Assembly (NCBI GenBank): GCA_005502805.1
Contig: SCMY01000010.1
Coordinates: 124,001-188,000 of the forward strand
DNA: 64,000 nt
DNA from: Rhizobiales bacterium 2SD
GTDB taxonomy: Bacteria; Pseudomonadota; Alphaproteobacteria; Rhizobiales; Beijerinckiaceae
Direction: 5' to 3'
Positions 1 to 64,000 of this stretch are shown here, piece after piece. The notes below the pieces were generated by a model. That model searched no databases. It was not told the origin of the DNA and saw only the letters and a program-made list of their open reading frames with translations. Each line of letters opens with the position of its first letter. The first letter of the stretch is position 1. Made by a program: the position numbers and the translations under genes.

Positions 1-1574
1 CGTCCTTTTCCGCGCTCCAGGCCGCGCTGTCGGAGGAAACGACTGCGAACCTCGTCTTCTTCGCCTTCGATCTGCTCCATCTCGACGGCGAGAATCTGCA
101 ATCCGAGCCGTTGCTCGCCCGCAAGGAGCGGCTGGAGGAGCTGCTCAAGGCTGCGGACGTGGATTCGCCCCTGCGCTATTCCGAGCATTTCATCGAGCCG
201 GGCCAGACCATGCTGCGCCATGCCTGCCGCATGAGGCTGGAGGGCGTCATCTCCAAGCGGGCGGAGGCGCCCTATCGCAGCGGCCGCGGACGCGATTGGA
301 TCAAGTCGAAATGCACGCAGCGCCAGGAATTCGTCATCGCGGGCTATGTGCCGTCGAAGGCCGCGCGCAATCAGCTCGGCTCGCTCGTCCTCGGCTATCA
401 CGAGGATGGCGAGCTGAAACCGGCCGGCCGCGTCGGCACAGGCTTCACCCGCAACTCGGCCGCTGCGTTGAAGAAGAAGCTCGACGTCATCGCGACGAAA
501 GCCTCGCCCTTCCGCGGCGAAGCCGGCCGCGAGCGTGGTATCGTCTGGGTCGAGCCTGAGCTCGTCGCCGAGATCGCCTTCGGCTCCTGGACGGCTTCGA
601 AGACCCTGCGGCACTCGGCCTTCCTCGGCCTACGCGAGGACAAGCCGGCTGAGGAGGTGATCGAGGAGAAGCCGGTCAAGGCCGACGCAAGGAAAACTCG
701 ATCTGCGAAGGCCAAGCGCAAGGCCGGCCCGGAGACGACCGTGACGCTCAGCAATCCCGACAAGCCGCTCTGGCCCGATATCGGTTTCACCAAGCAGGAC
801 CTGCTCGACTATTACACCAGCGTCTGGGAGCGCATGGCGCCCTTCGTGGTCGAACGCCCCTTGAGCCTGCTGCGGGCGCCCGATGGCGTCGGCGGGCAGG
901 TCTTCTTCCAGAAGCATGCCGGCGCCGGCCTGCACAGATCCGTCTCACGGATGAAGGACAAGGATGGCGAGGAACTGCTCTTCATCCGCGATTTCGACGG
1001 GCTCGCCGCGCTCGTCCAGCTCGGCACGGTCGAGGTCCATCTCTGGGGCGCCAGGATCGATGCGATCGAGATGCCCGATCAGGTCATCTTCGATCTCGAT
1101 CCCGACCAGGGTGTGCCGATGGAACGGGTTCGAGAGGCGGCGCTCACCGTGCGCCAGCGTCTGGACGAGCTCGGCTTCGAGAGTTTCCTGAAGACCTCCG
1201 GCGGTAAGGGCTTCCATGTTGTGCTGCCGCTGAAACCCAAGGCGGACTGGGGCGCGGTCAAGGGCTTTGCCCGCGACTTCGCCAGGGCGATGGAACAGGC
1301 CGAGCCGAAGCTCTACACCGCGACTCTGTCGAAGAAGGCGCGCAGGGGCCGCATCTTCATCGACTATCTCCGCAATGGCCGCGGCTCGACCGCGATCGCG
1401 CCGTTCTCGACACGGGCCCGTCCGGGCGCCGCAGTCGCCATGCCGGTCGCCTGGGAGCTGCTGGAGAAGGATCTGGCGCCCGATGCCTTCAAGGCACCGG
1501 AGGTGATGAAGAATGGCCCGCCGGACGATGCCTGGGCCGCCTTCTTCAAGCCGAAGCGCGCGCTGAAACGCTGA
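1..1574 (+). CDS. ligD: DNA ligase D, 3' part (ligase C-terminal and polymerase domains)
   Basis: This is the C-terminal ~520 residues of an ATP-dependent DNA ligase D, the bacterial non-homologous end-joining enzyme that works with Ku. The reading frame is open from the left edge, so the gene starts outside the window. The visible part begins in the adenylation domain (FFAFDLLHLDG), continues through the OB-fold with SGRGRDWIKSKC, and has a Lys/Arg-rich linker near 670-725. A primase-type polymerase domain follows (NPDKPLWP; metal-binding DLD in IFDLDPDQG; SGGKGFH). Ligase before polymerase is the usual rhizobial order. No Ku gene is visible. The function call is firm; the N-terminal phosphoesterase domain cannot be checked here. 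Confidence 0.95.
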   Translation, partial: SFSALQAALSEETTANLVFFAFDLLHLDGENLQSEPLLARKERLEELLKAADVDSPLRYSEHFIEPGQTMLRHACRMRLEGVISKRAEAPYRSGRGRDWIKSKCTQRQEFVIAGYVPSKAARNQLGSLVLGYHEDGELKPAGRVGTGFTRNSAAALKKKLDVIATKASPFRGEAGRERGIVWVEPELVAEIAFGSWTASKTLRHSAFLGLREDKPAEEVIEEKPVKADARKTRSAKAKRKAGPETTVTLSNPDKPLWPDIGFTKQDLLDYYTSVWERMAPFVVERPLSLLRAPDGVGGQVFFQKHAGAGLHRSVSRMKDKDGEELLFIRDFDGLAALVQLGTVEVHLWGARIDAIEMPDQVIFDLDPDQGVPMERVREAALTVRQRLDELGFESFLKTSGGKGFHVVLPLKPKADWGAVKGFARDFARAMEQAEPKLYTATLSKKARRGRIFIDYLRNGRGSTAIAPFSTRARPGAAVAMPVAWELLEKDLAPDAFKAPEVMKNGPPDDAWAAFFKPKRALKR

Positions 1575-1946
1575 TCAGGCAGCGATCTCGCCGCGGTCAT
1601 AACGACGCTGCGCTTCCTCGACTTCGCCGATATGGGCCTCGGCCCATTGCGTCAGGGCGGCGACCGTGCCGGCGAGCGTGCGCCCGAGCGGCGTCAGCGA
1701 ATACTCGACTGTGACCGGCACGGTCGCGAAGGCCCGGCGCGAGATCAGCCCGTCCCGCTCCAGGCTCTTCAGCGTCTGCGACAGCATTTTTTGCGAGATG
1801 GAATCGATCCGCCGGCGCAATTCGTTGAAGCGCAACGTCTCCTGCTCCAGCAGGATCAGCACCAGCACCGCCCATTTGTCGCCGATGCGGTCGAGTACCT
1901 GCCGCGTCGGGCAGCGGGCGTTGAAGGCATCGGGGCGGTGGAGCAT
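1575..1946 (-). CDS. HxlR-family winged-helix transcriptional regulator
   Basis: A 123-residue protein that is almost entirely one HxlR/MarR-like winged helix. It starts with the family signature region (CPTRQVLDRIGDKWAVLVL), followed by LRFNELRRRIDSISQKMLSQTLKSL as the DNA-recognition part and a beta-wing ending in EYSLTPLGR. Cys13 is placed like the redox cysteine of HypR/YodB-type members, which sense electrophiles or disulfide stress. It is divergent from an NAD(P)-binding oxidoreductase across about 117 bp that contain an inverted repeat, a standard HxlR/target arrangement. It probably represses both itself and the neighbour. The inducer is unknown. Confidence 0.9.
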   Translation of the reverse strand: MLHRPDAFNARCPTRQVLDRIGDKWAVLVLILLEQETLRFNELRRRIDSISQKMLSQTLKSLERDGLISRRAFATVPVTVEYSLTPLGRTLAGTVAALTQWAEAHIGEVEEAQRRYDRGEIAA

Positions 1947-2020
1947 GGCGGTTTCCGGCAGGTGACCTTGTGGCGTGAAAGTGCCTTCTTGAGAGAAAAT
2001 CTCACATGCGCCATCTGGTG

Positions 2021-2047
2021 TCTATCGGGATGTTGGTTCCCAATAGA
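2021..2047. promoter_or_regulatory. Inverted repeat, candidate HxlR operator
   Basis: Arms TCTATCGGGA (2021-2030) and TCCCAATAGA (2038-2047) are complementary at 9 of 10 positions with a 7-nt spacer. The site ends 17 nt before the ATG of the oxidoreductase gene and lies between two divergent genes. Position and symmetry fit a dimeric regulator site. Assignment to the adjacent HxlR protein is inference. Confidence 0.55.
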
Positions 2048-2063
2048 TACTAGGGATACGATC

Positions 2064-2675
2064 ATGAAGATTGCTCTCATCGGCGCGACCGGCTTCATCG
2101 GCTCGCGCCTGCTTGCCGAATTGACCAGCCGCGGCCATCAGGTCACCGCCATCGTCCGCAATCCGGAGAAGGTGCCGCAGGGCGCCGGTGTCGCCGCGAA
2201 GAAGGGCGATGTCTACGACAAGGACGGACTTGCAGCCCTGCTCGCCGGCCATGACGCGGTGATCAGCTCAGTGCATTACACCGCCAGCGATCCGGCAGTG
2301 CTGCTGGCGGCGGTGAAGCAATCCGGCGTGAAGCGTTATCTCGTCGTCGGCGGCGCCGGCAGCCTCGAGGTCGCGCCGGGCGTCAAGCTGTTCGACACCA
2401 AGGAATTCCCGGCGATCTATCTCGATGAGGCGCGGAAGGGCGGCGCTTTCCTCGATCTGCTGAAGGGCGAGAGCGGTCTCGACTGGACCTTCCTCTCGCC
2501 TTCCGCCCTGATCGAGCCGGGCGAGCGCACCGGCACGTTCCGGCTCGGCAAGGACCAGCTTTTGGTCGACGGCAACGGCCAGAGCCGGGTCTCGGCCGAG
2601 GACTACGCGATCGCTCTGGTCGATGAACTGGAAAAGCCGGCACATTCGCGCCAGCGCTTCACGGTCGGTTATTGA
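2064..2675 (+). CDS. NAD(P)-binding atypical SDR oxidoreductase (NmrA/YtfG-like)
   Basis: A 203-residue Rossmann-fold protein with the N-terminal dinucleotide motif GATGFIG (TGxxGxxG variant) and the sheet-end sequence YLVVGGAGS. It lacks the classical YxxxK catalytic pair, as in the NAD(P)H-binding (PF13460) group that acts as quinone reductases or redox sensors. The ATG at 2064 is preferred because the upstream frame runs through the divergent HxlR promoter region. Divergence from an HxlR regulator suggests induction by quinone or electrophile stress; the substrate is not known. Confidence 0.85.
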   Translation: MKIALIGATGFIGSRLLAELTSRGHQVTAIVRNPEKVPQGAGVAAKKGDVYDKDGLAALLAGHDAVISSVHYTASDPAVLLAAVKQSGVKRYLVVGGAGSLEVAPGVKLFDTKEFPAIYLDEARKGGAFLDLLKGESGLDWTFLSPSALIEPGERTGTFRLGKDQLLVDGNGQSRVSAEDYAIALVDELEKPAHSRQRFTVGY

Positions 2676-2699
2676 GGCGGAGCGCCAGGCCCCGCCTCA
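2673..2699. terminator. Hairpin between convergent genes, possible bidirectional terminator
   Basis: Arms TGAGGCGG (2673-2680) and CCGCCTCA (2692-2699) are perfectly complementary with an 11-nt loop. The hairpin lies directly between the stop codon of the oxidoreductase gene and the 3' end of the oppositely oriented Atu4866-like gene. There is no clear T tract on either strand, so efficiency is uncertain. Confidence 0.45.
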
Positions 2700-2712
2700 G
2701 CACTTAGTGAGC

Positions 2713-3099
2713 TTACCGGTCAGACTGAACGAGTCTGGCCGGATCGAGCTGCAGGGTCCGGCGGAAGCGCTTCTCGCCGAAGGCGAGCTGGCCGCGGCGT
2801 AGTTCGCCGCTCCAGACATGGCCGGCATCGCTCTCGAAATAGAGCTGCGACGCATCGACCTCGTAGCGGCCGCCATGGCTCGGCGCCTGGTCGCGCTGCT
2901 TGCCGAAGCGGCCATTGGGTCGAAGATCGAGCCGGATGGCTCCGTCCTCGCTGACCCAGCGACCGAGCACGGCGCGTTCCGCCTTGCTCAACGGCTGGAA
3001 GGCTTCGAGATCGATCTCGAGCGGGCGGATCGGCCGCTTCGCTGGAGCGATGATCGACGCGATCGCGCCGAGCGACTGGAAGACCTGGCTGAAGGGCAT
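2713..3099 (-). CDS. Atu4866-domain protein
   Basis: A 128-residue protein of unknown function. The core around residues 45-110 (LGRWVSEDGAIRLDLRPNGR, then GGRYEV and a W-G/E-L-x-x-G repeat) resembles the small beta-sandwich family named after Agrobacterium Atu4866. Homologues often sit beside AraC regulators and oxidoreductases. The N-terminal ~40 residues are Ile/Ala/Pro-rich and not part of the domain; they do not look like a clear signal peptide. It is divergent from the AraC gene at 3399, a likely regulator. Family assignment is by recognition of the motif pattern only. Confidence 0.7.
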   Translation of the reverse strand: MPFSQVFQSLGAIASIIAPAKRPIRPLEIDLEAFQPLSKAERAVLGRWVSEDGAIRLDLRPNGRFGKQRDQAPSHGGRYEVDASQLYFESDAGHVWSGELRRGQLAFGEKRFRRTLQLDPARLVQSDR

Positions 3100-3149
3100 G
3101 GTGATCTCCTTTCGTTCAGGTTGTTGGGCGGTGCTGATAGCGCCGCCTT

Positions 3150-3165
3150 TGACAGGAATATGTCA
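3150..3165. promoter_or_regulatory. Small inverted repeat over a probable minus-strand -35 element
   Basis: TGACA (3150-3154) and TGTCA (3161-3165) form an inverted repeat with a 6-nt spacer. On the minus strand CTGACA lies about 17 nt before a CTATCA-like -10, some 35 nt upstream of the Atu4866-like start. The dyad therefore overlaps a plausible promoter for that gene. The rest of the ~300-bp divergent region (3100-3398) shows no further clear signal. Confidence 0.35.
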
Positions 3166-3398
3166 GTAGCAACCGGTGCGGGGCGCCAGGGCGATCAGCC
3201 CGTGGGTCCGTTGGTCGAGAACGCTGCCGGTATGCTTGGACAATGCACCGGAGCGAGCCGGAGGCGGTAGACCGATCCGCCAAGATCATTGCCTGATCCT
3301 CCAGCTCCGCAGTCCACCCATGGCAAAGCCACGGTACTTCCTTATATGAAAGTCCAGGCAGTAGGATGGCCTTGGCCATCCGCTATGGAGGCCGGTGC

Positions 3399-4298
3399 AT
3401 GCCCCAGGTCCAGGAACTCGCCGCACTCATTGCGCGCTTCGCGCCCACCGACGGTGTCCACGACACCGCGATCCCGCGCGTGAAGGTCGTTCGTCTCTCG
3501 CAGCCGAGCGAGCCGATGCATGGCCTGCACGAGCCGGCGCTCTGCATCATCGCCCAGGGCGCCAAGCAGGTGATCCTGGGCGACCAGATCTATCGCTATG
3601 ACGCCAACCATTGCCTCGTCGTCTCGCTCGATCTGCCGGTCATCGGCCAGGTGATCGAGGCGACGCCGGAGGAGCCCTATCTCTGCGTCAAGCTCGAGCT
3701 CGACCCGGCCGCGATCGGCGCGCTGATGCTTGAAACCGCGCCGTCGGCAGAGCGCGAAGCGGCGCCGGGGCCGGGCTTGGTGGTCAGTACGCTGACGCCG
3801 GCCTTGCGCGATGCCGTGATCAGGCTGACCGGCCTGCTGGCCTCACCCGCCGACATCCCGGTACTCGCGCCGCTGGTCGAGCGCGAAATCCTTTATCGCC
3901 TGCTGATCAGCGAGCAGGCGGCGCGCCTGCGCCAGATCGCGGTGGCCGAGAGCAAGCTGCAGCAGGTGAACCGCGCCATCGGCTGGATCAAGCGCAATTA
4001 CCGCAAGCCCTTCAGTGTCGAGATCGTCGCGGCGGAGGCGCGGATGAGCCCCTCGGCGCTCCATCTGCACTTCAAGGCGGTGACGGCGATGAGCCCGCTG
4101 CAGTACCAGAAACAATTGCGGCTGCAGGAGGCGCGCCGGTTGATCCTGGCCAATGCACGCGACGCGGCGTCTGCCGGGTTCGAGGTCGGCTATGAAAGCC
4201 CCTCGCAGTTCAGTCGCGAGTACAGCCGCCTGTTCGGCGCCCCGCCGCTGCGCGATGTCGCGCGTTTCCGCGGCGGCGAGCCGGTCTACAGCGGCTGA
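3399..4298 (+). CDS. AraC-family transcriptional regulator (AraC_N type)
   Basis: A 299-residue activator-type regulator. Residues ~20-175 form the AraC N-terminal ligand domain of the PF06719 group (HEPALCIIAQGAKQV; VSLDLPVIGQV). Residues ~195-290 hold two HTH motifs (FSVEIVAAEARMSPSALHLHFKA; AASAGFEVGYESPSQFSREYSRLFG). The ATG at 3399 is chosen over the upstream in-frame start because GGAGG (3387-3391) lies 7 nt before it. It is divergent from the Atu4866-like gene, the most likely target. Its 3' end nearly abuts the convergent chemotaxis receptor gene. Confidence 0.9.
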   Translation: MPQVQELAALIARFAPTDGVHDTAIPRVKVVRLSQPSEPMHGLHEPALCIIAQGAKQVILGDQIYRYDANHCLVVSLDLPVIGQVIEATPEEPYLCVKLELDPAAIGALMLETAPSAEREAAPGPGLVVSTLTPALRDAVIRLTGLLASPADIPVLAPLVEREILYRLLISEQAARLRQIAVAESKLQQVNRAIGWIKRNYRKPFSVEIVAAEARMSPSALHLHFKAVTAMSPLQYQKQLRLQEARRLILANARDAASAGFEVGYESPSQFSREYSRLFGAPPLRDVARFRGGEPVYSG

Positions 4299-4304
4299 CC
4301 GGGG

Positions 4305-6371
4305 TCAGAACTCCTCCCATCCGGCATCGCTGGCGCGGCCGTTGGCGGCCTTTTTGGCCGGCGCGGCCTTGCTTTGGGCGAAGGCGGCTTCCGCGAGCTG
4401 GCGCAGGCGCTCGGGCTCCGGGTCATGTCCGCTGGCGCGATCGGCCGGGCCAGCCGCATGGAGCGGGGCAGCAGCGCGCGCGGGAGCCCGGGTTGCAGAC
4501 CTCGCGGCCGGGCGTGAGACAGAGCCGGCGGAGCCTGCCGCCGTCATCGCCCCTGCGGCGAGGCCATTCCCCGTGCGGAAGCTTGCCACCAGCGTGTTGA
4601 GCTCACCGATCCGGCCGGTGAGCGCTCCGGCCGAGGCGGCGCTCTGTTCGGCCAGCGCGGCGTTGGCCTGCGTCATCTCGTCGAGATGGGCGACCGCCTG
4701 ACTCATCTCGTCGATACCATGGGCCTGCTCGGCCGAAGCCGCCGAAATCTCCTGGATCGTGCCGGTGACCTTCTGCGAGGCGGCGAGAATCTTCTCCAGC
4801 GAGTCGCCGGCCCGGCGCACCAGCCGCACGCCCTGCTCGACCTCGGCATTGGAGGAGGAGATCAGCCCGGAAATGTCCTTGGCAGCCTCGCCCGAGCGCT
4901 GGGCGAGGGTGCGCACCTCCGAGGCGACCACGGCAAAACCCTTGCCGGCATCGCCGGCCCGGGCCGCCTCAACCGCCGCATTGAGCGCCAGGAGATTGGT
5001 CTGGAAGGCGATGTCGTCGATCACCCGGATGATGTCGGAGATTTTGCGCGAGGCCTCTTCGATCCTCGCCATGGCGCTGACCGCCTCGCCGGCGATGGCG
5101 CCGCCATCCTGGGCCGCCTTCATCGCCTCCTCGGCGATCGCGGCCGCCTGGCGCGCGCCTTGCGCCGAAGCCTTCACCGAGGCCGCCAGCTCCTCGGTCG
5201 TGGCCGCCGTCTCCTCCAGCGAAGAGGCCTGCTCCTCGGTTCGCTTCGACAGATCGTCCGCGCCCATGTTGATCTCGCGCGCCGCGACCCCGACCTCCGA
5301 CGCCGTAAGCTGGATCGTCGAAACCGTGGCGGAGAGGCGGTCGACGGCCCCATTGAAGTCGGCCCGGAGCTGTTCGTATTCGGCCGGGAAGGCGTCCTCG
5401 AGCCTGCAGGTCAGGTCGGCCTGCGCGAGGCGCTCCAGACCGGCTGCCAAAGCATGGACAATTGCTTCCTGCTGGCGCGCGTGCTCGCGCTGTTGCTCAG
5501 CCCCACGCTCGCGCTCGGCCTGGTTGCTGCGGCGCTCGGCATCGCTGCGTTCCGACTGTTCTGCCGCTTCGGTCTCCAGCCGCGCCTTCTCGATTGCCGC
5601 TTCGCGCAGGACGGAGACCGCGTCCGCCATGGCCGCAACCTCGTCGCCGCTGCGCAGCTTCGGCGGCTCGCTGGCGAGATCGCCGGCGGCGAGCTTCAGC
5701 ATGGTGTCCTTGAGTTGGCCGAGAGGTCTCAACGTCCGGCGCGTCAGCCAGAACAGCAGCGCTCCGCCGATCGCGGCGATCACGAGGCCGGCGGCGATGT
5801 TGTTGCGGATCATCTCGTCGATGACAGTGAGGAAGTCCGACTGCTTGATGCCGACATAGAGGATGCCGATGACCGCATTGTTCGATTTCTGGATGATCGG
5901 CTCGTAGATGGTGAAATAGGGCACGCCGAGAATGTCGGCAGCGCCGGAATAAGTCCGGCGCTCCTTGAAGACGGCGTCATAGGCCGGACCCTGCGCCAGC
6001 TTGGTGCCCACCGCACGCGAGCCGTCCGGCTTCTGGACGTTGGTCGTGACGCGTGTGTCGCCCATGAACACGGTCGCGGTGCCGCCGGAGAGCGCCTTGA
6101 CCTTGTCGACCGCAGCGAAGTTGCCGTTCACCAGCTCCGAGCCGAAGAAGAGCTTGTCGCCCTCCAGCCGGGGCTCACCCTTGGCCGTGAGGATATCCCG
6201 CAGCAGGTTGATGTTGACGGTCAGGCTGGCCTGAGCCCGCTCGCGCATGGCGCTGTCGGCGGCGCGGATCGAGACGATCACCGATGCTGCGATCGCAGCG
6301 GCGAAGATGGCGATGCCGACGATCGCGAGCCGGTTGGAGATGGGTAGCCAGAGGGAGGCGAGCTTCTTCAC
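4305..6371 (-). CDS. Methyl-accepting chemotaxis protein with periplasmic Cache domain
   Basis: A ~688-residue transmembrane chemoreceptor. After an N-terminal TM helix ([20 protein letters not shown]) comes a ~140-residue extracytoplasmic Cache-like domain ending in [17 protein letters not shown] second TM helix, a HAMP region ([17 protein letters not shown]), and a long coiled signalling domain with the conserved hairpin tip ([20 protein letters not shown]) follow. The C-terminus ends in WEEF, the tether pentapeptide type used by CheR/CheB. The GTG at 6371 is preferred since AAGGAG sits just upstream; an in-frame upstream start at 6407 is possible. No che genes are nearby, so this is an orphan receptor with unknown ligand. 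Confidence 0.9.
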
Positions 6372-6542
6372 GGGCGGCTCCTTGAGGCGGCCGGGGGCGA
6401 CCAACACTCAAGAACCGGTCCAAACTGGTAAATTTCGCTTTAAACGGGGCAGAAATCGACCAAAATGCCCCAATTTTGCGGGTAGTTCGTTCCATTCAGG
6501 ACGAACAGAGCACGGCCAGCGTGCGCTTTTGAACCTATTCTT

Positions 6543-7484
6543 CTAAAGGTTGAACACCCGGTGCGGCACGAACTCGCCCTGCATGATCGAGCCGGTGGCG
6601 ATCAGCACGCCGCCGCTCACCGCGTAGACCGCATCGGCCTCCAACGGCGCGTCGCGCCCACGCAGCAGCACGCTCTGGCCGCGTTTCAGCCGGAGCGCCG
6701 CGTCGCGATGGATCACGATCTCGGGGATCAGCTGCAGTGCCGCCGAGACCGGCAGCAGCGCCTCGGCGGCACCCTCGCCTTCGCGCAGTGCCTCGACGGT
6801 TGCGGCATCCGCGACCGCAAACGGTCCAACACGGGTGCGGCGCAGATGCGCGACATGGCCGAGACAGCCCAGCGCCAGACCGAGGTCGCGCGCGATGGCG
6901 CGGACATAGGTACCCTTGCCGCATTCGGCCTCGAAGGTCGTGGTCGGGCCGTCATGGCGGACGATACGCAGCGCGGTGATCTCGACCGGGCGCGCCTCCA
7001 GCGTCACCTCCTCGCCGTCGCGGGCGAGATCGTAGGCGCGCTCGCCGGCGATCTTGATCGCCGAGAACTTCGGGGGCACCTGCTGGATCGTGCCGGTGAA
7101 GCGCGGCAGCAAGGCCGCGATCGCTGCCTCATCGGGGCGCAATTCGGAGGTCGCGACGACCTTGCCCTCGGTATCGTCGGTATCGGTCTGCGAGCCCCAG
7201 GCGACAGTGAACTCATAGGCCTTGCGGCCATCCATCACGAAGGGGACGGTCTTGGTCGCCTCGCCGAGCGCGATCGGCAGCAGGCCGGAGGCGAGCGGAT
7301 CGAGCGTGCCGGCATGGCCGGCCTTCTTGGCGCTATAGGCGCGCTTCACCACGGCGACGGCATGGGTCGAGGTCATCCCGACCGGCTTGTCGAGCACGAC
7401 CCAGCCATGCACGTCACGCTTCTTCGGGCGCGGCGGCCGGCCACCATCCGCCTCTACCGGACGGTTCTCGTCAGTCGTCGTCAT
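6543..7484 (-). CDS. truB: tRNA pseudouridine(55) synthase TruB
   Basis: A 313-residue synthase that isomerises U55 in the tRNA T-loop. The catalytic Asp is in [16 protein letters not shown], preceded by the typical opening [19 protein letters not shown]-terminal PUA-like region follows. The ATG at 7484 (MTTTDENRP) is chosen; it overlaps the rbfA stop by 14 bp, indicating translational coupling at the end of the rimP-nusA-ylxR-infB-rbfA-truB operon. An upstream in-frame extension would run inside rbfA and is not conserved-looking. Confidence 0.95.
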
Positions 7485-7923
7485 GGTTCTTGTCTTGCTG
7501 GTCAAAGTCTTGATCGATGCGCAGCGGCTTGCGGTCGGTGTCGCGGCGGACGGCTTCGGAATCGAGCAAAGCGTCGATCCGCGCCGCCTCGTCGAAGCTC
7601 TCATCCTGGCGGAAGCGCAGATCGGGCGCGTATTTCAGGTTGACCCGATGCGCGACCTCGCCGCGGATATGGCGCTTGTTGGCGTCGAGCGCCTTCAGCA
7701 CCGGCGCGACGTCCTGGCCGCCGAGCGGCATGATGTAGCAGGTCGCGAGCTTGAGATCGGGCGAGAGCCGGACTTCCGGCACGGTGATCACGTGCTTCGC
7801 CAGCACATCGTCATGGATGTCGCCGCGCGCCAGCATTTCCGCCAAGGCGTGGCGGATGAGCTCGCCGACGCGCAATTGCCGCTGCGAGGGCCCTGAGCCC
7901 TGTGTATTGGGTTTCTTCGCCAT
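7471..7923 (-). CDS. rbfA: Ribosome-binding factor A
   Basis: A 150-residue KH-fold protein needed for late 30S maturation and 16S rRNA 5'-end processing. The family opening [18 protein letters not shown], then [19 protein letters not shown] and the C-terminal [28 protein letters not shown] pattern are all visible. The Asp/Lys-rich tail ([12 protein letters not shown]) is a typical alphaproteobacterial extension. It lies between infB and truB; about 100 bp with a strong hairpin separate it from infB. Confidence 0.95.
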
Positions 7924-7970
7924 GGTTCTCGTTCTCCGGGATCGGACCGGACGGACGGGTTTGAAACGTC

Positions 7971-7994
7971 ATGGCCGGGCGAAAGCCCGGCCAT
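7971..7994. other. Strong GAAA-loop hairpin between infB and rbfA
   Basis: ATGGCCGGGC (7971-7980), loop GAAA, and GCCCGGCCAT (7985-7994) form a perfect 10-bp stem. There is no downstream T tract in either direction, so it is not a clear intrinsic terminator. It lies inside the translation operon and could be a processing or partial attenuation site. Confidence 0.55.
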
Positions 7995-8023
7995 CTCTAG
8001 GTTTCCGGGAGAAAGCGAGCCGA

Positions 8024-10867
8024 TCAGAGGCTGCGCTTGATCTCCTCGACGCGGAAGCACTCGATCACGTCGCCAGCGCGCATGTCCTGGTAGTTCTCGA
8101 AGGACATGCCACACTCCTGGCCGGCGACCACTTCCTTGGCGTCGTCCTTGAAGCGCTTGAGCTGGGCGAGCTTGCCCTCGTGGACCACGACGCCGTCGCG
8201 GATCAGGCGGACATTGGCGCCACGCTCGATCGTGCCGTCGGTGACGCGGCAGCCGGCGATCTTGCCGACCTTCGAGACGTTGAAGATCTCGAGGATCTGC
8301 GCGTTGCCGAGCATGGTCTCGCGCAGGGTCGGCGCCAGCAGGCCCGACATCGCGTCCTTCACATCATCCATCAGGTTGTAGATGATGCTGTAGTAACGGA
8401 TCTCGACGCCGGCCCGTTCGGCCGCCTCGCGCGCTTCCTTGTGGGCGCGGACGTTGAAGCCGATCACCACAGCGCCCGAAGCCTGGGCGAGCGTGACATC
8501 GGATTCGGTGATCGCGCCGACGCCTGACGAGAGCACGCGGGCGCGCACTTCGTCGTTGCCGACCTTCTCCAGCGAGCCGACGATGGCTTCCACCGAGCCC
8601 TGCACGTCGCCCTTGACGACGAGCGGGAACTCCTTGCGGCCGGCGCCTTCCTTGAGCTCGCGCATCATCTCGGCCAGCGAGCGACCAGCGCCCGAGCCGG
8701 CGCCGCGGGCGGCGAGACGATCGCGCTTCTGGCGCTCGCGGTAGTCGGTGATCTCGCGGGCCCGCGCCTCGGACTCGACGACCGCGACGCGGTCGCCGGC
8801 TTCCGGCGTGCCGTTGAAGCCGAGCACCTCGACCGGCAGCGACGGCGCCGCTTCCTTGATCTGGGCGCCGGTATCGGAGATCAGCGCCCGGACGCGGCCC
8901 CATTCGGCGCCGGCGACGATGATGTCGCCGGTGCGCAGCGTGCCGCGCTGGACGAGGACGGTCGCGACCGGGCCGCGGCCGCGATCGAGCTTCGCCTCGA
9001 TCACGGTGCCTTCGGCAACGCGGTCGGGGTTGGCCTTGAGGTCGAGCACCTCGGCCTGCAGTGCGATCGCATCGAGCAGCGTGTCGAGCCCCTGGCCGGT
9101 CTTGGCCGAGACCTCGATCTCCAGCGTCTCGCCGCCGAGCGACTCGACCTGGATCTCGTATTGCAGCAGCTCGGAGCGGACACGGTCCGGATTGGCGTCG
9201 GACTTGTCGATCTTGTTGATCGCCACGATCAGCGGCACCTTCGCCGCCTTGGCGTGGTTGATGGCCTCGACCGTCTGCGGCATCACGCCGTCATCGGCCG
9301 CGACCACCAGCACGACGATGTCCGTCACCTTGGCGCCGCGGGCGCGCATCGCCGTGAAGGCGGCGTGGCCGGGCGTGTCGATGAAGGTCACCTTGGCACC
9401 GGCCGGCGTCGTCACCTGATAGGCGCCGATATGCTGGGTGATGCCACCGGCCTCGCCGGAGACGACATGGGTCTTGCGGATCGCGTCGAGCAGCGAGGTC
9501 TTGCCGTGATCGACATGGCCCATGATGGTCACGACCGGCGGCCGCGAGACCAAGGTCTCGTCGGTGTCCGGCGTGTCGAACAGGCCTTCTTCGACGTCGG
9601 ATTCGGCGACGCGCTTGACGGTGTGGCCCATTTCCTCAGCGACGAGCTGGGCCGTGTCGGCGTCGATCACATCGGTGATCTTGTGCATCGCGCCCTGCTT
9701 CATCAGCAGGCGGATGACGTCGACGCCCCGCTCGGTCATGCGGTTGGCGAGTTCCTGGATGGTGATCGTCTCGGGGATGATCACCTCGCGCATCACACGC
9801 TCTTTCTGAGCGTCCGAGGCGCGATGGCCGGTCATGCGTTGCACGCGGCGGCGGAACGAGGCGAGCGAGCGGGTCCGCTCGTCGTCCCCGCCGGTAGCGG
9901 TCGAGAGCGTCAGGCGACCGCGCGGCTTGTCGCCGGCCTTCGGAGTCTTGGGCGCGGGAGCAGGCGCTCCGCGATTGGCGGCGCCGGGCGCTCCGCCGGG
10001 ACGGCGGAAAGCGGGACGCGCGTCACCATCATCGGGACGGCTGCGCGGCGCGCCGGAGGACGGCGCCTGGCGGGTCGGCCGGGCGACGACCGGTTCAGCG
10101 GTCGCGTTCGGATCGGGCCGGGGGCCGCGCGGCGTATCCGGACGCGGCGGACGGAAATCGAGCCGTGGCGGACGGGCGCCGACATCGCGGGACGGCGGGC
10201 GAGGGCCGCCGAAGTCGCGCTGTTCACGCGGCTCGCGCGGGCCGGACGGAGCCGGGCGCGGCGCCTGTCCATAAGTCTGGGACGGGGGAGCCGACGGACG
10301 CTCGGGCTCGCGCACCGGCGCGGGCCGCGGCGGAGCCGCCTCTTCACCCATGCGCTGGCGAGCGGCGCTCTCGGCCCGGCGCTTGTGCTCGTCTTCCTGG
10401 CGGCGGCGATCCTCTTCCTCGCGCTGGCGGGCCTGGGCGGCCTCGCGCTCGGCCCGTTCGCGGGCCTCGCGGGCGGCGCGCTGGCGCGCTTCCTCTTCGG
10501 CGCGGGCCCGGGCCTCGGCCTCGACGGCGCGGGCGTCGGTCAGGGCGCGCTGACGCGCATCCTTCTCGTCGTCGGAGAGCGTGCGCAGCAGCATGCCGCC
10601 GGCTGGCCGATTGGCCTGCGGCGCCGACTGGGGCGCTTGCGGGCGCGGCGGCGTCGGAGCCTGAGGTGGCTGGGGCGCGCGGGCGACCGGCGCCGGAGCG
10701 GGCTCATGGCCGCTGACGCGGCGCTTGACCTCGACGACGACCTGCTTCGAACGCCCATGCGAGAAGCTCTGCCGAACCGTGCTCTGTTCGACAGGGCGCT
10801 TCAGCGACAACGTCTTGGGAGGCGTCACGCTCAAGGTCTTGTCGCCGGGGGTCTTGGTGTCACTCAT
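8024..10867 (-). CDS. infB: Translation initiation factor IF-2
   Basis: A 947-residue GTPase that places initiator fMet-tRNA on the 30S subunit. The first ~370 residues are a low-complexity Ala/Pro/Arg/Glu-rich region, longer than in many phyla but normal for Rhizobiales. An IF2_N module follows ([24 protein letters not shown]), then the G domain with [15 protein letters not shown] (G1), DTPGHAAF (G3) and NKID (G4), and beta-barrel domains to the C-terminus. It overlaps the upstream ylxR stop by 4 bp (ATGA). Assignment is certain. Confidence 0.98.
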
Positions 10868-11553
10868 TCCGCTTTCGGTCCTGCCGGTTCGGTCTTCGTC
10901 TGATCTCGCGCATCGGATTCGACCGGGTCGATAAACGCCGTTTCGCCAGCATCGTTCGTCCGAAAACGGACGAGCCGACGCCAGCGCGCGAGGAAACCCT
11001 CAGTCGCCGGACCCGGAGCAAGGGCTGCATGTATCACATGCTCACGCCCGAGCGCCAGTTCCAGTTCGGCCGCGGCGAAAATCGCCACGACCGGTATCTC
11101 TCTCGGTATCGGCGCCCGCCGCAGCGCCTGGCCGATTTTACGCTTTCCATCCTCGGCGCCGTCGCTGGCGGCGATCACCGCCGCTGCGCGCCCGGCCTCC
11201 GCCAGCGCCTCGACTTTGGCGAAGCCGCTGACGACGAGCCCCGCCTTGTTCGCCATCGCCAGCGCCTGGACCGCGTCCTTGGCCAGCAAAGCGTCGACCT
11301 CGTCCGGAAGCTCCGGCGACACCGAGACCTTCGTCTTCAGCGAGCGCTCGAAAGCGCGCTGCTTCACCGCCTCGCCAACCGCGGCGGCGCTGAGCGAAAC
11401 CCAGACGCCGCGTCCCGGCAGCTTGCGCCTGATGTCCGGCACCAGCACATCGCCTGGGCCGACCACGAAGCGGATCAGGTCGTCCGGAGCCCGGCCCTGG
11501 CGCGTCACCACGCAGGTCCGCTCCGGACCCTCGCGTTCGGCGCGCCGGTTCAT
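10864..11553 (-). CDS. ylxR: YlxR/DUF448 RNA-binding protein
   Basis: A 229-residue nucleic-acid-binding protein. The N-terminal ~90 residues are the YlxR fold (RTCVVTRQG...LIRFVVGP, then GRGVWVSL). The rest resembles the L7Ae-like module found in alphaproteobacterial versions ([22 protein letters not shown]). The family is encoded between nusA and infB across bacteria and has been linked to RNase P and regulation, but its exact role is not settled. Its start is 14 bp after the nusA stop and its end overlaps infB. Confidence 0.9.
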
Positions 11554-11567
11554 CGCGCTGCTCCGGC

Positions 11568-13163
11568 TCAGGCCTGCGACTCTTCGGCTTCAGCCTCGGC
11601 CTCGGCTTCCGGTTCCGGCGCCTCGACCCAACCGGCCTTGATGCGGGCCGCCATCACGATCGCCTCGGCATCCTGGCGCGACAGGTCGAAGCCGTCGAGA
11701 TAGCCGGAATGGCGGGTGGTCTCGCCATCCTTGCGCTCGGTCCAGCCGACGAGGTCGTCGGTGGCGCAGCCGGCAAGGTCCTCGACGCTCTTCACGTCGT
11801 TCTCGCCGAGCGCGACCATCATCGCGGTGGTGACGCCCTCGACCTCGCGCAGCTCGTCCTCGACGCCCAGCGCCTTGCGCTTGTCGTCGAGCTCGGCCTC
11901 GACCGCAGCGAGATGCTCCTGAGCGCGGCTCTGGATCTCGGCGGCGGTGTCCTCGTCGAAGCCCTCGATCGAGGAGAGCTCGTTCGGCTCGACATAGGCG
12001 ACCTCCTCGACCGAGCGGAAACCTTCCGAGGCGAGCAGCTGGCCGACGGTCTCGTCGACATTAAGCGCGTTCATGAACAGCTCGGTGCGCTGCACGAACT
12101 CCTTCTGGCGGCGCTCCGACTCTTCCTGCTCCGTCAGGATGTCGATGTCCCAGCCGGTCAGCTGCGACGCCAGGCGGACATTCTGGCCGCGGCGGCCGAT
12201 GGCGAGCGAGAGCTGCTCGTCCGGCACCACGACCTCGATCTTGTCGGCTTCCTCGTCGAGCACGACCTTGGCGACTTCCGCCGGCTGCAGCGCGTTGACG
12301 ACGAAGGTCGCGACATCGGGCGACCACGGGATGATGTCGATCTTCTCGCCCTGGAGCTCGCCGACCACGGCCTGCACGCGCGAGCCGCGCATACCGACGC
12401 AGGCGCCGACCGGGTCGATCGAGGAATCGCGCGAGATTACGGCGATCTTGGCGCGCGAGCCCGGATCGCGGGCGACGGCCTTCACCTCGACGATCCCGTC
12501 ATAGATCTCCGGCACTTCCTGGCCGAACAGCTTGGCCATGAACTGCGGATGGGTGCGCGACAGGAAGATCTGCGGGCCACGCGGCTCGCGGCGCACGTCG
12601 TAGACATAGGCGCGGGCGCGGTCGCCGACCTTGAAGGTCTCGCGCGGGATCATCTCGTCGCGGCGGATGATGGCCTCGCCACGGCCGAGATCGACGAAAA
12701 CGTTGCCGTACTCGACGCGCTTGACCGCGCCGTTGACGATCTCGCCGATGCGATCCTTGTACTCGTCGTACTGACGGTCGCGCTCGGCCTCGCGCACCTT
12801 CTGCACGATGACCTGCTTGGCCGACTGGGCGGCGATGCGGCCGAAATCGAAGGGCGGCAGCGGATCGGCGATGACGTCGCCGACCTGGGCGGCCGGGTTG
12901 TGGCGCTTGGCCTCGTCGACGGTGATCTCGACGGCGCCGTTCTCAACGAGGTCGACGACCTGGAGATGGCGCGCCAGCCGCAGTTCGCCCGATTTCGGGT
13001 TGATCTCGGCATGGACGTCGGTCTCGGCGCCGTAGCGCGAGCGCGCCGCCTTGGCGATCGCGTCCTGCATCGCGTCGATCACGATCTGCCGGTCGATCGA
13101 CTTCTCGCGAGCGACAGCGTCGGCGATCTGCAACAGCTCGAGCCGGTTGGCGCTGACGGCCAT
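11568..13163 (-). CDS. nusA: Transcription termination/antitermination factor NusA
   Basis: A 531-residue RNA polymerase-associated factor controlling pausing, termination and antitermination. Visible order: N-terminal domain (~1-130), S1 domain (~135-200, GEIVNGAVKRVEYGNVFVDLGRGEAIIR), two KH domains (GACVGMRGSRVQAVVGELQGEKIDII and AIGRRGQNVRLASQLTGWDIDI), then helix-hairpin-helix C-terminal repeats (VDETVGQLLASEGFRSVEEVA; LREVEGVTTAMMVALGE). The tail is very acidic (repeated EAEAE). It lies 4 bp after rimP. Since NusA modulates hairpin termination, the terminator in the rimP leader may be an autoregulatory target. Confidence 0.97.
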   Translation of the reverse strand: MAVSANRLELLQIADAVAREKSIDRQIVIDAMQDAIAKAARSRYGAETDVHAEINPKSGELRLARHLQVVDLVENGAVEITVDEAKRHNPAAQVGDVIADPLPPFDFGRIAAQSAKQVIVQKVREAERDRQYDEYKDRIGEIVNGAVKRVEYGNVFVDLGRGEAIIRRDEMIPRETFKVGDRARAYVYDVRREPRGPQIFLSRTHPQFMAKLFGQEVPEIYDGIVEVKAVARDPGSRAKIAVISRDSSIDPVGACVGMRGSRVQAVVGELQGEKIDIIPWSPDVATFVVNALQPAEVAKVVLDEEADKIEVVVPDEQLSLAIGRRGQNVRLASQLTGWDIDILTEQEESERRQKEFVQRTELFMNALNVDETVGQLLASEGFRSVEEVAYVEPNELSSIEGFDEDTAAEIQSRAQEHLAAVEAELDDKRKALGVEDELREVEGVTTAMMVALGENDVKSVEDLAGCATDDLVGWTERKDGETTRHSGYLDGFDLSRQDAEAIVMAARIKAGWVEAPEPEAEAEAEAEESQA

Positions 13164-13167
13164 GGCC

Positions 13168-13878
13168 TCACTCCTCTTCCTGTGTGTTCTTCACCGGCCC
13201 CTTGGCGCCCTTGCCCGGCTTGCGGGCCTTGGGGTCACGGGGGCCGAGCGACTTGCCGCGCCCGGGTGCGGGCTGGGCGATCTCGTCGGCGGGCGGCATT
13301 TCCGGCGCGAGGCCGGACTTGCCGCGCCGGAGCGATTCGGTGACCAGCGCGTCGGTCAGCACCAACCGCGCCTCAACGATCAGCCGCATCGGGATCGCGA
13401 CGTCGCGATCCTCGTCGGCCTTGGCGTCGTCGCGGCTCAGCAGGGCGTCGGTTCCGCTGGCGCCCCGCAGGATGCCGCGGAAGCGCTTGCGCCCTGCGAA
13501 GGGCTCGCTGGTCTCGATCTTGGTCAGGTGGCCGGCCCAGCGTTCGAAATCGCTTGGCCTGACCAGCGGCCGGTCGATGCCTGGCGACGACACTTCCAGA
13601 TGATAGGCCGTTTGAACGGGATCGTCGACGTCGAGCGCCGGCGACACCGCCTGGCTCACCGCTTCGCAACCCTCGACGGTCATGGTGCCGTCCGGGAGCT
13701 CAGCCATGATCTGGACGGTGCAGCCGTTCTGGCCGGTGACGCGCACGCGCACCAGCCGGTAGCCGAGATCCATGATCGCCGGTTCGACGATAGCCGCGAC
13801 GCGCGCGGCCACGCCGCCTTCGACGACAATGCGCGCCTCTTGCCGTGCTTCCTGACCCTGGCTGTGCTGCTCGACCAT
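13168..13878 (-). CDS. rimP: Ribosome maturation factor RimP
   Basis: A ~236-residue factor needed for 30S subunit maturation. The N-terminal alpha/beta domain ([22 protein letters not shown]...[18 protein letters not shown]) and the SM-like domain ([14 protein letters not shown], then [11 protein letters not shown]) are clear. The C-terminal ~50 residues are basic and Pro/Lys-rich, a common alphaproteobacterial tail. The ATG at 13878 is preferred; an upstream in-frame ATG at 13938 would add 20 residues and start almost on the leader terminator. First gene of the nusA-infB operon. Confidence 0.95.
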
Positions 13879-13939
13879 CCGTGTGGCTCGCCCGTCTCCC
13901 GCCGGCTGCAAAAAAAGCTCGTGGGGTGGTTCGGCCAAT

Positions 13940-13969
13940 AAAAAAGAGCGGGCCGGCGGGCCCGCTCTT
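13940..13969 (-). terminator. Intrinsic terminator in the rimP leader (candidate attenuator)
   Basis: On the minus strand an 11-bp perfect stem (13969-13959 with 13954-13944) with a 4-nt GC-rich loop is followed at once by six U residues (A run 13940-13945 on the plus strand). It lies 62 nt upstream of the rimP start and downstream of any plausible promoter, so it must be passed to express the operon. A second GCCGGC at 13974-13979 could pair with the GCCGGC inside the hairpin (13952-13957) and give an alternative fold. Confidence 0.75.
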
Positions 13970-14007
13970 GATCGCCGGCTTACACCGAAACCAGAGCTGT
14001 TGGCCGC

Positions 14008-14036
14008 TATCTAGTCCCGTTTCCGCGATCTTGCAA
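14008..14036 (-). promoter_or_regulatory. Candidate rimP-operon promoter
   Basis: On the minus strand TTGCAA (14036-14031) is followed, after a 17-nt spacer, by TAGATA (14013-14008). Spacing is ideal although the -10 match is only partial. It would give a leader of about 120 nt containing the terminator at 13940-13969. No better candidate is seen in the 14037-14123 interval. Confidence 0.35.
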
Positions 14037-14123
14037 GCCTGTCCTCGATTTCGACGATCCTGCTAACCGGCTGGTCATTCTTCATTGCTAGGACGGGGGA
14101 TGGTTGAGTGGTGAGGTTGCGTG

Positions 14124-15239
14124 ATGAGTCCTGTCGGCGCGTTGCTGCGCGATCTCGAGACGACGATGGCACGCGGCTCGACCGATGAGCGCGCCGTCAT
14201 CCTGTCGCGACTGACCGATCTCTTCCTGGCCACGGCCAATGAGATGGGCGAGGATCAGGTCGGCGTTTTCGACGTGGTGATCGGCCGGCTCGCCCGCGCG
14301 ATCGAGATGCGGGCGCGCATCGAACTGGCCGAGCGGCTGGCACCGGTTGCCAATGCGCCGAGCGGAGTCGTTCGCCAGCTCGCCCTTGATGAAATCGCAG
14401 TCGCGCGGCCGGTCCTCGTCGCTTCGCCGCGACTCAGCGACCATGATCTCGTCGCCATCGCTGCCGCCAAGGGCCGCGATCACATGCTCGCCATCACCGA
14501 GCGCCCCGATCTCGGTGAGCCGGTCACGGATTTCCTGATCCTGCGAGGCGGCCGCGTCGTCACGCATGCCGTCGCCGCCAACCAGACCGCCCGCTTCTCG
14601 CGGCACGGCATGGGCGTCCTGGTCATGCGCGCCGCCCAGGACGATGCCTTGCAGACGACGCTCGGCGGCCGGGCCGACATACCCGCCGATCTCGCCGAAC
14701 AGCTGATGGCCGCCGCCAAGACCTCGGCCCGCCGTCGTCTCGAGGCGACACTGGAGCCATCTCTGGCGGGCGCGGTCGCCAGCGCGGTCGAGCGCGGCGC
14801 CGAGGCTGTTTCGGTTCGAGCGTCGGTCGGCGACGAGCTTGGCCGCTTCGGTTCGGCATTGGCCGACGTCAGGGTCCTCGAGGAAGCGGGCAAGCTCGAC
14901 GAGTCGGTGGTCGCGCAATATGCGGTGTCCGGCGCCGTGGAACATGCGATCTGCGGGGTCGCCACCCTGGCTCGCCTGACCTTGCCGGCCACCGAACAGA
15001 TCATCTTCGGCCCCGATCGCGACGCTGTCCTGCTGGTCGGGCGCGGTATGGGCTGGTCCTGGGAGACGGTCCGGGCGCTGATCGGCCTGCGCAAGGGCGA
15101 CGGCAAATCCGCTCCAGTGCTCGAACGGGCCCGGCAGAGCTTCCGTAATCTGACGCCGACCACGGCGCAGCGCGTGCTCGGCTTCCTCAGGATGCGCGAC
15201 GGCGCGCAGTCAGATAGCTCGGCACCCGTCCGGCCTTGA
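14124..15239 (+). CDS. DUF2336 domain-containing protein
   Basis: A 371-residue protein of the alphaproteobacterial DUF2336 family, function unknown. It is mainly alpha-helical with HEAT-like character (e.g. VFDVVIGRLARAIEMRARIELAERLAPVANAP; ITERPDLGEPVTDFLILRGG). No signal peptide or membrane helix is seen, so it is probably cytoplasmic. The ATG at 14124 overlaps a possible GTG at 14121. It stands alone on the plus strand between two minus-strand operons. Its 3' end overlaps the end of the convergent trmB by 53 bp. Confidence 0.85.
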   Translation: MSPVGALLRDLETTMARGSTDERAVILSRLTDLFLATANEMGEDQVGVFDVVIGRLARAIEMRARIELAERLAPVANAPSGVVRQLALDEIAVARPVLVASPRLSDHDLVAIAAAKGRDHMLAITERPDLGEPVTDFLILRGGRVVTHAVAANQTARFSRHGMGVLVMRAAQDDALQTTLGGRADIPADLAEQLMAAAKTSARRRLEATLEPSLAGAVASAVERGAEAVSVRASVGDELGRFGSALADVRVLEEAGKLDESVVAQYAVSGAVEHAICGVATLARLTLPATEQIIFGPDRDAVLLVGRGMGWSWETVRALIGLRKGDGKSAPVLERARQSFRNLTPTTAQRVLGFLRMRDGAQSDSSAPVRP

Positions 15240-15879
15240 TCGCCTTGGCCTCGTAGCGGGTACGGACCCAGCCGGGATAGGGCTGGCGCCAGTCGTCCGC
15301 GCTCTCGTCGACCCAGTCGAAATCGGGTGAGGCGGCGAGCCGCGCCAGCGTCCAGCCAACATAGTCGTCGATGTCGCTGGCGAAGCGGAAGCGCCCGCCC
15401 GGCCGCAGCACCCTGGCAAGCAGGGACAGCGTTCGTTCCGAGACGAAGCGGCGCTTGCGCTGCCGGCGCTTCGGCCAGGGGTCCGGATAGAGCAGGTCGG
15501 CCGCATCGACGCTTCCCTCGGGCAGCTGCGGTAGCAGCAGTGCGGCATCGCCGTCCCAGAGCCGGATGTTGCGCAACCCCTCCTTCTCGATCACGGCCAG
15601 GAACTTGGCCATGCCGTTGACGAAGGGCTCGACGCCGATGAAGCCGATCTGCGGGCTCTCGCGCATGCGGGCCAGCAGATGCTCACCACCGCCGAAACCG
15701 ATCTCCAGCCTGACCGCTTCGACCGGGCCGGGGAAAAGCGTCTTCAGATCCAGGATCGGTCCTTCGGGCAGGCGAAGCGCCGGCAGGATCTCGGCGATGC
15801 GTTCGGCCTGGCCTTGCCGCAAGCCCTTGCCCTTGCGTCGGCCGAAGAAAGCCCGTTCTGAATCATGCTGGTCTGTCAT
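15187..15879 (-). CDS. trmB: tRNA (guanine-N7-)-methyltransferase TrmB
   Basis: A 230-residue SAM-dependent enzyme that makes m7G46 in tRNA. The SAM site (VRLEIGFGGGEHLLARM), the family signature LLYPDPWPKRRQRKRRFV and the following LLARVLRPGGRFRFASD are all present. It follows metK after an intrinsic terminator, so it may have its own promoter or rely on readthrough. The last 53 bp are shared with the convergent DUF2336 gene. Confidence 0.95.
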   Translation of the reverse strand: MTDQHDSERAFFGRRKGKGLRQGQAERIAEILPALRLPEGPILDLKTLFPGPVEAVRLEIGFGGGEHLLARMRESPQIGFIGVEPFVNGMAKFLAVIEKEGLRNIRLWDGDAALLLPQLPEGSVDAADLLYPDPWPKRRQRKRRFVSERTLSLLARVLRPGGRFRFASDIDDYVGWTLARLAASPDFDWVDESADDWRQPYPGWVRTRYEAKAIKAGRVPSYLTARRRAS

Positions 15880-15904
15880 GAGACGCCCTTACGGCGAACG
15901 GCGG

Positions 15905-15936
15905 AAAAGAAAAAGGCCGGGGGCAACCCCGGCCTT
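15905..15936 (-). terminator. Intrinsic terminator downstream of metK
   Basis: On the minus strand a perfect 10-bp GC-rich stem (arms 15936-15927 and 15922-15913, loop 15923-15926) is followed by a U-rich run (plus-strand A-rich 15905-15914). It lies 24 nt after the metK stop and before trmB. Stem, loop and U tract are all classical. Confidence 0.85.
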
Positions 15937-15959
15937 CGCATCGAGGTTGACGCCAGGGA

Positions 15960-17165
<1,206 letters not shown>

Positions 17166-17278
17166 TGGCGGGGATCCTTCCCAGGCTGCGAAGCGGCGCC
17201 GGCGGATACCTGCGCGCGGAAAAAAGCGCAGCGTCTTTTGCAGCGGAAAGGTTCGCCGTCAAGGCAGGAAATTCGTTT

Positions 17279-17294
17279 GAACGATACTTCGTTC
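17279..17294. promoter_or_regulatory. Palindrome upstream of metK, candidate operator
   Basis: GAACGA (17279-17284), spacer TACT, TCGTTC (17289-17294) form a perfect 6+6 inverted repeat. Further TTCG/CGAA motifs lie on both sides (17272-17305). It sits between the XRE copy B stop and the metK start, about 115-130 nt upstream of metK. It could be bound by one of the nearby XRE repressors; that is inference. Confidence 0.4.
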
Positions 17295-17320
17295 GTCAAG
17301 GCGAACAAAAAATGGAAGTT

Positions 17321-17734
17321 TCAGGCGATTTCGCCGGATTCATCGGCCAAGGCCTCGACAAGATCAATGACACGTCGGCGCACGCGCGGGCTCTTGATAC
17401 GCACGAACGCCTTCGACAGCTGGATGCCTTCGCTGGTGGTGAGGAAGTCGGCGACATAGGCAGTCGCCGCGGTATCCGTGAAACTGCCGGCGACGGCCTC
17501 GCCAGCGGGGGCGCCTTCGAAAAAGAAGGCGACAGGCACGCCCAGCATCTTGGCGATCTGCTGCAGCCGGCTGGCGCTGATTCTATTGGTGCCCTTCTCG
17601 TATTTCTGAACCTGCTGGAAGGTCAGGCCGAGCGCTTCGCCAAGTTTTTCCTGGCTGATGCCCGCCAGCATACGCTGCATTCGGACACGGCTGCCGACAT
17701 GGCGGTCGATCGGATTCGGAAGTTTCTTGAGCAT
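17321..17734 (-). CDS. XRE-family repressor, PhrR/PraR-like, copy B
   Basis: A 137-residue HTH_3 regulator. The helix-turn-helix is at ~15-70 (SQEKLGEALGLTFQQVQKYEKG, then NRISASRLQQI), followed by a helical C-terminal dimerisation part (KAFVRIKSPRVRRRVIDLVEAL). The ATG at 17734 has GAGGTGA 7 nt upstream; longer in-frame starts lack this. It is about four-fifths identical by eye to copy A at 19842-20261, with an identical recognition region. Relatives include PhrR (low-pH induced, beside lnt/actA in Sinorhizobium) and PraR, a repressor of quorum-sensing genes in Rhizobium. It is divergent from luxR across ~146 bp, so luxR is a plausible target. Confidence 0.9.
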   Translation of the reverse strand: MLKKLPNPIDRHVGSRVRMQRMLAGISQEKLGEALGLTFQQVQKYEKGTNRISASRLQQIAKMLGVPVAFFFEGAPAGEAVAGSFTDTAATAYVADFLTTSEGIQLSKAFVRIKSPRVRRRVIDLVEALADESGEIA

Positions 17735-17808
17735 GGGCCGTTCACCTCGCTTCCCACTCAATCTCAGTTCCGGCTTCACGTCTACCATCGGCGCGAGGTG
17801 CATCTGGA

Positions 17809-17827
17809 TTGGTATGCCTTGGTATGC
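17809..17827. promoter_or_regulatory. Tandem 10-bp direct repeat in the luxR/XRE-B divergent region
   Basis: TTGGTATGC occurs at 17809-17817 and again at 17819-17827, a period of exactly 10 bp, i.e. one helical turn. It lies 54-72 nt upstream of the luxR ATG and upstream of the divergent XRE gene. Such phased repeats are typical of cooperative regulator binding. The binding protein is unknown. Confidence 0.45.
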
Positions 17828-17880
17828 GTTGATTCTTTGCCGCTCTGAGCAGAAAATGGGCTGGTCAGGGAAGGCGGGAC

Positions 17881-18612
17881 ATGTCGGGACGGCATTTCAA
17901 CGCGGGACGGGACGCGCTCGACTTTATCGATCGGCTGAGCGTGCTCAGCGATCCGACGACGGTCGTCGCCGCCTTGCGTGACAAGCTCGCAAGCTACGGT
18001 TTCCACGCGTTCCTGATCACGGGACTGCCGGAGATCGGCGACAGGATTGATCCGCTCGTCCTTCTCAATGGCTGGCCGCCGGGCTGGTTCGAGCTCTATC
18101 TGGAGAAATCCTTCTCGGATTGGGATCCGATCGCGGCGCACTGCAAAACGACGATCGATCCGTTCGCCTGGAACGATGTCTATCATGAGGACGAGGCTTC
18201 CAGGCGTCAGCGCGAGGTGATGCATCGGGCTCGCGATTTCAGCATGATCGAGGGCTTCTGCGTCCCGATTCATGGCGAAGCGGGTTTCCAGGCCGTGGTC
18301 ACCATGGCCGGCGACCGGCCGGACCTGTCGCGCCAGGCTCGCTCGGCCATCCACCTGATGTCGATCTATGCCCATGGCAAAGCGGCCGACTGCTTGCGGC
18401 CGGCCCGCCGCGAGCATGTCCTGACCGTCCGCGAGCGCGAAGTCCTGACCTGGTTCGCGATCGGCAAGACGACCGAGGGCGTGGCGGAGCGCCTGGGCGT
18501 TTCGGCCGGCACGGCCGAGGCGCATTTCGAGAATGCCGCCAGGAAGCTCGGCGTCAGGGGCCGCACACGTACGGTGATCGAGGCCTATCGCCGCGGCGAA
18601 ATCAGCATCTGA
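17881..18612 (+). CDS. LuxR-type acyl-homoserine-lactone receptor/regulator
   Basis: A 243-residue quorum-sensing regulator. All six residues conserved in AHL receptors are present with exactly the TraR spacing: W69, Y73, D82, P83, W97 and G125. The C-terminal HTH (~180-238) has the conserved E185, L189 and G195 and the scaffold VAERLGVSAGTAEAHFENAARKLGV. It is therefore expected to bind an acyl-HSL-type ligand. It is followed by the cognate synthase gene 92 bp downstream with a perfect 16-bp palindrome between them. The cassette is on the plus strand, opposite to all its flanking genes. Confidence 0.93.
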   Translation: MSGRHFNAGRDALDFIDRLSVLSDPTTVVAALRDKLASYGFHAFLITGLPEIGDRIDPLVLLNGWPPGWFELYLEKSFSDWDPIAAHCKTTIDPFAWNDVYHEDEASRRQREVMHRARDFSMIEGFCVPIHGEAGFQAVVTMAGDRPDLSRQARSAIHLMSIYAHGKAADCLRPARREHVLTVREREVLTWFAIGKTTEGVAERLGVSAGTAEAHFENAARKLGVRGRTRTVIEAYRRGEISI

Positions 18613-18630
18613 CGCGAATTCGGCCGCATC

Positions 18631-18646
18631 TTCCGGAATTCCGGAA
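18631..18646. promoter_or_regulatory. Perfect 16-bp palindrome upstream of luxI, candidate lux box
   Basis: TTCCGGAATTCCGGAA is a perfect palindrome and also a tandem repeat of the self-complementary octamer TTCCGGAA. It lies between the luxR stop (18612) and the luxI start (18704), 57-73 nt before the ATG, where lux boxes normally sit. The sequence does not match the canonical ACCTGnnCAGGT type, so assignment rests on position and symmetry. Confidence 0.6.
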
Positions 18647-18703
18647 TACCCATGAAACCTGAAAGGGGCCAGCCTGCATCCCTCAAGGAAGGGGGAAGCG
18701 GCG

Positions 18704-19348
18704 ATGATCCACGTTGTCGATGCCGGCAATCGGCATCTCTACGGTGCCGAGCTCGAGCAGCATTTCAGGATTCGGCACCAGATCTATGTCGGCGAGCGCA
18801 AATGGATGGCGCTCGAGCGGTCGGATGGTCGGGAGGTCGATCAGTTCGACAATGAAGACGCGACCTATCTGCTGGCGCTCGAGAATGGGCGGGTGATCGG
18901 AGGCACCAGGCTGGTTCCGACGCTGGGGCCGCATTTGATGGCCGACGTATTTCCGTTCCTGGCGGATGTGCGCGGGCTTCAGCGCGGCAGCGACATCGTC
19001 GAGTGGACCCGCATTTTCGTCGTGCCCGAGCGACGCGGCGGGGACAGCAAGGTTCTGCACACCGTCTTGGCCGGCATGTTCGAGTATTGCCTCGCCAACG
19101 ACATCGCGGCGATCACGGTGGTGATGGAGACCTGGTGGATGCCGCGTTTCCTGGAGCTCGGCTGGGAGGTCCGGCCGCTTGGGCTCCCGACGATGATCGA
19201 TGGCATGAACTGCGTCGGTACGATCATCACGGTGAGCGAGGAAGCGTATCGCCGCACGCTCGCGTTCAAGGATATCGATGCACCGGTCATACTGTCGTCC
19301 GGCAAGGCGACGCAGCGGCCGGCTGAGCGGAGGGCACGGCATGGCTAG
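18704..19348 (+). CDS. LuxI-type acyl-homoserine-lactone synthase (BjaI/RpaI-like)
   Basis: A 214-residue autoinducer synthase. The catalytic and SAM-binding residues conserved in the family are present: R24, W34, D46, D49, R69, E100 and R103; the usual Phe28 is Tyr. The opening MIHVV...RHLY...FRIRHQIYVGERKW and the ETWWMPRF segment resemble the BjaI/RpaI branch, some of which use unusual acyl- or aryl-CoA donors. The signal made here cannot be read from sequence. A GGAAGGGGG ribosome-binding site precedes the ATG. Its last 8 bp overlap the next gene. Confidence 0.92.
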   Translation: MIHVVDAGNRHLYGAELEQHFRIRHQIYVGERKWMALERSDGREVDQFDNEDATYLLALENGRVIGGTRLVPTLGPHLMADVFPFLADVRGLQRGSDIVEWTRIFVVPERRGGDSKVLHTVLAGMFEYCLANDIAAITVVMETWWMPRFLELGWEVRPLGLPTMIDGMNCVGTIITVSEEAYRRTLAFKDIDAPVILSSGKATQRPAERRARHG

Positions 19349-19628
19349 TCAGCATGATGCGAGCAGCAGCCGCGCCAAAATCGAATATGCGCTCGGACTG
19401 CTCACCAATCTTCTGCGCAACCAGCCGGTGCATCAGGAGCTGGTGGACGTCGCGCATCGCATGGACCTGCCGGACGAGCTCTGGCTTGCGGTCCAGATCC
19501 TGTCCATGTCGGAACCGGATCAGGCGAAGCTCAGGGATTTCCTGTTGGTCAACCCCAATCCGCAGCTGCAACGGCTCAACCGCAACACGCTCGTCCTGAC
19601 ACAGGACGCTGTGCCGGTGCTGCATTAG
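19341..19628 (+). CDS. Small protein coupled to the AHL synthase (CinS-like position)
   Basis: A 95-residue protein whose ATG lies inside the last codons of luxI (8-bp overlap), so its translation is probably coupled to synthase translation. It is predicted helical and acidic-to-neutral, with IEYALGLLTNLLRNQP and a C-terminal QLQRLNRNTLVLTQD segment; there is no signal peptide, membrane helix or HTH. The order synthase-small protein matches Rhizobium cinI-cinS, where CinS relieves repression by the XRE protein PraR. The PraR-like genes on both sides make that role attractive. Sequence homology to CinS was not established. Confidence 0.75.
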   Translation: MASQHDASSSRAKIEYALGLLTNLLRNQPVHQELVDVAHRMDLPDELWLAVQILSMSEPDQAKLRDFLLVNPNPQLQRLNRNTLVLTQDAVPVLH

Positions 19629-19776
19629 ACCGCCGCGCGTCTGAACGGACGCGGTCACGATGATGCATCACATTGTTATCGCGCCGGATCGTTCCGAAAA
19701 GTGAAGCCTGTTTTTCGGTCTGATGCCATGGAGCCGGCCGGCAAGCGCTGTCGACCGCACCGCGGACTGCGAGCCC

Positions 19777-19802
19777 ATGGTCAGATCGATCGACCTGACC
19801 AT
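19777..19802. repeat. Inverted repeat between the small gene and XRE copy A
   Basis: ATGGTCAG (19777-19784) and CTGACCAT (19795-19802) are perfect 8-bp arms separated by 10 nt. They lie in the 213-bp gap between two convergent genes. There is no T tract, so it may be a weak bidirectional terminator or a protein site. A shorter GC-rich hairpin is also seen at 19628-19656 right after the small gene. Confidence 0.4.
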
Positions 19803-19841
19803 GCCAAGATCGGGGCCGGCCCCCGCTGCGTCCGGTCGAGC

Positions 19842-20261
19842 CTACTGCTCGATGGTTTCGGTCGGCGCGTCGCCGAGGGACTCGACGAGATCGACGATGC
19901 GTCGGCGCACGCGTGGGCTCTTGATGCGAACGAACGCCTTGGTCAACTGCACGCCTTCGCTTGTCGCAAGAAAATCGGCGACATAGGTGGTCGCTGGCGC
20001 GTCGGCGAAACCGTTCCCGATCGTCTCGTCGGCCGGAGCACCGTCGAAGAAGAAGGCGACGGGCACGCCCAGCATCTTGGAGATCTGCTGCAACCGGCTC
20101 GCGCTGATCCGGTTGGTTCCCTTTTCATATTTCTGAACCTGCTGGAAGGTCAGACCGAGCGCCTCGCCGAGCTTTTCCTGGCTGACGCCGGCAAGCATGC
20201 GGCGCATGCGGACACGGCTGCCGACATGGCGGTCTATCGGATTCGGTACTTTTTTCAGCAT
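19842..20261 (-). CDS. XRE-family repressor, PhrR/PraR-like, copy A
   Basis: A 139-residue HTH_3 regulator with the same architecture as copy B at 17321-17734. The segment SQEKLGEALGLTFQQVQKYE and the following helix are identical, and most changes are in the loop after FFFDGAP and at the C-terminus. The ATG at 20261 (MLKKVPNP) aligns with copy B; longer starts do not align. It follows lnt by ~105 bp in the same direction, the arrangement known for Sinorhizobium actA(lnt)-phrR. Its probable job is repression of quorum-sensing, surface or acid-response genes. It may be co-transcribed with lnt. Confidence 0.9.
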   Translation of the reverse strand: MLKKVPNPIDRHVGSRVRMRRMLAGVSQEKLGEALGLTFQQVQKYEKGTNRISASRLQQISKMLGVPVAFFFDGAPADETIGNGFADAPATTYVADFLATSEGVQLTKAFVRIKSPRVRRRIVDLVESLGDAPTETIEQ

Positions 20262-20366
20262 CTTGGCCGGTCCCCTTTTCTTTCCATTCAGACCTGCCGG
20301 CGGCCCAAAACGGCCAGGCCCTGCCGGCTGCTCCGCGGTCTTCCCGTAAGAAAGTTCCAAATGGGA

Positions 20367-21965
20367 TCACCGTCTGCGCATTATTACTCCAGCGAGCAAG
20401 AGGCTGGCAACTACACCTGCAAAGAAAAGGTCGCCAAAGCGGGAATAGGGCGTCGCAGCCCCGGCACGGGGCAGGGAGGTATCGAGCACACCTGTTTCGC
20501 CGAGTGGCAGTGCAGCGCGGATCCGGCCGTAGTGATCGATGACCGCCGAGATGCCGGTATTGGCGACGCGCACCAGCGGCAGCCCTTCCTCGATGGCGCG
20601 CAGGCGGGCCTGGGCGAGGTGCTGATAGGGGCCGCTCGTCTGCCCGAACCAGCCGTCATTGGTCAGATTGAGCATGAAGCCTGGTCGAGGGCCGCTCGGC
20701 ATGGCTTCGCCGGGGAAGATCACTTCGTAGCAGATCAGGCTCGCGGCGGGCGGCAGGCCGCGGATCGCCAGGGGCGTGCGCCGATTGCCCGAGGCAAAGC
20801 CGCCGGGAACCGAGACGAACTCCGACAGGCCGACGGCGCGGATCAACCGGTCGAGAAAGGGTGGCAGGTATTCGCCGAACGGAACGAGATGGACCTTGTC
20901 GTAGCTGCCGGTGATCACGCCTTCGTCGTTTACCACCTGGATCGAGTTGTAGATCGGCGGCCGGCTCTCGCCCGGGAGCGTCTCGCCGGCCCGGGCGGCG
21001 CCGGTGATCAGCGTCGTGTTCGGCGGCAGCAGGGCGGCGATCCGCGCCAGCGCCTGCGGCGTGCGCCCGAGCAGGAAGGGGAAGGCCGATTCGGGCCAGA
21101 TCAGATGGGTCGTGTCCTGCACGCCGGTCGTCGCCGGGCCGGTCGCGCGATCGCTCAGCGCGAGGTACTGCGACAGGATCATCTCGCTGTTGCGCGGACT
21201 GAACTTGGCGTCCTGCGGCAGGTTCGGCTGCATCAGGCGCAACTTGACCCCGTTCACCGCCGGAACCGGCTCGGCCGGAATCCGCCAGGCGCCGAAACCG
21301 GCCATCACCACCAGCGCGAGCCCAGCCAGCGCCGGAGCGCGCCAGCGCCCCTCGCCCGCTTCGCCCGTGCCGAGCACGGCCGGCGCCGCGCCGATGGCGA
21401 CAGCCAGCGCGGTCATTCCGTAGAGCCCGATCAGGCTGGCGCTCTGGGCGAGCCAGGAAGGCCCGGCCAGCATCATGCCGTAGACGTTCCAGGGGAAGCC
21501 GGTGAGGACATGGCCGCGCAGCCACTCGCTCAGCGCCAGCACAGCCGCGAGGATCAGGATCCGTCCGGCGCCGACCGGCCAGATCGCCCGTGCCAGCGCG
21601 AAGCCCGCAGCCGGGAAGATGGCCAGGAAGGCCGGCAGCGCCACGACGCCGAGCGGCATCGCCCAGGCGAACTTGTCGGCCTCGACCAGGAAGGCGGCGC
21701 CCAGCCACCACAGCCCCGCGAGATGGTAACCGAACCCCCACCACCAGCCGGCGCTGGCGGCGGCCCAGAGGCGCCCGCGCCTGGTTTGCGCGACCGAGCC
21801 GTCGATCAGCCAGACTGCTGCGGTCATGGATACGACCATCAGCGGCCAAAGGTTAAACGGGGCCAGCGCCAATGCGCCGCTTGCCCCGCAGACGAGCGCG
21901 ATCAGCCGGCGCGGCCAGCCCCAGGCGAGGATGACGCGGTCGGCCAGCGCCGAGAAGGTGGTCAT
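20367..21965 (-). CDS. lnt: Apolipoprotein N-acyltransferase
   Basis: A 532-residue inner-membrane enzyme that adds the third acyl chain to lipoproteins. The N-terminal half has about six hydrophobic helices, including a Trp-rich stretch (AGWWWGFGYHLAGLWWLG). The C-terminal nitrilase-like domain carries the catalytic triad: Glu in IWPESAFPF, Lys in YDKVHLVPFGEYLP and Cys in SLICYEVIFPG. The Sinorhizobium homologue was first described as acid-tolerance gene actA. It overlaps the upstream corC-like gene by 4 bp (ATGA), in a phoH-ybeY-corC-lnt operon. Confidence 0.96.
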   Translation of the reverse strand: MTTFSALADRVILAWGWPRRLIALVCGASGALALAPFNLWPLMVVSMTAAVWLIDGSVAQTRRGRLWAAASAGWWWGFGYHLAGLWWLGAAFLVEADKFAWAMPLGVVALPAFLAIFPAAGFALARAIWPVGAGRILILAAVLALSEWLRGHVLTGFPWNVYGMMLAGPSWLAQSASLIGLYGMTALAVAIGAAPAVLGTGEAGEGRWRAPALAGLALVVMAGFGAWRIPAEPVPAVNGVKLRLMQPNLPQDAKFSPRNSEMILSQYLALSDRATGPATTGVQDTTHLIWPESAFPFLLGRTPQALARIAALLPPNTTLITGAARAGETLPGESRPPIYNSIQVVNDEGVITGSYDKVHLVPFGEYLPPFLDRLIRAVGLSEFVSVPGGFASGNRRTPLAIRGLPPAASLICYEVIFPGEAMPSGPRPGFMLNLTNDGWFGQTSGPYQHLAQARLRAIEEGLPLVRVANTGISAVIDHYGRIRAALPLGETGVLDTSLPRAGAATPYSRFGDLFFAGVVASLLLAGVIMRRR

Positions 21966-22954
21966 GCGGCGTCCGGCGCGGCTGGTGCTTCGGTCGCGAC
22001 CGGATCGCGGCGATGGATGCGCAGGCGCTTGACCCGGCGCGGATCGGCGTCGAGCACCTCGAACTCGAGCTCTTCGGGTCCTTTGATGAGCTCCCCGCGC
22101 ACCGGCACGCGGCCGGCGAGCGTCACGATCAGTCCGCCGAGCGTATCGACCTCCTCGGCCACCTCGGCGCGCGACAGGTCGATCCCGGTCGCCTCCTTCA
22201 GTTCGTCGAGCGTGGCGCGGGCATCTGCGATGTAGCGGTTCTCGCCGGCCGGCGCGATCGCCGGCGCCTCGTCGAGATCGTGCTCGTCCTCGATGTCGCC
22301 GACGACGATCTCGACGAGGTCCTCGATCGAGATCAGCCCGTCGGTGCCGCCATACTCGTCGATCACCAGGGCGATGTGGGTGCGCGTCGCCTGCATCCGG
22401 ACGAGAAGGTCGACCGCTGGCATGGATGGCGGAACATAGAGCACCGGCCGCAGGATCTTGGCCTGGGCCAGCGTCATCGACAGGTCGATGGCGCCGAGAC
22501 TCGGCCCGGCAGCAGCCTCCGCCTCGCCGCGCAGCTTCCGGCCCGGCTTGGCCCGGGCGGCGATGAAGTCGAGGAAGTCGCGGATGTGGATCATGCCACG
22601 GGGATCGTCGAGCGATTCGCCATAGACCGGCAGGCGCGAATGGCCGGCAGTACGAAACAGCGCCAGGAGGTCGCCGAGCGTCGCTTCCGACGAGACCGCG
22701 ATGACATCGGCGCGCGGCACCATCACGTCGGCGACACGGCGCTCGCGCAGGCTGAGCACGTTCGAGAGCATCGCCCGCTCCTGGGGCGAGAGATCGGTGA
22801 CCCCGCCGCCGTCCTGGGCCAGCGCCTCGGTGATGTCCTCGCGGATCGAGCCGCCATGGCGCAGGCCGAGCCGGTCGAGGAACTGGCCGAGCCAGTGGGA
22901 CAGACCGCGGCCTGATGGCTCAGACGATGAAGAAGATCGGGGGTCGTCGCTCAT
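21962..22954 (-). CDS. CorC/HlyC-family CBS-domain protein (YbeX-like)
   Basis: A 330-residue soluble protein with paired CBS domains (~75-195: [77 protein letters not shown]) and a C-terminal CorC_HlyC transporter-associated domain (~225-305). In E. coli the neighbour YbeX was linked to Mg/Co efflux and more recently to ribosome metabolism. The conserved ybeZ-ybeY-ybeX-lnt order supports this identity. Start and stop overlap ybeY and lnt by 4 bp each. Often annotated hemolysin, which is misleading. Confidence 0.93.
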
Positions 22955-23550
22955 GGCGCAGGCTGGGGTTTTGGGTTCTTGGCCGCTTGACGTGGCGGAG
23001 TGGGCTCGGGTTCGGAGCCGGCATAGGGGTCGGCGATGCCGAGCCGGGCGAGGGCGGCGGTCTCCAGCGCCTCCATGCGCTGGGCCTCTGCTTCCGTCTC
23101 GTGATCCTCACCGAGCAGATGCAGCAGTCCGTGGATCACGAGATGGCTGAGATGGTCGCCGAAGGATTTCTCCTCGGCCTGCGCTTCTCGAGCGACCGTC
23201 TCGAAGGCGAGCACGATGTCGCCGACGACTGGGCTCGCCGCGATCCGTTCGGGTGGCGCAGCCGGGAAGGAGAGGACGTTGGTCGCCTTGTCGAAGCCGC
23301 GCCAGTCGCGATTGACGATGCGGATGCGCTTGTCGTCGGTGAGCAGCAGGCTGAGCTCCGCTCCCGGCGAGGGCTTGACCGGCGCCAGCGCCAGCGCCGC
23401 TCCGACGGCAGCGGTGACGCGTGGTCGCAGATCCCCGACCTCGCGCCATTTCCGCGATTGCATGCGGATATCCAGTGACGGCCCGCCTGGGTCGGGTTCC
23501 GCTGCTTCGGTTCGCGGCGCTGCGCGCCGCGAACGAGATCGATCGGTCAT
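22951..23550 (-). CDS. ybeY: Endoribonuclease YbeY (rRNA maturation)
   Basis: A 199-residue metal-dependent RNase involved in 16S rRNA 3'-end maturation and ribosome quality control. The zinc triad is in HLVIHGLLHLLGEDH (HxxxHxxxxxH pattern), preceded by NVLSFPAAPPE and GDIVLAFETVAREA. An N-terminal ~35-residue Arg/Pro-rich extension precedes the domain, and a short Pro/Lys-rich tail follows. Overlaps with phoH and the corC-like gene show tight coupling. Confidence 0.95.
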   Translation of the reverse strand: MTDRSRSRRAAPRTEAAEPDPGGPSLDIRMQSRKWREVGDLRPRVTAAVGAALALAPVKPSPGAELSLLLTDDKRIRIVNRDWRGFDKATNVLSFPAAPPERIAASPVVGDIVLAFETVAREAQAEEKSFGDHLSHLVIHGLLHLLGEDHETEAEAQRMEALETAALARLGIADPYAGSEPEPTPPRQAAKNPKPQPAP

Positions 23551-24713
23551 CGCGGCCGCTCCCGCGACAGCATGCGCTTCAGCCCGTCAGCATCGCCCTC
23601 GACCGGCGCATCGGGCGCGGGCAGGGCGGCGAGCCGTGCTTCGCGCTCGTCGCGTTCCTTCCGGGAGGCATCTTCATAGGCCATGACGATCCGGCGCACG
23701 AGCGCGTGGCGGACGACGTCGCCCTCCTCGAAGCGGGCATGGCCGACGCCCTCGACGCCGGAGAGCAGCTTTACCGCCTCGACCAGGCCGGAGCGCTGGC
23801 CCGGCGGCAGGTCGATCTGCGAGGGATCGCCGGTGATGATCATGCGCGAACCCTCGCCCAGGCGGGTGAGGAACATCTTCATCTGCACGGAGGTCGCATT
23901 CTGGGCCTCGTCGAGCAGCACCACGGCGTTGGTCAGGGTGCGGCCACGCATGAAGGCGAGTGGCGCGATCTCGATCATGCCGGTCTGCAAAGCGCGCTCG
24001 ACATGGCGCGCCTCCATGAAGTCGTTGAGCGCGTCGTAGATCGGCCGCAGATAAGGATCGACCTTTTCGCGCATGTCACCGGGCAGGAAGCCCAGGCGCT
24101 CGCCGGCCTCGACCGCCGGACGCGACAGCACCATGCGCTCGACCACGCCCTGCTCGATCAGCGAGACGGCGTGGCCGACCGCGAGCCAGGTCTTGCCGGT
24201 GCCGGCCGGGCCTTCGGCAAGGACGAGCTCATGGCGCTTGAGCTGGCGAAGATAAGCGTCCTGCGCCGCGTTGCGTGCCCGGACCGGGCCGCGCTTGCGC
24301 GTGACGATCGCGTCGAAGGCGGCCTTGCCGGCATTGTCGGCGGGAAAGAGCGAGCGCTGCACATTGCTCTCCTCGATCGCGCCGTCGACCTCGCCGAGAT
24401 TGACGGCGGCGCCGGTCTTCGCGCGGGCATAGAGCGTGCGCAGCACGCGGCTCGCCTGCTCCGCGGTCTCGCGCGGTCCCTTGATGGTGACGTGGTTGCC
24501 GTTTGGGCTGACGACGACGCCGAGGCGGCGTTCCAGATGCGCCAGGTTCTGGTCGTAGTGACCGAAGACCAGGCCGGCGGTCTGGTTGTTGTCGAAGGTG
24601 AGTTCGACCTCCGCGCCGGGAAGGCTCTCGCGCGTCAGCGCCTCGTCGCGCCGGCCGCCACGCTCGGCTTTCGGATTGAATTGATCGGCCTGGGCCAATG
24701 CCATTGTCTCCAT
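23547..24713 (-). CDS. ybeZ: PhoH-like ATPase (YbeZ)
   Basis: A 388-residue P-loop protein, paired with YbeY in most bacteria and thought to be an RNA helicase-like ATPase in ribosome or RNA metabolism. Residues ~30-110 form a KH-like module (NQTAGLVFGHYDQNLAHLERRLGV). Walker A is in AEGPAGTGKTWLA, Walker B in VVLLDEAQN, and ITGDPSQIDLP follows. First gene of the ybeZ-ybeY-corC-lnt operon. An alternative ATG three codons downstream (MALAQ) is possible. Confidence 0.94.
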   Translation of the reverse strand: METMALAQADQFNPKAERGGRRDEALTRESLPGAEVELTFDNNQTAGLVFGHYDQNLAHLERRLGVVVSPNGNHVTIKGPRETAEQASRVLRTLYARAKTGAAVNLGEVDGAIEESNVQRSLFPADNAGKAAFDAIVTRKRGPVRARNAAQDAYLRQLKRHELVLAEGPAGTGKTWLAVGHAVSLIEQGVVERMVLSRPAVEAGERLGFLPGDMREKVDPYLRPIYDALNDFMEARHVERALQTGMIEIAPLAFMRGRTLTNAVVLLDEAQNATSVQMKMFLTRLGEGSRMIITGDPSQIDLPPGQRSGLVEAVKLLSGVEGVGHARFEEGDVVRHALVRRIVMAYEDASRKERDEREARLAALPAPDAPVEGDADGLKRMLSRERPR

Positions 24714-24810
24714 TGGGAATGAGTCGGACAGGCGCAGTCAAAAACCTTCACCGCCAAAAACTTTCACTGCAACGCCGACGCTATCCTGACGCTACGCACT
24801 CCAACCGTCT

Positions 24811-26166
24811 TCAAGCAGCCAGACCAGGCCGCTCCACTGCGCGGCCGAACAGCGAATTCGACCCGGTCCGCTCGATCAGGACCATGACGCGATCGCCGAT
24901 CCGGTGCGTCGCGCTCTCGATCTGGACCGCCTGCATATAGGGCGTCTTGCCGGCGAGCTGGCCGGGGTGCCGCCCGTTGCGCTCGATCAGGATCTCGACG
25001 GTGCGCCCGACCATGGCGTGATTGAACTCCTGCCGGTGCTGCTCGACCAGAGCCTGCAGGCGATGCAGCCGCTCGTCCATCACGGCGAGCGGGACCTGCT
25101 CGGAGAGCTCGGCGGCGGGCGTGCCTGGACGCGGCGAATATTTGAACGAATAGGCCGAGGCGAAGCGCACATCGGCGATCAGCCGCAGCGTCTCCTCGAA
25201 ATCGGCGTCGCTCTCGCCAGGGAAGCCGACGATGAAGTCGGAGGAGAGGGCGATATCGGGCCGCGCCTCGCGAATCCTGTCGATGAGGCGGCGGTACTCG
25301 TCGCCGGTGTGCTTGCGGTTCATCGCCGCAAGAATCCGGTCGGAACCGGCCTGCACCGGTAGATGCAGGAACGGCATCGCCTGCGGCAGGTCGCGATGGG
25401 CGGCGATCAGCTCCTCGTCCATGTCGCGCGGATGGCTCGTCGTATAGCGGATGCGGGTGATGCCCGGCACCTCAGCGATCCGGTACATCAATCGCGCCAG
25501 CGTCCAGATGCCGCCATCGGGCCCTTCGCCGTGATAGGCGTTGACGTTCTGGCCAAGCAGCGAGACGTCCTGCACGCCGGCTTCGGCCAGCCGTTCCACC
25601 TCGGCGATCACCTGCGCGACCGGGCGCGAGAACTCGGCGCCGCGCGTATAGGGCACCACGCAGAAGGCGCAGAACTTGTCGCAGCCTTCCTGCACGGTGA
25701 CGAAGGCCGAGACGCCACGGGCCAGGATCGCCGCCGGCTTCGGTGCCGGCAGATGGCCGAACTTGTCCTCGGGCGGCAATTCGGTGTCGACGACACGGCC
25801 ATGCTTCGTCTGGGCGAGCAGTTCCGGCAGGCGATGATAGGTCTGCGGGCCGATGACGAGATCGACGGCCGGCTGGCGCCGCTGAATCTCGGCGCCTTCC
25901 GCCTGGGCGACGCAGCCGGCGACGACGAGCTTGGTCTCGCGCCCCTCCGCCTTGCGCTCGCGCTTCAGGTCGCGCAGCTTGCCGAGCTCGGTATAGACCT
26001 TGTGGGCGGCGCGCTCGCGGATATGGCAGGTGTTGAGCAGGATGAGGTCGGCGTCGTCAGGCGTCGCAGTCTCGACATAGCCCTCCTGGCCGAGGACGTC
26101 GGCCATGCGCTGGCCGTCATAGACGTTCATCTGGCAGCCATAGGACTTGATGTGGACTTTCTTCAT
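24811..26166 (-). CDS. miaB: tRNA-2-methylthio-N6-dimethylallyladenosine synthase MiaB
   Basis: A 451-residue radical-SAM methylthiotransferase modifying A37 of tRNAs. Cluster-binding cysteines of the N-terminal UPF0004 domain are in [18 protein letters not shown] and VAGCVAQ. The radical-SAM motif is CDKFCAFC. The C-terminal TRAM domain includes [26 protein letters not shown] at 26166 is preferred to a TTG one codon earlier. It is about 100 bp downstream of the phoH gene's start on the same strand, so these are separate units in series. Confidence 0.96.
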
Positions 26167-26291
26167 CAACGCTGATCCGGCCTCAACCGCGTCTCCTTAT
26201 CCCAATCGCCCCGAGCATGGGAATCATATCGCCCCTCGCAGCTGCCACGCAATATCCGGGCCGCAACACTCCGCAGCGAAGCGAATCTGGC

Positions 26292-27089
26292 TCAGCCGCG
26301 TGACCGGCCGGTGACGGCGTCCTGGCGCGCCCGCCGGATCGAGATCTCGGCGAGGCGCGTCGCCTCCTTGCGCGAGAGCTTTCGGCCCATCCGGATCGGC
26401 TCGCCCCAGGCGAGCTCGACATCGATGGCGCCGGAATTGATCATCGCCTGCAAATGCGGCGCGAGTTCGGTGTCGCCATACCAGGCCAGCGCCGAACGCT
26501 CGGCCCGTCCGCCGCGCAGGCCATGGAATCCCGTGTAGGTGATGCAGAGCGGATAGACCGTGGTCTCCGCCTCGTCCGCGCCGCGCACGGCTTCGTGAGC
26601 GGCGCCGAGCAAGGAGGAGCGCAGCGGCACGATACGCGTGCCGTCGCCGGTCGTGCCCTCGGCGAATAGCACCACCGACTGCCCGTCCTGCAGCCGCTTG
26701 CCCATCTCGCTGGCGACGCCGGCAGTGGCGCCGCGGCGCATCCGGTCGATGAAGACGGTGCGCTGCAGCGTCGAGAGCCAGCCGATCACCGGCCAGGTCG
26801 CGACCTCCGCCTTGGCGACGAAGGAGAGCGGCCCGGTGGTGCCGATGACTGGGATGTCGAGCCAGGAGATGTGATTCGAGACGATCAGCCCGCCCTGGCC
26901 GGACACAGGCGGCTGGCCGTGCGTGGTGATTCGCACGCCGAAGCCGCGGCAGACCAGCTTCTGGAACAGCCGCGTGAAATAGAACGGCCGCCCGAAGCGC
27001 ATCGCGACGAGCTGCGGCGGAATCAGGACGAGCGTGCCGAAGACGATCAGCGCGAGCCGCGCCATGGCGCCGGGACGGAGGCCTTTCAT
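26292..27089 (-). CDS. 1-acyl-sn-glycerol-3-phosphate acyltransferase (PlsC-like)
   Basis: A 265-residue membrane-associated acyltransferase of phospholipid synthesis. The catalytic HxxxxD is in VSNHISWLDIP and the glycerophosphate-binding EGT motif is in VLFAEGTTGDGTRI. One hydrophobic helix lies at ~8-28. The C-terminus is basic. It sits downstream of tsaB-rimI, as in many alphaproteobacteria. Some family members in this position act on ornithine lipid (OlsA); the sequence does not distinguish these. Confidence 0.88.
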   Translation of the reverse strand: MKGLRPGAMARLALIVFGTLVLIPPQLVAMRFGRPFYFTRLFQKLVCRGFGVRITTHGQPPVSGQGGLIVSNHISWLDIPVIGTTGPLSFVAKAEVATWPVIGWLSTLQRTVFIDRMRRGATAGVASEMGKRLQDGQSVVLFAEGTTGDGTRIVPLRSSLLGAAHEAVRGADEAETTVYPLCITYTGFHGLRGGRAERSALAWYGDTELAPHLQAMINSGAIDVELAWGEPIRMGRKLSRKEATRLAEISIRRARQDAVTGRSRG

Positions 27090-27184
27090 GCTGGGCCGTT
27101 CATTCTGTACGCAGGCGCTCCGCGGTTGCGGGATGGGCTATAATCGGGCTTTCCCGGGCCGTCTACGGCCGGTGGCGCAGCCTT

Positions 27185-27682
27185 TCAGCCGAGATCGCGC
27201 CGCATCACCAGCGCAGCGGCGCGGCTGCCGTCGGGCTTGGGGTAGTAGCCCTCGCGGCGTCCGACGGTCTCGAAGCCGAGCCGATGGTAGAGGCTGATTG
27301 CCGGTGCATTGCCCTCCTCAACCTCCAGGAAGAGGCGCGCCGTCCCGCGCGCTGCCAGCTGCGCCAGATGGGAAGAAAGCAGCGTCTGCCCGAGCCCGGA
27401 CCGGCGTTTTGAGCCGCTGACGACGATGCTGAGAATCTCCGCCTCATCGGCGGCGATGCGCGACATAACGAAGCCACAAGGTTCGCCGGCGCTGCCGATG
27501 AAGACACCCTCGGTCGCGACGGCCTGGTCGGCGAGCAGCGCGGCGCATTCGCCCGGCTCCCACGGCCGCGCGAAGCCGCCCTGGTGATGCAGGGCTGCGA
27601 CCTGGCGGGCATGGCGGACGTCGAGCGGGCCGGTGCGGCCCGTCTTCGGCCGGCGCCTGAACAGGGATCGGAACCAGTCCAT
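27185..27682 (-). CDS. rimI: Ribosomal-protein-alanine N-acetyltransferase (RimI-like GNAT)
   Basis: A 165-residue GNAT enzyme. The acetyl-CoA site is VSGSKRRSGLGQTLLSSHL (RxxGxG/A), followed by LFLEVEEGNAPAISLYHRLGFETVGRREGYY, which is the RimI signature. It acetylates the N-terminal alanine of ribosomal protein S18 in E. coli. It begins 6 bp after the tsaB stop, the usual tsaB-rimI pair. The N-terminus (FRSLFRRRPK) is basic. Confidence 0.9.
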   Translation of the reverse strand: MDWFRSLFRRRPKTGRTGPLDVRHARQVAALHHQGGFARPWEPGECAALLADQAVATEGVFIGSAGEPCGFVMSRIAADEAEILSIVVSGSKRRSGLGQTLLSSHLAQLAARGTARLFLEVEEGNAPAISLYHRLGFETVGRREGYYPKPDGSRAAALVMRRDLG

Positions 27683-27688
27683 CGCCTG

Positions 27689-28372
27689 TCAGCGCCGCGG
27701 CAGGCGGGCACGGTCCTGCGGCGTCGTTTCCGGCGGCTTGAGGTAGAGCGGACGGGGCGGGGCGCTTTCGGGATCGGCGATCATGCCGAGGCGCGCCACC
27801 CAGGTCACGTCCGGCGCCTTGGCGTCGTCGACCACCAGCGCGTCGAGCCCGATCGCCCAGGCCTCGTTGGCGACGGCGAGCGCAGCCGAGCCGACAAGCG
27901 AGACCGGGCCGGCGCCAATGGCGCGGGCGGCATCGCGATGATTGACCTGGCGCACCGAGACGAGCTGCTTGCCCTGTGCATTCAGCGCCTGGAACCAGAC
28001 CTGGCCGTGCTTGGCATCGACTGCGGCTGCGACGACGCGCCCGCCCTCGCGGCCGATGAAGGGGGCGGCGCTGGCGGCCAGCGTCGAGATCCCGACCGCA
28101 GGGATGCCGGCTGCGAGCGCGATCGCCCGGGCGGCGCTGATCCCGACCCGCAGGCCGGTATAGCTACCCGGGCCGATGGTCACGGCGACGCGGTCGAGCG
28201 AGGAGAAGCCGCCCTCGACCTTGGCCATGACGCGCTCGATCATCGGCATCAGCGCCTCGGCATGGCCGCGCTCCATCGCGGTCTGCTCGATCGCGAGGGG
28301 AGCGGCGTCGCCGGCGTCGAGCACGCAGGCCGAGCAGGCGCCGAGCGCGGTGTCTATCGCGAGGATGCGCAT
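27689..28372 (-). CDS. tsaB: tRNA threonylcarbamoyladenosine biosynthesis protein TsaB
   Basis: A 227-residue ASKHA-fold partner of TsaD in making t6A37. Opening MRILAIDTALGACSACV and the segment VAVTIGPGSYTGLRVGISAARAIALA are diagnostic. It lacks the metal-binding histidines of TsaD, as expected for TsaB. It is followed directly by rimI. Upstream, ~35 bp separate it from the NifU-type gene's stop. Confidence 0.94.
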   Translation of the reverse strand: MRILAIDTALGACSACVLDAGDAAPLAIEQTAMERGHAEALMPMIERVMAKVEGGFSSLDRVAVTIGPGSYTGLRVGISAARAIALAAGIPAVGISTLAASAAPFIGREGGRVVAAAVDAKHGQVWFQALNAQGKQLVSVRQVNHRDAARAIGAGPVSLVGSAALAVANEAWAIGLDALVVDDAKAPDVTWVARLGMIADPESAPPRPLYLKPPETTPQDRARLPRR

Positions 28373-28407
28373 CAGGGCTTAGGTCCGGTCTGCGATGCCG
28401 ACTGCGG

Positions 28408-28974
28408 TCAAACCGCCTCGACCTCGCGCACCTGCGGCAGGAAATGCCGCAGCAGGTTCTGAATGCCGTGCTTCAGCGTCGCGGTCGAGGACGGGCAACC
28501 CGAGCAGGAGCCCTTCATCGCCAGGTAGACCGTGCCGTCCCTGTAGCCGCGGAAAGTGATGTCGCCGCCATCGCCGGCGACGGCCGGGCGGATGCGGGTC
28601 TCCAGCAGTTCCTTGATCGTCTCGACCGTCGCGGCGTCCTCGTCGGCGAAGAATTCGTCCTCGCTCTCGGCGAGGTCATCCACCGGAGCGCCGGCGCTCA
28701 TCAGCGGCGCGCCCGACATGTAATGTTCCATGATTGCGCCGAGAATGGCGGGCTTGAGATGCGGCCATTCGCCCTCGGCCTTGGTCACGGTGATGAAATC
28801 CGAGCCGAAGAACACGGCGGATACGCCCTTGACGCCGAACAGGCGTGTCGCGAGTGGCGAACGCTCGGCCAGGGCCGGATCGCGCAATTCGATAGGGCCT
28901 TCCGGCGAGACGCTGCGGCCGGGCAGGAACTTCAAGGTGGCGGGGTTGGGCGTGGCTTCGGTCTGGATGAACAT
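28408..28974 (-). CDS. NifU-like Fe-S cluster carrier protein (NFU type)
   Basis: A 188-residue protein with an N-terminal Nfu_N domain (MFIQTEATPNPATLKFLPG) and a C-terminal NifU domain carrying the cluster ligands CSGCPSS. Such proteins deliver Fe-S clusters to apo-enzymes. The ATG at 28974 begins the conserved MFIQTE motif, so the upstream Arg-rich extension is rejected. A 19-bp palindrome with an Irr-box-like core lies 60-78 nt upstream, suggesting iron control. Same direction as the universal stress protein gene upstream. Confidence 0.93.
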   Translation of the reverse strand: MFIQTEATPNPATLKFLPGRSVSPEGPIELRDPALAERSPLATRLFGVKGVSAVFFGSDFITVTKAEGEWPHLKPAILGAIMEHYMSGAPLMSAGAPVDDLAESEDEFFADEDAATVETIKELLETRIRPAVAGDGGDITFRGYRDGTVYLAMKGSCSGCPSSTATLKHGIQNLLRHFLPQVREVEAV

Positions 28975-29033
28975 GTCGTTTCTCCGGCGCCGGCGGGTCA
29001 AGGCCGCCGTTCCTGTTCCCGATATAGGCCGGA

Positions 29034-29052
29034 CGCTGGAATCATTCCAGCG
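29034..29052. promoter_or_regulatory. Irr/ICE-like palindrome upstream of the NFU gene
   Basis: CGCTGGAATCATTCCAGCG is a perfect 8+3+8 inverted repeat. Its core GAATCATTC equals the core of the rhizobial iron-control element (TTAGAAnnnTTCTAA), while the outer bases are GC-shifted. It is upstream of an Fe-S carrier gene. It could equally be a transcript hairpin after the universal stress protein gene, though no U tract follows. Confidence 0.45.
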
Positions 29053-29121
29053 GTTGCGATGACCATGTCCAGGCGAAGTGGAAGCCCGGTTCGCCGTCAG
29101 GACATGCGGCGATGCGACCGT

Positions 29122-29616
29122 TCAGGCGAGCGCGTCGATTTCCTCGTCGGCGAGATGGCCGGGCACGATCGCGACCGGGATCGGGAAGCTGCCGGCGCCT
29201 TTGCCGGCGAGCGCGCTGACCAGCGGTCCGGGGCCGTCGCGGCCTGTACCGGCCGCGAGGACCAAAAGCGAGATGTCTTCGTCCGCCTCGATCAGCTTGA
29301 CCATCTCGTCGGCCTTGATGCCGGTGCGCACCACCTTTTCGGGCTCGAGTCCGGCGAGCGAACGCACGGCGGCTGCGGCCGCGTCGATCAGCTCCTCGGC
29401 TTCGGCCTCGGCATCGGCCTGCACCATGTCGCCGACGCCGAGCCAAGTTTCGTCAGCCGGCGGGGTCACCACGCCGAGCAGCACGATCGAGGCGCCCAAG
29501 CGGGCGCAGCGGCGTGCCGCGAAGCGCACCGCCTTGGCGCATTCCTCGCTGTCGTCGACGACGGCGAGGAATTTCGGGCGATGGCCCGTCTCATAGGACC
29601 GCCGTCTTTTCACCAT
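29122..29616 (-). CDS. Universal stress protein (UspA family)
   Basis: A 164-residue single-domain USP. The N-terminal strand FLAVVDDSEECAKAVRFAARRC and the C-terminal nucleotide-loop-like VLAAGTGRDGPGPLVSALAGKG are visible. The latter departs from the strict G-2x-G-9x-G(S/T) ATP motif, so ATP binding is uncertain. It is next to the NFU gene in many rhizobial genomes. Its role is general stress adaptation; no specific partner is evident. Confidence 0.88.
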   Translation of the reverse strand: MVKRRRSYETGHRPKFLAVVDDSEECAKAVRFAARRCARLGASIVLLGVVTPPADETWLGVGDMVQADAEAEAEELIDAAAAAVRSLAGLEPEKVVRTGIKADEMVKLIEADEDISLLVLAAGTGRDGPGPLVSALAGKGAGSFPIPVAIVPGHLADEEIDALA

Positions 29617-29704
29617 TTGCTATCGCCTGCCGCCGGTTTCAGGACACGTCATGGTGACAGGCGTCGCAAGGTCAGCGCAAGCCTCCCTTGCAGCGCCTGC
29701 CGGA

Positions 29705-30766
29705 TCAGTGCCGGCGCACGAAGCCGGTGATGTCCTTCGTGTCCCGCATGATCGGCGCGGCGATCGCGGCGGCTCGGTCGGCGCCATCGCTGAGGATGGC
29801 GTCGATATGGCTGGGATCGGCTAGCAGGCGGCGCATCTCGCCGGCGATCGGCGCGAGCTTGCCGACGGCGAGCTCGACCAGCGCCGCCTTGAAGCCGGAG
29901 AACTGGCTGCCGCCGAACTGGCCGAGCACCTGCGCCTTGGTCTCGCCGGAGAGCCCGGCATAGATACCGACGAGGTTCTCGGCCTCCGGCCGGCCCTCCA
30001 GCCCCTTCTCCTCGGAGGGCAGCGCCTCCGGGTCGGTCTTCGCCTTGCGGATCTTCTGGGCGATCATCTCGGCATCATCCGTCAGGTTGATGCGCGAATA
30101 ATCTGATGGGTCCGACTTCGACATCTTCTTGGTGCCGTCGCGCAGGCTCATCACCCGCGGCGCCGGGCCCTGGATCATCGGCTCAGGCAGCGGGAAATAG
30201 CCGAGATCGCCGGTGCCGAGATTAAGCTCGGCAATGCGCTCGGCGAAGTCGTTGTTGAACTTCTGGGCGATGTCGCGGGTCAATTCGAGATGCTGCTTCT
30301 GGTCCTCGCCGACCGGGACGTGGGTCGCCTTGTAGAGCAGGATGTCGGCCGCCATCAGCACGGGATAGTCGTAGAGCCCGACCGAGGCGTTCTCGCGGTC
30401 CTTGCCGGCCTTCTCCTTGAACTGGGTCATGCGGTTGAGCCAGCCGAGGCGGGCGATCGTGTTGAACACCCAGGCGAGCTCGGCATGGCCGGAGACCTGG
30501 CTCTGGTTGAAGATGATGCTCTTCTTCGGATCGACGCCGGCGGCGATATAGGCGGCCGCGACCTCGCGCGTGGCGCGGGTCAGCTCGGCCGGGCCGCCCC
30601 AGACGTCGAGCCCCTGCGTGATCGCGTGCATGTCGACGACGCAATAGATGCAGTCATGGGTCTTCTGCATCGCGACCCAGTTCACCAGCGCGCCGAGATA
30701 ATTGCCGAGATGGAGCGTCGAGGTCGGCTGCATGCCGGAGAAGACGCGGGGAGTGAAAGCGGCCAT
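29705..30766 (-). CDS. trpS: Tryptophanyl-tRNA synthetase
   Basis: A 353-residue class I aminoacyl-tRNA synthetase. The HIGH-type motif is [11 protein letters not shown] and KMSKS is in [14 protein letters not shown]. The ATG at 30766 opens the conserved [20 protein letters not shown] sequence; the long in-frame upstream extension overlaps murJ in another frame and is not real. It follows murJ by ~50 bp, a common alphaproteobacterial pairing. Confidence 0.96.
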
Positions 30767-30819
30767 GGGGCGCTCCGTCGTCAGGGCGGAAAAATCCTGA
30801 GAGTCGGGGGTCGATCCGC

Positions 30820-32420
30820 TCAGGAACGCGGCGTTCTGACGGAAGCGCCGCGAAGGCGCAAGAGGCGCGGCGGCAGAACCGCATCGAAGGCGCCGAGCAG
30901 GAAGCCCGCAATGGCATAGGTCAGGGCGCCGGCACCGCACAGCAAGGTCAGCGCGCCGGCGCGCCACAGCGCCGGCTGGCCCGGGTTCAGCGCGGAGAGG
31001 AGCGGCCTGATCGCTGCCTCGAGTACCGCCATCATGAGCACGGCGGCCATGATGATGGCGAGGATCGTCCGGCCATCGGCCCAGCGCGGCCGCCACAGTC
31101 CGGACTGCAACAGGCTGAGGCCGAGCAGCCCCGCCTGGACGATGAAGGCGAGACTCGCCGCCAGCGCCCCGATCATGGCCGCATCGCGCCAGCCGAGTAG
31201 GACGTAGCCCGCCAGCGCCGCGACGGCGACCGCGACGAAACCGGCGATCAGCGGAACACGCGGCTGCCGGCGCACGAAATAGACCTGCCCGAAGGCCTTG
31301 GCGGCAAGGGCGAAGGGCAGGCCCAGGGCGAAGGCGGCGAGCGCTGCGGCGGTGCGCTCCCGATCGGCCGAATCGAACTGCCCGTTCTCGAACAGCACCG
31401 AGACGATCGGTTCGGCCAGCACGAACAACGCCGTCGCGGCCGGGATCGCCAGTGCCAGCCCGAGCGCCAGCGCCCGGCCGAGCACGGCGTCGTGATCCGC
31501 CTGAGAGCGCTCGCCGGCCATGGCCGAGAGCACGACCGTGCCCATGGCGACGCCGAAGAAGGAGAGCGGCAGCTGAAAGACGCGGTCGGCATAGTACAAT
31601 GCCGACACGGCTCCCGCCCGAGTCGAGGCGATCTGGGTCGAGATCAGCAGGACGAGCTGCGCCGCCGAGGCGGCGAGCAAGGTTGCCCCGCCCGTCTTGA
31701 TCAGCCGCGTCATGTCCGGCGACCAGCGCAGGCTGGGGCGGGGAAGGCCGATGCCGCGCAGGCGCCACAGGATCATCGCGAGGTGAGCGAGGCCGGTGAG
31801 GCTGAGGCAGGCGGCGAGCAAGGTGGCGCTGGCATGGCTGTCGCCGCCACGAAACAATTCGACCAGCAAAGCCGCTAGCAAGATCGCGTTCATCAGGGCC
31901 GGCGCCAGCGCCGCCACGGTGAAGCGCCCCTCGGCATTGAGCAGCGCCGCGAGCAGGGCCGCGAGCGTGGTCAGCAGCACGAAGGGCAGCATCAGCCTGA
32001 TGTAGAAGGCGGCGAGCGCCAGCGTCTGCGGTTCGCCGGCGAAGCCACCGGCCAGCCCGAGCACGACCCAGGGCGCGAAGATCTCCGCCAGAACGACGAA
32101 GCCGATCAGCAGCAGGCCGAGCTGGCTTGCGGCTGCCCCCGCGAAGCGTTTGGCGTCGGCCTCGCCGCGCTCGGTCTTGATCGCGAGATAGAGCGGCACG
32201 AAGGGCGCATTCAACCCGCCTTCACCGAGCACGCGCCGGACGAGATTCGGTAGCCTCAGCGCCGCCAGGAAGGCGTCCGCCACGGGACCGGCACCGAGCA
32301 GGCGCGCGATCAGCACGTCGCGGGCGAAGCCGAGCAGGCGCGACAGGATCGTCGCCGCGCCGACGATCAGGGAATCGCGGGCGAGGCGGGAGGAAGGGGG
32401 CTCTGCCCCGCTCGGAGGGT

Positions 32421-32424
<4 letters not shown>
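30820..32424 (-). CDS. murJ: Lipid II flippase MurJ
   Basis: A 534-residue inner-membrane protein with about 14 hydrophobic helices of the MVF/MOP superfamily; it flips lipid II for peptidoglycan synthesis. Typical segments are [52 protein letters not shown] and the later [27 protein letters not shown]-like stretch. The start is GTG at 32424, overlapping the hslU stop as GTGA. An unusually tight link to hslU suggests one operon hslV-GNAT-hslU-murJ-trpS. Confidence 0.95.
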
Positions 32425-33727
<1,303 letters not shown>

Positions 33728-33728
<1 letters not shown>

Positions 33729-34228
33729 CAAACAGGTTCCTGGAACATGATCAGCGCGGGGCCGTCGCCGGTCTCGCGAACTTCCAACGCCGTGAAGCCG
33801 GCCTTCTCATAGGCGCGGATCGCGGCGAGATTCTCCGGATCGGGATCGATCACCACCCGCGGAGCGCCCTGCGCCAGCAAATGCCGGGCGAAGGCGCCGA
33901 TGAAGCGCGTGCCATGGCCCTGGCCCAGCATGTCGGCCTCGCCGATGAACTGGTCGATGCCGCGCGTGCCGGCCGGCTGGTCCTGCAGCGGATAGTCCGG
34001 CCAGAGCGATGGATCCCAGCTCTGCTGATGGGCGAAGGGCCGCCCGTCATGGCTGACGATCAGCGCCTCCATGCTGGGATCGCCGAAAATACGCGCGATC
34101 TCGGCGAGCTCCTCGTCGGGATCGCCCCACCAGCGCCGGACATGGTCCTGTTCGAGCCAGCGCGCCAGCATCGGGAAATCGTCGGGCGTGGCGGGCGCGA
34201 AGGCGTAGCCGTCGGCGACGAAATTCAT
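33728..34228 (-). CDS. GNAT acetyltransferase (AAC(6')-like fold) within hslVU
   Basis: A 166-residue N-acetyltransferase. The acetyl-CoA site is [22 protein letters not shown] and the family end motif is [23 protein letters not shown], resembling AAC(6')/siderophore-type acetyltransferases. It overlaps both hslV (ATGA) and hslU (one base), so it is fully embedded in the protease operon. This position is recurrent in Rhizobiales, yet the substrate is unknown. Resistance activity should not be assumed from the fold. Confidence 0.87.
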
Positions 34229-34794
34229 GCGGTCTCCAGGCTTTCGATGACGAGCGAGTGATTGGTGTAGACGCAGATGTCGCCGGCGATCTTCATCGCC
34301 TTGCGCACGATCGTTTCGGCATCGGCCTCGCCGTCGACGAGTGCGCGGGCCGCGGCGAGCGCATAGTTGCCGCCGGAGCCGATCGCCATCACCGAGCCAT
34401 GCTCGGAGGGTTCCGGTTCGAGCACGTCGCCGGTGCCGGAGATCAGCAGCGAGACCTCCTTGTCGGCGACGAGCAGCATCGCTTCGAGCCGGCGCAGATA
34501 GCGATCGGTGCGCCAGTCCTTGGCGAGCTCGACGCAGGCGCGCAGCAATTGCGTCGGGAACTGCTCCAGCTTGGCTTCCAGCCGCTCGAACAGGGTGAAG
34601 GCGTCGGCGGTCGCGCCGGCGAAGCCCGCGATCACCGCACCCTTGGCGAGGCGGCGGACCTTCTTGGCATTGCCCTTCATGATCGTCGGGCCGAGCGAGA
34701 CCTGGCCGTCGCCGCCGATCACCACACGGCCACCCTTGCGCACCATCAGGATGGTGGTCGCGTGCATCACGGGGGCGTTGCTAGTCTCTGACAT
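34225..34794 (-). CDS. hslV: ATP-dependent protease peptidase subunit HslV
   Basis: A 189-residue proteasome-type peptidase. The catalytic N-terminal Thr is in [12 protein letters not shown], so about ten leading residues are removed on maturation. GDGQVSLG, the [22 protein letters not shown] segment and the terminal VYTNH are diagnostic. First gene of the hslV-GNAT-hslU operon. It is divergent from the gene at 34837 with only ~42 bp between starts, so promoters must overlap. Confidence 0.97.
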
Positions 34795-34836
34795 TGCGAT
34801 TCGGTCTCGGATAAACGGTCAACGGGAACCGCCAAG

Positions 34837-35283
34837 ATGTTCAGGCTGAAGCCCGGTATCAAGAGCGACCCGGTGAAACGCTGGAATCTGTCCGAGCGGG
34901 TCTTCTTCGCCTGCGGTGCCTGCCACATCCTCGCCTATGCCTTTCTGGAGGCCTATCCCGAGCATGGTTTCCGCGCCGTCTGGATCAGGCCGGCCGAGGG
35001 CTTCACCGGCAACCACGTCTTCGTCACCGATGGCGAGACCGCGTTCGATTTTCACGGCTATCGCTGCGAGAAGGCGCTGATCGCCCATCATTGGGCCAAG
35101 GGCCGGCTTTGGTGGCCGGGCTGGGACGGGACGCTGGTGCCCTTGCCGCAGGACGTGCTGATCAGCGAAGCGAAATCGAAGACCTATGACGGCCTCTGGC
35201 TGCGCGAGCCCGGCCAGTTCCTGCATGATGCCTTGCCGCGGGCGCGGGCCTTCCTGCGCCGCTTTGGTCCGCCGCCGGGATAG
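34837..35283 (+). CDS. Conserved hypothetical protein upstream of hisB
   Basis: A 148-residue protein I do not recognise as a named family. It is rich in aromatics ([29 protein letters not shown]), with two nearby cysteines ([14 protein letters not shown]) and several His residues ([17 protein letters not shown]). No signal peptide or TM helix. The compact globular look and the Cys/His content permit an enzyme or metal site. It starts divergently from hslV and is 58 bp ahead of hisB, possibly the first gene of the his transcript. Confidence 0.8.
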
Positions 35284-35341
35284 CGATCCGCTCCGGCGCC
35301 TGCTAAAGCGGGCTCGGTTTTCAGGCGTTACAGAGGTGAGC

Positions 35342-35929
35342 ATGCGTTCGGGCGAAGTGAAGCGCCGCACCAACGAGACCGATATCGCGGTCAAGCTCGT
35401 GCTCGACGGCACGGGCAAGGCCGAGATTGCGACCGGCGTCGGCTTCTTCGACCATATGCTCGACCTCTTCGCCCGCCATTCGCTGATCGACACCACTGTC
35501 AAGGTGAAGGGTGACACCCATATCGACGACCATCACTCGGTCGAGGATGCCGGCATCGCGCTCGGCGAGGCCTTGAAGCAGGCGCTCGGCGACAAGAAGG
35601 GCATCCGCCGCTATGCCGATGTCCATCTGCCAATGGACGAGACGCTGACCCGCGTCGCGGTCGACGTCTCCGGCCGGCCCTTCCTGGTCTTCCGGACTGA
35701 GTTTAGGGCGGAGAAGATCGGCACCTTCGATACCGAACTGGTGCGCGAGTTCTTCCAGGCCTTCGCCATCAATGCCGGGCTGACCCTGCATGTCGAGACG
35801 CTCTATGGCGACAATGCCCACCATATCGCCGAGAGCTGCTTCAAGGGGCTGGCGCGGGCGCTGCGCCAGGCGCTCGAGGTCGATCCGCGCGAGGGCGGCC
35901 GCGTGCCCTCGACCAAGGGCGCGCTGTAA
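35342..35929 (+). CDS. hisB: Imidazoleglycerol-phosphate dehydratase
   Basis: A 195-residue enzyme for the sixth step of histidine synthesis. The Mn-binding repeats are [37 protein letters not shown] and the later [25 protein letters not shown]. It is monofunctional (no phosphatase domain), as in alphaproteobacteria. The ATG at 35342 has GAGGTGA just upstream. It is followed by the DUF2628 gene and hisH-hisA. Confidence 0.97.
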
Positions 35930-35941
35930 GGGACCGTTGCG

Positions 35942-36427
35942 ATGGCGTTCTTTCAGGCTCTGATCCCGCCGCCGGGCGCCGGTGGTCTGCGCGAGGAGGT
36001 CGAGCAGGCCAGGCTCCTGCCCGAGAGCTTCACCTTTTCGGCGCTGGTCTTCGGCGGTGTCTGGCTGCTGTTCAAGCGGCTCTGGCTCGCTTTCATCCTC
36101 TATGCGCTGGTCTGGGGCGGGCTGGTTTATCTGCAGCGTCAGGTCGGCTTCTCCTTTCTCGCGGTGATGCTGTCGCATACCGCCCTTGCGGTCTTTCTCG
36201 GCTTCGAGGGCCAGAACCTGATCGCCCGCAAGCTGTTGCGGCAGGGCTGGCGGCTGGTCGACGTGATCGAGGCGCCGGATCTCTCCAGCGCCGAGCGTCG
36301 CTTCTTCGAGCGGGCTCTGCCGGCCGGCGCGTCGCCGCGCGTCGTCGAGGCGGCTCCCGCTTCCGCGCGCTTCGCGCCGAGCTCAGCGCCGGTGATCGGC
36401 CTCTTCCCCGAGGCGAACGGACGATGA
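35942..36427 (+). CDS. DUF2628 membrane protein in the his cluster
   Basis: A 161-residue membrane protein. Two to three hydrophobic helices lie at ~30-105 ([60 protein letters not shown]). The C-terminal ~50 residues are soluble and Ala/Pro-rich. DUF2628 proteins occur between hisB and hisH in many Rhizobiales with no known biochemical link to histidine. It starts 12 bp after hisB and overlaps hisH by 4 bp (ATGA). Confidence 0.88.
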
Positions 36428-37080
36428 GCCAGACCGTCACCATCGTCGATTACGGCTCGGGCAACCTGCACTCGGCCGCAAAAGCCTTCGAGCGCGCCGC
36501 CAATGAGGCGGGCATCGCCGCGACCATCCGTGTCACCAGCGATCCCGCCGAGGTCCGCGCCGCCGACCGCATCGTGCTGCCCGGCGTCGGCGCCTTCGCC
36601 GATTGCCGCCGTGGGCTCGACGCCGTCTCCGGCATGGTCGAAGCGCTGGAGGAGACCGTCCGGGGCAAAGGCCGGCCTTTCCTCGGCATTTGCGTCGGCA
36701 TGCAATTGATGGCGAGCCGCGGCCTCGAATACGTCACCACCGAAGGCCTCGGCTGGATCGCCGGCGATGTCGCACTGATCCGCCCGAGCGACGACGCCCT
36801 GAAGATCCCGCATATGGGCTGGAACACGCTGCATCCGCAGGACGAGCATCCGCTGCTCGCCGGCATCGAGACCGGCCCCGCCGGTTGGCACGCGTATTTC
36901 GTCCACTCCTATGCACTCACGGCCGCGAAGCCGCAGGAAGTGCTGGCGCTGACCGACTATGGCGGCCCCGTCACCGCAATCGTCGCGCGCGACAACATCG
37001 CCGGCACCCAGTTCCACCCCGAGAAGAGCCAGAAGCTCGGTCTCAAGCTGATCGGCAATTTCCTGAGGTGGGCGCCGTGA
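36424..37080 (+). CDS. hisH: Imidazole glycerol phosphate synthase, glutamine amidotransferase subunit
   Basis: A 218-residue class I amidotransferase that supplies ammonia to HisF. The catalytic Cys is in [11 protein letters not shown] and the His-Glu pair in [29 protein letters not shown] opens the protein as expected. It overlaps both neighbours (ATGA with DUF2628, GTGA with hisA). Its partner hisF is separated here by hisA and an inverted pheC gene. Confidence 0.97.
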
Positions 37081-37805
37081 TCCTCTTCCCCGCCATCGAT
37101 CTCAAGGAAGGCCGCTGCGTCCGCCTGAAGCAGGGCGACATGGAGCAGGCGACGATCTTCAACGACGATCCCGCCGCCCAGGCCGCGACCTTCGAGGCGC
37201 AGGGCTTTGAGTGGCTGCACGTCGTCGATCTCGACGGCGCTTTCGCCGGCAAGCCGATGAACGCGGCGGCGGTCGAGGCGATCCTGCAGGGCGTCCGCTT
37301 CCCGGTGCAGCTCGGCGGCGGCATCCGCGACATGAAGACGGTCGAGGGCTGGCTTTCGAAGGGCATCGCCCGCGTCATCATCGGCACGGCTGCAGTGCGC
37401 GATCCCGGCTTCGTACGTGAGGCCGCGAAGGCGTTCCCGGGCAAGGTCGCGGTCGGCATCGACGCGCGTGACGGCTTCGTCGCTGTCGAGGGCTGGGCCG
37501 AGACCTCGGCCTTGGCCGCCGATGATCTCGGCCGGCGCTTCGAGGATGCCGGTGTCGCCGCGATCGTCTACACCGACATCGCCCGCGACGGCATGCTCCA
37601 GGGCATCAACTGGGACGGCACGATCGCGCTGGCCCATGCGCTGACGATCCCGGTGATCGCCTCGGGCGGCCTTGCCTCCATGGCCGATATCGAGCGCCTC
37701 TGCGCGCCCGACGCCGCGATCCTCGAAGGCGCGATCACCGGCCGTGCCCTCTATGACGGCCGGATCGACCCGGCCGCGGCGCTGGCTCGGATTGCCGCCG
37801 CCTGA
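37077..37805 (+). CDS. hisA: ProFAR isomerase (HisA)
   Basis: A 242-residue (beta/alpha)8 barrel for the fourth step of histidine synthesis. [18 protein letters not shown] carries the first catalytic Asp, and [10 protein letters not shown] the second; phosphate-binding loops are QLGGGIRD and ASGGLAS. The start is GTG at 37077 overlapping the hisH stop. The gene ends 4 bp before the convergent pheC stop. Confidence 0.96.
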
Positions 37806-37808
37806 GCC

Positions 37809-38588
37809 TCAGCGCAGATACTGCTCGTAATAGCGCTGATACTCGCCGGTCGCCTTGGCGATGTGCAGCCACTGGTCGACGAAGGCCTTGAAGATCACGT
37901 CGCCGCGCGGCAGCAGGTAGCCGATCTCGATGAAGGTCAGCGGCCTGTCGGGGTTGATCGCGCACAGGCCCGGCTTCAGCTTCTGCTGCACCGTCGCCTC
38001 GATCGCCTCGGTGACGAAGACGTCGGCGCGTCCGGCCAGGATCTCGTCGAAGATGCCGACATTGTCCGGGTGCAGCGTCACCTTGGCCTGCTTGAAGTTG
38101 GTCTTGGCGAAGCGCTCATTGGTGCCACCGGGATTGGCGATCGCGGTGACGCTAGGCTTGTCGATGTCGGCGACGCTCTGGAACTTGTCCTTATCGGCGC
38201 AGCGCGCCAGCGGGACCTTGCCGGTCCGCAGCGCCGGCTCCGAATAGAACACGCGCTTCTGCCGCTCCAGCGTCACGCCGATGCCGCCCATGGCGATGTC
38301 GCATTTGCCGCCGGTGAAATCGGGCATGAGCTCGGCCCATTTCGTCCGCACGAATTTCGGCTCGACGCCGATCGCCTTGGCGAGCGACTTCGCCATCTCG
38401 ATGTCGATGCCCTCGAAGCCGTCGCCGACGGCATTGGTGAACGGCTTGTAGTCGCCGGTGGTGCAGATCCGCAGCGTTCCGGCGCTCTGGATCGCATCGA
38501 GCGCGCTGGCCGGCGCCTGCGCCTGGGCGGCGCCGATCGAGATGAAGCCTGCGCAGGCGAGCACGCCGCGGATGATCGTCGACAGCAT
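37809..38588 (-). CDS. pheC: Periplasmic cyclohexadienyl dehydratase (PheC-like, SBP fold)
   Basis: A 259-residue protein with a signal peptide (~1-23, cleaved after GAAQAQA) and a type II periplasmic binding fold. The stretch GTLRICTTGDYKPF, then FEGIDIEMAKSLA, CDIAMGGIGVTLERQ and especially VTAIANPGGTNERFAKTNF and FVDQWLHIAKATG closely parallel Pseudomonas PheC, which converts prephenate/arogenate to phenylpyruvate/phenylalanine in the periplasm. An amino-acid ABC binding protein is the alternative, but no permease or ATPase is adjacent. It lies antisense between hisA and hisF. Confidence 0.78.
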   Translation of the reverse strand: MLSTIIRGVLACAGFISIGAAQAQAPASALDAIQSAGTLRICTTGDYKPFTNAVGDGFEGIDIEMAKSLAKAIGVEPKFVRTKWAELMPDFTGGKCDIAMGGIGVTLERQKRVFYSEPALRTGKVPLARCADKDKFQSVADIDKPSVTAIANPGGTNERFAKTNFKQAKVTLHPDNVGIFDEILAGRADVFVTEAIEATVQQKLKPGLCAINPDRPLTFIEIGYLLPRGDVIFKAFVDQWLHIAKATGEYQRYYEQYLR

Positions 38589-38783
38589 GAAAAGCCCTCG
38601 TCCCTCTCCTGTCGTTGCCGCAAGGAGAGCAGCGCACGGGGAGAGGTTCAACCGCCACCGGGGCGAGGGGGCCCGTGCCCGGCACGCATTGCTTGCCGAC
38701 CCGGCGCTGCATTTCCACTTTGGCGGAACATGCTCTAGGTTGCGCCGCCTTGCGGCTTTAGGGCCGTCTCCAAGACCTTTGCC

Positions 38784-39548
38784 ATGACCCTGAAGACCCG
38801 CATTATCCCCTGCCTCGACGTCAAGGACGGCCGTGTCGTCAAGGGCGTGAAATTCGTTGATCTCATCGATGCCGGCGACCCCGTTGAAGCCGCCAAGGCC
38901 TATGACGCCGCCGGAGCCGACGAGCTCTGCTTCCTCGACATCACCGCGAGTCATGAAGCGCGCGGCACTCTGCTCGACGTCGTCACCCGCACGGCCGAGG
39001 CCTGCTTCATGCCGCTGACCGTCGGCGGCGGCGTGCGCAAGGTCGAGGATATCCGCGCTTTGCTGCTGGCCGGCGCCGACAAGGTCGCGATCAACACCGC
39101 GGCCGTGACCAACCGCCCCTTCGTCAAGGAAGCCGCGGAAAAATTCGGCGACCAGTGCATCGTCGTCGCCATCGACGCCAAGCAGGTCACGCCCGGGCGC
39201 TGGGAGATCTTCACCCATGGCGGCCGCAACGCCACCGGCATCGACGCCATCGCCTTCGCCCGCGAGGTCGTCTCGCTCGGCGCCGGCGAATTGCTGGTGA
39301 CCTCGATGGACCGCGACGGCACCAAGTCGGGCTATGATATCGGCCTGACCCAGCGCATTGCGGACGCGGTCTCGGTACCGGTGATCGCCTCGGGCGGCGT
39401 CGGCGATCTCGATGACCTCGTCGCCGGCGTGCGCGACGGCCATGCCTCGGCCGTGCTCGCCGCCTCGATCTTCCATTTCGGCACCTACAGCATCCCGCAG
39501 GCCAAGGCGCACATGGCCGCCGCCGGGCTGGCGATGCGGCTGGATTGA
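38784..39548 (+). CDS. hisF: Imidazole glycerol phosphate synthase subunit HisF
   Basis: A 254-residue cyclase barrel. [19 protein letters not shown] holds the catalytic Asp and [15 protein letters not shown] the second; phosphate loops are [11 protein letters not shown] and [10 protein letters not shown]. It restarts the his series after the inverted pheC, about 195 bp from the divergent pheC start, so it probably has its own promoter. hisE follows at once. Confidence 0.97.
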
Positions 39549-39553
39549 CTGAG

Positions 39554-39874
39554 ATGACCGCCTTCACCCTCGCCGATCTCGAACGCATCGTCGCCGAGCG
39601 CGCCAGTGTTTCACCTGAGGAATCTTGGACGGCCAAGCTTTTGGCCGCCGGTCCCGAGCGCGCCGCCAAGAAGTTGGGCGAGGAGGCGGTCGAAGCCGTC
39701 ATCGCCGCCGTGAAGGGCGATCGCGACGAGCTGATCGCCGAGAGCGCCGATCTGCTTTATCATCTTTTGGTCGTGCTCAAGTCGCGCGATGTTGCATTGC
39801 GGGACGTCTTGAGCCAGCTTGAGGCCCGCACCGCGCGCTCCGGCCTGGCCGAGAAGGCGGCGCGGCCCCGTTAG
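39554..39874 (+). CDS. hisE: Phosphoribosyl-ATP diphosphatase
   Basis: A 106-residue MazG-like pyrophosphohydrolase for the second step of histidine synthesis. The helical metal-binding segment [54 protein letters not shown] has the conserved ExxE...ExxD pattern. It is separate from hisI, as in most alphaproteobacteria. The ATG at 39554 is chosen; a TTG at 39545 would overlap hisF. Confidence 0.95.
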
Positions 39875-39948
39875 GGCATGGTTGTGCCCAAGGTTTGAAA
39901 GTCGAGGCAGTCGCGTTGAACCTCGAAGCTTGGAATACGGGGGGTATC

Positions 39949-40923
39949 ATGGACCAGCGTCCGCTCGCGGCGCCATCCGCCCCCGATCTGGTCTCGCCCT
40001 ATCGCAGCTTCACGCGTGACGAGTGGGCGCATCTGCGCGCCGATGCGCCGCTGACGCTCTCGGTCGACGACCTCACCAAGCTGCAATCGATCAACGACCC
40101 GATCTCGCTCGACGAGATCGTCGCGATCTACTTGCCGCTGTCGCGCCTGCTCTCGCTCTACGTCGCCGCGACGCAAGGGCTGTTCAAGGCGACGCAGCGC
40201 TTCCTGATGGCCGAGGCCGAGGTCAAAGTCCCCTATGTCATCGGCGTCGCCGGCTCGGTCGCGGTCGGCAAGTCGACCACGGCGCGCGTGCTGAAAGCGC
40301 TGCTCTCGCGCTGGCCGAACACGCCCAAGGTCGAGCTCGTCACCACCGACGGCTTCCTCCTGCCTAATGCCGAGCTCGAGCGCCGCGGCCTGATGCAGCG
40401 CAAGGGCTTTCCGGAAAGCTATGACAGCGCCGCGATCCTGCGTTTCCTCTCCGATGTGAAGGCCGGCAAGCGCGCCGTCAGCGCCCCCGTCTATTCGCAT
40501 CTGGTCTACGACGTCGTCCCCGGCGAACAGGTCACGGTCGAGCGGCCGGATATCCTGATCCTCGAGGGGCTCAACGTGCTGCAGGCGAGCCGCCTGCCGA
40601 AGGACGGCACGATCACCCCGATCGTCTCGGACTTCTTCGACTTCTCGGTCTATCTCGACGCCGACGAGAATGATCTGCACCGCTGGTATGTCAACCGCTT
40701 CATGACGTTGCGCCAGACCGCCTTCCGCGATCCGCGCTCCTTCTTCCGCAAATATGCCGAGATCGGCGAAGACGAGGCGCTCTCGATCGCCGAGAAGCTC
40801 TGGACCGGCATCAACCTGCCCAATCTGCGCGAGAACATCGTGCCGACCCGCCAGCGCGCCAGCCTGATCCTGACCAAGGGCGCGAGCCATCGCATCCAGC
40901 AGGTTGCTTTGCGGCGGCTCTAG
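39949..40923 (+). CDS. coaA: Type I pantothenate kinase
   Basis: A 324-residue kinase for the first committed step of coenzyme A synthesis. The P-loop is [45 protein letters not shown] and [12 protein letters not shown] are family hallmarks. The ATG at 39949 (MDQRP) is preferred; an upstream in-frame ATG at 39895 gives an extra unmatched segment. hisE followed by coaA is a conserved rhizobial order. Confidence 0.97.
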
Positions 40924-40954
40924 CACGGACATCGAGCCGCCGGGTCCAAACGCC

Positions 40955-41482
40955 ATGACGACCTATGTCGCCCTGCTGCACTCGATCGTGCTCGGCCCCG
41001 GCAGGCGCGTGGTGATGGCGGATCTGAAGGCGATGGCGGCGGAGGTGGGCTTTCGCGATGTGCGCAGCTGGGTCGCCACCGGCAATCTGGTCTTCGACGG
41101 TGAGGATGCACCTCTCGCGGTGGTCGAGGAACGGTTGGAGGCGGCCTTCCGTGTCCGCTTCGGCAAGCATGTCGACATCATCCTGCGCAAGGCGGAGGGC
41201 TGGCGGCGCCTCGCCGCCCAAAATCCTTTCCCGGCGGGCAACGGCCCCGATATCGGCATCCGTGTCATGCGACAGCCGCTCGGTCCCGATGCCTTGTCCA
41301 TGCTCCGTGGGATCGCCGCGCCGGGCATCGCGCTCGCCCTCGCCGACGGCGATCTCTGGATCGATTTCGGCGGCAAGCCGAGCGAGACGAAGCTGCTCTC
41401 GCATCTGACGACCAAAAAGCTCGGCATCGGCACGCTCCGCAACGCCAACACCATCAAGGCGCTCGCCGCGATGCTGGGCTGA
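40955..41482 (+). CDS. DUF1697 domain-containing protein
   Basis: A 175-residue protein of the DUF1697 family (TTYVALLHSIVLGPGRRVVMADLKAMAAEVGFRDVRSWVATGNLVF, typical N-terminal half). Function unknown; the fold is ferredoxin-like and no catalytic residues are established. The ATG at 40955 begins the conserved part; the upstream extension to 40904 overlaps coaA. Its stop shares one base with the next start (TGATG), implying coupling to the YqaA-like gene. Confidence 0.88.
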   Translation: MTTYVALLHSIVLGPGRRVVMADLKAMAAEVGFRDVRSWVATGNLVFDGEDAPLAVVEERLEAAFRVRFGKHVDIILRKAEGWRRLAAQNPFPAGNGPDIGIRVMRQPLGPDALSMLRGIAAPGIALALADGDLWIDFGGKPSETKLLSHLTTKKLGIGTLRNANTIKALAAMLG

Positions 41483-41931
41483 TGGCTGTCGATTTTGCCT
41501 CCCTCGGGCTGATGGCGGGCGCGGCCTTCGTCGCCGCGACGCTGTTGCCGGCGCAGTCGGAAGCCGTCTTCGTCGGGCTGCTGGCGGCGAAATCGGTCGA
41601 TCCGACGCTGCTCTTCATCGTCGCCTCGCTCGCCAACACGGCCGGCTCGGTCGTCAACTGGTGGCTCGGCCGGCTGATCGCGACGGGTGGCGTCGAGCAC
41701 CTGCCGGCGCGGTTGCGGCCCGATCCGGTACGTTTCGCCAAGGCGCAGGGCTGGTTCGCCCGCTTCGGCTGGCCGTCGCTGCTCTTTTCCTGGCTGCCGA
41801 TCGGTGGTGATCCGCTGACCTTCGTCGCGGGATCGCTGAACTATCCGCTGCTGCGCTTCATCCTGCTGGTGTTCATCGGCAAGGCGGCGCGCTATGCCTT
41901 GCTCTGGGCGGGCTGGGCCGCCGCTGCATAA
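41482..41931 (+). CDS. YqaA-family inner-membrane protein (DedA/SNARE-associated fold)
   Basis: A 149-residue polytopic membrane protein with about four hydrophobic segments. FVAATLLPAQSEAVFVGLLA, NTAGSVVNWWLGRLIA and RFGWPSLLFSWLPIGGDPLTFVAGSLNYPLLRFILLVFIGKAARY are the YqaA/VTT-like hallmarks. Relatives of the VTT superfamily act in lipid scrambling or export; the role of YqaA is not established. It overlaps the DUF1697 gene by one base. Confidence 0.88.
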   Translation: MAVDFASLGLMAGAAFVAATLLPAQSEAVFVGLLAAKSVDPTLLFIVASLANTAGSVVNWWLGRLIATGGVEHLPARLRPDPVRFAKAQGWFARFGWPSLLFSWLPIGGDPLTFVAGSLNYPLLRFILLVFIGKAARYALLWAGWAAAA

Positions 41932-41992
41932 GCATTTGCGCCGCTTTCGGTCTCGGGGTACCAGCGAGGCCCCTTCTGATGGAGACCAGATC

Positions 41993-42343
41993 ATGAGCAT
42001 CAAGCGCATTGCCCCCGGCCCGCGCATGTCGAAGGCCGTCGTGCATGGCAATACGGTCTATCTCGCCGGTCAGGTCGCCGGTGCGGCCGCCGGCAAGAGC
42101 GTCGGCGAGCAGACCAAGGACATTCTCTCGATCATCGACGGCCTCCTGGCCGAAGCCGGCACCGACAAGTCGAAGCTGCTGATGGTCAACATCTGGCTCT
42201 CGGACATGTCGACCTTCGCCGAGATGAACGCGGTCTGGGACGGCTGGGTCTCGGCCGGCAACGCGCCGGGCCGCGCCACCGTCGAGGCCAAGCTCGCCGG
42301 CCCGCAATACACGGTTGAGATCGCGGTCATCGCCGCGATCTGA
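41993..42343 (+). CDS. RidA-family protein
   Basis: A 116-residue Rid-family protein. RidA members hydrolyse reactive enamine/imine intermediates from PLP enzymes. The conserved pattern V.GNTVYLAGQVA, a central helix (QTKDILSIIDGLLAEAGTDKSKLLMVNIWLSDM) and FAEMNAVWDGW are present. The Arg that salt-bridges substrate in true RidA aligns with the R of PGRATVEA. GGAG lies 9 nt upstream of the ATG. A PLP aminotransferase is nearby at 43881-45032. Confidence 0.9.
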   Translation: MSIKRIAPGPRMSKAVVHGNTVYLAGQVAGAAAGKSVGEQTKDILSIIDGLLAEAGTDKSKLLMVNIWLSDMSTFAEMNAVWDGWVSAGNAPGRATVEAKLAGPQYTVEIAVIAAI

Positions 42344-42356
42344 TCGCTGTCGCCTA

Positions 42357-42473
42357 GAGCAGGATGCGAAAAAGTGGGAACCGGTTTTTCGCTGGAATCC
42401 TGCTCCAAATTCCTAGAATCGATCACATTTTATGATTTTGGATCGATTCGATCCAAAATCATCGTGATCTAGG
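42357..42473. repeat. RIME-like intergenic palindromic repeat
   Basis: A ~117-bp element made of two palindromes. The first (42357-42405) has arms GAGCAGGAT and ATCCTGCTC with an inner GCGAAAAA/TTTTTCGC-type pairing. The second (42412-42473) has a perfect 14-bp inner dyad, ATGATTTTGGATCG and CGATCCAAAATCAT, with outer CCTAG/CTAGG ends. The first palindrome closely matches an abundant extragenic repeat of Rhizobiales (RIME1 group). It fills the gap between ridA and the TPR gene. Confidence 0.8.
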
Positions 42474-42491
42474 GGTGGCGGGCTTACAAAC

Positions 42492-43880
42492 GTGAATCCG
42501 GAACTCGCCACCATCCTGGCACGGGTCTCGCAGCGCGAGGGCGTTCCCCCCGCGCTGCTGCTCGGGGTGCTCGCCTCGATGGGCGACGCCTCCGGTAAGC
42601 CCGATTTCACCCGGATCGAGAACAATCTGGCGCGCCGGGCCGGTGATTTCTGTAGCCTGCGGAGGCGGCTCACCAAGCCGTCCGGGAACGATCCCGAGCG
42701 CGACCGGCTGCAGGCGCTGGCAGTGCAGGCGCTGGCCGATGGCCGGCTTGCCGAGGCTGATCGGCTGTTGGCGCAGGCCGAACAGCGCAATCTCGGCGGG
42801 GCGACCGCGGCCGACGCGCTGTCGCGCGATCGGTTGCTCGCCGCTGCCGCCGGCCGTGCCGATCGCGGCGCAGTAGCGATGCTGCACCTCAACCCGCAAG
42901 CCTATCGCGATGCCGCCGAGCGCTATGCCGAGGCGGCGCTGATCGCCGATTCCGCTGAAGCGGGCAGCGGGCTCACCTATGCCTGGATGCAGGCCGACGC
43001 GCTGGCCCGGCGTGGCGCCGATTTTTCCGACAAGTCCGCTTTCGTCGCCTCGATCGGCCAGTTGCGTGCCCTGCTCGGCAAGCTCGACAATTTCGACCAG
43101 ACCGTGCCCTGGGCCGAGACGCAGCTTCGGCTGGCGCGCTCGCTCACCGGCCTGTCGCACCATGAGGGCGGCGGCTCCCTCCTCCGTCAGGTGGTCGAGA
43201 TCTACCGCATGACCCTGGAGGATCTGCAGCGCGCCAAGGCGCCGCGCCTCTGGACGGCGCTGCAGACCAGGCTCGGCGAGGCCCTGGCCCGGCTCGGCGA
43301 GATCGAGGACGATGCCGGCCTGCTCGACGAGGGCGTCGCCGCCTTCCGCGCCGGGCTCTCCGGGATGACGCGCGCCGACATGCCGCGCGAATGGGGGCGG
43401 CTGCAATGGGAGCTTGGCAAGGCCCATGTCGCGCTCGGCCAACGCGCCAGCGGCGTCTCCGCTTTCGAGGCGGCGGTGAACTGCTTCAAGCTGGTGCTCG
43501 ACGACCGGCCGCGCGAGAGCGCCCCGCTCGAATGGGCCGAGGTGCAGGACCGGACCGGGGCCGCGCTGGTGGGCCTCGCTGGCTATTACAACGAGCCGGT
43601 CGTGCTGGAGGAGGCGATCGCCGCCTACGACGCGGCGCTGGAGGTCCGGCGCCGCGAGATCGTGCCTTCGCTCTGGGCCGACAGCGCCGCGAACCGGGCC
43701 GAGGCGCGGCTGGAGCTGGCCGAGCGCCTCCGCGACCGTGTCGAGGCCGAAAAGGCGATCACCGAGCTCGTCATGGCGATCGAGACGCTGCGTGGCCTCG
43801 GCCTTGCGGCCGAGGCCAAGCGCCGCGAATCGAAGCTGCTCAAGGCCGCAGCCCTGGTCGAGGCGCTCCGCAAGCGCTGA
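42492..43880 (+). CDS. TPR-repeat protein of unknown function
   Basis: A 462-residue helical protein with degenerate tetratricopeptide repeats from ~65 to the C-terminus (e.g. ALAVQALADGRLAEADRLLAQAE; LGEALARLGEIEDDAGLLDEGVAAFRAGL; ELGKAHVALGQRASGVSAFEAAVNCFKL; EEAIAAYDAALEV). A W at a fixed place in several ~50-residue repeats (PREWGRLQWELG, PLEWAEVQ, PSLWADSAANRAEA) is typical of a long alphaproteobacterial TPR type. No signal peptide. The GTG start at 42492 has no strong ribosome-binding site, so the true start is uncertain. Confidence 0.75.
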   Translation: MNPELATILARVSQREGVPPALLLGVLASMGDASGKPDFTRIENNLARRAGDFCSLRRRLTKPSGNDPERDRLQALAVQALADGRLAEADRLLAQAEQRNLGGATAADALSRDRLLAAAAGRADRGAVAMLHLNPQAYRDAAERYAEAALIADSAEAGSGLTYAWMQADALARRGADFSDKSAFVASIGQLRALLGKLDNFDQTVPWAETQLRLARSLTGLSHHEGGGSLLRQVVEIYRMTLEDLQRAKAPRLWTALQTRLGEALARLGEIEDDAGLLDEGVAAFRAGLSGMTRADMPREWGRLQWELGKAHVALGQRASGVSAFEAAVNCFKLVLDDRPRESAPLEWAEVQDRTGAALVGLAGYYNEPVVLEEAIAAYDAALEVRRREIVPSLWADSAANRAEARLELAERLRDRVEAEKAITELVMAIETLRGLGLAAEAKRRESKLLKAAALVEALRKR

Positions 43881-45032
43881 TCAGGCTTGGACGCGCAAGG
43901 ACGCAAGCCGCTCCAGCGCCTTGTCGAGCGTCGTATCGTGCTTGGCGAAGCAGAAGCGCACGACATTGCGCACCGCCCCTTCCGCATAGAAGGCGCTGAC
44001 CGGGATCGCCGCCACGCCATGCTCGGCGACCAGCCGCTGGCAGAAGGCGACGTCGCCGTCCTCGCCGAGCGGGCCGATGTCGACATTGAGGAAATAGGTG
44101 CCGGCGCTCGGCAGCACGCTGAAGCCGAGCTCGCGGAGGCCGCCGGCGAAGCGGTCGCGCGAGCGCTGGAAATCGGCGCGCATCCCTTCGAAATAGGCAT
44201 CGTCCTTGCCGAGGCCATAGGCGACCGCCGCCTGCAGGTTCGGCGGCGTCGTGAAGGTGATGTACTGGTGCGCCTTGGCCAGTACCCGCATCAGCTCCGG
44301 CGCGGCCATCACCATCCCGACCTTCCAGCCGGTCAGCGAGAAGATCTTGCCGGCCGAGGAGATCTTGACCGTGCGCTCGCGCATCCCCGGCCGGCTCATC
44401 AGCGGCTGATGGCGGTGGCCGTCGAAGACGACATGCTCCCAGACGTCGTCGCAGATCGCGACCGCATTGTGCCGGACGCAGAACGAGGCCAGCAGGTCGA
44501 GATCGTCCTCGCTGAAATTGGTCGCGGTCGGGTTGAGCGGGTTGTTGAACAATACCGCCCTGGTCTTCGGCGAGAAGGCCTTGGCCAGCGCCTCCTCGCT
44601 CAGGCCGAAATGCGGTGGCGTCAGCGTCACGAATTTGGGAATGCCGCCGGCGCGGCGCACCAGCGGCAGATAGGCGTCGTACATCGGCTCGAACAGCACG
44701 ACCTCGTCGCCGGGCGAGACGATCGCCATCAGCGCGCCGGCGATCGCCTCGGTCGCGCCGGATGTGATCATCACCTCGGCCTCTGGATCGAGTTCCAGGC
44801 CCTGCCAATGCCGGAAATGCGCAGCGGTCGCCTGACGCAACTCGGGAAGCCCCATCATCGGCGGGTATTGGTTCCAGCCGTCGATCACCGCCTCGGCCGC
44901 CTTGCGGCGCACATCCTCGGGGCCGGGATCGTCGGGAAAACCCTGGCCGAGATTGACGGCCTGGTGTTCGCGCGCGAGCCGCGACATGGTTTCGAAGATG
45001 GTCGTCGGGAGGGCGGAGAAGATCGGGTTCAT
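43881..45032 (-). CDS. PLP-dependent class I/II aminotransferase (methionine/kynurenine AT-like)
   Basis: A 383-residue fold-type I aminotransferase. VNLGQGFPDDPGPEDVRRKA is typical of the KAT III/YbdL-like subgroup, which often favours methionine and aromatic amino acids with glutamine-type oxoacids. The PLP lysine is in SSAGKIFSLTGWKVG, and NNPLNPTATNFS and the C-terminal RFCFAK carry the other substrate contacts. The ATG at 45032 (MNPIFSALPTT) is chosen over a longer in-frame start at 45107. It is convergent with the TPR gene and divergent from cobQ. Confidence 0.88.
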   Translation of the reverse strand: MNPIFSALPTTIFETMSRLAREHQAVNLGQGFPDDPGPEDVRRKAAEAVIDGWNQYPPMMGLPELRQATAAHFRHWQGLELDPEAEVMITSGATEAIAGALMAIVSPGDEVVLFEPMYDAYLPLVRRAGGIPKFVTLTPPHFGLSEEALAKAFSPKTRAVLFNNPLNPTATNFSEDDLDLLASFCVRHNAVAICDDVWEHVVFDGHRHQPLMSRPGMRERTVKISSAGKIFSLTGWKVGMVMAAPELMRVLAKAHQYITFTTPPNLQAAVAYGLGKDDAYFEGMRADFQRSRDRFAGGLRELGFSVLPSAGTYFLNVDIGPLGEDGDVAFCQRLVAEHGVAAIPVSAFYAEGAVRNVVRFCFAKHDTTLDKALERLASLRVQA

Positions 45033-45146
45033 CGCGCTTGTTTCGGTCAGGAAGGCGGGCAGGGCAGCTCGGACGTCGCCCATAGCACGCGCAACGTCGG
45101 TGTGCATCGGTCCGCAAAAGCGGCAGATTATGCGGAGTGATGAATA

Positions 45147-45175
45147 TTGACATTCGTCAGCAGTCAGTATTCTCT
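45147..45175 (+). promoter_or_regulatory. Candidate cobQ promoter with a TTCGTCA half-site
   Basis: A perfect TTGACA (45147-45152) is followed after 15 nt by TATTCT (45168-45173). ATTCGTCA (45152-45159) overlaps it and equals the right half of the TetR palindrome at 46845-46859. It lies ~120-145 nt upstream of the cobQ ATG. Promoter and operator function are inferred; no cobalamin riboswitch is recognised in the 45176-45292 leader. Confidence 0.35.
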
Positions 45176-45292
45176 ATGCCTCAGCCGGTTCACGCCAGCA
45201 CTTCCGCGGTTTCTTCGCCCCTTTGGAGCCGTGGGACGCTGACGTGGACCGGTGAGCTTTTTCGGGGGCTCGAAGCGCGCTAGGCAGGACCC

Positions 45293-46771
45293 ATGCGTTC
45301 CTCCCGCTCAATCCCCGCTTTGATGTTGCTCGGCACCGGCTCCAATGTCGGCAAGTCCCTGCTCGTCGCCGGCCTATGCCGCCTCTTCGCCGATCGCGGG
45401 CTGAAGGTCCGCCCGTTCAAGCCGCAAAACATGTCGAACAATGCCGCGGCGACCGCGCAGGGCGAAATCGGCCGGGCCCAGGCGCTGCAGGCGCGCGCCG
45501 CCCGGATGGCCCCTCATGTCGACATGAACCCGGTGCTGCTCAAGCCCGAGAGCGAACGCGGCAGCCAGATCATCCTGCAGGGCCGCGTCGCCGGCCATCT
45601 CTCCTCCGGGGATTTCAGCCGTCGCGGCGATTTCCTGCCCAAGGTGCTGGAAAGCTTCGAGCGGCTGAGCGACGGCGCCGACCTGATTCTGGTCGAGGGG
45701 GCGGGTTCGCCGGCTGAGACCAATCTGCGCGCCCGCGACATCGCCAATCTCGGCTTCGCCCGGGCCGCTGGCGTTCCGGCGATCCTCGTCGGCGACATCG
45801 ATCGCGGCGGCGTCATCGCCAGTCTCGTCGGCAGCCATGCCGTGCTCGATGCCGAAGACCGGGCGATGATCCGCGGCTTCGCGATCAACCGCTTCCGCGG
45901 CGATGTCGACCTGTTCACGCCGGCGCTCGACACGATCACCCAGGCGACGGGCTGGCCGAGCCTCGGCGTGGTGCCCTGGTTCGCCGAGGCCGCGCGTCTG
46001 CCGGCAGAGGATGCGCTCGATCTGGCGCGCGATGTGCCGGCCCGCAATGGCGCGTTGAAGATCGCCGTCCCGGTCCTGCCCGGCATCGCCAATTTCGACG
46101 ATCTCGACCCGCTGAAGCTCGAACCCGGCGTCGAGCTGGTCTTTGTCGGCCCAGGCACGCCGCTGCCGGGCGATGCCGCCCTGGTGATCCTGCCGGGCTC
46201 CAAGACGACGCTGCGCGATCTCGCCAAGCTGCGGGAAGAGGGCTGGGATATCGACATCCTTGCCCATCGCCGCCGCGGCGGCCATGTGCTCGGCCTCTGT
46301 GGCGGCTACCAGATGCTTGGCAAGAGCGTGCGCGATCCACTCGGCCTCGAAGGGCCGGCCGGCGCGGCTCCCGGTCTCGGCCTGCTCGACATCGAGACCG
46401 AGCTCACGCCGGACAAGACGGTGCGTGAGGTGGCGGTCGCGCATCCGGAGAGCGGCAGCGAAGGCCGCGCCTATGAGATTCATCTCGGTGTCAGCGAGGG
46501 GCCTGACCGGGCGCGGGCGCCATTTCGTGTCGACGGCCGGCCGGAAGGGGCCCGCAGTACCGACGGAAGGGTCGTGGGGACCTATCTTCATGGCGTATTG
46601 ACCTCGGATCCGCTGCGCCGCGCCTGGCTCGAAACTCTGGCCGGCGGAGCGCTCGCGATCGGAGGGGCCTATGAACCGGCGGTCGAAGCCGCTCTCGACC
46701 GGCTGGCCGAGCATCTGGAACGCCATCTCGACACCGCGCGGCTTCTGGGGCTGGCGCGATCACGCTCCTGA
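45293..46771 (+). CDS. cobQ: Cobyric acid synthase
   Basis: A 492-residue enzyme that amidates four side chains of adenosyl-cobyrinic acid a,c-diamide using glutamine. The N-terminal ATP-binding domain has [25 protein letters not shown] and [13 protein letters not shown]. The C-terminal GATase domain has the catalytic Cys in [12 protein letters not shown] and a final YLHGVLTSD. No other cobalamin genes are adjacent in the window, so it is an isolated member of the pathway here. Confidence 0.96.
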
Positions 46772-46844
46772 CAGCGGCAGGTCGTTTGGCGAAAAACTGT
46801 CAGGAGGACACAAATAAAGCTTTGCCGTTCAATTTGTTGACGAC

Positions 46845-46859
46845 TGACGAAATTCGTCA
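46845..46859. promoter_or_regulatory. TetR operator-like palindrome inside the regulator's own promoter
   Basis: TGACGAAATTCGTCA is a perfect 7+1+7 palindrome. It lies exactly in the 17-nt spacer between TTGACG (46837-46842) and TACTCA (46860-46865). An outer GTTGA/TCAAC pair (46836-46840 and 46863-46867) extends the symmetry. This is a strong case for autorepression by the TetR protein encoded from 46926. Confidence 0.7.
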
Positions 46860-46925
46860 TACTCAACGATGGCGTCCGCAGACGGCCTATGGGAACAAGT
46901 TGTCAGACCGGGAAGTTGCCCTGGC

Positions 46926-47522
46926 ATGAGCACAGTAGAGCGCGATACGAGGCACGAGATCATCGACGTTGCCGAGCGGTTCTTCCGCCAGATCGGCTAT
47001 CAGAAGACCACCGTCGCCGATATCGCCAAGTCGCTGCGCATGAGCCCGGCGAATGTCTATCGTTTCTTCGACTCCAAGAAGGCGATCAACGAGGCGGTCG
47101 CCGAACGCTCGATGAGCGAGCTTGAGGCGACGGTCGCCGCCATCGCCGCCGAGAAGCGCCCGGCTGCCGGGCGCCTGCGCGACATCCTCGCTGCGACTTG
47201 CCGGATCAACTCGGCCCGCTATCTCGACAATCATCGCCTGCACGAGATGGTCGCCTGCGCCATGGAGGAGAGCTGGGACGTCGTCCGCGGCCATGTCGAG
47301 CGCTATGACGCGATCCTGCGCGGCGTCGTCGCCGACGGCATTGCCGATGGCGAGTTCACCGTCCGCGATCCGATTACCGCGACCCATTGCGTGCGCATGG
47401 CGATGATGCGTTTCCACCATCCGCTTTTGCTCGGTCAATGCGCCGAGCTGCCGGGGCCGAATGTCGAGGAGATGATCGACTTCGTGCTGGCCGGCTTGGG
47501 TGTTGGGCGTAGCGCGACCTGA
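46926..47522 (+). CDS. TetR-family transcriptional regulator
   Basis: A 198-residue regulator. The N-terminal HTH is clear (IIDVAERFFRQIGYQKTTVADIAKSLRMSPANVYRFFDSKKAI). The C-terminal helical domain is the ligand/dimerisation part (e.g. INSARYLDNHRLHEMVACAMEESWDVVRGH). The ATG at 46926 is chosen because an upstream in-frame ATG at 46869 would start essentially at the predicted transcription start. The promoter carries a perfect palindrome. The target beyond itself is unknown; neighbours are cobQ upstream and LPS-sugar genes downstream. Confidence 0.9.
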   Translation: MSTVERDTRHEIIDVAERFFRQIGYQKTTVADIAKSLRMSPANVYRFFDSKKAINEAVAERSMSELEATVAAIAAEKRPAAGRLRDILAATCRINSARYLDNHRLHEMVACAMEESWDVVRGHVERYDAILRGVVADGIADGEFTVRDPITATHCVRMAMMRFHHPLLLGQCAELPGPNVEEMIDFVLAGLGVGRSAT

Positions 47523-47580
47523 GCGTTCGCCTCCGGTCTGCGTTGACAAGGCGCTGGCGGAGCGGGATACCCCGCCGCGC

Positions 47581-49548
47581 ATGCTGAATCTCTCCAAACA
47601 GAGCGCCAAGAAGCTCGCCGTCGTCGTCCATGACCTGGCGATGACGGCGCTCGCGATCGTCTTCGTCTTCGCCGTGCGCTTCGACGGCTGGCTGTTCGAG
47701 GAGCGGATGCGGCAATTGCCGACGATCCTGCCCTTCTTCGTCGCCTACGCTGGCGCGGTCTACTGGTTCTTCCAGCTCTATCGCTCGAAATGGCGCTTCG
47801 CCTCGCTGCCGGACCTTTCGAACATCGTCCGGGCGGTGACGGTCCTGACCCTGACCTTGCTGGTCGTGGATTACGTGCTCGTCGCACCGAACCTCTACGG
47901 CTATTTCTTCTTCGGCAAGATTGCCATCGTTCTCTATTGGCTGGTGCAGATCGCGTTGCTCGGCGGTCCGCGCCTCGCCTATCGCTATCTCAAATACTCG
48001 CGCTCCAAACATCACGCGGCACGTGAGGCGACCTTGCCGGCCTTGCTGCTCGGCCGCGCGGTCGACATCGAGATGGTGATCCGGGCGATGGAATCGGGCG
48101 CGATGGGGAAGATGCGGCCGGCTGGCATCCTGTCGCCGCGCTCCGACGATCTCGGCCAGTCCATTCGTGGTGTGCCGGTGCTCGGACTGCTCTCGCAGAT
48201 GGAGGCCGTCGCGACCGATGCCGGTGAGCGCGGCGAGCCGTTCCGCCGTATCGTCGCGACGCCGAGCGCATTGGTGCCTGAGGCCGAGCCGGACAAATGG
48301 TTGGCCCAGACGCGCAAGCTCGCCATTCCGATCTCGCGGCTCGACACACTCGGCGAAGGCTTGCGCGGCAGCGAGCTGGCGCCGCTGGAGATCGAGGATC
48401 TCCTGGTGCGTCCTTCGGTCAAGATCGATCGCGAGCGGCTTGAAGGTTTCCTCAAGGGCAAGCGCGTCATCGTCACCGGCGGCGGCGGCTCGATCGGCTC
48501 GGAGATCTGCCTGCGCTGCGCCGCTTTCGGAGCGGCCGAGCTGCTCGTCGTCGAGAATTCCGAGCCTGCGCTGTTCCACGTCACCGAGGCATTGGCGGCC
48601 CAGGGTCTGCCGACCCGTGTCACCGGCGCGCTTGCCGATGTCCGCGACGCCGCCCGTCTCGATCCGCTGTTCAAGACGTTCGCGCCCGATATCGTCATCC
48701 ATGCTGCCGCGCTGAAGCATGTGCCCTATCTCGAGGCCGACTGGGGCGAGGGCATCAAGACCAACATCTTCGGCTCGGTCGTCGCCATAGAGGCGGCCAT
48801 TGCCGCCGGCGCCGGCATCTTCGTGATGATCTCGACCGACAAGGCGATCGAGCCGGTCTCGATGCTGGGCGCGACCAAGCGCTTCGCCGAGATGTATGCC
48901 CAGGCGCGCGATGCCGAGTTCTCCGCCGGCAATCGCGGCACGCGCCTCGTCGCGGTCCGCTTCGGCAACGTGCTCGGCTCGGTCGGCTCGGTGGTGCCGA
49001 AGTTCAAGACGCAGATCGAGCGCGGCGGGCCGGTCACCGTGACCAGCCCGGAGATGATCCGCTATTTCATGACCATTCGCGAGGCCTGCGACCTCGTGCT
49101 GACCGCCGCCACGCATGCGCCCGAGCATGAGGCGCAGGATGAGCGGGCCGCCGTCTACGTTCTGAAGATGGGCCAGCCGCTCAAGATCATCGACCTCGCC
49201 GAGCGTATGATCCGCCTCGCCGGCTACGAGCCCGGCGTCGATATCGAGATCGCCGTGACTGGCGTCAGGCCCGGCGAGCGCCTGAACGAGATCCTCTTCG
49301 CCAAGGACGAGCCGATGGCCGAGACCGGGCTCGACGGCGTCATGGCCGCCAAGCCCATCTTTGCCGGCCGCGCCCGCATGCAGGGCTGGCTCGACGAGCT
49401 CGAGCGGGCGCTCACGGCGCAGGACAGGCTCGGCGCCGAGGCTGTGCTCGAAGCGGCGATCCCCGATTTCAGCCGGCGTCGGCCCGGTTTGCCGCCAGCT
49501 GCGCCAGCGCAGCCTTCGTCTCCGCAGGCGGCTGCCAGCCAGCACTGA
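47581..49548 (+). CDS. Membrane-bound UDP-sugar 4,6-dehydratase (WbpM/CapD/WreV-like)
   Basis: A 655-residue protein with about four N-terminal TM helices (~12-130), a connector Rossmann region (~150-290), then a soluble SDR domain. The NAD motif is VTGGGGSIGSEICLRC. The catalytic region is FVMISTDKAIEPVSMLGATKRFAE, with the Lys-containing motif of the WbpM/FlaA1 family. Such enzymes convert UDP-GlcNAc to UDP-4-keto-6-deoxy-GlcNAc for O-antigen QuiNAc or FucNAc. ATG at 47581 is chosen over an upstream start at 47500 inside the TetR gene. Its 3' end overlaps the convergent epimerase gene by 80 bp. Confidence 0.9.
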   Translation: MLNLSKQSAKKLAVVVHDLAMTALAIVFVFAVRFDGWLFEERMRQLPTILPFFVAYAGAVYWFFQLYRSKWRFASLPDLSNIVRAVTVLTLTLLVVDYVLVAPNLYGYFFFGKIAIVLYWLVQIALLGGPRLAYRYLKYSRSKHHAAREATLPALLLGRAVDIEMVIRAMESGAMGKMRPAGILSPRSDDLGQSIRGVPVLGLLSQMEAVATDAGERGEPFRRIVATPSALVPEAEPDKWLAQTRKLAIPISRLDTLGEGLRGSELAPLEIEDLLVRPSVKIDRERLEGFLKGKRVIVTGGGGSIGSEICLRCAAFGAAELLVVENSEPALFHVTEALAAQGLPTRVTGALADVRDAARLDPLFKTFAPDIVIHAAALKHVPYLEADWGEGIKTNIFGSVVAIEAAIAAGAGIFVMISTDKAIEPVSMLGATKRFAEMYAQARDAEFSAGNRGTRLVAVRFGNVLGSVGSVVPKFKTQIERGGPVTVTSPEMIRYFMTIREACDLVLTAATHAPEHEAQDERAAVYVLKMGQPLKIIDLAERMIRLAGYEPGVDIEIAVTGVRPGERLNEILFAKDEPMAETGLDGVMAAKPIFAGRARMQGWLDELERALTAQDRLGAEAVLEAAIPDFSRRRPGLPPAAPAQPSSPQAAASQH

Positions 49549-50401
49549 GCAGCGCTGCGGGCGAGGCGACGAGCCCCTTCGCCAGCCGCTCATAGGCGCC
49601 GTTGCGCCCCGAGAGCCGCGCCGTCAGCGCCAGAAGCGATGAGGGGACCGGGATCAGGCCCGGCCCGCGGCCGAGGCCGGCGCGCATCGCGGCAAGCATC
49701 TGCGCGACCGATAAGGGCTCCGGATCCGAGACGATGTAGCTGCGCCGCGCCGGGCAGGCCTGCGTCAAGGCGAAGGCGACGGCCTCGGCGAGGTTCTCGA
49801 TCGCGAGCAGCGAGCGTTTGGCAGAGAGCCCGCCGAGCGGCAGCGGCACGGGCAGCCGCGCCAGCTTCAGCAGCGCCGCCATGTTCGCTTTCACGCCGAG
49901 GCCGTAGACCAGCACCGGCCGCAGTGCCACCCAGTCGAGATCGAACCCGGCCAACCCGCGTTCAGCCGCAAGCTTGGAGCGGCCATAGGCGTCGGTCGGG
50001 GCAGGCGTGTCGGCCTCGGTCAGCGGCCGGTCGCTGATCGGCCCGCTCTGCGCCCGGATCGAGGACAGGAAGACGAAGCGCCGCACGCTCGCCGCCTGCG
50101 CGGCTCGCGCCAGCGCCAGCGTCGCTTGCGTGTTGACCGCCCGGTAGCGCTCCTCCGGGATGTCGCCGTCGGCATGGGCCAGCCCGGCGCCGTGGACGAC
50201 GTGATCGATGCCGTCGAGCAGCGGTCGCCAGTCGATCGGCGCGCCGAGATCGCCGATCGTGACATGCTCGACATCGGGACTGGGGGGTGTTGCGGTGCGC
50301 CCCACCGTCCGCACCCGATAGCCCCGCTTTGCGAGACCGTGCAGCAGATGCCGGCCGACGAAGCCGCTCGCGCCGGTGAGCAGGACGCGTTCGCGGCTCA
50401 T
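49469..50401 (-). CDS. NAD-dependent epimerase/4-reductase (WbpV/WreQ-like)
   Basis: A 310-residue extended SDR. The cofactor motif is LLTGASGFVGRHLL, the Ser of the triad is in VFLSSIRAQSG and the YxxxK in DAYGRSKLAAE. The short length and pairing with a WbpM-like dehydratase and a WbpL-like transferase fit the WbpV/WreQ type, which reduces the 4-keto sugar to UDP-QuiNAc. A UDP-glucose 4-epimerase-like role is the alternative. Its start overlaps the stop of the transferase gene (ATGA). Confidence 0.85.
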   Translation of the reverse strand: MSRERVLLTGASGFVGRHLLHGLAKRGYRVRTVGRTATPPSPDVEHVTIGDLGAPIDWRPLLDGIDHVVHGAGLAHADGDIPEERYRAVNTQATLALARAAQAASVRRFVFLSSIRAQSGPISDRPLTEADTPAPTDAYGRSKLAAERGLAGFDLDWVALRPVLVYGLGVKANMAALLKLARLPVPLPLGGLSAKRSLLAIENLAEAVAFALTQACPARRSYIVSDPEPLSVAQMLAAMRAGLGRGPGLIPVPSSLLALTARLSGRNGAYERLAKGLVASPAALLSAGWQPPAETKAALAQLAANRADAG

Positions 50402-51477
50402 GGCTGCGCCCGCTTGCCTGAAAAACGGCGCAGCAGTCCGATCGTCAAGGCCAGCGCCGCCAGCAGGCAGGCGAGCTGCGCCCAGAGTGCGGGGGCCGCG
50501 ATGCTCACCGCGGCAAGGGCGATCAGGCCGAGATTGAGCAGGGCGACCTGCGCGACGATCTCGATCACCTTGAAGCCGTTGTCGGTCGCCTGCTGGTAGA
50601 AATGCGAGCGATGCGCCTGCCAGACCTTTTCGCCGCGCGCCAGACGGCGCAGCAGCGTGATGGTCGAATCCATCACATGGTAGAGCGGCAGGATCAGCGC
50701 TGCGGTCAGAGCACCAGTGCCGGCAAGGCGATAGAGCAGATAGGCGCCGAGCAGGCCGAGCGGCAAGGCCCCGACATCGCCGAGGAAGATGCGCGCCACC
50801 GGCTTGTTGAACGGCGCGAAGCCGATGAGCCCGCCGAGCAGCGCCGCGGCGAGCAGCCCCGTGGCGGGATCGACGATGCCGTAGCCGCCTGCCAGCGCGA
50901 CCGCGCCCGAGAGGGGCACCAGCCCGGCGAGGGTGATCCAGTCGATCCCGTCCATGAAGTTGACGAGGTTGACGAACCAGGCGCCTGCGATCAGGGCAAG
51001 GCCACGCTCGGCCCAGAGCGGCAGCGTCTCTGGAAGCACGCGCACTTCGGGAGCCGCGTAGAAGACGACGATACCGACACAGAGGAACTGCAGCGGCAGG
51101 CGCAAAGCCGGCGACAGCGGACGGATATCGTCCCAGGCACCGACCACGGCCAGCAGGGCAGACGCGACCATGACCAGGACGAGGCCCTGCCGGGCGCCCG
51201 CATCCATGGGTATGAAGGCCATCGCGAGCCCTAGTGCCAGGAAGGCGCCAGCGAGCACGGCGATACCGCCGCCCTGCGGGGTCGGTATGCGATGGCTGGA
51301 GCGGGCATTCGGCCGCGCCAGCGCATAGCGCACCATCAGCGGGCGCAGCAGCAGGCACAGCGCGAAGGCGAGGCCGGCGGCGAGCGCGATCAGCAGGAGG
51401 GGTGTGAAGCGTTCCAAGGCGGGCGGACCATAGCCATACGGATTTTCACTGCAAGCAGGTCTTGCGTCTGCGAGCAC
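50398..51477 (-). CDS. Undecaprenyl-phosphate sugar-1-phosphate transferase (WbpL/WecA/WreU-like)
   Basis: A 359-residue polytopic membrane protein of the MraY/WecA superfamily that starts lipid-linked glycan synthesis. Catalytic motifs are VNLVNFMDGIDWIT, IFLGDVGALPLG and the His motif AHRSHFYQQA, typical of the WbpL/bacterial O-antigen branch. About ten TM helices are visible. The GTG at 51477 is the longest start; a TTG at 51417 directly before ERFTPLLLIAL is a reasonable alternative. It is co-transcribed with the reductase gene. Confidence 0.9.
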   Translation of the reverse strand: MLADARPACSENPYGYGPPALERFTPLLLIALAAGLAFALCLLLRPLMVRYALARPNARSSHRIPTPQGGGIAVLAGAFLALGLAMAFIPMDAGARQGLVLVMVASALLAVVGAWDDIRPLSPALRLPLQFLCVGIVVFYAAPEVRVLPETLPLWAERGLALIAGAWFVNLVNFMDGIDWITLAGLVPLSGAVALAGGYGIVDPATGLLAAALLGGLIGFAPFNKPVARIFLGDVGALPLGLLGAYLLYRLAGTGALTAALILPLYHVMDSTITLLRRLARGEKVWQAHRSHFYQQATDNGFKVIEIVAQVALLNLGLIALAAVSIAAPALWAQLACLLAALALTIGLLRRFSGKRAQP

Positions 51478-51488
51478 AAAAGCAGAAC

Positions 51489-51959
51489 ATGCCAGGCATG
51501 GCCATTGCCGATTCCATGCTCAATCCGCCGCCTGCCCGGCCGGAGATCACCCGCGCGGTCTGCCGCGGCGCCTCGCGCCATCTGCGTGAGCGCGGCTATG
51601 CCATCGTCAAGGAGATGACCTTCGCCAATGGCCGGCGCGGCGACATCGTCGCGCTCTCGCCATCGGGCGAATTGCTGGTGGTCGAGGTCAAATCGGGGAT
51701 CGAAGACTACCGCATCGACGGAAAATGGCCGGACTATCGCGATTATTGCGACGGCTTCCTCTTCGCGGTCGCGCCCGAGTTCCCGCTGGAGATCCTGCCC
51801 GGGGATGTCGGCCTGATCGTCGCCGACGCCTTTGGTGGCGAATTGCTGCGCGAGCCGCCGCGCCATCAGCTGGCGCCGGCGCGTCGCAAGATGCTGACCA
51901 TCGCCTTCGCCAGGCTCGCGGCGGGGCGGCTGGCGCTGCTCGAGGATCCGGGAATCTAG
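51489..51959 (+). CDS. mmcB: MmcB-family DNA repair protein
   Basis: A ~156-residue member of the MmcB family (PD-(D/E)XK-like nuclease fold). The catalytic-type motif is RRGDIVALSPSGELLVVEVKSGIEDY (D...ExK). MmcB is a LexA-regulated, mitomycin-C-response protein in Caulobacter. The start could be 51489 or the ATG three codons later. It is divergent from the transferase gene with almost no spacer, and its stop overlaps the stop of the convergent globin gene by 3 bp. No clear LexA box was found by eye. Confidence 0.85.
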   Translation: MPGMAIADSMLNPPPARPEITRAVCRGASRHLRERGYAIVKEMTFANGRRGDIVALSPSGELLVVEVKSGIEDYRIDGKWPDYRDYCDGFLFAVAPEFPLEILPGDVGLIVADAFGGELLREPPRHQLAPARRKMLTIAFARLAAGRLALLEDPGI

Positions 51960-52366
51960 CCGGCAGCACGCTGCGGCAGGTTGAGCGCCTTCGGACCGAT
52001 GTTCAGGCTGATCTGCAGGCTGTCGGCGATGCGATGGGCACGGTCGATGAACAGGAACCGGGCCGGACCGGTGCAAAGCTCGGTGACGGTCTGCTCGAAC
52101 AGTGAAAGCCAGCGCTCGAAATGCTGCATGTCGAGCGGGAGCGGCATGTGGATCTGCTGCGGCTTGCCGCGATAGCGCCCGCTCATCAGCGTCACCGACG
52201 ACCAGAAGTCGCGCAGCTTGGCGAGATGGGCGTCCCAATCGTCGCCGAGTTTTTCGAGGAAGATCGGGCCGATCAGCGGGTCAAGCCGCACCCGGCCATA
52301 GAAGGTGTCGACCAGCTCGGCGATCAGTTCTTCGGTGATGCGTTCGGGAAGCGCCGTCCCGCTCAT
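51956..52366 (-). CDS. Group III truncated haemoglobin
   Basis: A 136-residue globin of the trHbP class. LVDTFYGRVRLDPLIGPIF, WDAHLAKLRDFWSSVTLMSGRYRGKP and the proximal-His region QIHMPLPLDMQHFERWLSLF are diagnostic. Such proteins bind O2, NO or peroxides. Its ATG overlaps the actR stop (ATGA), placing it in the redox-sensing actS-actR operon. That context suggests a link to oxygen or NO status. Confidence 0.92.
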   Translation of the reverse strand: MSGTALPERITEELIAELVDTFYGRVRLDPLIGPIFLEKLGDDWDAHLAKLRDFWSSVTLMSGRYRGKPQQIHMPLPLDMQHFERWLSLFEQTVTELCTGPARFLFIDRAHRIADSLQISLNIGPKALNLPQRAAG

Positions 52367-52932
52367 CGCGGCGCGCGCTTGGCCAGGATGCGCTGCAGGG
52401 TGCGGCGGTGCATGCCGAGCCTACGCGCCGTCTCGGAGACATTGCGGCTGCACAATTCGTAGACGCGCTGGATATGCTCCCAGCGAACCCGGTCGGCCGA
52501 CATCGGGTTCTCCGGCGGCACCGGGCGCGCATTCGGCCCGGCCGCCAGCGCCGAATGGATCTCGTCGGCGTCGGCGGGCTTGGCAAGGAAGTCGAACGCG
52601 CCGAGTTTCACAGCGCTGACCGCAGTCGCGATATTGCCATAGCCGGTCAGGACGACGCCGCGCGCATCCGGGCGCTTCTCCTTGAGGCGGGCGATCACGT
52701 CGAGCCCGTTGCCATCGCCGAGACGCAGGTCGATCACCGCATAGGCCGGCGCCTCCTCCTCGACGGCGGCCAGGCCGGCCTGGACGGATTCGGCTGTTCT
52801 CACCGAATAGCCACGTCCTTCCATGGCGCGGGCGAGGCGGTTCAGGAACGGCTTGTCGTCGTCGACGAGCAGGAGTGACATGTCCCTGCCTGCACTATCG
52901 GTGACTTGGTCCGTCGTCGGCGCCGTGTCCAT
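52363..52932 (-). CDS. actR: Redox response regulator ActR/RegA
   Basis: A 189-residue response regulator of the RegA/PrrA/ActR family. The receiver has LLLVDDDKPFLNRLARAMEGRGY, the phospho-acceptor Asp in YAVIDLRLGDGNGLDVI and the Lys in FLAKPAD. A Pro-rich linker (ARPVPPENPMS) leads to a Fis-type HTH (VSETARRLGMHRRTLQRIL), as in RegA. The ATG at 52932 lies 9 nt after AGGAG; earlier in-frame ATGs sit on the ribosome-binding site. It follows actS and overlaps the globin gene. Confidence 0.93.
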   Translation of the reverse strand: MDTAPTTDQVTDSAGRDMSLLLVDDDKPFLNRLARAMEGRGYSVRTAESVQAGLAAVEEEAPAYAVIDLRLGDGNGLDVIARLKEKRPDARGVVLTGYGNIATAVSAVKLGAFDFLAKPADADEIHSALAAGPNARPVPPENPMSADRVRWEHIQRVYELCSRNVSETARRLGMHRRTLQRILAKRAPR

Positions 52933-53016
52933 CGCCATCATCTCCTGCCGGCTGCTGACTGCCCGGCTCAACATCCATTCTATCGATTGCGCGACGCGCT
53001 GAAACGCCGCAACGCC

Positions 53017-54390
53017 TCATTCTGTCGCATATGGGGCCAAAAGCTCCGGGTTTGAAGGTCCGGCGGGTCGATCGTCGCGTTCGAAGACCGCTCGCAGCCA
53101 GGTGATCCGGATGCTGGCGCCGGTTGCCGGAAGCGGCAGATTGGAGAATTCGAGCGCCGCACCGCTCCGTTCCAACAGGGTCTTGGCGATGAACAGCCCG
53201 AGGCCGAGACCCCCGCCGGCCCGCGATTCCTTGGCGTGCGAGCGCGACAGATAGGGATCGCCCGCCCGCATCAGGACCTCCGGCGTGAAGCCCGGCCCGT
53301 CATCGGCGATGGTCAGGATGACGGCACCTTCCGTCCACAGCGCCGTGATCGTCACCTTGGAGCGGGCGAAGTCGACGGCGTTGTCGACGATGTTGCCGAG
53401 CCCGTAGATCATGCCGGGATTGCGCCGGCAGAACGGTTCCGGCTTGTCGCCGGAGAGCGCGATTTCGAAGGGGACGCCGAATGGCCGTTGCGGCCCGGCC
53501 GCCTCCTCGATCAGCAGGCGGAGCGAGAGTTGGTCGAGCGGGCCGGCATCGTCGTCCTGCAGCGAGGTGAGCTTGCCCAGAATGCCGCGACAGCGCTCGA
53601 CCTGCTCGCGAAGCAAGGTGATGTCCTCGGCCATTTCGCCTTCTGCCGGGGCGAGCCGCGAGAGCTCGCGGGCGACCAGCGCGATCGTCGCGAGCGGGGT
53701 GCCGAGCTCATGTGCGGCCGCGGCGGCGAGCCCGTCGAGCTGCGAGAGATGCTGCTCGCGCGCCAGCACCAGTTCGGTCGCGGCCAGCGCTTCCGAGAGG
53801 TCGCGCGCTTCCTTCGCGACCCGCCAGGCATAGATGCCGGTGAAGCCGAGCCCGAGCAAAAGCGCAATCCAGTTGCCGACCTGGTATTGCGGCGGCAGCA
53901 CTGGCCGCTCCGTTCCGGCCCAGGGCAACGGCCAGTGAACGAAGACGAGCAGCGTCGCCAGCCCGGCGGCGAGCAGGCCCAGCGCCAATGTGTGCCGTGG
54001 TGGCAACGCCGTCGCCGAGATCATCACCGGCGCCAGGAACAGGATCGCGAACGGGTTCTGCAGGCCCCCGGTGAGATAGAGCAGCGCCGCGAGCTGCAGG
54101 ATGTCGAAGCCGAGCAGTGCCGTCGCCGCGCCCTCGCCCAGACGGTGGCTCAGCGGAAAGCGGATGCGCAGTGCGATGTTGAGCCAGGCCGACACGGCGA
54201 TGGCGAGGAAGCACCAGCCGAAGGGCAGCGAGAAACCGAGCCCGAAATGCACGCCGGCGACGGCGACGCTCTGGCCGGCGATCGCCAGCCAGCGCAGGCG
54301 CACCAGCGTGTCGAGCCGCAAATGGCGCGGAGTGCCGCCAGGAGCGGAGGGAACGAGGTCGGCGATCGTCACGGCGCGCAATTTTCGCAA
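53017..54390 (-). CDS. actS: Redox-sensing histidine kinase ActS/RegB
   Basis: A 457-residue sensor kinase. Six hydrophobic helices span ~28-190. The quinone-site heptapeptide GGLQNPF is at 108-114. The phospho-acceptor is His227 in AAAAHELGTPLATIA, and Cys267 lies exactly 40 residues later (VERCRGIL), matching the H225/C265 spacing of Rhodobacter RegB, whose cysteine is redox-active. The ATPase domain has GNIVDNAVDFA and GGGLGLGLFIAKTLL. It should respond to the ubiquinone pool and oxygen. Partner actR lies downstream. Confidence 0.95.
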   Translation of the reverse strand: MRKLRAVTIADLVPSAPGGTPRHLRLDTLVRLRWLAIAGQSVAVAGVHFGLGFSLPFGWCFLAIAVSAWLNIALRIRFPLSHRLGEGAATALLGFDILQLAALLYLTGGLQNPFAILFLAPVMISATALPPRHTLALGLLAAGLATLLVFVHWPLPWAGTERPVLPPQYQVGNWIALLLGLGFTGIYAWRVAKEARDLSEALAATELVLAREQHLSQLDGLAAAAAHELGTPLATIALVARELSRLAPAEGEMAEDITLLREQVERCRGILGKLTSLQDDDAGPLDQLSLRLLIEEAAGPQRPFGVPFEIALSGDKPEPFCRRNPGMIYGLGNIVDNAVDFARSKVTITALWTEGAVILTIADDGPGFTPEVLMRAGDPYLSRSHAKESRAGGGLGLGLFIAKTLLERSGAALEFSNLPLPATGASIRITWLRAVFERDDRPAGPSNPELLAPYATE

Positions 54391-54549
54391 TGCCGCAGGC
54401 GGGCGGGAAGGAGGAAACTGTGGCTAATCGGCATCACAAGGAAATCTTAGCCCTTTGGACGATTGAATGAGAACAAATTCTACTTAGGCTGCATTCCCTT
54501 GTTGCGCTGCATCGTGAATGCGGCGCTGCGAAAGAGCGAAAGGGCCGCC

Positions 54550-55851
54550 ATGTCGTTCGCCTACCACGCCTATGAGGCGGTTCATATGATGGTCAGCCCG
54601 GCGCGGGCCATGTCCGACGCCATGCAGCTGGCCTTCAAGAACCCGGCGAACCCGCTGACCTATACCCCGTTCGGCCGCACGATCGCCGCCTCCTGCGAAT
54701 TGTTCGAGCGCACAACGCGCCGCTACGGCAAGCCGGCCTTCGGTCTCGACACCACCACGATGAACGGCGTCAAGGTCGGGGTCGAGGAGCACGTGGTCTG
54801 GCAGCGCCCCTTCTGCAACCTGATCTATTTCGACCGCAAGATCGAAGGTCGCCGCAAGCCGCAGCCCAAGGTGCTGCTGGTCGCGCCGATGTCGGGCCAC
54901 TACGCTACGCTGCTGCGCGGCACGGTCGAGGCTTTGCTGCCCGATCACGAGGTCTACATCACCGACTGGATCGATGCCCGCCTGGTGCCGCTCTCCGCCG
55001 GCCGCTTCGACCTCGACGACTATATCGACTATGTCATCGCCATGCTGCAGAAGCTCGGCCCCGACACCCATGTCATGGCCGTCTGCCAGCCTTCGGTGCC
55101 GGTGCTCGCCGCGATCGCGCGCATGGAGGCCGAGGGCGACCCGGCGTCGCCGCGCTCGATGACGCTGATGGGTGGGCCGATCGACACCCGCCGCTCGCCG
55201 ACTGCGGTCAACCAGCTCGCCATGGAGCGCGGCACCGACTGGTTCCGCCGCAACTGCATCACCCGCGTGCCGTTCCCGCATCTCGGCGCCTTCCGCGAGG
55301 TCTATCCCGGCTTCATGCAGCTGTCGGGCTTCATGGCGATGAATTTCGACCGCCACCTCACCGCGCATTACGACATGTACAAGCACCTGATCGCCGGTGA
55401 TGGCGATTCGGCCGAGAAACATCGCGACTTCTATGACGAGTATCTCGCGGTCATGGACCTGACCGCCGAGTTCTACCTGCAGACCGTCGACACCGTCTTC
55501 GTCAAGCATGCCCTGCCCAAGGGCGAGATGATGCACCGCGGCAAGCCGGTCGACCTCACGGCGATCCGCAGCGTCGCGCTGATGACGGTCGAGGGCGAGA
55601 ACGACGACATCTCCGGCGTCGGCCAGACCAAGGCGGCGCATGATCTGTGCGTCAACATCCCCGACGACATGCGGGTCGAGTACCTGCAGAAGGGCGTCGG
55701 CCATTACGGCGTCTTCAACGGCTCGCGCTTCCGCTCGGAGATCGCGCCGCGCATCGCCGACTTCATGCTGACCCTCGACATGAAGGCGGCCAAGGAGCGC
55801 CGCAACGAGACCGCGGAGACGGCGCGCAAGGCGCTGAAGGTCGCGGGCTGA
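54550..55851 (+). CDS. phaZ: Intracellular polyhydroxyalkanoate depolymerase
   Basis: A 433-residue PHB mobilisation enzyme. YHAYEAVHMMVSPARAMSDAMQ at the N-terminus is typical of PhaZ. The nucleophile is Cys179 in AVCQPSVPVLAA, where intracellular depolymerases carry Cys instead of Ser. GVGHYGVFNGSRFR near the end holds the catalytic His. The ATG at 54550 is preferred; the longer start at 54463 adds a segment that looks like promoter sequence. Divergent from actS. Confidence 0.95.
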   Translation: MSFAYHAYEAVHMMVSPARAMSDAMQLAFKNPANPLTYTPFGRTIAASCELFERTTRRYGKPAFGLDTTTMNGVKVGVEEHVVWQRPFCNLIYFDRKIEGRRKPQPKVLLVAPMSGHYATLLRGTVEALLPDHEVYITDWIDARLVPLSAGRFDLDDYIDYVIAMLQKLGPDTHVMAVCQPSVPVLAAIARMEAEGDPASPRSMTLMGGPIDTRRSPTAVNQLAMERGTDWFRRNCITRVPFPHLGAFREVYPGFMQLSGFMAMNFDRHLTAHYDMYKHLIAGDGDSAEKHRDFYDEYLAVMDLTAEFYLQTVDTVFVKHALPKGEMMHRGKPVDLTAIRSVALMTVEGENDDISGVGQTKAAHDLCVNIPDDMRVEYLQKGVGHYGVFNGSRFRSEIAPRIADFMLTLDMKAAKERRNETAETARKALKVAG

Positions 55852-55902
55852 GCTAAGCTTAGCCCCTTCCGCTCCCGCTGCGAATCCCGCACAATCGCCG
55901 GG

Positions 55903-56643
55903 ATGCGGTTCTCCCTGTTCAGGCGCCAGCCCGATCCCGACCGGATCGAGGTCGCCCATGCCGGCACGCTCTACCCGGTCGCCGTCAAACGGCGCTCGAC
56001 GGCGCGCCGGCTGACTTTGCGCGTTTCCCAGGCGACCGGCGAGATCACCCTGACCCTGCCCGAGCGCGTCGACTTCACGACCGGCCGCATCTTCGCCGAG
56101 AAACACGGCGGCTGGATCGCGGCGCGCATGGCCAAGCGCCCGCAGGGCGTCGCCTTCGAGCCCGGCGCCGTCGTGCCCTTGCGCGGCGTCCCGCACCGGA
56201 TCGTGCACTGGACCAAGGTGCGCGGGCTGACGCGCGCCACACTCTCGGCCGAGGGCGAGCCGATCATCGCGGTCTGCGGCGAGGCGGCCCATGTCGCGCG
56301 CCGGGTCAGCGATTTCCTGCGCCGCGAGGCCCTGGCCGATCTGGAGAAGGCGGTACGCACCCATACCGCCGTGCTCGGCATCCCCGCCCGCAAGATCACA
56401 TTGCGCGACACCACCAGCCGCTGGGGTTCATGCTCCTCTAAGGGCCATCTCAGCTTCTCCTGGCGACTGATCCTGGCCCCGACGCTGGTGCTCGATTACC
56501 TCGCCGCCCATGAGGTCGCGCACCTCAAGGAGATGAACCATTCTCACCGCTTCTGGGCGCTGACGCACAAGCTCTGCCCGCGCACGGAGGAAGCGGAAGC
56601 CTGGCTCAAGCGCCATGGCGCGAGCCTGCACGGCTACGGCTGA
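55903..56643 (+). CDS. YgjP-like zinc metallopeptidase (M48/SprT-type, DUF45)
   Basis: A 246-residue soluble protein. The zinc motif is AAHEVAHLKEMNHSHRFW (HExxH with a downstream His). RWGSCSSKGHLSFSWRLILAP is the family signature. These YgjP/DUF45 proteins are presumed metallopeptidases of unknown substrate. It starts 51 bp after phaZ and overlaps the convergent DUF4105 gene by 10 bp at the 3' ends. Confidence 0.88.
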   Translation: MRFSLFRRQPDPDRIEVAHAGTLYPVAVKRRSTARRLTLRVSQATGEITLTLPERVDFTTGRIFAEKHGGWIAARMAKRPQGVAFEPGAVVPLRGVPHRIVHWTKVRGLTRATLSAEGEPIIAVCGEAAHVARRVSDFLRREALADLEKAVRTHTAVLGIPARKITLRDTTSRWGSCSSKGHLSFSWRLILAPTLVLDYLAAHEVAHLKEMNHSHRFWALTHKLCPRTEEAEAWLKRHGASLHGYG

Positions 56644-57650
56644 GCGCGCGCGGTCGGAACACCCTCGCGGATGACGCGCGAGAACTCCGAGCTGTCGGGC
56701 TTCAGGCTGCGCGCCTTCTCGCCGATATGGCTCAGTTTCACCAGCTCGTCGAGCGGCATGTCCTGGCGTACCGAGCCGATGTCCCGGAGATAGCCGGGCA
56801 GGTAACCGGAGAGCAGCACGCGCGGGTCGAGCGGCAGCGAGAACTTCCAGGCGGGCGCGACCTGCCCGACGAGATGATAGACGACGGTGGTGCAGTTTGT
56901 CGTCAGCGTGTTGTACCAGCGCGGCTCCTGCGCCAGCCGGTTGATGTCCGCGGCATAGGCGAGCAGCAGCTCGCGCGCCTGCCGCGGCGAGGCATTGAGC
57001 CGGAACAGCCGGGTGTCCTCGCCGCGCGCCTGGGTTCGAAGGCCGATCAGGTCGCGTTCGTCGGCCACGACATAGGCCATTTCGTAGTTGCGGAAGAAGC
57101 CGGCAAGCGCCGACCATTCCTCGCCCTGCTCGCGCCGGATCTCGATCGAGATCGTCAGCGGATCGCTGTCGGCGAAGGTGAAGCTGAGCAGGAGATGGGC
57201 GATCGCCTCGCCGGACCAGTAGGACAGGAAGAGATCGGCGCCCTGGATGCGCGAGAGGTCGTAGCTGCGGGTTTCCCAGCGCTGGTCGTAGTCGTTTTCG
57301 GTGCGCCAGGTGAAATGGCGCAGATTGGTCACGGTCAGGCGGTTGTCGACCACGCTCATCTGCGGCAAGCGGGCCAGCTCGGGGATCCAGTTCCGTTCAT
57401 GCGACGGCCTCAGGCCGGCCCACCAGCCGATGAGGCCGACGAAGAGCACGGCGAAGGCGAGCGGCAGGCGCGGCGCGCCGCTCCAGATGCCGATGGTGCC
57501 GGCGAGCCCGGCGAGGCCGAAGCCGATCGCGCCGGCGATGCCGATCGCACCGGGCAGGCGGAAGACCAGGAGCCCTGCGCCCCAGGCGGTGGTGCCGAGG
57601 ACCGCGAGGGTCAGCAGGATCTGCAGGAGAACGAAAAAGAGGCGGCTCAT
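56634..57650 (-). CDS. DUF4105 (Lnb N-terminal periplasmic domain) protein
   Basis: A 338-residue protein with two or three N-terminal TM helices (~3-75) and a periplasmic DUF4105 domain. The conserved motif WYNTLTTNCTTVVYHLV holds a Cys in a cysteine-protease-like context, and RRYDLSRIQ-type/FLSYWSGEAIAHLLLSFTF stretches match the family. It may act on envelope components; function unproven. Convergent with the YgjP-like gene, upstream of pckA's 3' end in the same orientation. Confidence 0.87.
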   Translation of the reverse strand: MSRLFFVLLQILLTLAVLGTTAWGAGLLVFRLPGAIGIAGAIGFGLAGLAGTIGIWSGAPRLPLAFAVLFVGLIGWWAGLRPSHERNWIPELARLPQMSVVDNRLTVTNLRHFTWRTENDYDQRWETRSYDLSRIQGADLFLSYWSGEAIAHLLLSFTFADSDPLTISIEIRREQGEEWSALAGFFRNYEMAYVVADERDLIGLRTQARGEDTRLFRLNASPRQARELLLAYAADINRLAQEPRWYNTLTTNCTTVVYHLVGQVAPAWKFSLPLDPRVLLSGYLPGYLRDIGSVRQDMPLDELVKLSHIGEKARSLKPDSSEFSRVIREGVPTARAQP

Positions 57651-57685
57651 CGCCGCCTCTCATAGCATGCTGAAATAGGTTCCGC

Positions 57686-59296
57686 TCAAGCCGCGAGCGA
57701 ACTCGTCGGCGCGGCCGCCTTGACGGCGTCGTCGACATGCGGCTCGAACTTGGCGAAGTTCTCCGCGAACATGCCGATCAGCTTCTTGGCGGTATCGGCG
57801 AAGGCGGCCTTATCCTGCCAGGTCTTGACGGGATAGAGGATGTGCGGCTCGACGCCGGGCACCGAAGTGGGAACGGCGAACCCGAAATAAGGATCGCGGC
57901 GGAAATCGGCGCGGTTGAGCGAACCGTCCAGTGCCGCGGTCAGCAGGCGGCGGGTGACGCGGATCGGCATGCGCCGGCCGGTGCCGTAGCCGCCGCCGGT
58001 CCAGCCGGTGTTGACCAGCCAGCAATCGACGTGATGCTTGGCGATGAAGTCACGCAGCAGATTGGCGTATTCCGACGGGTGGCGCGGCAGGAAGGGCGAG
58101 CCGAAGCAGGTCGAGAACTCCGGCTGGACGCCGACGAGACCGCGCTCGGTGCCGGCGACCTTGGCGGTATAGCCGGAGAGGAAATGGTACATCGCCTCGG
58201 CCGGAGTCAGCTTGGCGATCGGTGGCATCACGCCGAAGGCGTCGGCGGTCAGCATCACGATGTTCTTCGGCGTGCCGGCCCGGCCGGTGCGCGAGGCGTT
58301 CGGGATGAAGTCGAGCGGATAGGCCGAGCGGGTGTTCTCGGTCTTGGTCTCGGCGTCGAAGTCGACCTCGCGCGAGATCGGATCCATCACGATGTTCTCG
58401 AGCACCGTGCCGAAGCGTTGCGAGGCCGCGAAGATCTGCGGCTCGGCCTCGGCCGAGAGACGGATCGTCTTGGCGTAGCAGCCGCCCTCGAAATTGAAGA
58501 TGCCGTCCTTCGACCAGCCATGCTCGTCATCGCCGATCAAGGTGCGGTCGGGATCGGCCGAGAGGGTGGTCTTGCCGGTGCCGGAGAGGCCGAAGAAGAT
58601 CGCCGGATCGTCCTTGCCGCCGACATTGGCCGAGCAGTGCATCGGCACCACGCCCTTCGCGGGCAGTGTGTAGTTCAGATAGGTGAAGACCGACTTCTTC
58701 ATCTCGCCGGCATAGGCGGTGCCGCCGATCAGCACGATCTTGCGCGAGAAGTCGATTGCGATGACCGTCTCGCTGCGGCAGCCATGGCGCTTCGGATCGG
58801 CTTTGAAGCTCGGCAGGTCGACGATCGTCAATTCGGGCACGTAGCCGCCGATCTCCCCGGCCTCGGGCCGGATCAGCAGGTTGCGGATGAACAGCGAGTG
58901 CCAGGCGAATTCGGTGAAGACCCTCGCCTTGACGCGGTGGGCCGGGTCGGCGCCGCCATAAAGATCCTGCGCGAACAGCTCCTTGCCTTCGGCGTGCTTG
59001 ATGAAATCGCCGAGCAGGGTCTCGAACTGCTCCGAGGAGATCGCGCCATTGTTCTCCCACCAGACCGTCTTCTCGGTCAGTGCGTCCTTGACGACGAACT
59101 TGTCCTTGGGCGAGCGGCCGGTATGGCTGCCGGTGTCGGCGCAGAGCGCGCCGCCGCGGGCGAGCTGGGATTCGCCGCGCCGCAACGATTCCTCATAGAG
59201 GCGCGCAGCCTCGAAATTCCAGTAGACCGCCTTGAGCCCGCGGAAGCCGAATGAATCGGCGCCGTTGGCCGGGTTGACGTGACCGATGGTCTCCAC
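57686..59296 (-). CDS. pckA: Phosphoenolpyruvate carboxykinase (ATP)
   Basis: A 536-residue gluconeogenic enzyme (oxaloacetate + ATP to PEP + CO2). The kinase-1a P-loop is [14 protein letters not shown], preceded by [10 protein letters not shown], with DDEHGW as the metal-binding kinase-2 region and [15 protein letters not shown] later. The start is GTG at 59296, 8 nt after AGGAGG; this gives the 536-residue length usual in rhizobia. pckA next to chvI-chvG is a conserved rhizobial arrangement; here a HugZ-like gene intervenes. Confidence 0.97.
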
Positions 59297-59460
59297 TGGC
59301 AATTCCTCCTGCCGAGAAGCCGTCGCCAGGCGAAGCCGGCGTCGTGATTGGAGCGGGGCTGACCCCACTATGGCCCCGATGGACCGGTGACGTGGAGGGC
59401 TCTTTAGGCGGATGATGACGCCGGCTCAAGTCACGAGGTCGGCTGGGGGCTGATCGTGGC

Positions 59461-59480
59461 CGATTTAAATCGTTTAAAAA
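59461..59480. promoter_or_regulatory. AT-rich palindromic element upstream of pckA
   Basis: CGATTTAAATCG (59461-59472) is a perfect 12-bp palindrome and is followed at once by TTTAAA, in otherwise GC-rich DNA. It lies ~165 nt upstream of the pckA start, after the hugZ stop. In Sinorhizobium, pckA is controlled by the LacI-type regulator PckR; this element is a candidate site. The link is inference. Confidence 0.4.
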
Positions 59481-59504
59481 AATAGCTGTGGTGAATCGCC
59501 GCGC

Positions 59505-60254
59505 TCAGGCGGCTTCGCGAGCCTTGCCGGCGAGGGCGACGAGGGTCTTGCGCAGCGCGTCGGGCGTGGTCACCGGCTCGTCGAAGGGCAGACGCAGAGC
59601 CTTGTCGCCGAGCATCAGGTCGGCGCCGTCAGGGTCGATGCCGGAGAGACGCCAGCCACCCTCCTCGCCGCCGAGCAGCTTGGTGGCGTAGAGCCCGATC
59701 GCCTCGGCATGGTCCTCGTTCATATGATCGACCGCGCTCTCCTCCGCCTCGGTCAGCGCTCCGGCTTGCGAGCAGTCGCTGAGGACGTCGCTTGCCTCGA
59801 GCTCATAGGCCCGGCCGAAGCCGCCATTGAGGCTGGCGCGCTGGAGTCTCAGCGCGAAGAACGAGAAATCGGGAAAATCGACGTAAAGCGAGGCTTTTGG
59901 CTGACGCGCCAGGAAACGGCGGCGCACGCGCCGGCCGAAATCGCTGTCGCGTTCGACCTTCTCGGCCGTGGCCAGCAGCGTGATCCGCGCATGGGCGAGC
60001 GGATCGCCCTTGCCGCCGGGCGCGATCAGCAACGAGCAGCGCGGATCGGCGAGGAGGTTGCCGGTATGGCCGGAGAGCGAGGAGACCAGGATCAGCGGCG
60101 TGCCGTCGATATCGGTCGCCAGACTGGTCAGGCTGGCGAAGGGGTGGCCCTCCGGCGTCAGCGTCGCCAGCGATGCGGAACGCGCGCTGCGCAGGAGGCC
60201 ACGCGCCAATCCGCGCGCGCTGGCATCTGTCGGCCTGATCGGATCAGTCGCCAT
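59505..60254 (-). CDS. HugZ-like / pyridoxamine-oxidase-fold haem-associated protein
   Basis: A 249-residue protein with an N-terminal split-barrel FMN/haem-type domain (SASLATLTPEGHPFASLTSLATDIDG; LLADPRCSLLIAP; YVDFPDFSFFALRL) and a C-terminal DUF2470 domain (ESAVDHMNEDHAEAIGLYA). HugZ-type relatives bind or degrade haem, while others are flavin-binding. No iron-uptake genes are near. It is located between pckA and the divergent chvI gene. Confidence 0.87.
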   Translation of the reverse strand: MATDPIRPTDASARGLARGLLRSARSASLATLTPEGHPFASLTSLATDIDGTPLILVSSLSGHTGNLLADPRCSLLIAPGGKGDPLAHARITLLATAEKVERDSDFGRRVRRRFLARQPKASLYVDFPDFSFFALRLQRASLNGGFGRAYELEASDVLSDCSQAGALTEAEESAVDHMNEDHAEAIGLYATKLLGGEEGGWRLSGIDPDGADLMLGDKALRLPFDEPVTTPDALRKTLVALAGKAREAA

Positions 60255-60457
60255 GGCTCGTTTCGCCGCATCGGTTGGCGCGAATTCCGATCGCTTAGCC
60301 GATTCTGGCCGAACGGAAAGCGCGCTTATGAGTTTTCTGGGGCGAGACGTAGCGAAACCGCCTTGGCTTGGCTAGATTGCAGCCATGCTTTGGCCGTTCT
60401 CGCGCGAGAGTGGACCCTTTGATTGTAACGCCAGCACACAAAGAGCCGGAAAAGCTT

Positions 60458-61159
60458 ATGCCAACCATTGCGCTGGTCGATGACGACCGCAACATCCTGA
60501 CCTCGGTTTCGATCGCGTTGGAGGCCGAGGGCTATCGCATCCAGACCTATACCGACGGCGCCTCGGCCCTGGACGGGCTGAAGCAGAATCCGCCCGACCT
60601 CGCCATCTTCGACATCAAGATGCCGCGCATGGACGGGATGGAGCTGCTGCGCCGCCTGCGCCAGAAGTCGGATCTGCCGGTGATCTTCCTGACCTCGAAG
60701 GACGAGGAGATCGACGAGCTCTTCGGCCTGAAGATGGGCGCCGACGACTTCATCCGCAAACCTTTCTCGCAGCGCCTGCTGGTCGAGCGCGTCAAGGCGA
60801 TCCTGCGCCGGGCCGGCGCGCGCGACGCCAGCGCGACCGTGCGCACCGAGGATGCCAAAGCGCTGGAGCGCGGCCTTTTGCGGATGGATCCGGAGCGCCA
60901 CACCTGCACCTGGAAGGGCGAGCCGGTGACGCTCACCGTCACCGAATTCCTGATCCTGCAGTCGCTCGCGCAGCGTCCCGGGGTGGTCAAGAGCCGCAAC
61001 GCGCTGATGGATGCGGCCTATGATGACGAGGTCTATGTCGACGACCGCACCATCGACAGCCACATCAAGCGTTTGCGCAAGAAGTTCAATCAGGTCGATG
61101 TCGAGTTCGACATGATTGAGACGCTCTATGGCGTCGGCTATCGCTTCAAGGAGAACTGA
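60458..61159 (+). CDS. chvI: OmpR-family response regulator ChvI
   Basis: A 233-residue response regulator. The receiver starts [23 protein letters not shown], with the phospho-Asp in [16 protein letters not shown] and the Lys in FIRKPFS. The C-terminal winged helix has [19 protein letters not shown] and [17 protein letters not shown]. It partners with ChvG and governs acid/envelope response and symbiosis or virulence genes in rhizobia and Agrobacterium. The ATG at 60458 ([10 protein letters not shown]) is chosen over a longer in-frame start at 60368. Confidence 0.96.
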
Positions 61160-61224
61160 GAAGCACCCTGGCGTGTGCCCAGTATCGCGTTTGCGTGCAC
61201 GCCGGGACAAGGTATGAGCCGCCT

Positions 61225-63018
61225 ATGGCTACGATCGAGCAGCAAGGGGCCCGCACCGGCGGGCCGCGGCCAGCGGTGACGCTGCGCCGGCGGGCCGGGC
61301 TGTTCGGCCGTCGTATGCTGCGCGCCGTCTCGGGCCGGGCCGCCTCGAGCCTGACCCGGCGCATCGTCGTCCTGAACCTTGCAGGTCTCGTCGCCCTTCT
61401 TGTCGGTTTCCTCTACCTCAACCAGTTCCGCGAGGGCCTGATCGAGGCGCGGGTTCAGAGTCTATTGACGCAGGGCGAGATCATAGCCGGCGCCATCGCC
61501 GCCTCGGCCACGGTCGAGACCGACACGATTGCGATCGATCCCGACAAGCTCCTGCAGATGCAGGCCGGCGAGAGCGGCGCCATCGCCGAGGATCCGCTCG
61601 ACTTCTCGATCAATCCGGAGAAAGTCGCCCCGCTGCTGCGCCGCCTGGTGACGCCGACCAAGACCCGCGCCCGCATCTACGACAAGGACGGGATGCTGAC
61701 GCTCGATTCGCGCAATCTCTATTCGCGCGGCGACATCCTGCGGCTCGATCTGCCGCGCATCGGTGAAAGCGACGAGCCACCTCTGCTCGAACGCACCTGG
61801 AACATGTTCCGCAACCGGCTCGGCCGCGCCGACGTGCCGGCCTATGACGATTTCGCCAACGCCAACGGCAAGTCCTACACCGAAGTCGCCCGGGCGCTGG
61901 CCGGCTCCCCGGCGAGTGTGGTGCGCGTCAACACCCGCGGCGAGACCATCGTTTCGGTGGCGGTGCCGGTGCAGCGCTTCCGGGCCGTGCGCGGCGCACT
62001 GCTGCTCTCGACGCAAGGGGGCGACATCGACGCCGTCATCGCCTCCGAGCGCTATGCCATCTTCCAGGTCTTCGCGGTCGCTGCCGGCGTGATGATCATC
62101 CTGTCGGTGCTGCTTGCCGGCACCATCGCCGAGCCTATCCGCAAACTCGCGGACGCTGCCCAGCGCGTCCGCCGTGGCGTCAAGTCGCGCGAGGAGATCC
62201 CGGACTTCTCCAGCCGTCACGACGAGATCGGTCACCTTTCCGGATCGTTCCGCGAGATGACGCAGGCGCTCTACAATCGCATGGAGGCGATCGAGCGCTT
62301 CGCCGCCGATGTCGCTCACGAGCTGAAGAACCCGCTGACTTCGCTGCGCAGCGCCGTCGAGACCTTGCCGCTTGCCAAGAACGACGACGCCCGCGGTCGT
62401 CTGCTCGCGGTGATCCGCCACGATGTGAAGCGGCTCGACCGCCTGATCACCGACATCTCCGACGCTTCGCGCCTCGATGCCGAGCTCGCCCGCGACGATG
62501 CGGTTCCCCTCGACGTCGCCCAGCTGATCGAGGCGGTGGTCTCGGTGCAGAACCAGATCAGCCGGGAAGGCCAGCCGGCCGTCGAGATTTCGGTCGACCG
62601 GCGTGGCCAACGTCCGGGCGGCGATCCTTTCCGGGTGCTCGGCCACGATTCCCGCCTCGGCCAGGTTTTCGTCAACCTGATCGAGAACGCCCGCTCCTTC
62701 TCCCCGGCTGACAAGCCGGTCAGGGTCAAGCTCTCGCGCGTCGCCGGCGACGTACTGATCACGATCGAGGATGACGGCCCCGGAATCCCGCCGCATGCGT
62801 TGGAGCGGATCTTCGAGCGCTTCTACACCGACCGGCCAGAGAGCGGGTTCGGCCAGAATTCCGGCCTGGGTCTCTCGATCTCGCGCCAGATCGTCGAAGC
62901 CCATCGCGGCACGATCCGGGCCGAGAACATCTACGCCTCCGAGCAGTCGGAAGGCGAGGAGAAGCGGCTGGGCGCGCGCTTCGTCGTGCGCCTGCCGGCC
63001 GCGGCACAGCCGGCATGA
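61225..63018 (+). CDS. chvG: Sensor histidine kinase ChvG
   Basis: A 597-residue membrane sensor kinase. TM1 (~55-75), a ~200-residue periplasmic sensor domain, and TM2 (~283-306) are followed by HAMP, HisKA (AADVAHELKNPLTSLRSAVETL) and HATPase_c (LIENARSFSPADKPV; GPGIPPHALERIFERFYTDRPE; NSGLGLSISRQIVEAH). In relatives the periplasmic repressor ExoR holds it inactive; no exoR is in this window. ATG at 61225 is chosen; an upstream in-frame start at 61195 is weaker. It overlaps hprK (ATGA). Confidence 0.95.
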   Translation: MATIEQQGARTGGPRPAVTLRRRAGLFGRRMLRAVSGRAASSLTRRIVVLNLAGLVALLVGFLYLNQFREGLIEARVQSLLTQGEIIAGAIAASATVETDTIAIDPDKLLQMQAGESGAIAEDPLDFSINPEKVAPLLRRLVTPTKTRARIYDKDGMLTLDSRNLYSRGDILRLDLPRIGESDEPPLLERTWNMFRNRLGRADVPAYDDFANANGKSYTEVARALAGSPASVVRVNTRGETIVSVAVPVQRFRAVRGALLLSTQGGDIDAVIASERYAIFQVFAVAAGVMIILSVLLAGTIAEPIRKLADAAQRVRRGVKSREEIPDFSSRHDEIGHLSGSFREMTQALYNRMEAIERFAADVAHELKNPLTSLRSAVETLPLAKNDDARGRLLAVIRHDVKRLDRLITDISDASRLDAELARDDAVPLDVAQLIEAVVSVQNQISREGQPAVEISVDRRGQRPGGDPFRVLGHDSRLGQVFVNLIENARSFSPADKPVRVKLSRVAGDVLITIEDDGPGIPPHALERIFERFYTDRPESGFGQNSGLGLSISRQIVEAHRGTIRAENIYASEQSEGEEKRLGARFVVRLPAAAQPA

Positions 63019-63467
63019 GCGCTGTATCTCCGCTCCGGCTGCATGCCAGCGCCGTCGTGATCGGCGAGGCTGGTATCCTGATCCGTGGTGCAGCGGGCGC
63101 CGGCAAGTCGAGCTTGGCGCTGGCGCTTGTCGGCCTCGCGCAATCGCAGGGACGCTTCGCCAGGCTCGTCGCTGATGACCGCACCGAAATCGTCGTGCAG
63201 GCCGGCCGCCTGGTCGCCTCGCCGGTGCCGCCGATCGAGGGGGTGGTCGAGCGCCGTGGCCTCGGCCTGACGCCGGAGCCGCATCTCGCCGCCGTGGTGC
63301 TCCGGCTGGTGGTCGATTGCGGTGTCGAGCCCGAGCGAATGCCGGAGCCGGAGGCGCTCGTCGAGTCGATCGTCGGCGTCACCTTGCCGCGATTGTCCCT
63401 GCTTCCGCGGCCTGGCGACGAACGTCTGATCCTGACGGCTCTTGCGCTCTTCGCCGGCTCTGATTGA
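63015..63467 (+). CDS. hprK: Short HPr kinase/phosphorylase
   Basis: A 150-residue alphaproteobacterial HprK lacking the N-terminal half of Firmicute enzymes. The P-loop is ILIRGAAGAGKSSLALAL, followed by LVADDRTEI and the short signature PPIEGVVERRGLGL. It phosphorylates Ser of HPr in an incomplete PTS that regulates rather than transports. Its coupling with chvG and proximity to an EIIA gene are conserved in the group. Confidence 0.93.
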   Translation: MSAVSPLRLHASAVVIGEAGILIRGAAGAGKSSLALALVGLAQSQGRFARLVADDRTEIVVQAGRLVASPVPPIEGVVERRGLGLTPEPHLAAVVLRLVVDCGVEPERMPEPEALVESIVGVTLPRLSLLPRPGDERLILTALALFAGSD

Positions 63468-63572
63468 ATTGCTTTCGACGAGTTCGAGACAAGTGCCTTG
63501 CCTATCGTTCGCACCTGCCGCATAAACCGCGACCTTGTCCGGGCGCCGATGGGCGCTCTTCGGTGGGACTGA

Positions 63573-63974
63573 ATGATCGGACTCGTGCTTGTCACGCATG
63601 GGCACCTGGCGACGGAATTCCGCGCCGCGCTCGAACATGTCGTTGGCCCGCAAGCCAACCTCGCAACCATCGCCATCGCCCCCGATGACGACATGGAAGG
63701 TCGTCGGCGCGACATCATCGCGGCGGTCGAGCAGGTCGAGAACGGCAGCGGCGTCATCGTCCTGACCGATATGTTCGGCGGCACGCCCTCCAATCTTGCC
63801 ATTTCCGTGATGGAGCCTGGCCGGATCGACGTCGTCGCCGGCATCAACCTGCCCATGCTGATCAAGCTCGCCAGCGTGCGCGAGGAGAAGACCCTCGACG
63901 AAGCCGTCAGCAGCGCGCAGGATGCGGGTCGCAAGTACATCACGGTGGCCAGCCGCGTTCTCGCGGGCAAGTAG
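63573..63974 (+). CDS. PTS EIIA component, mannose/fructose family (regulatory)
   Basis: A 133-residue EIIA-Man protein. The phospho-acceptor His is in LVLVTHGHLATEF, and VIVLTDMFGGTPSNLA is the family signature. No EIIB/EIIC genes are visible, so it probably acts in the PTS-Ntr-type regulatory chain with HPr and HprK. The gene for HPr is expected just beyond the window end; the last 26 bp show no start. It follows hprK by ~105 bp. Confidence 0.94.
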   Translation: MIGLVLVTHGHLATEFRAALEHVVGPQANLATIAIAPDDDMEGRRRDIIAAVEQVENGSGVIVLTDMFGGTPSNLAISVMEPGRIDVVAGINLPMLIKLASVREEKTLDEAVSSAQDAGRKYITVASRVLAGK

Positions 63975-64000
63975 GGTTCGGCGTACACGGCATGCGCGAG

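Follow-up and report, generated by a model that had tools for sequence, protein, structure and literature searches.

Gene organization of the lnt–metK interval

The window, the 64,000-nucleotide stretch of DNA analysed here, carries five genes between lnt (apolipoprotein N-acyltransferase; 20367–21965, minus strand) and metK (S-adenosylmethionine synthetase; 15960–17165, minus strand), the ancestral upstream and downstream neighbours of praR, respectively. From the lnt side, the interval holds praR copy B (19842–20261, minus strand, 139 aa), a small gene (19341–19628, plus strand, 95 aa), luxI (18704–19348, plus strand, 214 aa), luxR (17881–18612, plus strand, 243 aa) and praR copy A (17321–17734, minus strand, 137 aa). 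An earlier sequence-only reading had placed luxR, luxI and a coupled small gene between two minus-strand XRE genes at these same positions. It had also suggested a link of copy A to lnt and a possible acid response, and of copy B to luxR. If the copies are named by coordinate, this pairing is the wrong way round: the one at 17321 faces luxR and adjoins metK, and the lnt-side promoter stays with the one at 19842.

LuxR contains the Pfam domains Autoind_bind and GerE (109.1 and 55.7 bits against curated cut-offs of 23 and 23.5), and LuxI matches the acyl-homoserine-lactone synthase family (Autoind_synth, 84.6 bits against a curated cut-off of 24). Both XRE proteins have an HTH_3 domain at residues 18–70 (Pfam, E 3.5e-14 and 3.3e-13), as expected of the PraR/PhrR (CdxA) family, whose members are about 140 aa long and carry a Cro/C1-type HTH in the N-terminal half. 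Copy A is divergent from luxR across an intergenic region (17735–17880) with the conserved sequences GTATGCGTTGATTC and TGCGTTGATTC; copy B lies tail-to-tail with the small gene. A palindrome, TTCCGGAATTCCGGAA (18631–18646), is located upstream of luxI, and the element GATCCCATTTGGAACT (20353–20368, minus strand) is found upstream of copy B at the lnt stop codon. No RNA family reaches the gathering threshold in 15000–23000, and a search of 17100–20450 revealed no sigma-70-type promoter pattern.

Duplication of praR in one Bosea clade

Comparison of the lnt–metK interval across genomes of the soil bacterium Bosea, as proposed in the sequence-only reading, reveals the cassette layout in 11 of 67 genomes, all of one clade (starred), including G050, in which the cassette is split over two contigs. 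In each of the other 56 genomes, lnt and metK enclose just one praR, and in 55 of these trmB follows metK, the sequence of the remaining one (L124) stopping inside metK. This synteny supports assignment of both XRE genes to the PraR/PhrR type, as had been suggested. In the cassette genomes, copy A lies on the metK side and copy B on the lnt side. Because the layout is shared by 11 genomes of one clade and the five genes have median dN/dS values of 0.07–0.12, it is more than a chance arrangement.

In the window, the two copies share 80% identity at both the protein and the DNA level, matching the four-fifths estimated earlier by eye. Within residues 1–75 they differ only at positions 5, 20, 26, 61 and 73, so their recognition helices are identical, and A and B probably recognise the same DNA. 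By comparison, the positions at which A and B have no residue in common (5, 73, 80, 107, 122, 123, 128, 132 and later) all lie outside the HTH, and in a predicted model those from 107 on fall in helices 101–111 and 116–133 or in the tail.

Our first tree shows A and B as sister groups that arose by one local duplication, as the reading had proposed, rather than as members of unrelated subfamilies. Each copy forms one group (support 85 and 92). The support for A and B together varies by tree: it is 96 (starred) in the first tree, 90 (not starred) when five long-branched rows are left out, and an open fork when single-copy rows are limited to 17. Gene conversion between A and B left no clear sign, identity being 80.2% within a genome versus 79.4% between genomes. 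At a further Bosea site (G025), a PraR-like gene also adjoins lux. It groups with copies from G025 and G002 (starred, 96, in the tree with 17 single-copy rows), and its placement with B (p 0.605) or with A+B (p 0.753) is not rejected by the AU test.

A small gene coupled to luxI

In all 11 cassette genomes, the small gene begins at an ATG that overlaps the stop codon of luxI and is preceded by GGAGG. The median dN/dS of the gene, 0.073, indicates constraint. These features support a real gene that is translationally coupled to luxI, as had been read from the sequence. Searches of Pfam and NCBIfam with the encoded protein give no match, even at E up to 1, and its structure model (pLDDT 67.7, pTM 0.47) returns no Foldseek match at E ≤ 0.001.

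A precedent for an anti-repressor made with the synthase exists, as the earlier reading had noted for CinS: CinS and MmaP, small proteins produced together with LuxI, are reported to bind PraR (PMC4149787, PMC10790750). By analogy, we think that the 95-aa Bosea protein binds PraR as well. It might instead act on LuxR, LuxI or another regulator. The protein has no detectable homology to an MmaP-like candidate, and CinS itself is inferred, in the published account, to touch a further regulator (PMC4149787), both of which would suit such a target. On the other side, at least two PraR genes at ≥60% identity are present in all 16 Bosea genomes with the small gene (including G048, whose small gene is frameshifted) versus 5 of the other 51, an association that amounts to three independent contrasts, all in the same direction (3/3; sign test, p 0.25). 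We consider a non-PraR target quite improbable. In four of the small-gene genomes (G006, G051, G063 and G048), the second praR lies away from lux.

Promoter elements and search for a PraR operator

In the praR copy A/luxR intergenic region, GTATGCGTTGATTC (17822–17835) is exact in 10 of the 11 cassette genomes and TGCGTTGATTC in all 11. The TTCCGGAATTCCGGAA palindrome upstream of luxI is exact in eight and has one mismatch in three, and related palindromes occur in six other Bosea lux loci; it is a probable LuxR site. The GATCCCATTTGGAACT element upstream of copy B is common to most single-copy praR promoters; ahead of copy A it was found in none of the 11 genomes.

The published SELEX motif of PraR, CAAC-N5-GTTG, was searched by comparing mismatch counts with those of shuffles and by ranking it among 256 palindromic half-sites. 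It does not exceed chance in the Bosea A/luxR, luxR/luxI or copy B promoters, and ranks 129, 169, 218 and 221 of 256 in four Bosea region sets (169th in A/luxR and 221st in luxR/luxI). The action of PraR on the Bosea lux promoters put forward in the sequence-only reading thus finds no backing in the motif ranks. In the reb promoter, as described in the literature, candidate PraR sites deviate from the motif by two to three substitutions (PMC5527310). Upstream of the single praR genes, TCCCATTTGGAAC is conserved with the same N5 dyad spacing and other half-sites, TTCC being ranked top among the 256 over 48 promoters of single-copy praR, a ranking that leaves out eight promoters of an outgroup clade. 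We do not claim TCCCATTTGGAAC as a PraR operator.

By comparison, in the PraR/luxR intergenic regions of genus g32, the PraR motif shares the top rank among the 256 half-sites and the match sits at a conserved position; in 10 of 14 regions, the motif is matched no better than in about half of their own shuffles. The published operator fits g32 modestly.

These data bear on the self-contained loop suggested in the sequence-only reading, in which PraR copy A, or both copies, would repress luxR from the divergent promoter and the small protein would lift this repression, resulting in positive feedback with two set points. The divergent layout, the intergenic block conserved in 11 genomes and the PraR-type match in the equivalent g32 region argue for such a loop. 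The low motif rank in the Bosea A/luxR region argues against it, as does the fact that a second threshold is not visible in sequence, and we regard it as unlikely.

Linkage of lux and praR in other genera

PraR-like genes are also found beside lux elsewhere in the family. In g32, 17 of 19 fetched loci have one within 3 kb of lux, in two layouts. Fourteen of the 19 (L138–L156) have the order praR'(–) luxR(+) luxI(+), which matches the Bosea cassette at its copy A end, and a separate praR occupies the lnt–metK site in all 16 genomes. The g32 loci differ from those of Bosea in their PraR clades, in their small-protein families and in lying away from the lnt–metK site. In g40, two of six fetched loci have a PraR-like gene beside lux, and here lux adjoins a single praR at lnt–metK. 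Among 35 fetched family loci outside these two groups, one has a weak XRE match and 34 have none. Among nine named lux loci from other genera than Bosea, a count that leaves out the Erwinia locus L052, seven are without a PraR-like match, one has a match at 1.9 kb and one a weak match. The Bosea small protein has no sequence similarity to the two g32 small families or the MmaP-like candidate; hhalign against the latter set, presumed to be MmaP, gives a probability of 0.08%, and four comparisons across genera revealed no homology.

The linkage could also be incidental: the lnt–metK interval would tolerate insertions, the praR duplication would be a by-product of recombination, and PraR and quorum sensing would be functionally untied in the clade. 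Pointing this way are the failure to find the PraR motif at the Bosea lux promoters, the five Bosea lux loci without an adjacent praR (the four small-gene genomes named above and G052), and the 34 of 35 fetched family loci outside g32 and g40 without a PraR-like gene. Against it, both praR copies are under constraint in all 11 genomes (dN/dS 0.096 and 0.090), and PraR-like genes beside lux recur in the family. We find incidental linkage improbable.

Discussion

Our preferred explanation, to which we give an even chance, is that the acyl-homoserine-lactone quorum-sensing cassette (luxR, luxI and the small gene) came once, in the ancestor of the Bosea clade, between two daughter copies of praR, and that the small protein relieves PraR control. 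It builds on the observed architecture, the single duplication, the conservation and the overlap of luxI with the small gene. According to this explanation, LuxR with its signal would activate the luxI–small gene operon through the palindrome at 18631–18646. Like CinS and MmaP, the small protein would then bind PraR, either a single copy or both, and at high density would relieve PraR control; the contact may be with the C-terminal helices, in which the copies have diverged. Copy B keeps the ancestral lnt-side promoter and copy A has a new promoter region in common with luxR, so the copies can answer to different inputs.

The Cin system of Rhizobium leguminosarum (cinR–cinIS and PraR) shares with Bosea the LuxR/LuxI pair, PraR and a small protein co-expressed with the synthase. 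There, CinS is reported to lift PraR repression of the quorum-sensing genes rhiR and raiR (PMC4149787, PMC5977203), which are other quorum-sensing genes; in Bosea two praR copies enclose the cassette. A second PraR-type gene is present in R. leguminosarum as in Bosea. This gene, RL0149, is repressed by PraR and, unlike the Bosea copies, is not described as lux-linked in the published accounts; its mutant is reported to show no effect on the tested genes and biofilm and to be a weaker nodule competitor (PMC4149787, PMC10688885). In Methylobacterium fujisawaense, the Mma system (mmaR, mmaI, mmaP) also resembles that of Bosea: mmaP lies immediately after the luxI-type gene and is co-transcribed with it, MmaP is reported to bind PraR, and metK and a gene for a tRNA methyltransferase come after praR. 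By contrast, MmaP has 59 aa versus the 95 aa of the Bosea protein, and the praR gene number is distant from that of mmaR (PMC10790750).

On a broader and more tentative view, somewhat short of an even chance, quorum-sensing systems of the family may repeatedly draw a PraR-type repressor of their own, along with an anti-repressor specific to the lineage, into the lux locus. For the Bosea clade, the module would have arisen where praR natively lies, through a duplication that placed praR on both sides of the cassette, yielding two copies that read the same DNA and differ in promoter and C-terminal surface. Published work on Rhizobium and Methylobacterium had already tied quorum sensing to PraR. 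The Bosea clade has the parts together in one place; in relatives, PraR-like genes adjoin lux in other arrangements, and the small proteins seem unrelated. These loci supply sets of repressor and presumed anti-repressor for testing how the two are matched, and offer a view of how a signalling system captures a conserved repressor.

Architecture and distribution of the lux cassette

The genes named by the sequence-only reading are all present in the window with intact open reading frames, at the positions it had assigned to them, in the order metK(–), praR_A(–; 17321–17734), luxR(+), luxI(+), a small gene(+; 95 aa), praR_B(–; 19842–20261) and lnt(–). The 3' end of luxI contains the start of the small gene, whose ATG overlaps the luxI stop and is preceded by GGAGG in the 11 genomes with this cassette. 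Two further luxI-type places are found in the same genome, at G000:C2:131464-131836 (a match in two pieces, one with a stop) and G000:C5:43756-44193.

The closest relatives at the locus are mostly records named Bosea. A luxI at ≥70% identity occurs in 17 of 67 genomes of the genus, the window's own included in the search, and in 11 of these 17 it lies between two praR copies within the lnt–metK interval (in one, G050, the locus is split across two contigs). The remaining 56 genomes have a single praR between lnt and metK; at one of these loci (L124) metK runs off the contig. The 11 cassette genomes form one starred clade (support 100) in a phylogeny built on the lnt, metK and trmB proteins, with G013 and G030, both without the cassette, as its neighbours; since these genes flank the cassette, they are not markers independent of it. 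This luxI is located at other sites in six further Bosea genomes of three lineages. At one site other than lnt–metK, in Bosea sp. BK604 (L045 7119-9381), luxR, luxI and the small gene are accompanied by a tail-to-tail PraR paralogue. A metagenome-assembled contig titled Methylobacterium sp. (L038) appears mislabelled, because it bears a Bosea-type locus and places within the Bosea cassette clade.

Origin and divergence of the praR copies

When 93 XRE genes are compared in a protein tree, the A copies fall into one group (support 85), the B copies into another (support 92), and the two groups unite in a starred one (support 96), which makes it most likely that praR was duplicated once, before the 11 cassette genomes radiated. 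Other models or choices of rows leave this pairing less certain, with support 90 in one tree and an open fork in another. No clear sign of gene conversion between A and B was found. Positions with no residue common to A and B fall outside the HTH, and those from 107 onward lie in two C-terminal helices or the tail of the copy A model (pLDDT 76.8, pTM 0.53). The two copies thus probably read the same DNA but may differ in partners or assembly.

Control regions of the lux and praR genes

The palindrome TTCCGGAATTCCGGAA upstream of luxI, a likely LuxR site, is exact in 8 of the 11 cassette genomes and carries one mismatch in the other 3, and related palindromes are present at six other Bosea lux loci. 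Under a strict pattern, the element GATCCCATTTGGAACT is retained upstream of copy B in 11/11 promoters and is found in 37/56 single-copy praR promoters and in 0/11 regions upstream of copy A. The divergent region common to copy A and luxR contains a block of its own, GTATGCGTTGATTC, which is identical in 10/11. Visual inspection of single-copy Bosea praR leaders (L073–L128) shows in several of them an inverted repeat of the type GACCAGGA...TCCTGGTC, located after the conserved promoter element and before the praR start codon.

The PraR consensus CAAC-N5-GTTG, as given in passages of PMC5527310, is not above chance in any Bosea region tested. We also scored 14 PraR'/luxR intergenic regions of g32, a genus of the same family (Beijerinckiaceae) in which PraR' is a lux-linked PraR-like protein. 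There the CAAC half-site with spacer 5 ties for first with two others of 256 (mean mismatches 1.86, against a median of 2.57 over all 256 half-sites), and a match to the motif with 1–3 mismatches starts 51–61 bases from the repressor end in 13/14 regions; in the exception, L139, the match starts at 118 and the repressor gene is broken. Judged singly, the best match in 10 of the 14 regions does not outperform about half of its own shuffles. These related sequences provide modest evidence that the neighbouring repressor acts at the PraR'/luxR intergenic region in g32.

Linkage of lux and praR in the wider family

Linkage was surveyed in 60 lux loci of the family, hand-picked among the matches listed. 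A PraR-like gene lies ≤3 kb from lux in 17/19 g32 loci fetched (L138–L156; 16 genomes), arranged as praR'(–) luxR(+) luxI(+) in 14 and on the far side of luxI in three; two of the 14 praR' genes (G345, G369) have internal stops, and a separate praR sits at lnt–metK in 16/16 g32 genomes. Two small-ORF families, seemingly unrelated, follow luxI in these g32 loci. In g40, another genus outside Bosea, 2/6 loci (L179, L180) have lnt on one side of luxR and luxI and a single praR on the other, on one strand throughout, which is another lux placement within the lnt–metK interval. Among the 35 loci outside g32 and g40, one has a weak XRE match. The lux-linked PraR genes of g32 form two clades of their own, separate from A and B, with some long branches, and the lux-adjacent PraR of the Bosea genome G025 groups with the lnt–metK copy of its lineage, other placements being compatible with the data. 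We read the PraR–lux linkage as having arisen by several separate captures, their exact number being uncertain.

The small protein and its proposed role

The small gene is under constraint (median dN/dS 0.073 over 55 pairs), and its product has no match in Pfam, NCBIfam, PHROGs or PDB sequences at the thresholds used. When 347 genomes sampled from the family are searched, the profile of the small protein matches 8 Bosea genomes and, weakly, one of another genus. Divergent relatives are found 3' of luxI in G025, G006, G051 and G063; in G048 the small gene (L056 6523-6908) appears frameshifted, with full-length luxI and luxR matches, and in G052 the ORF after luxI is unlike it. All 16 Bosea genomes with the small gene carry two or more PraR genes at ≥60% identity, as do 5 of the 51 without it, 67 genomes in all (Fisher's test, 1.8e-11, kinship ignored). 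Three independent contrasts all agree, a number too small for agreement to reach significance (p 0.25).

Precedents are available in passages on other bacteria: PraR of R. leguminosarum is bound and inactivated by CinS (PMC4149787, PMC5977203), and that of M. fujisawaense is bound by MmaP, the product of the gene after mmaI (PMC10790750). Bosea massiliensis is described as a producer of acyl-homoserine lactones (PMC4732077). Within the titles, abstract openings and passages of the literature searched, no description of a physical joining of lux genes to praR was found. The most likely reading, to which we give about an even chance, is that the Bosea small protein is a PraR antagonist, its proposed role being like that of CinS and MmaP, with homology to either not claimed. 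As a hypothesis, the Bosea cassette could be the module with two thresholds that the sequence-only reading had proposed.
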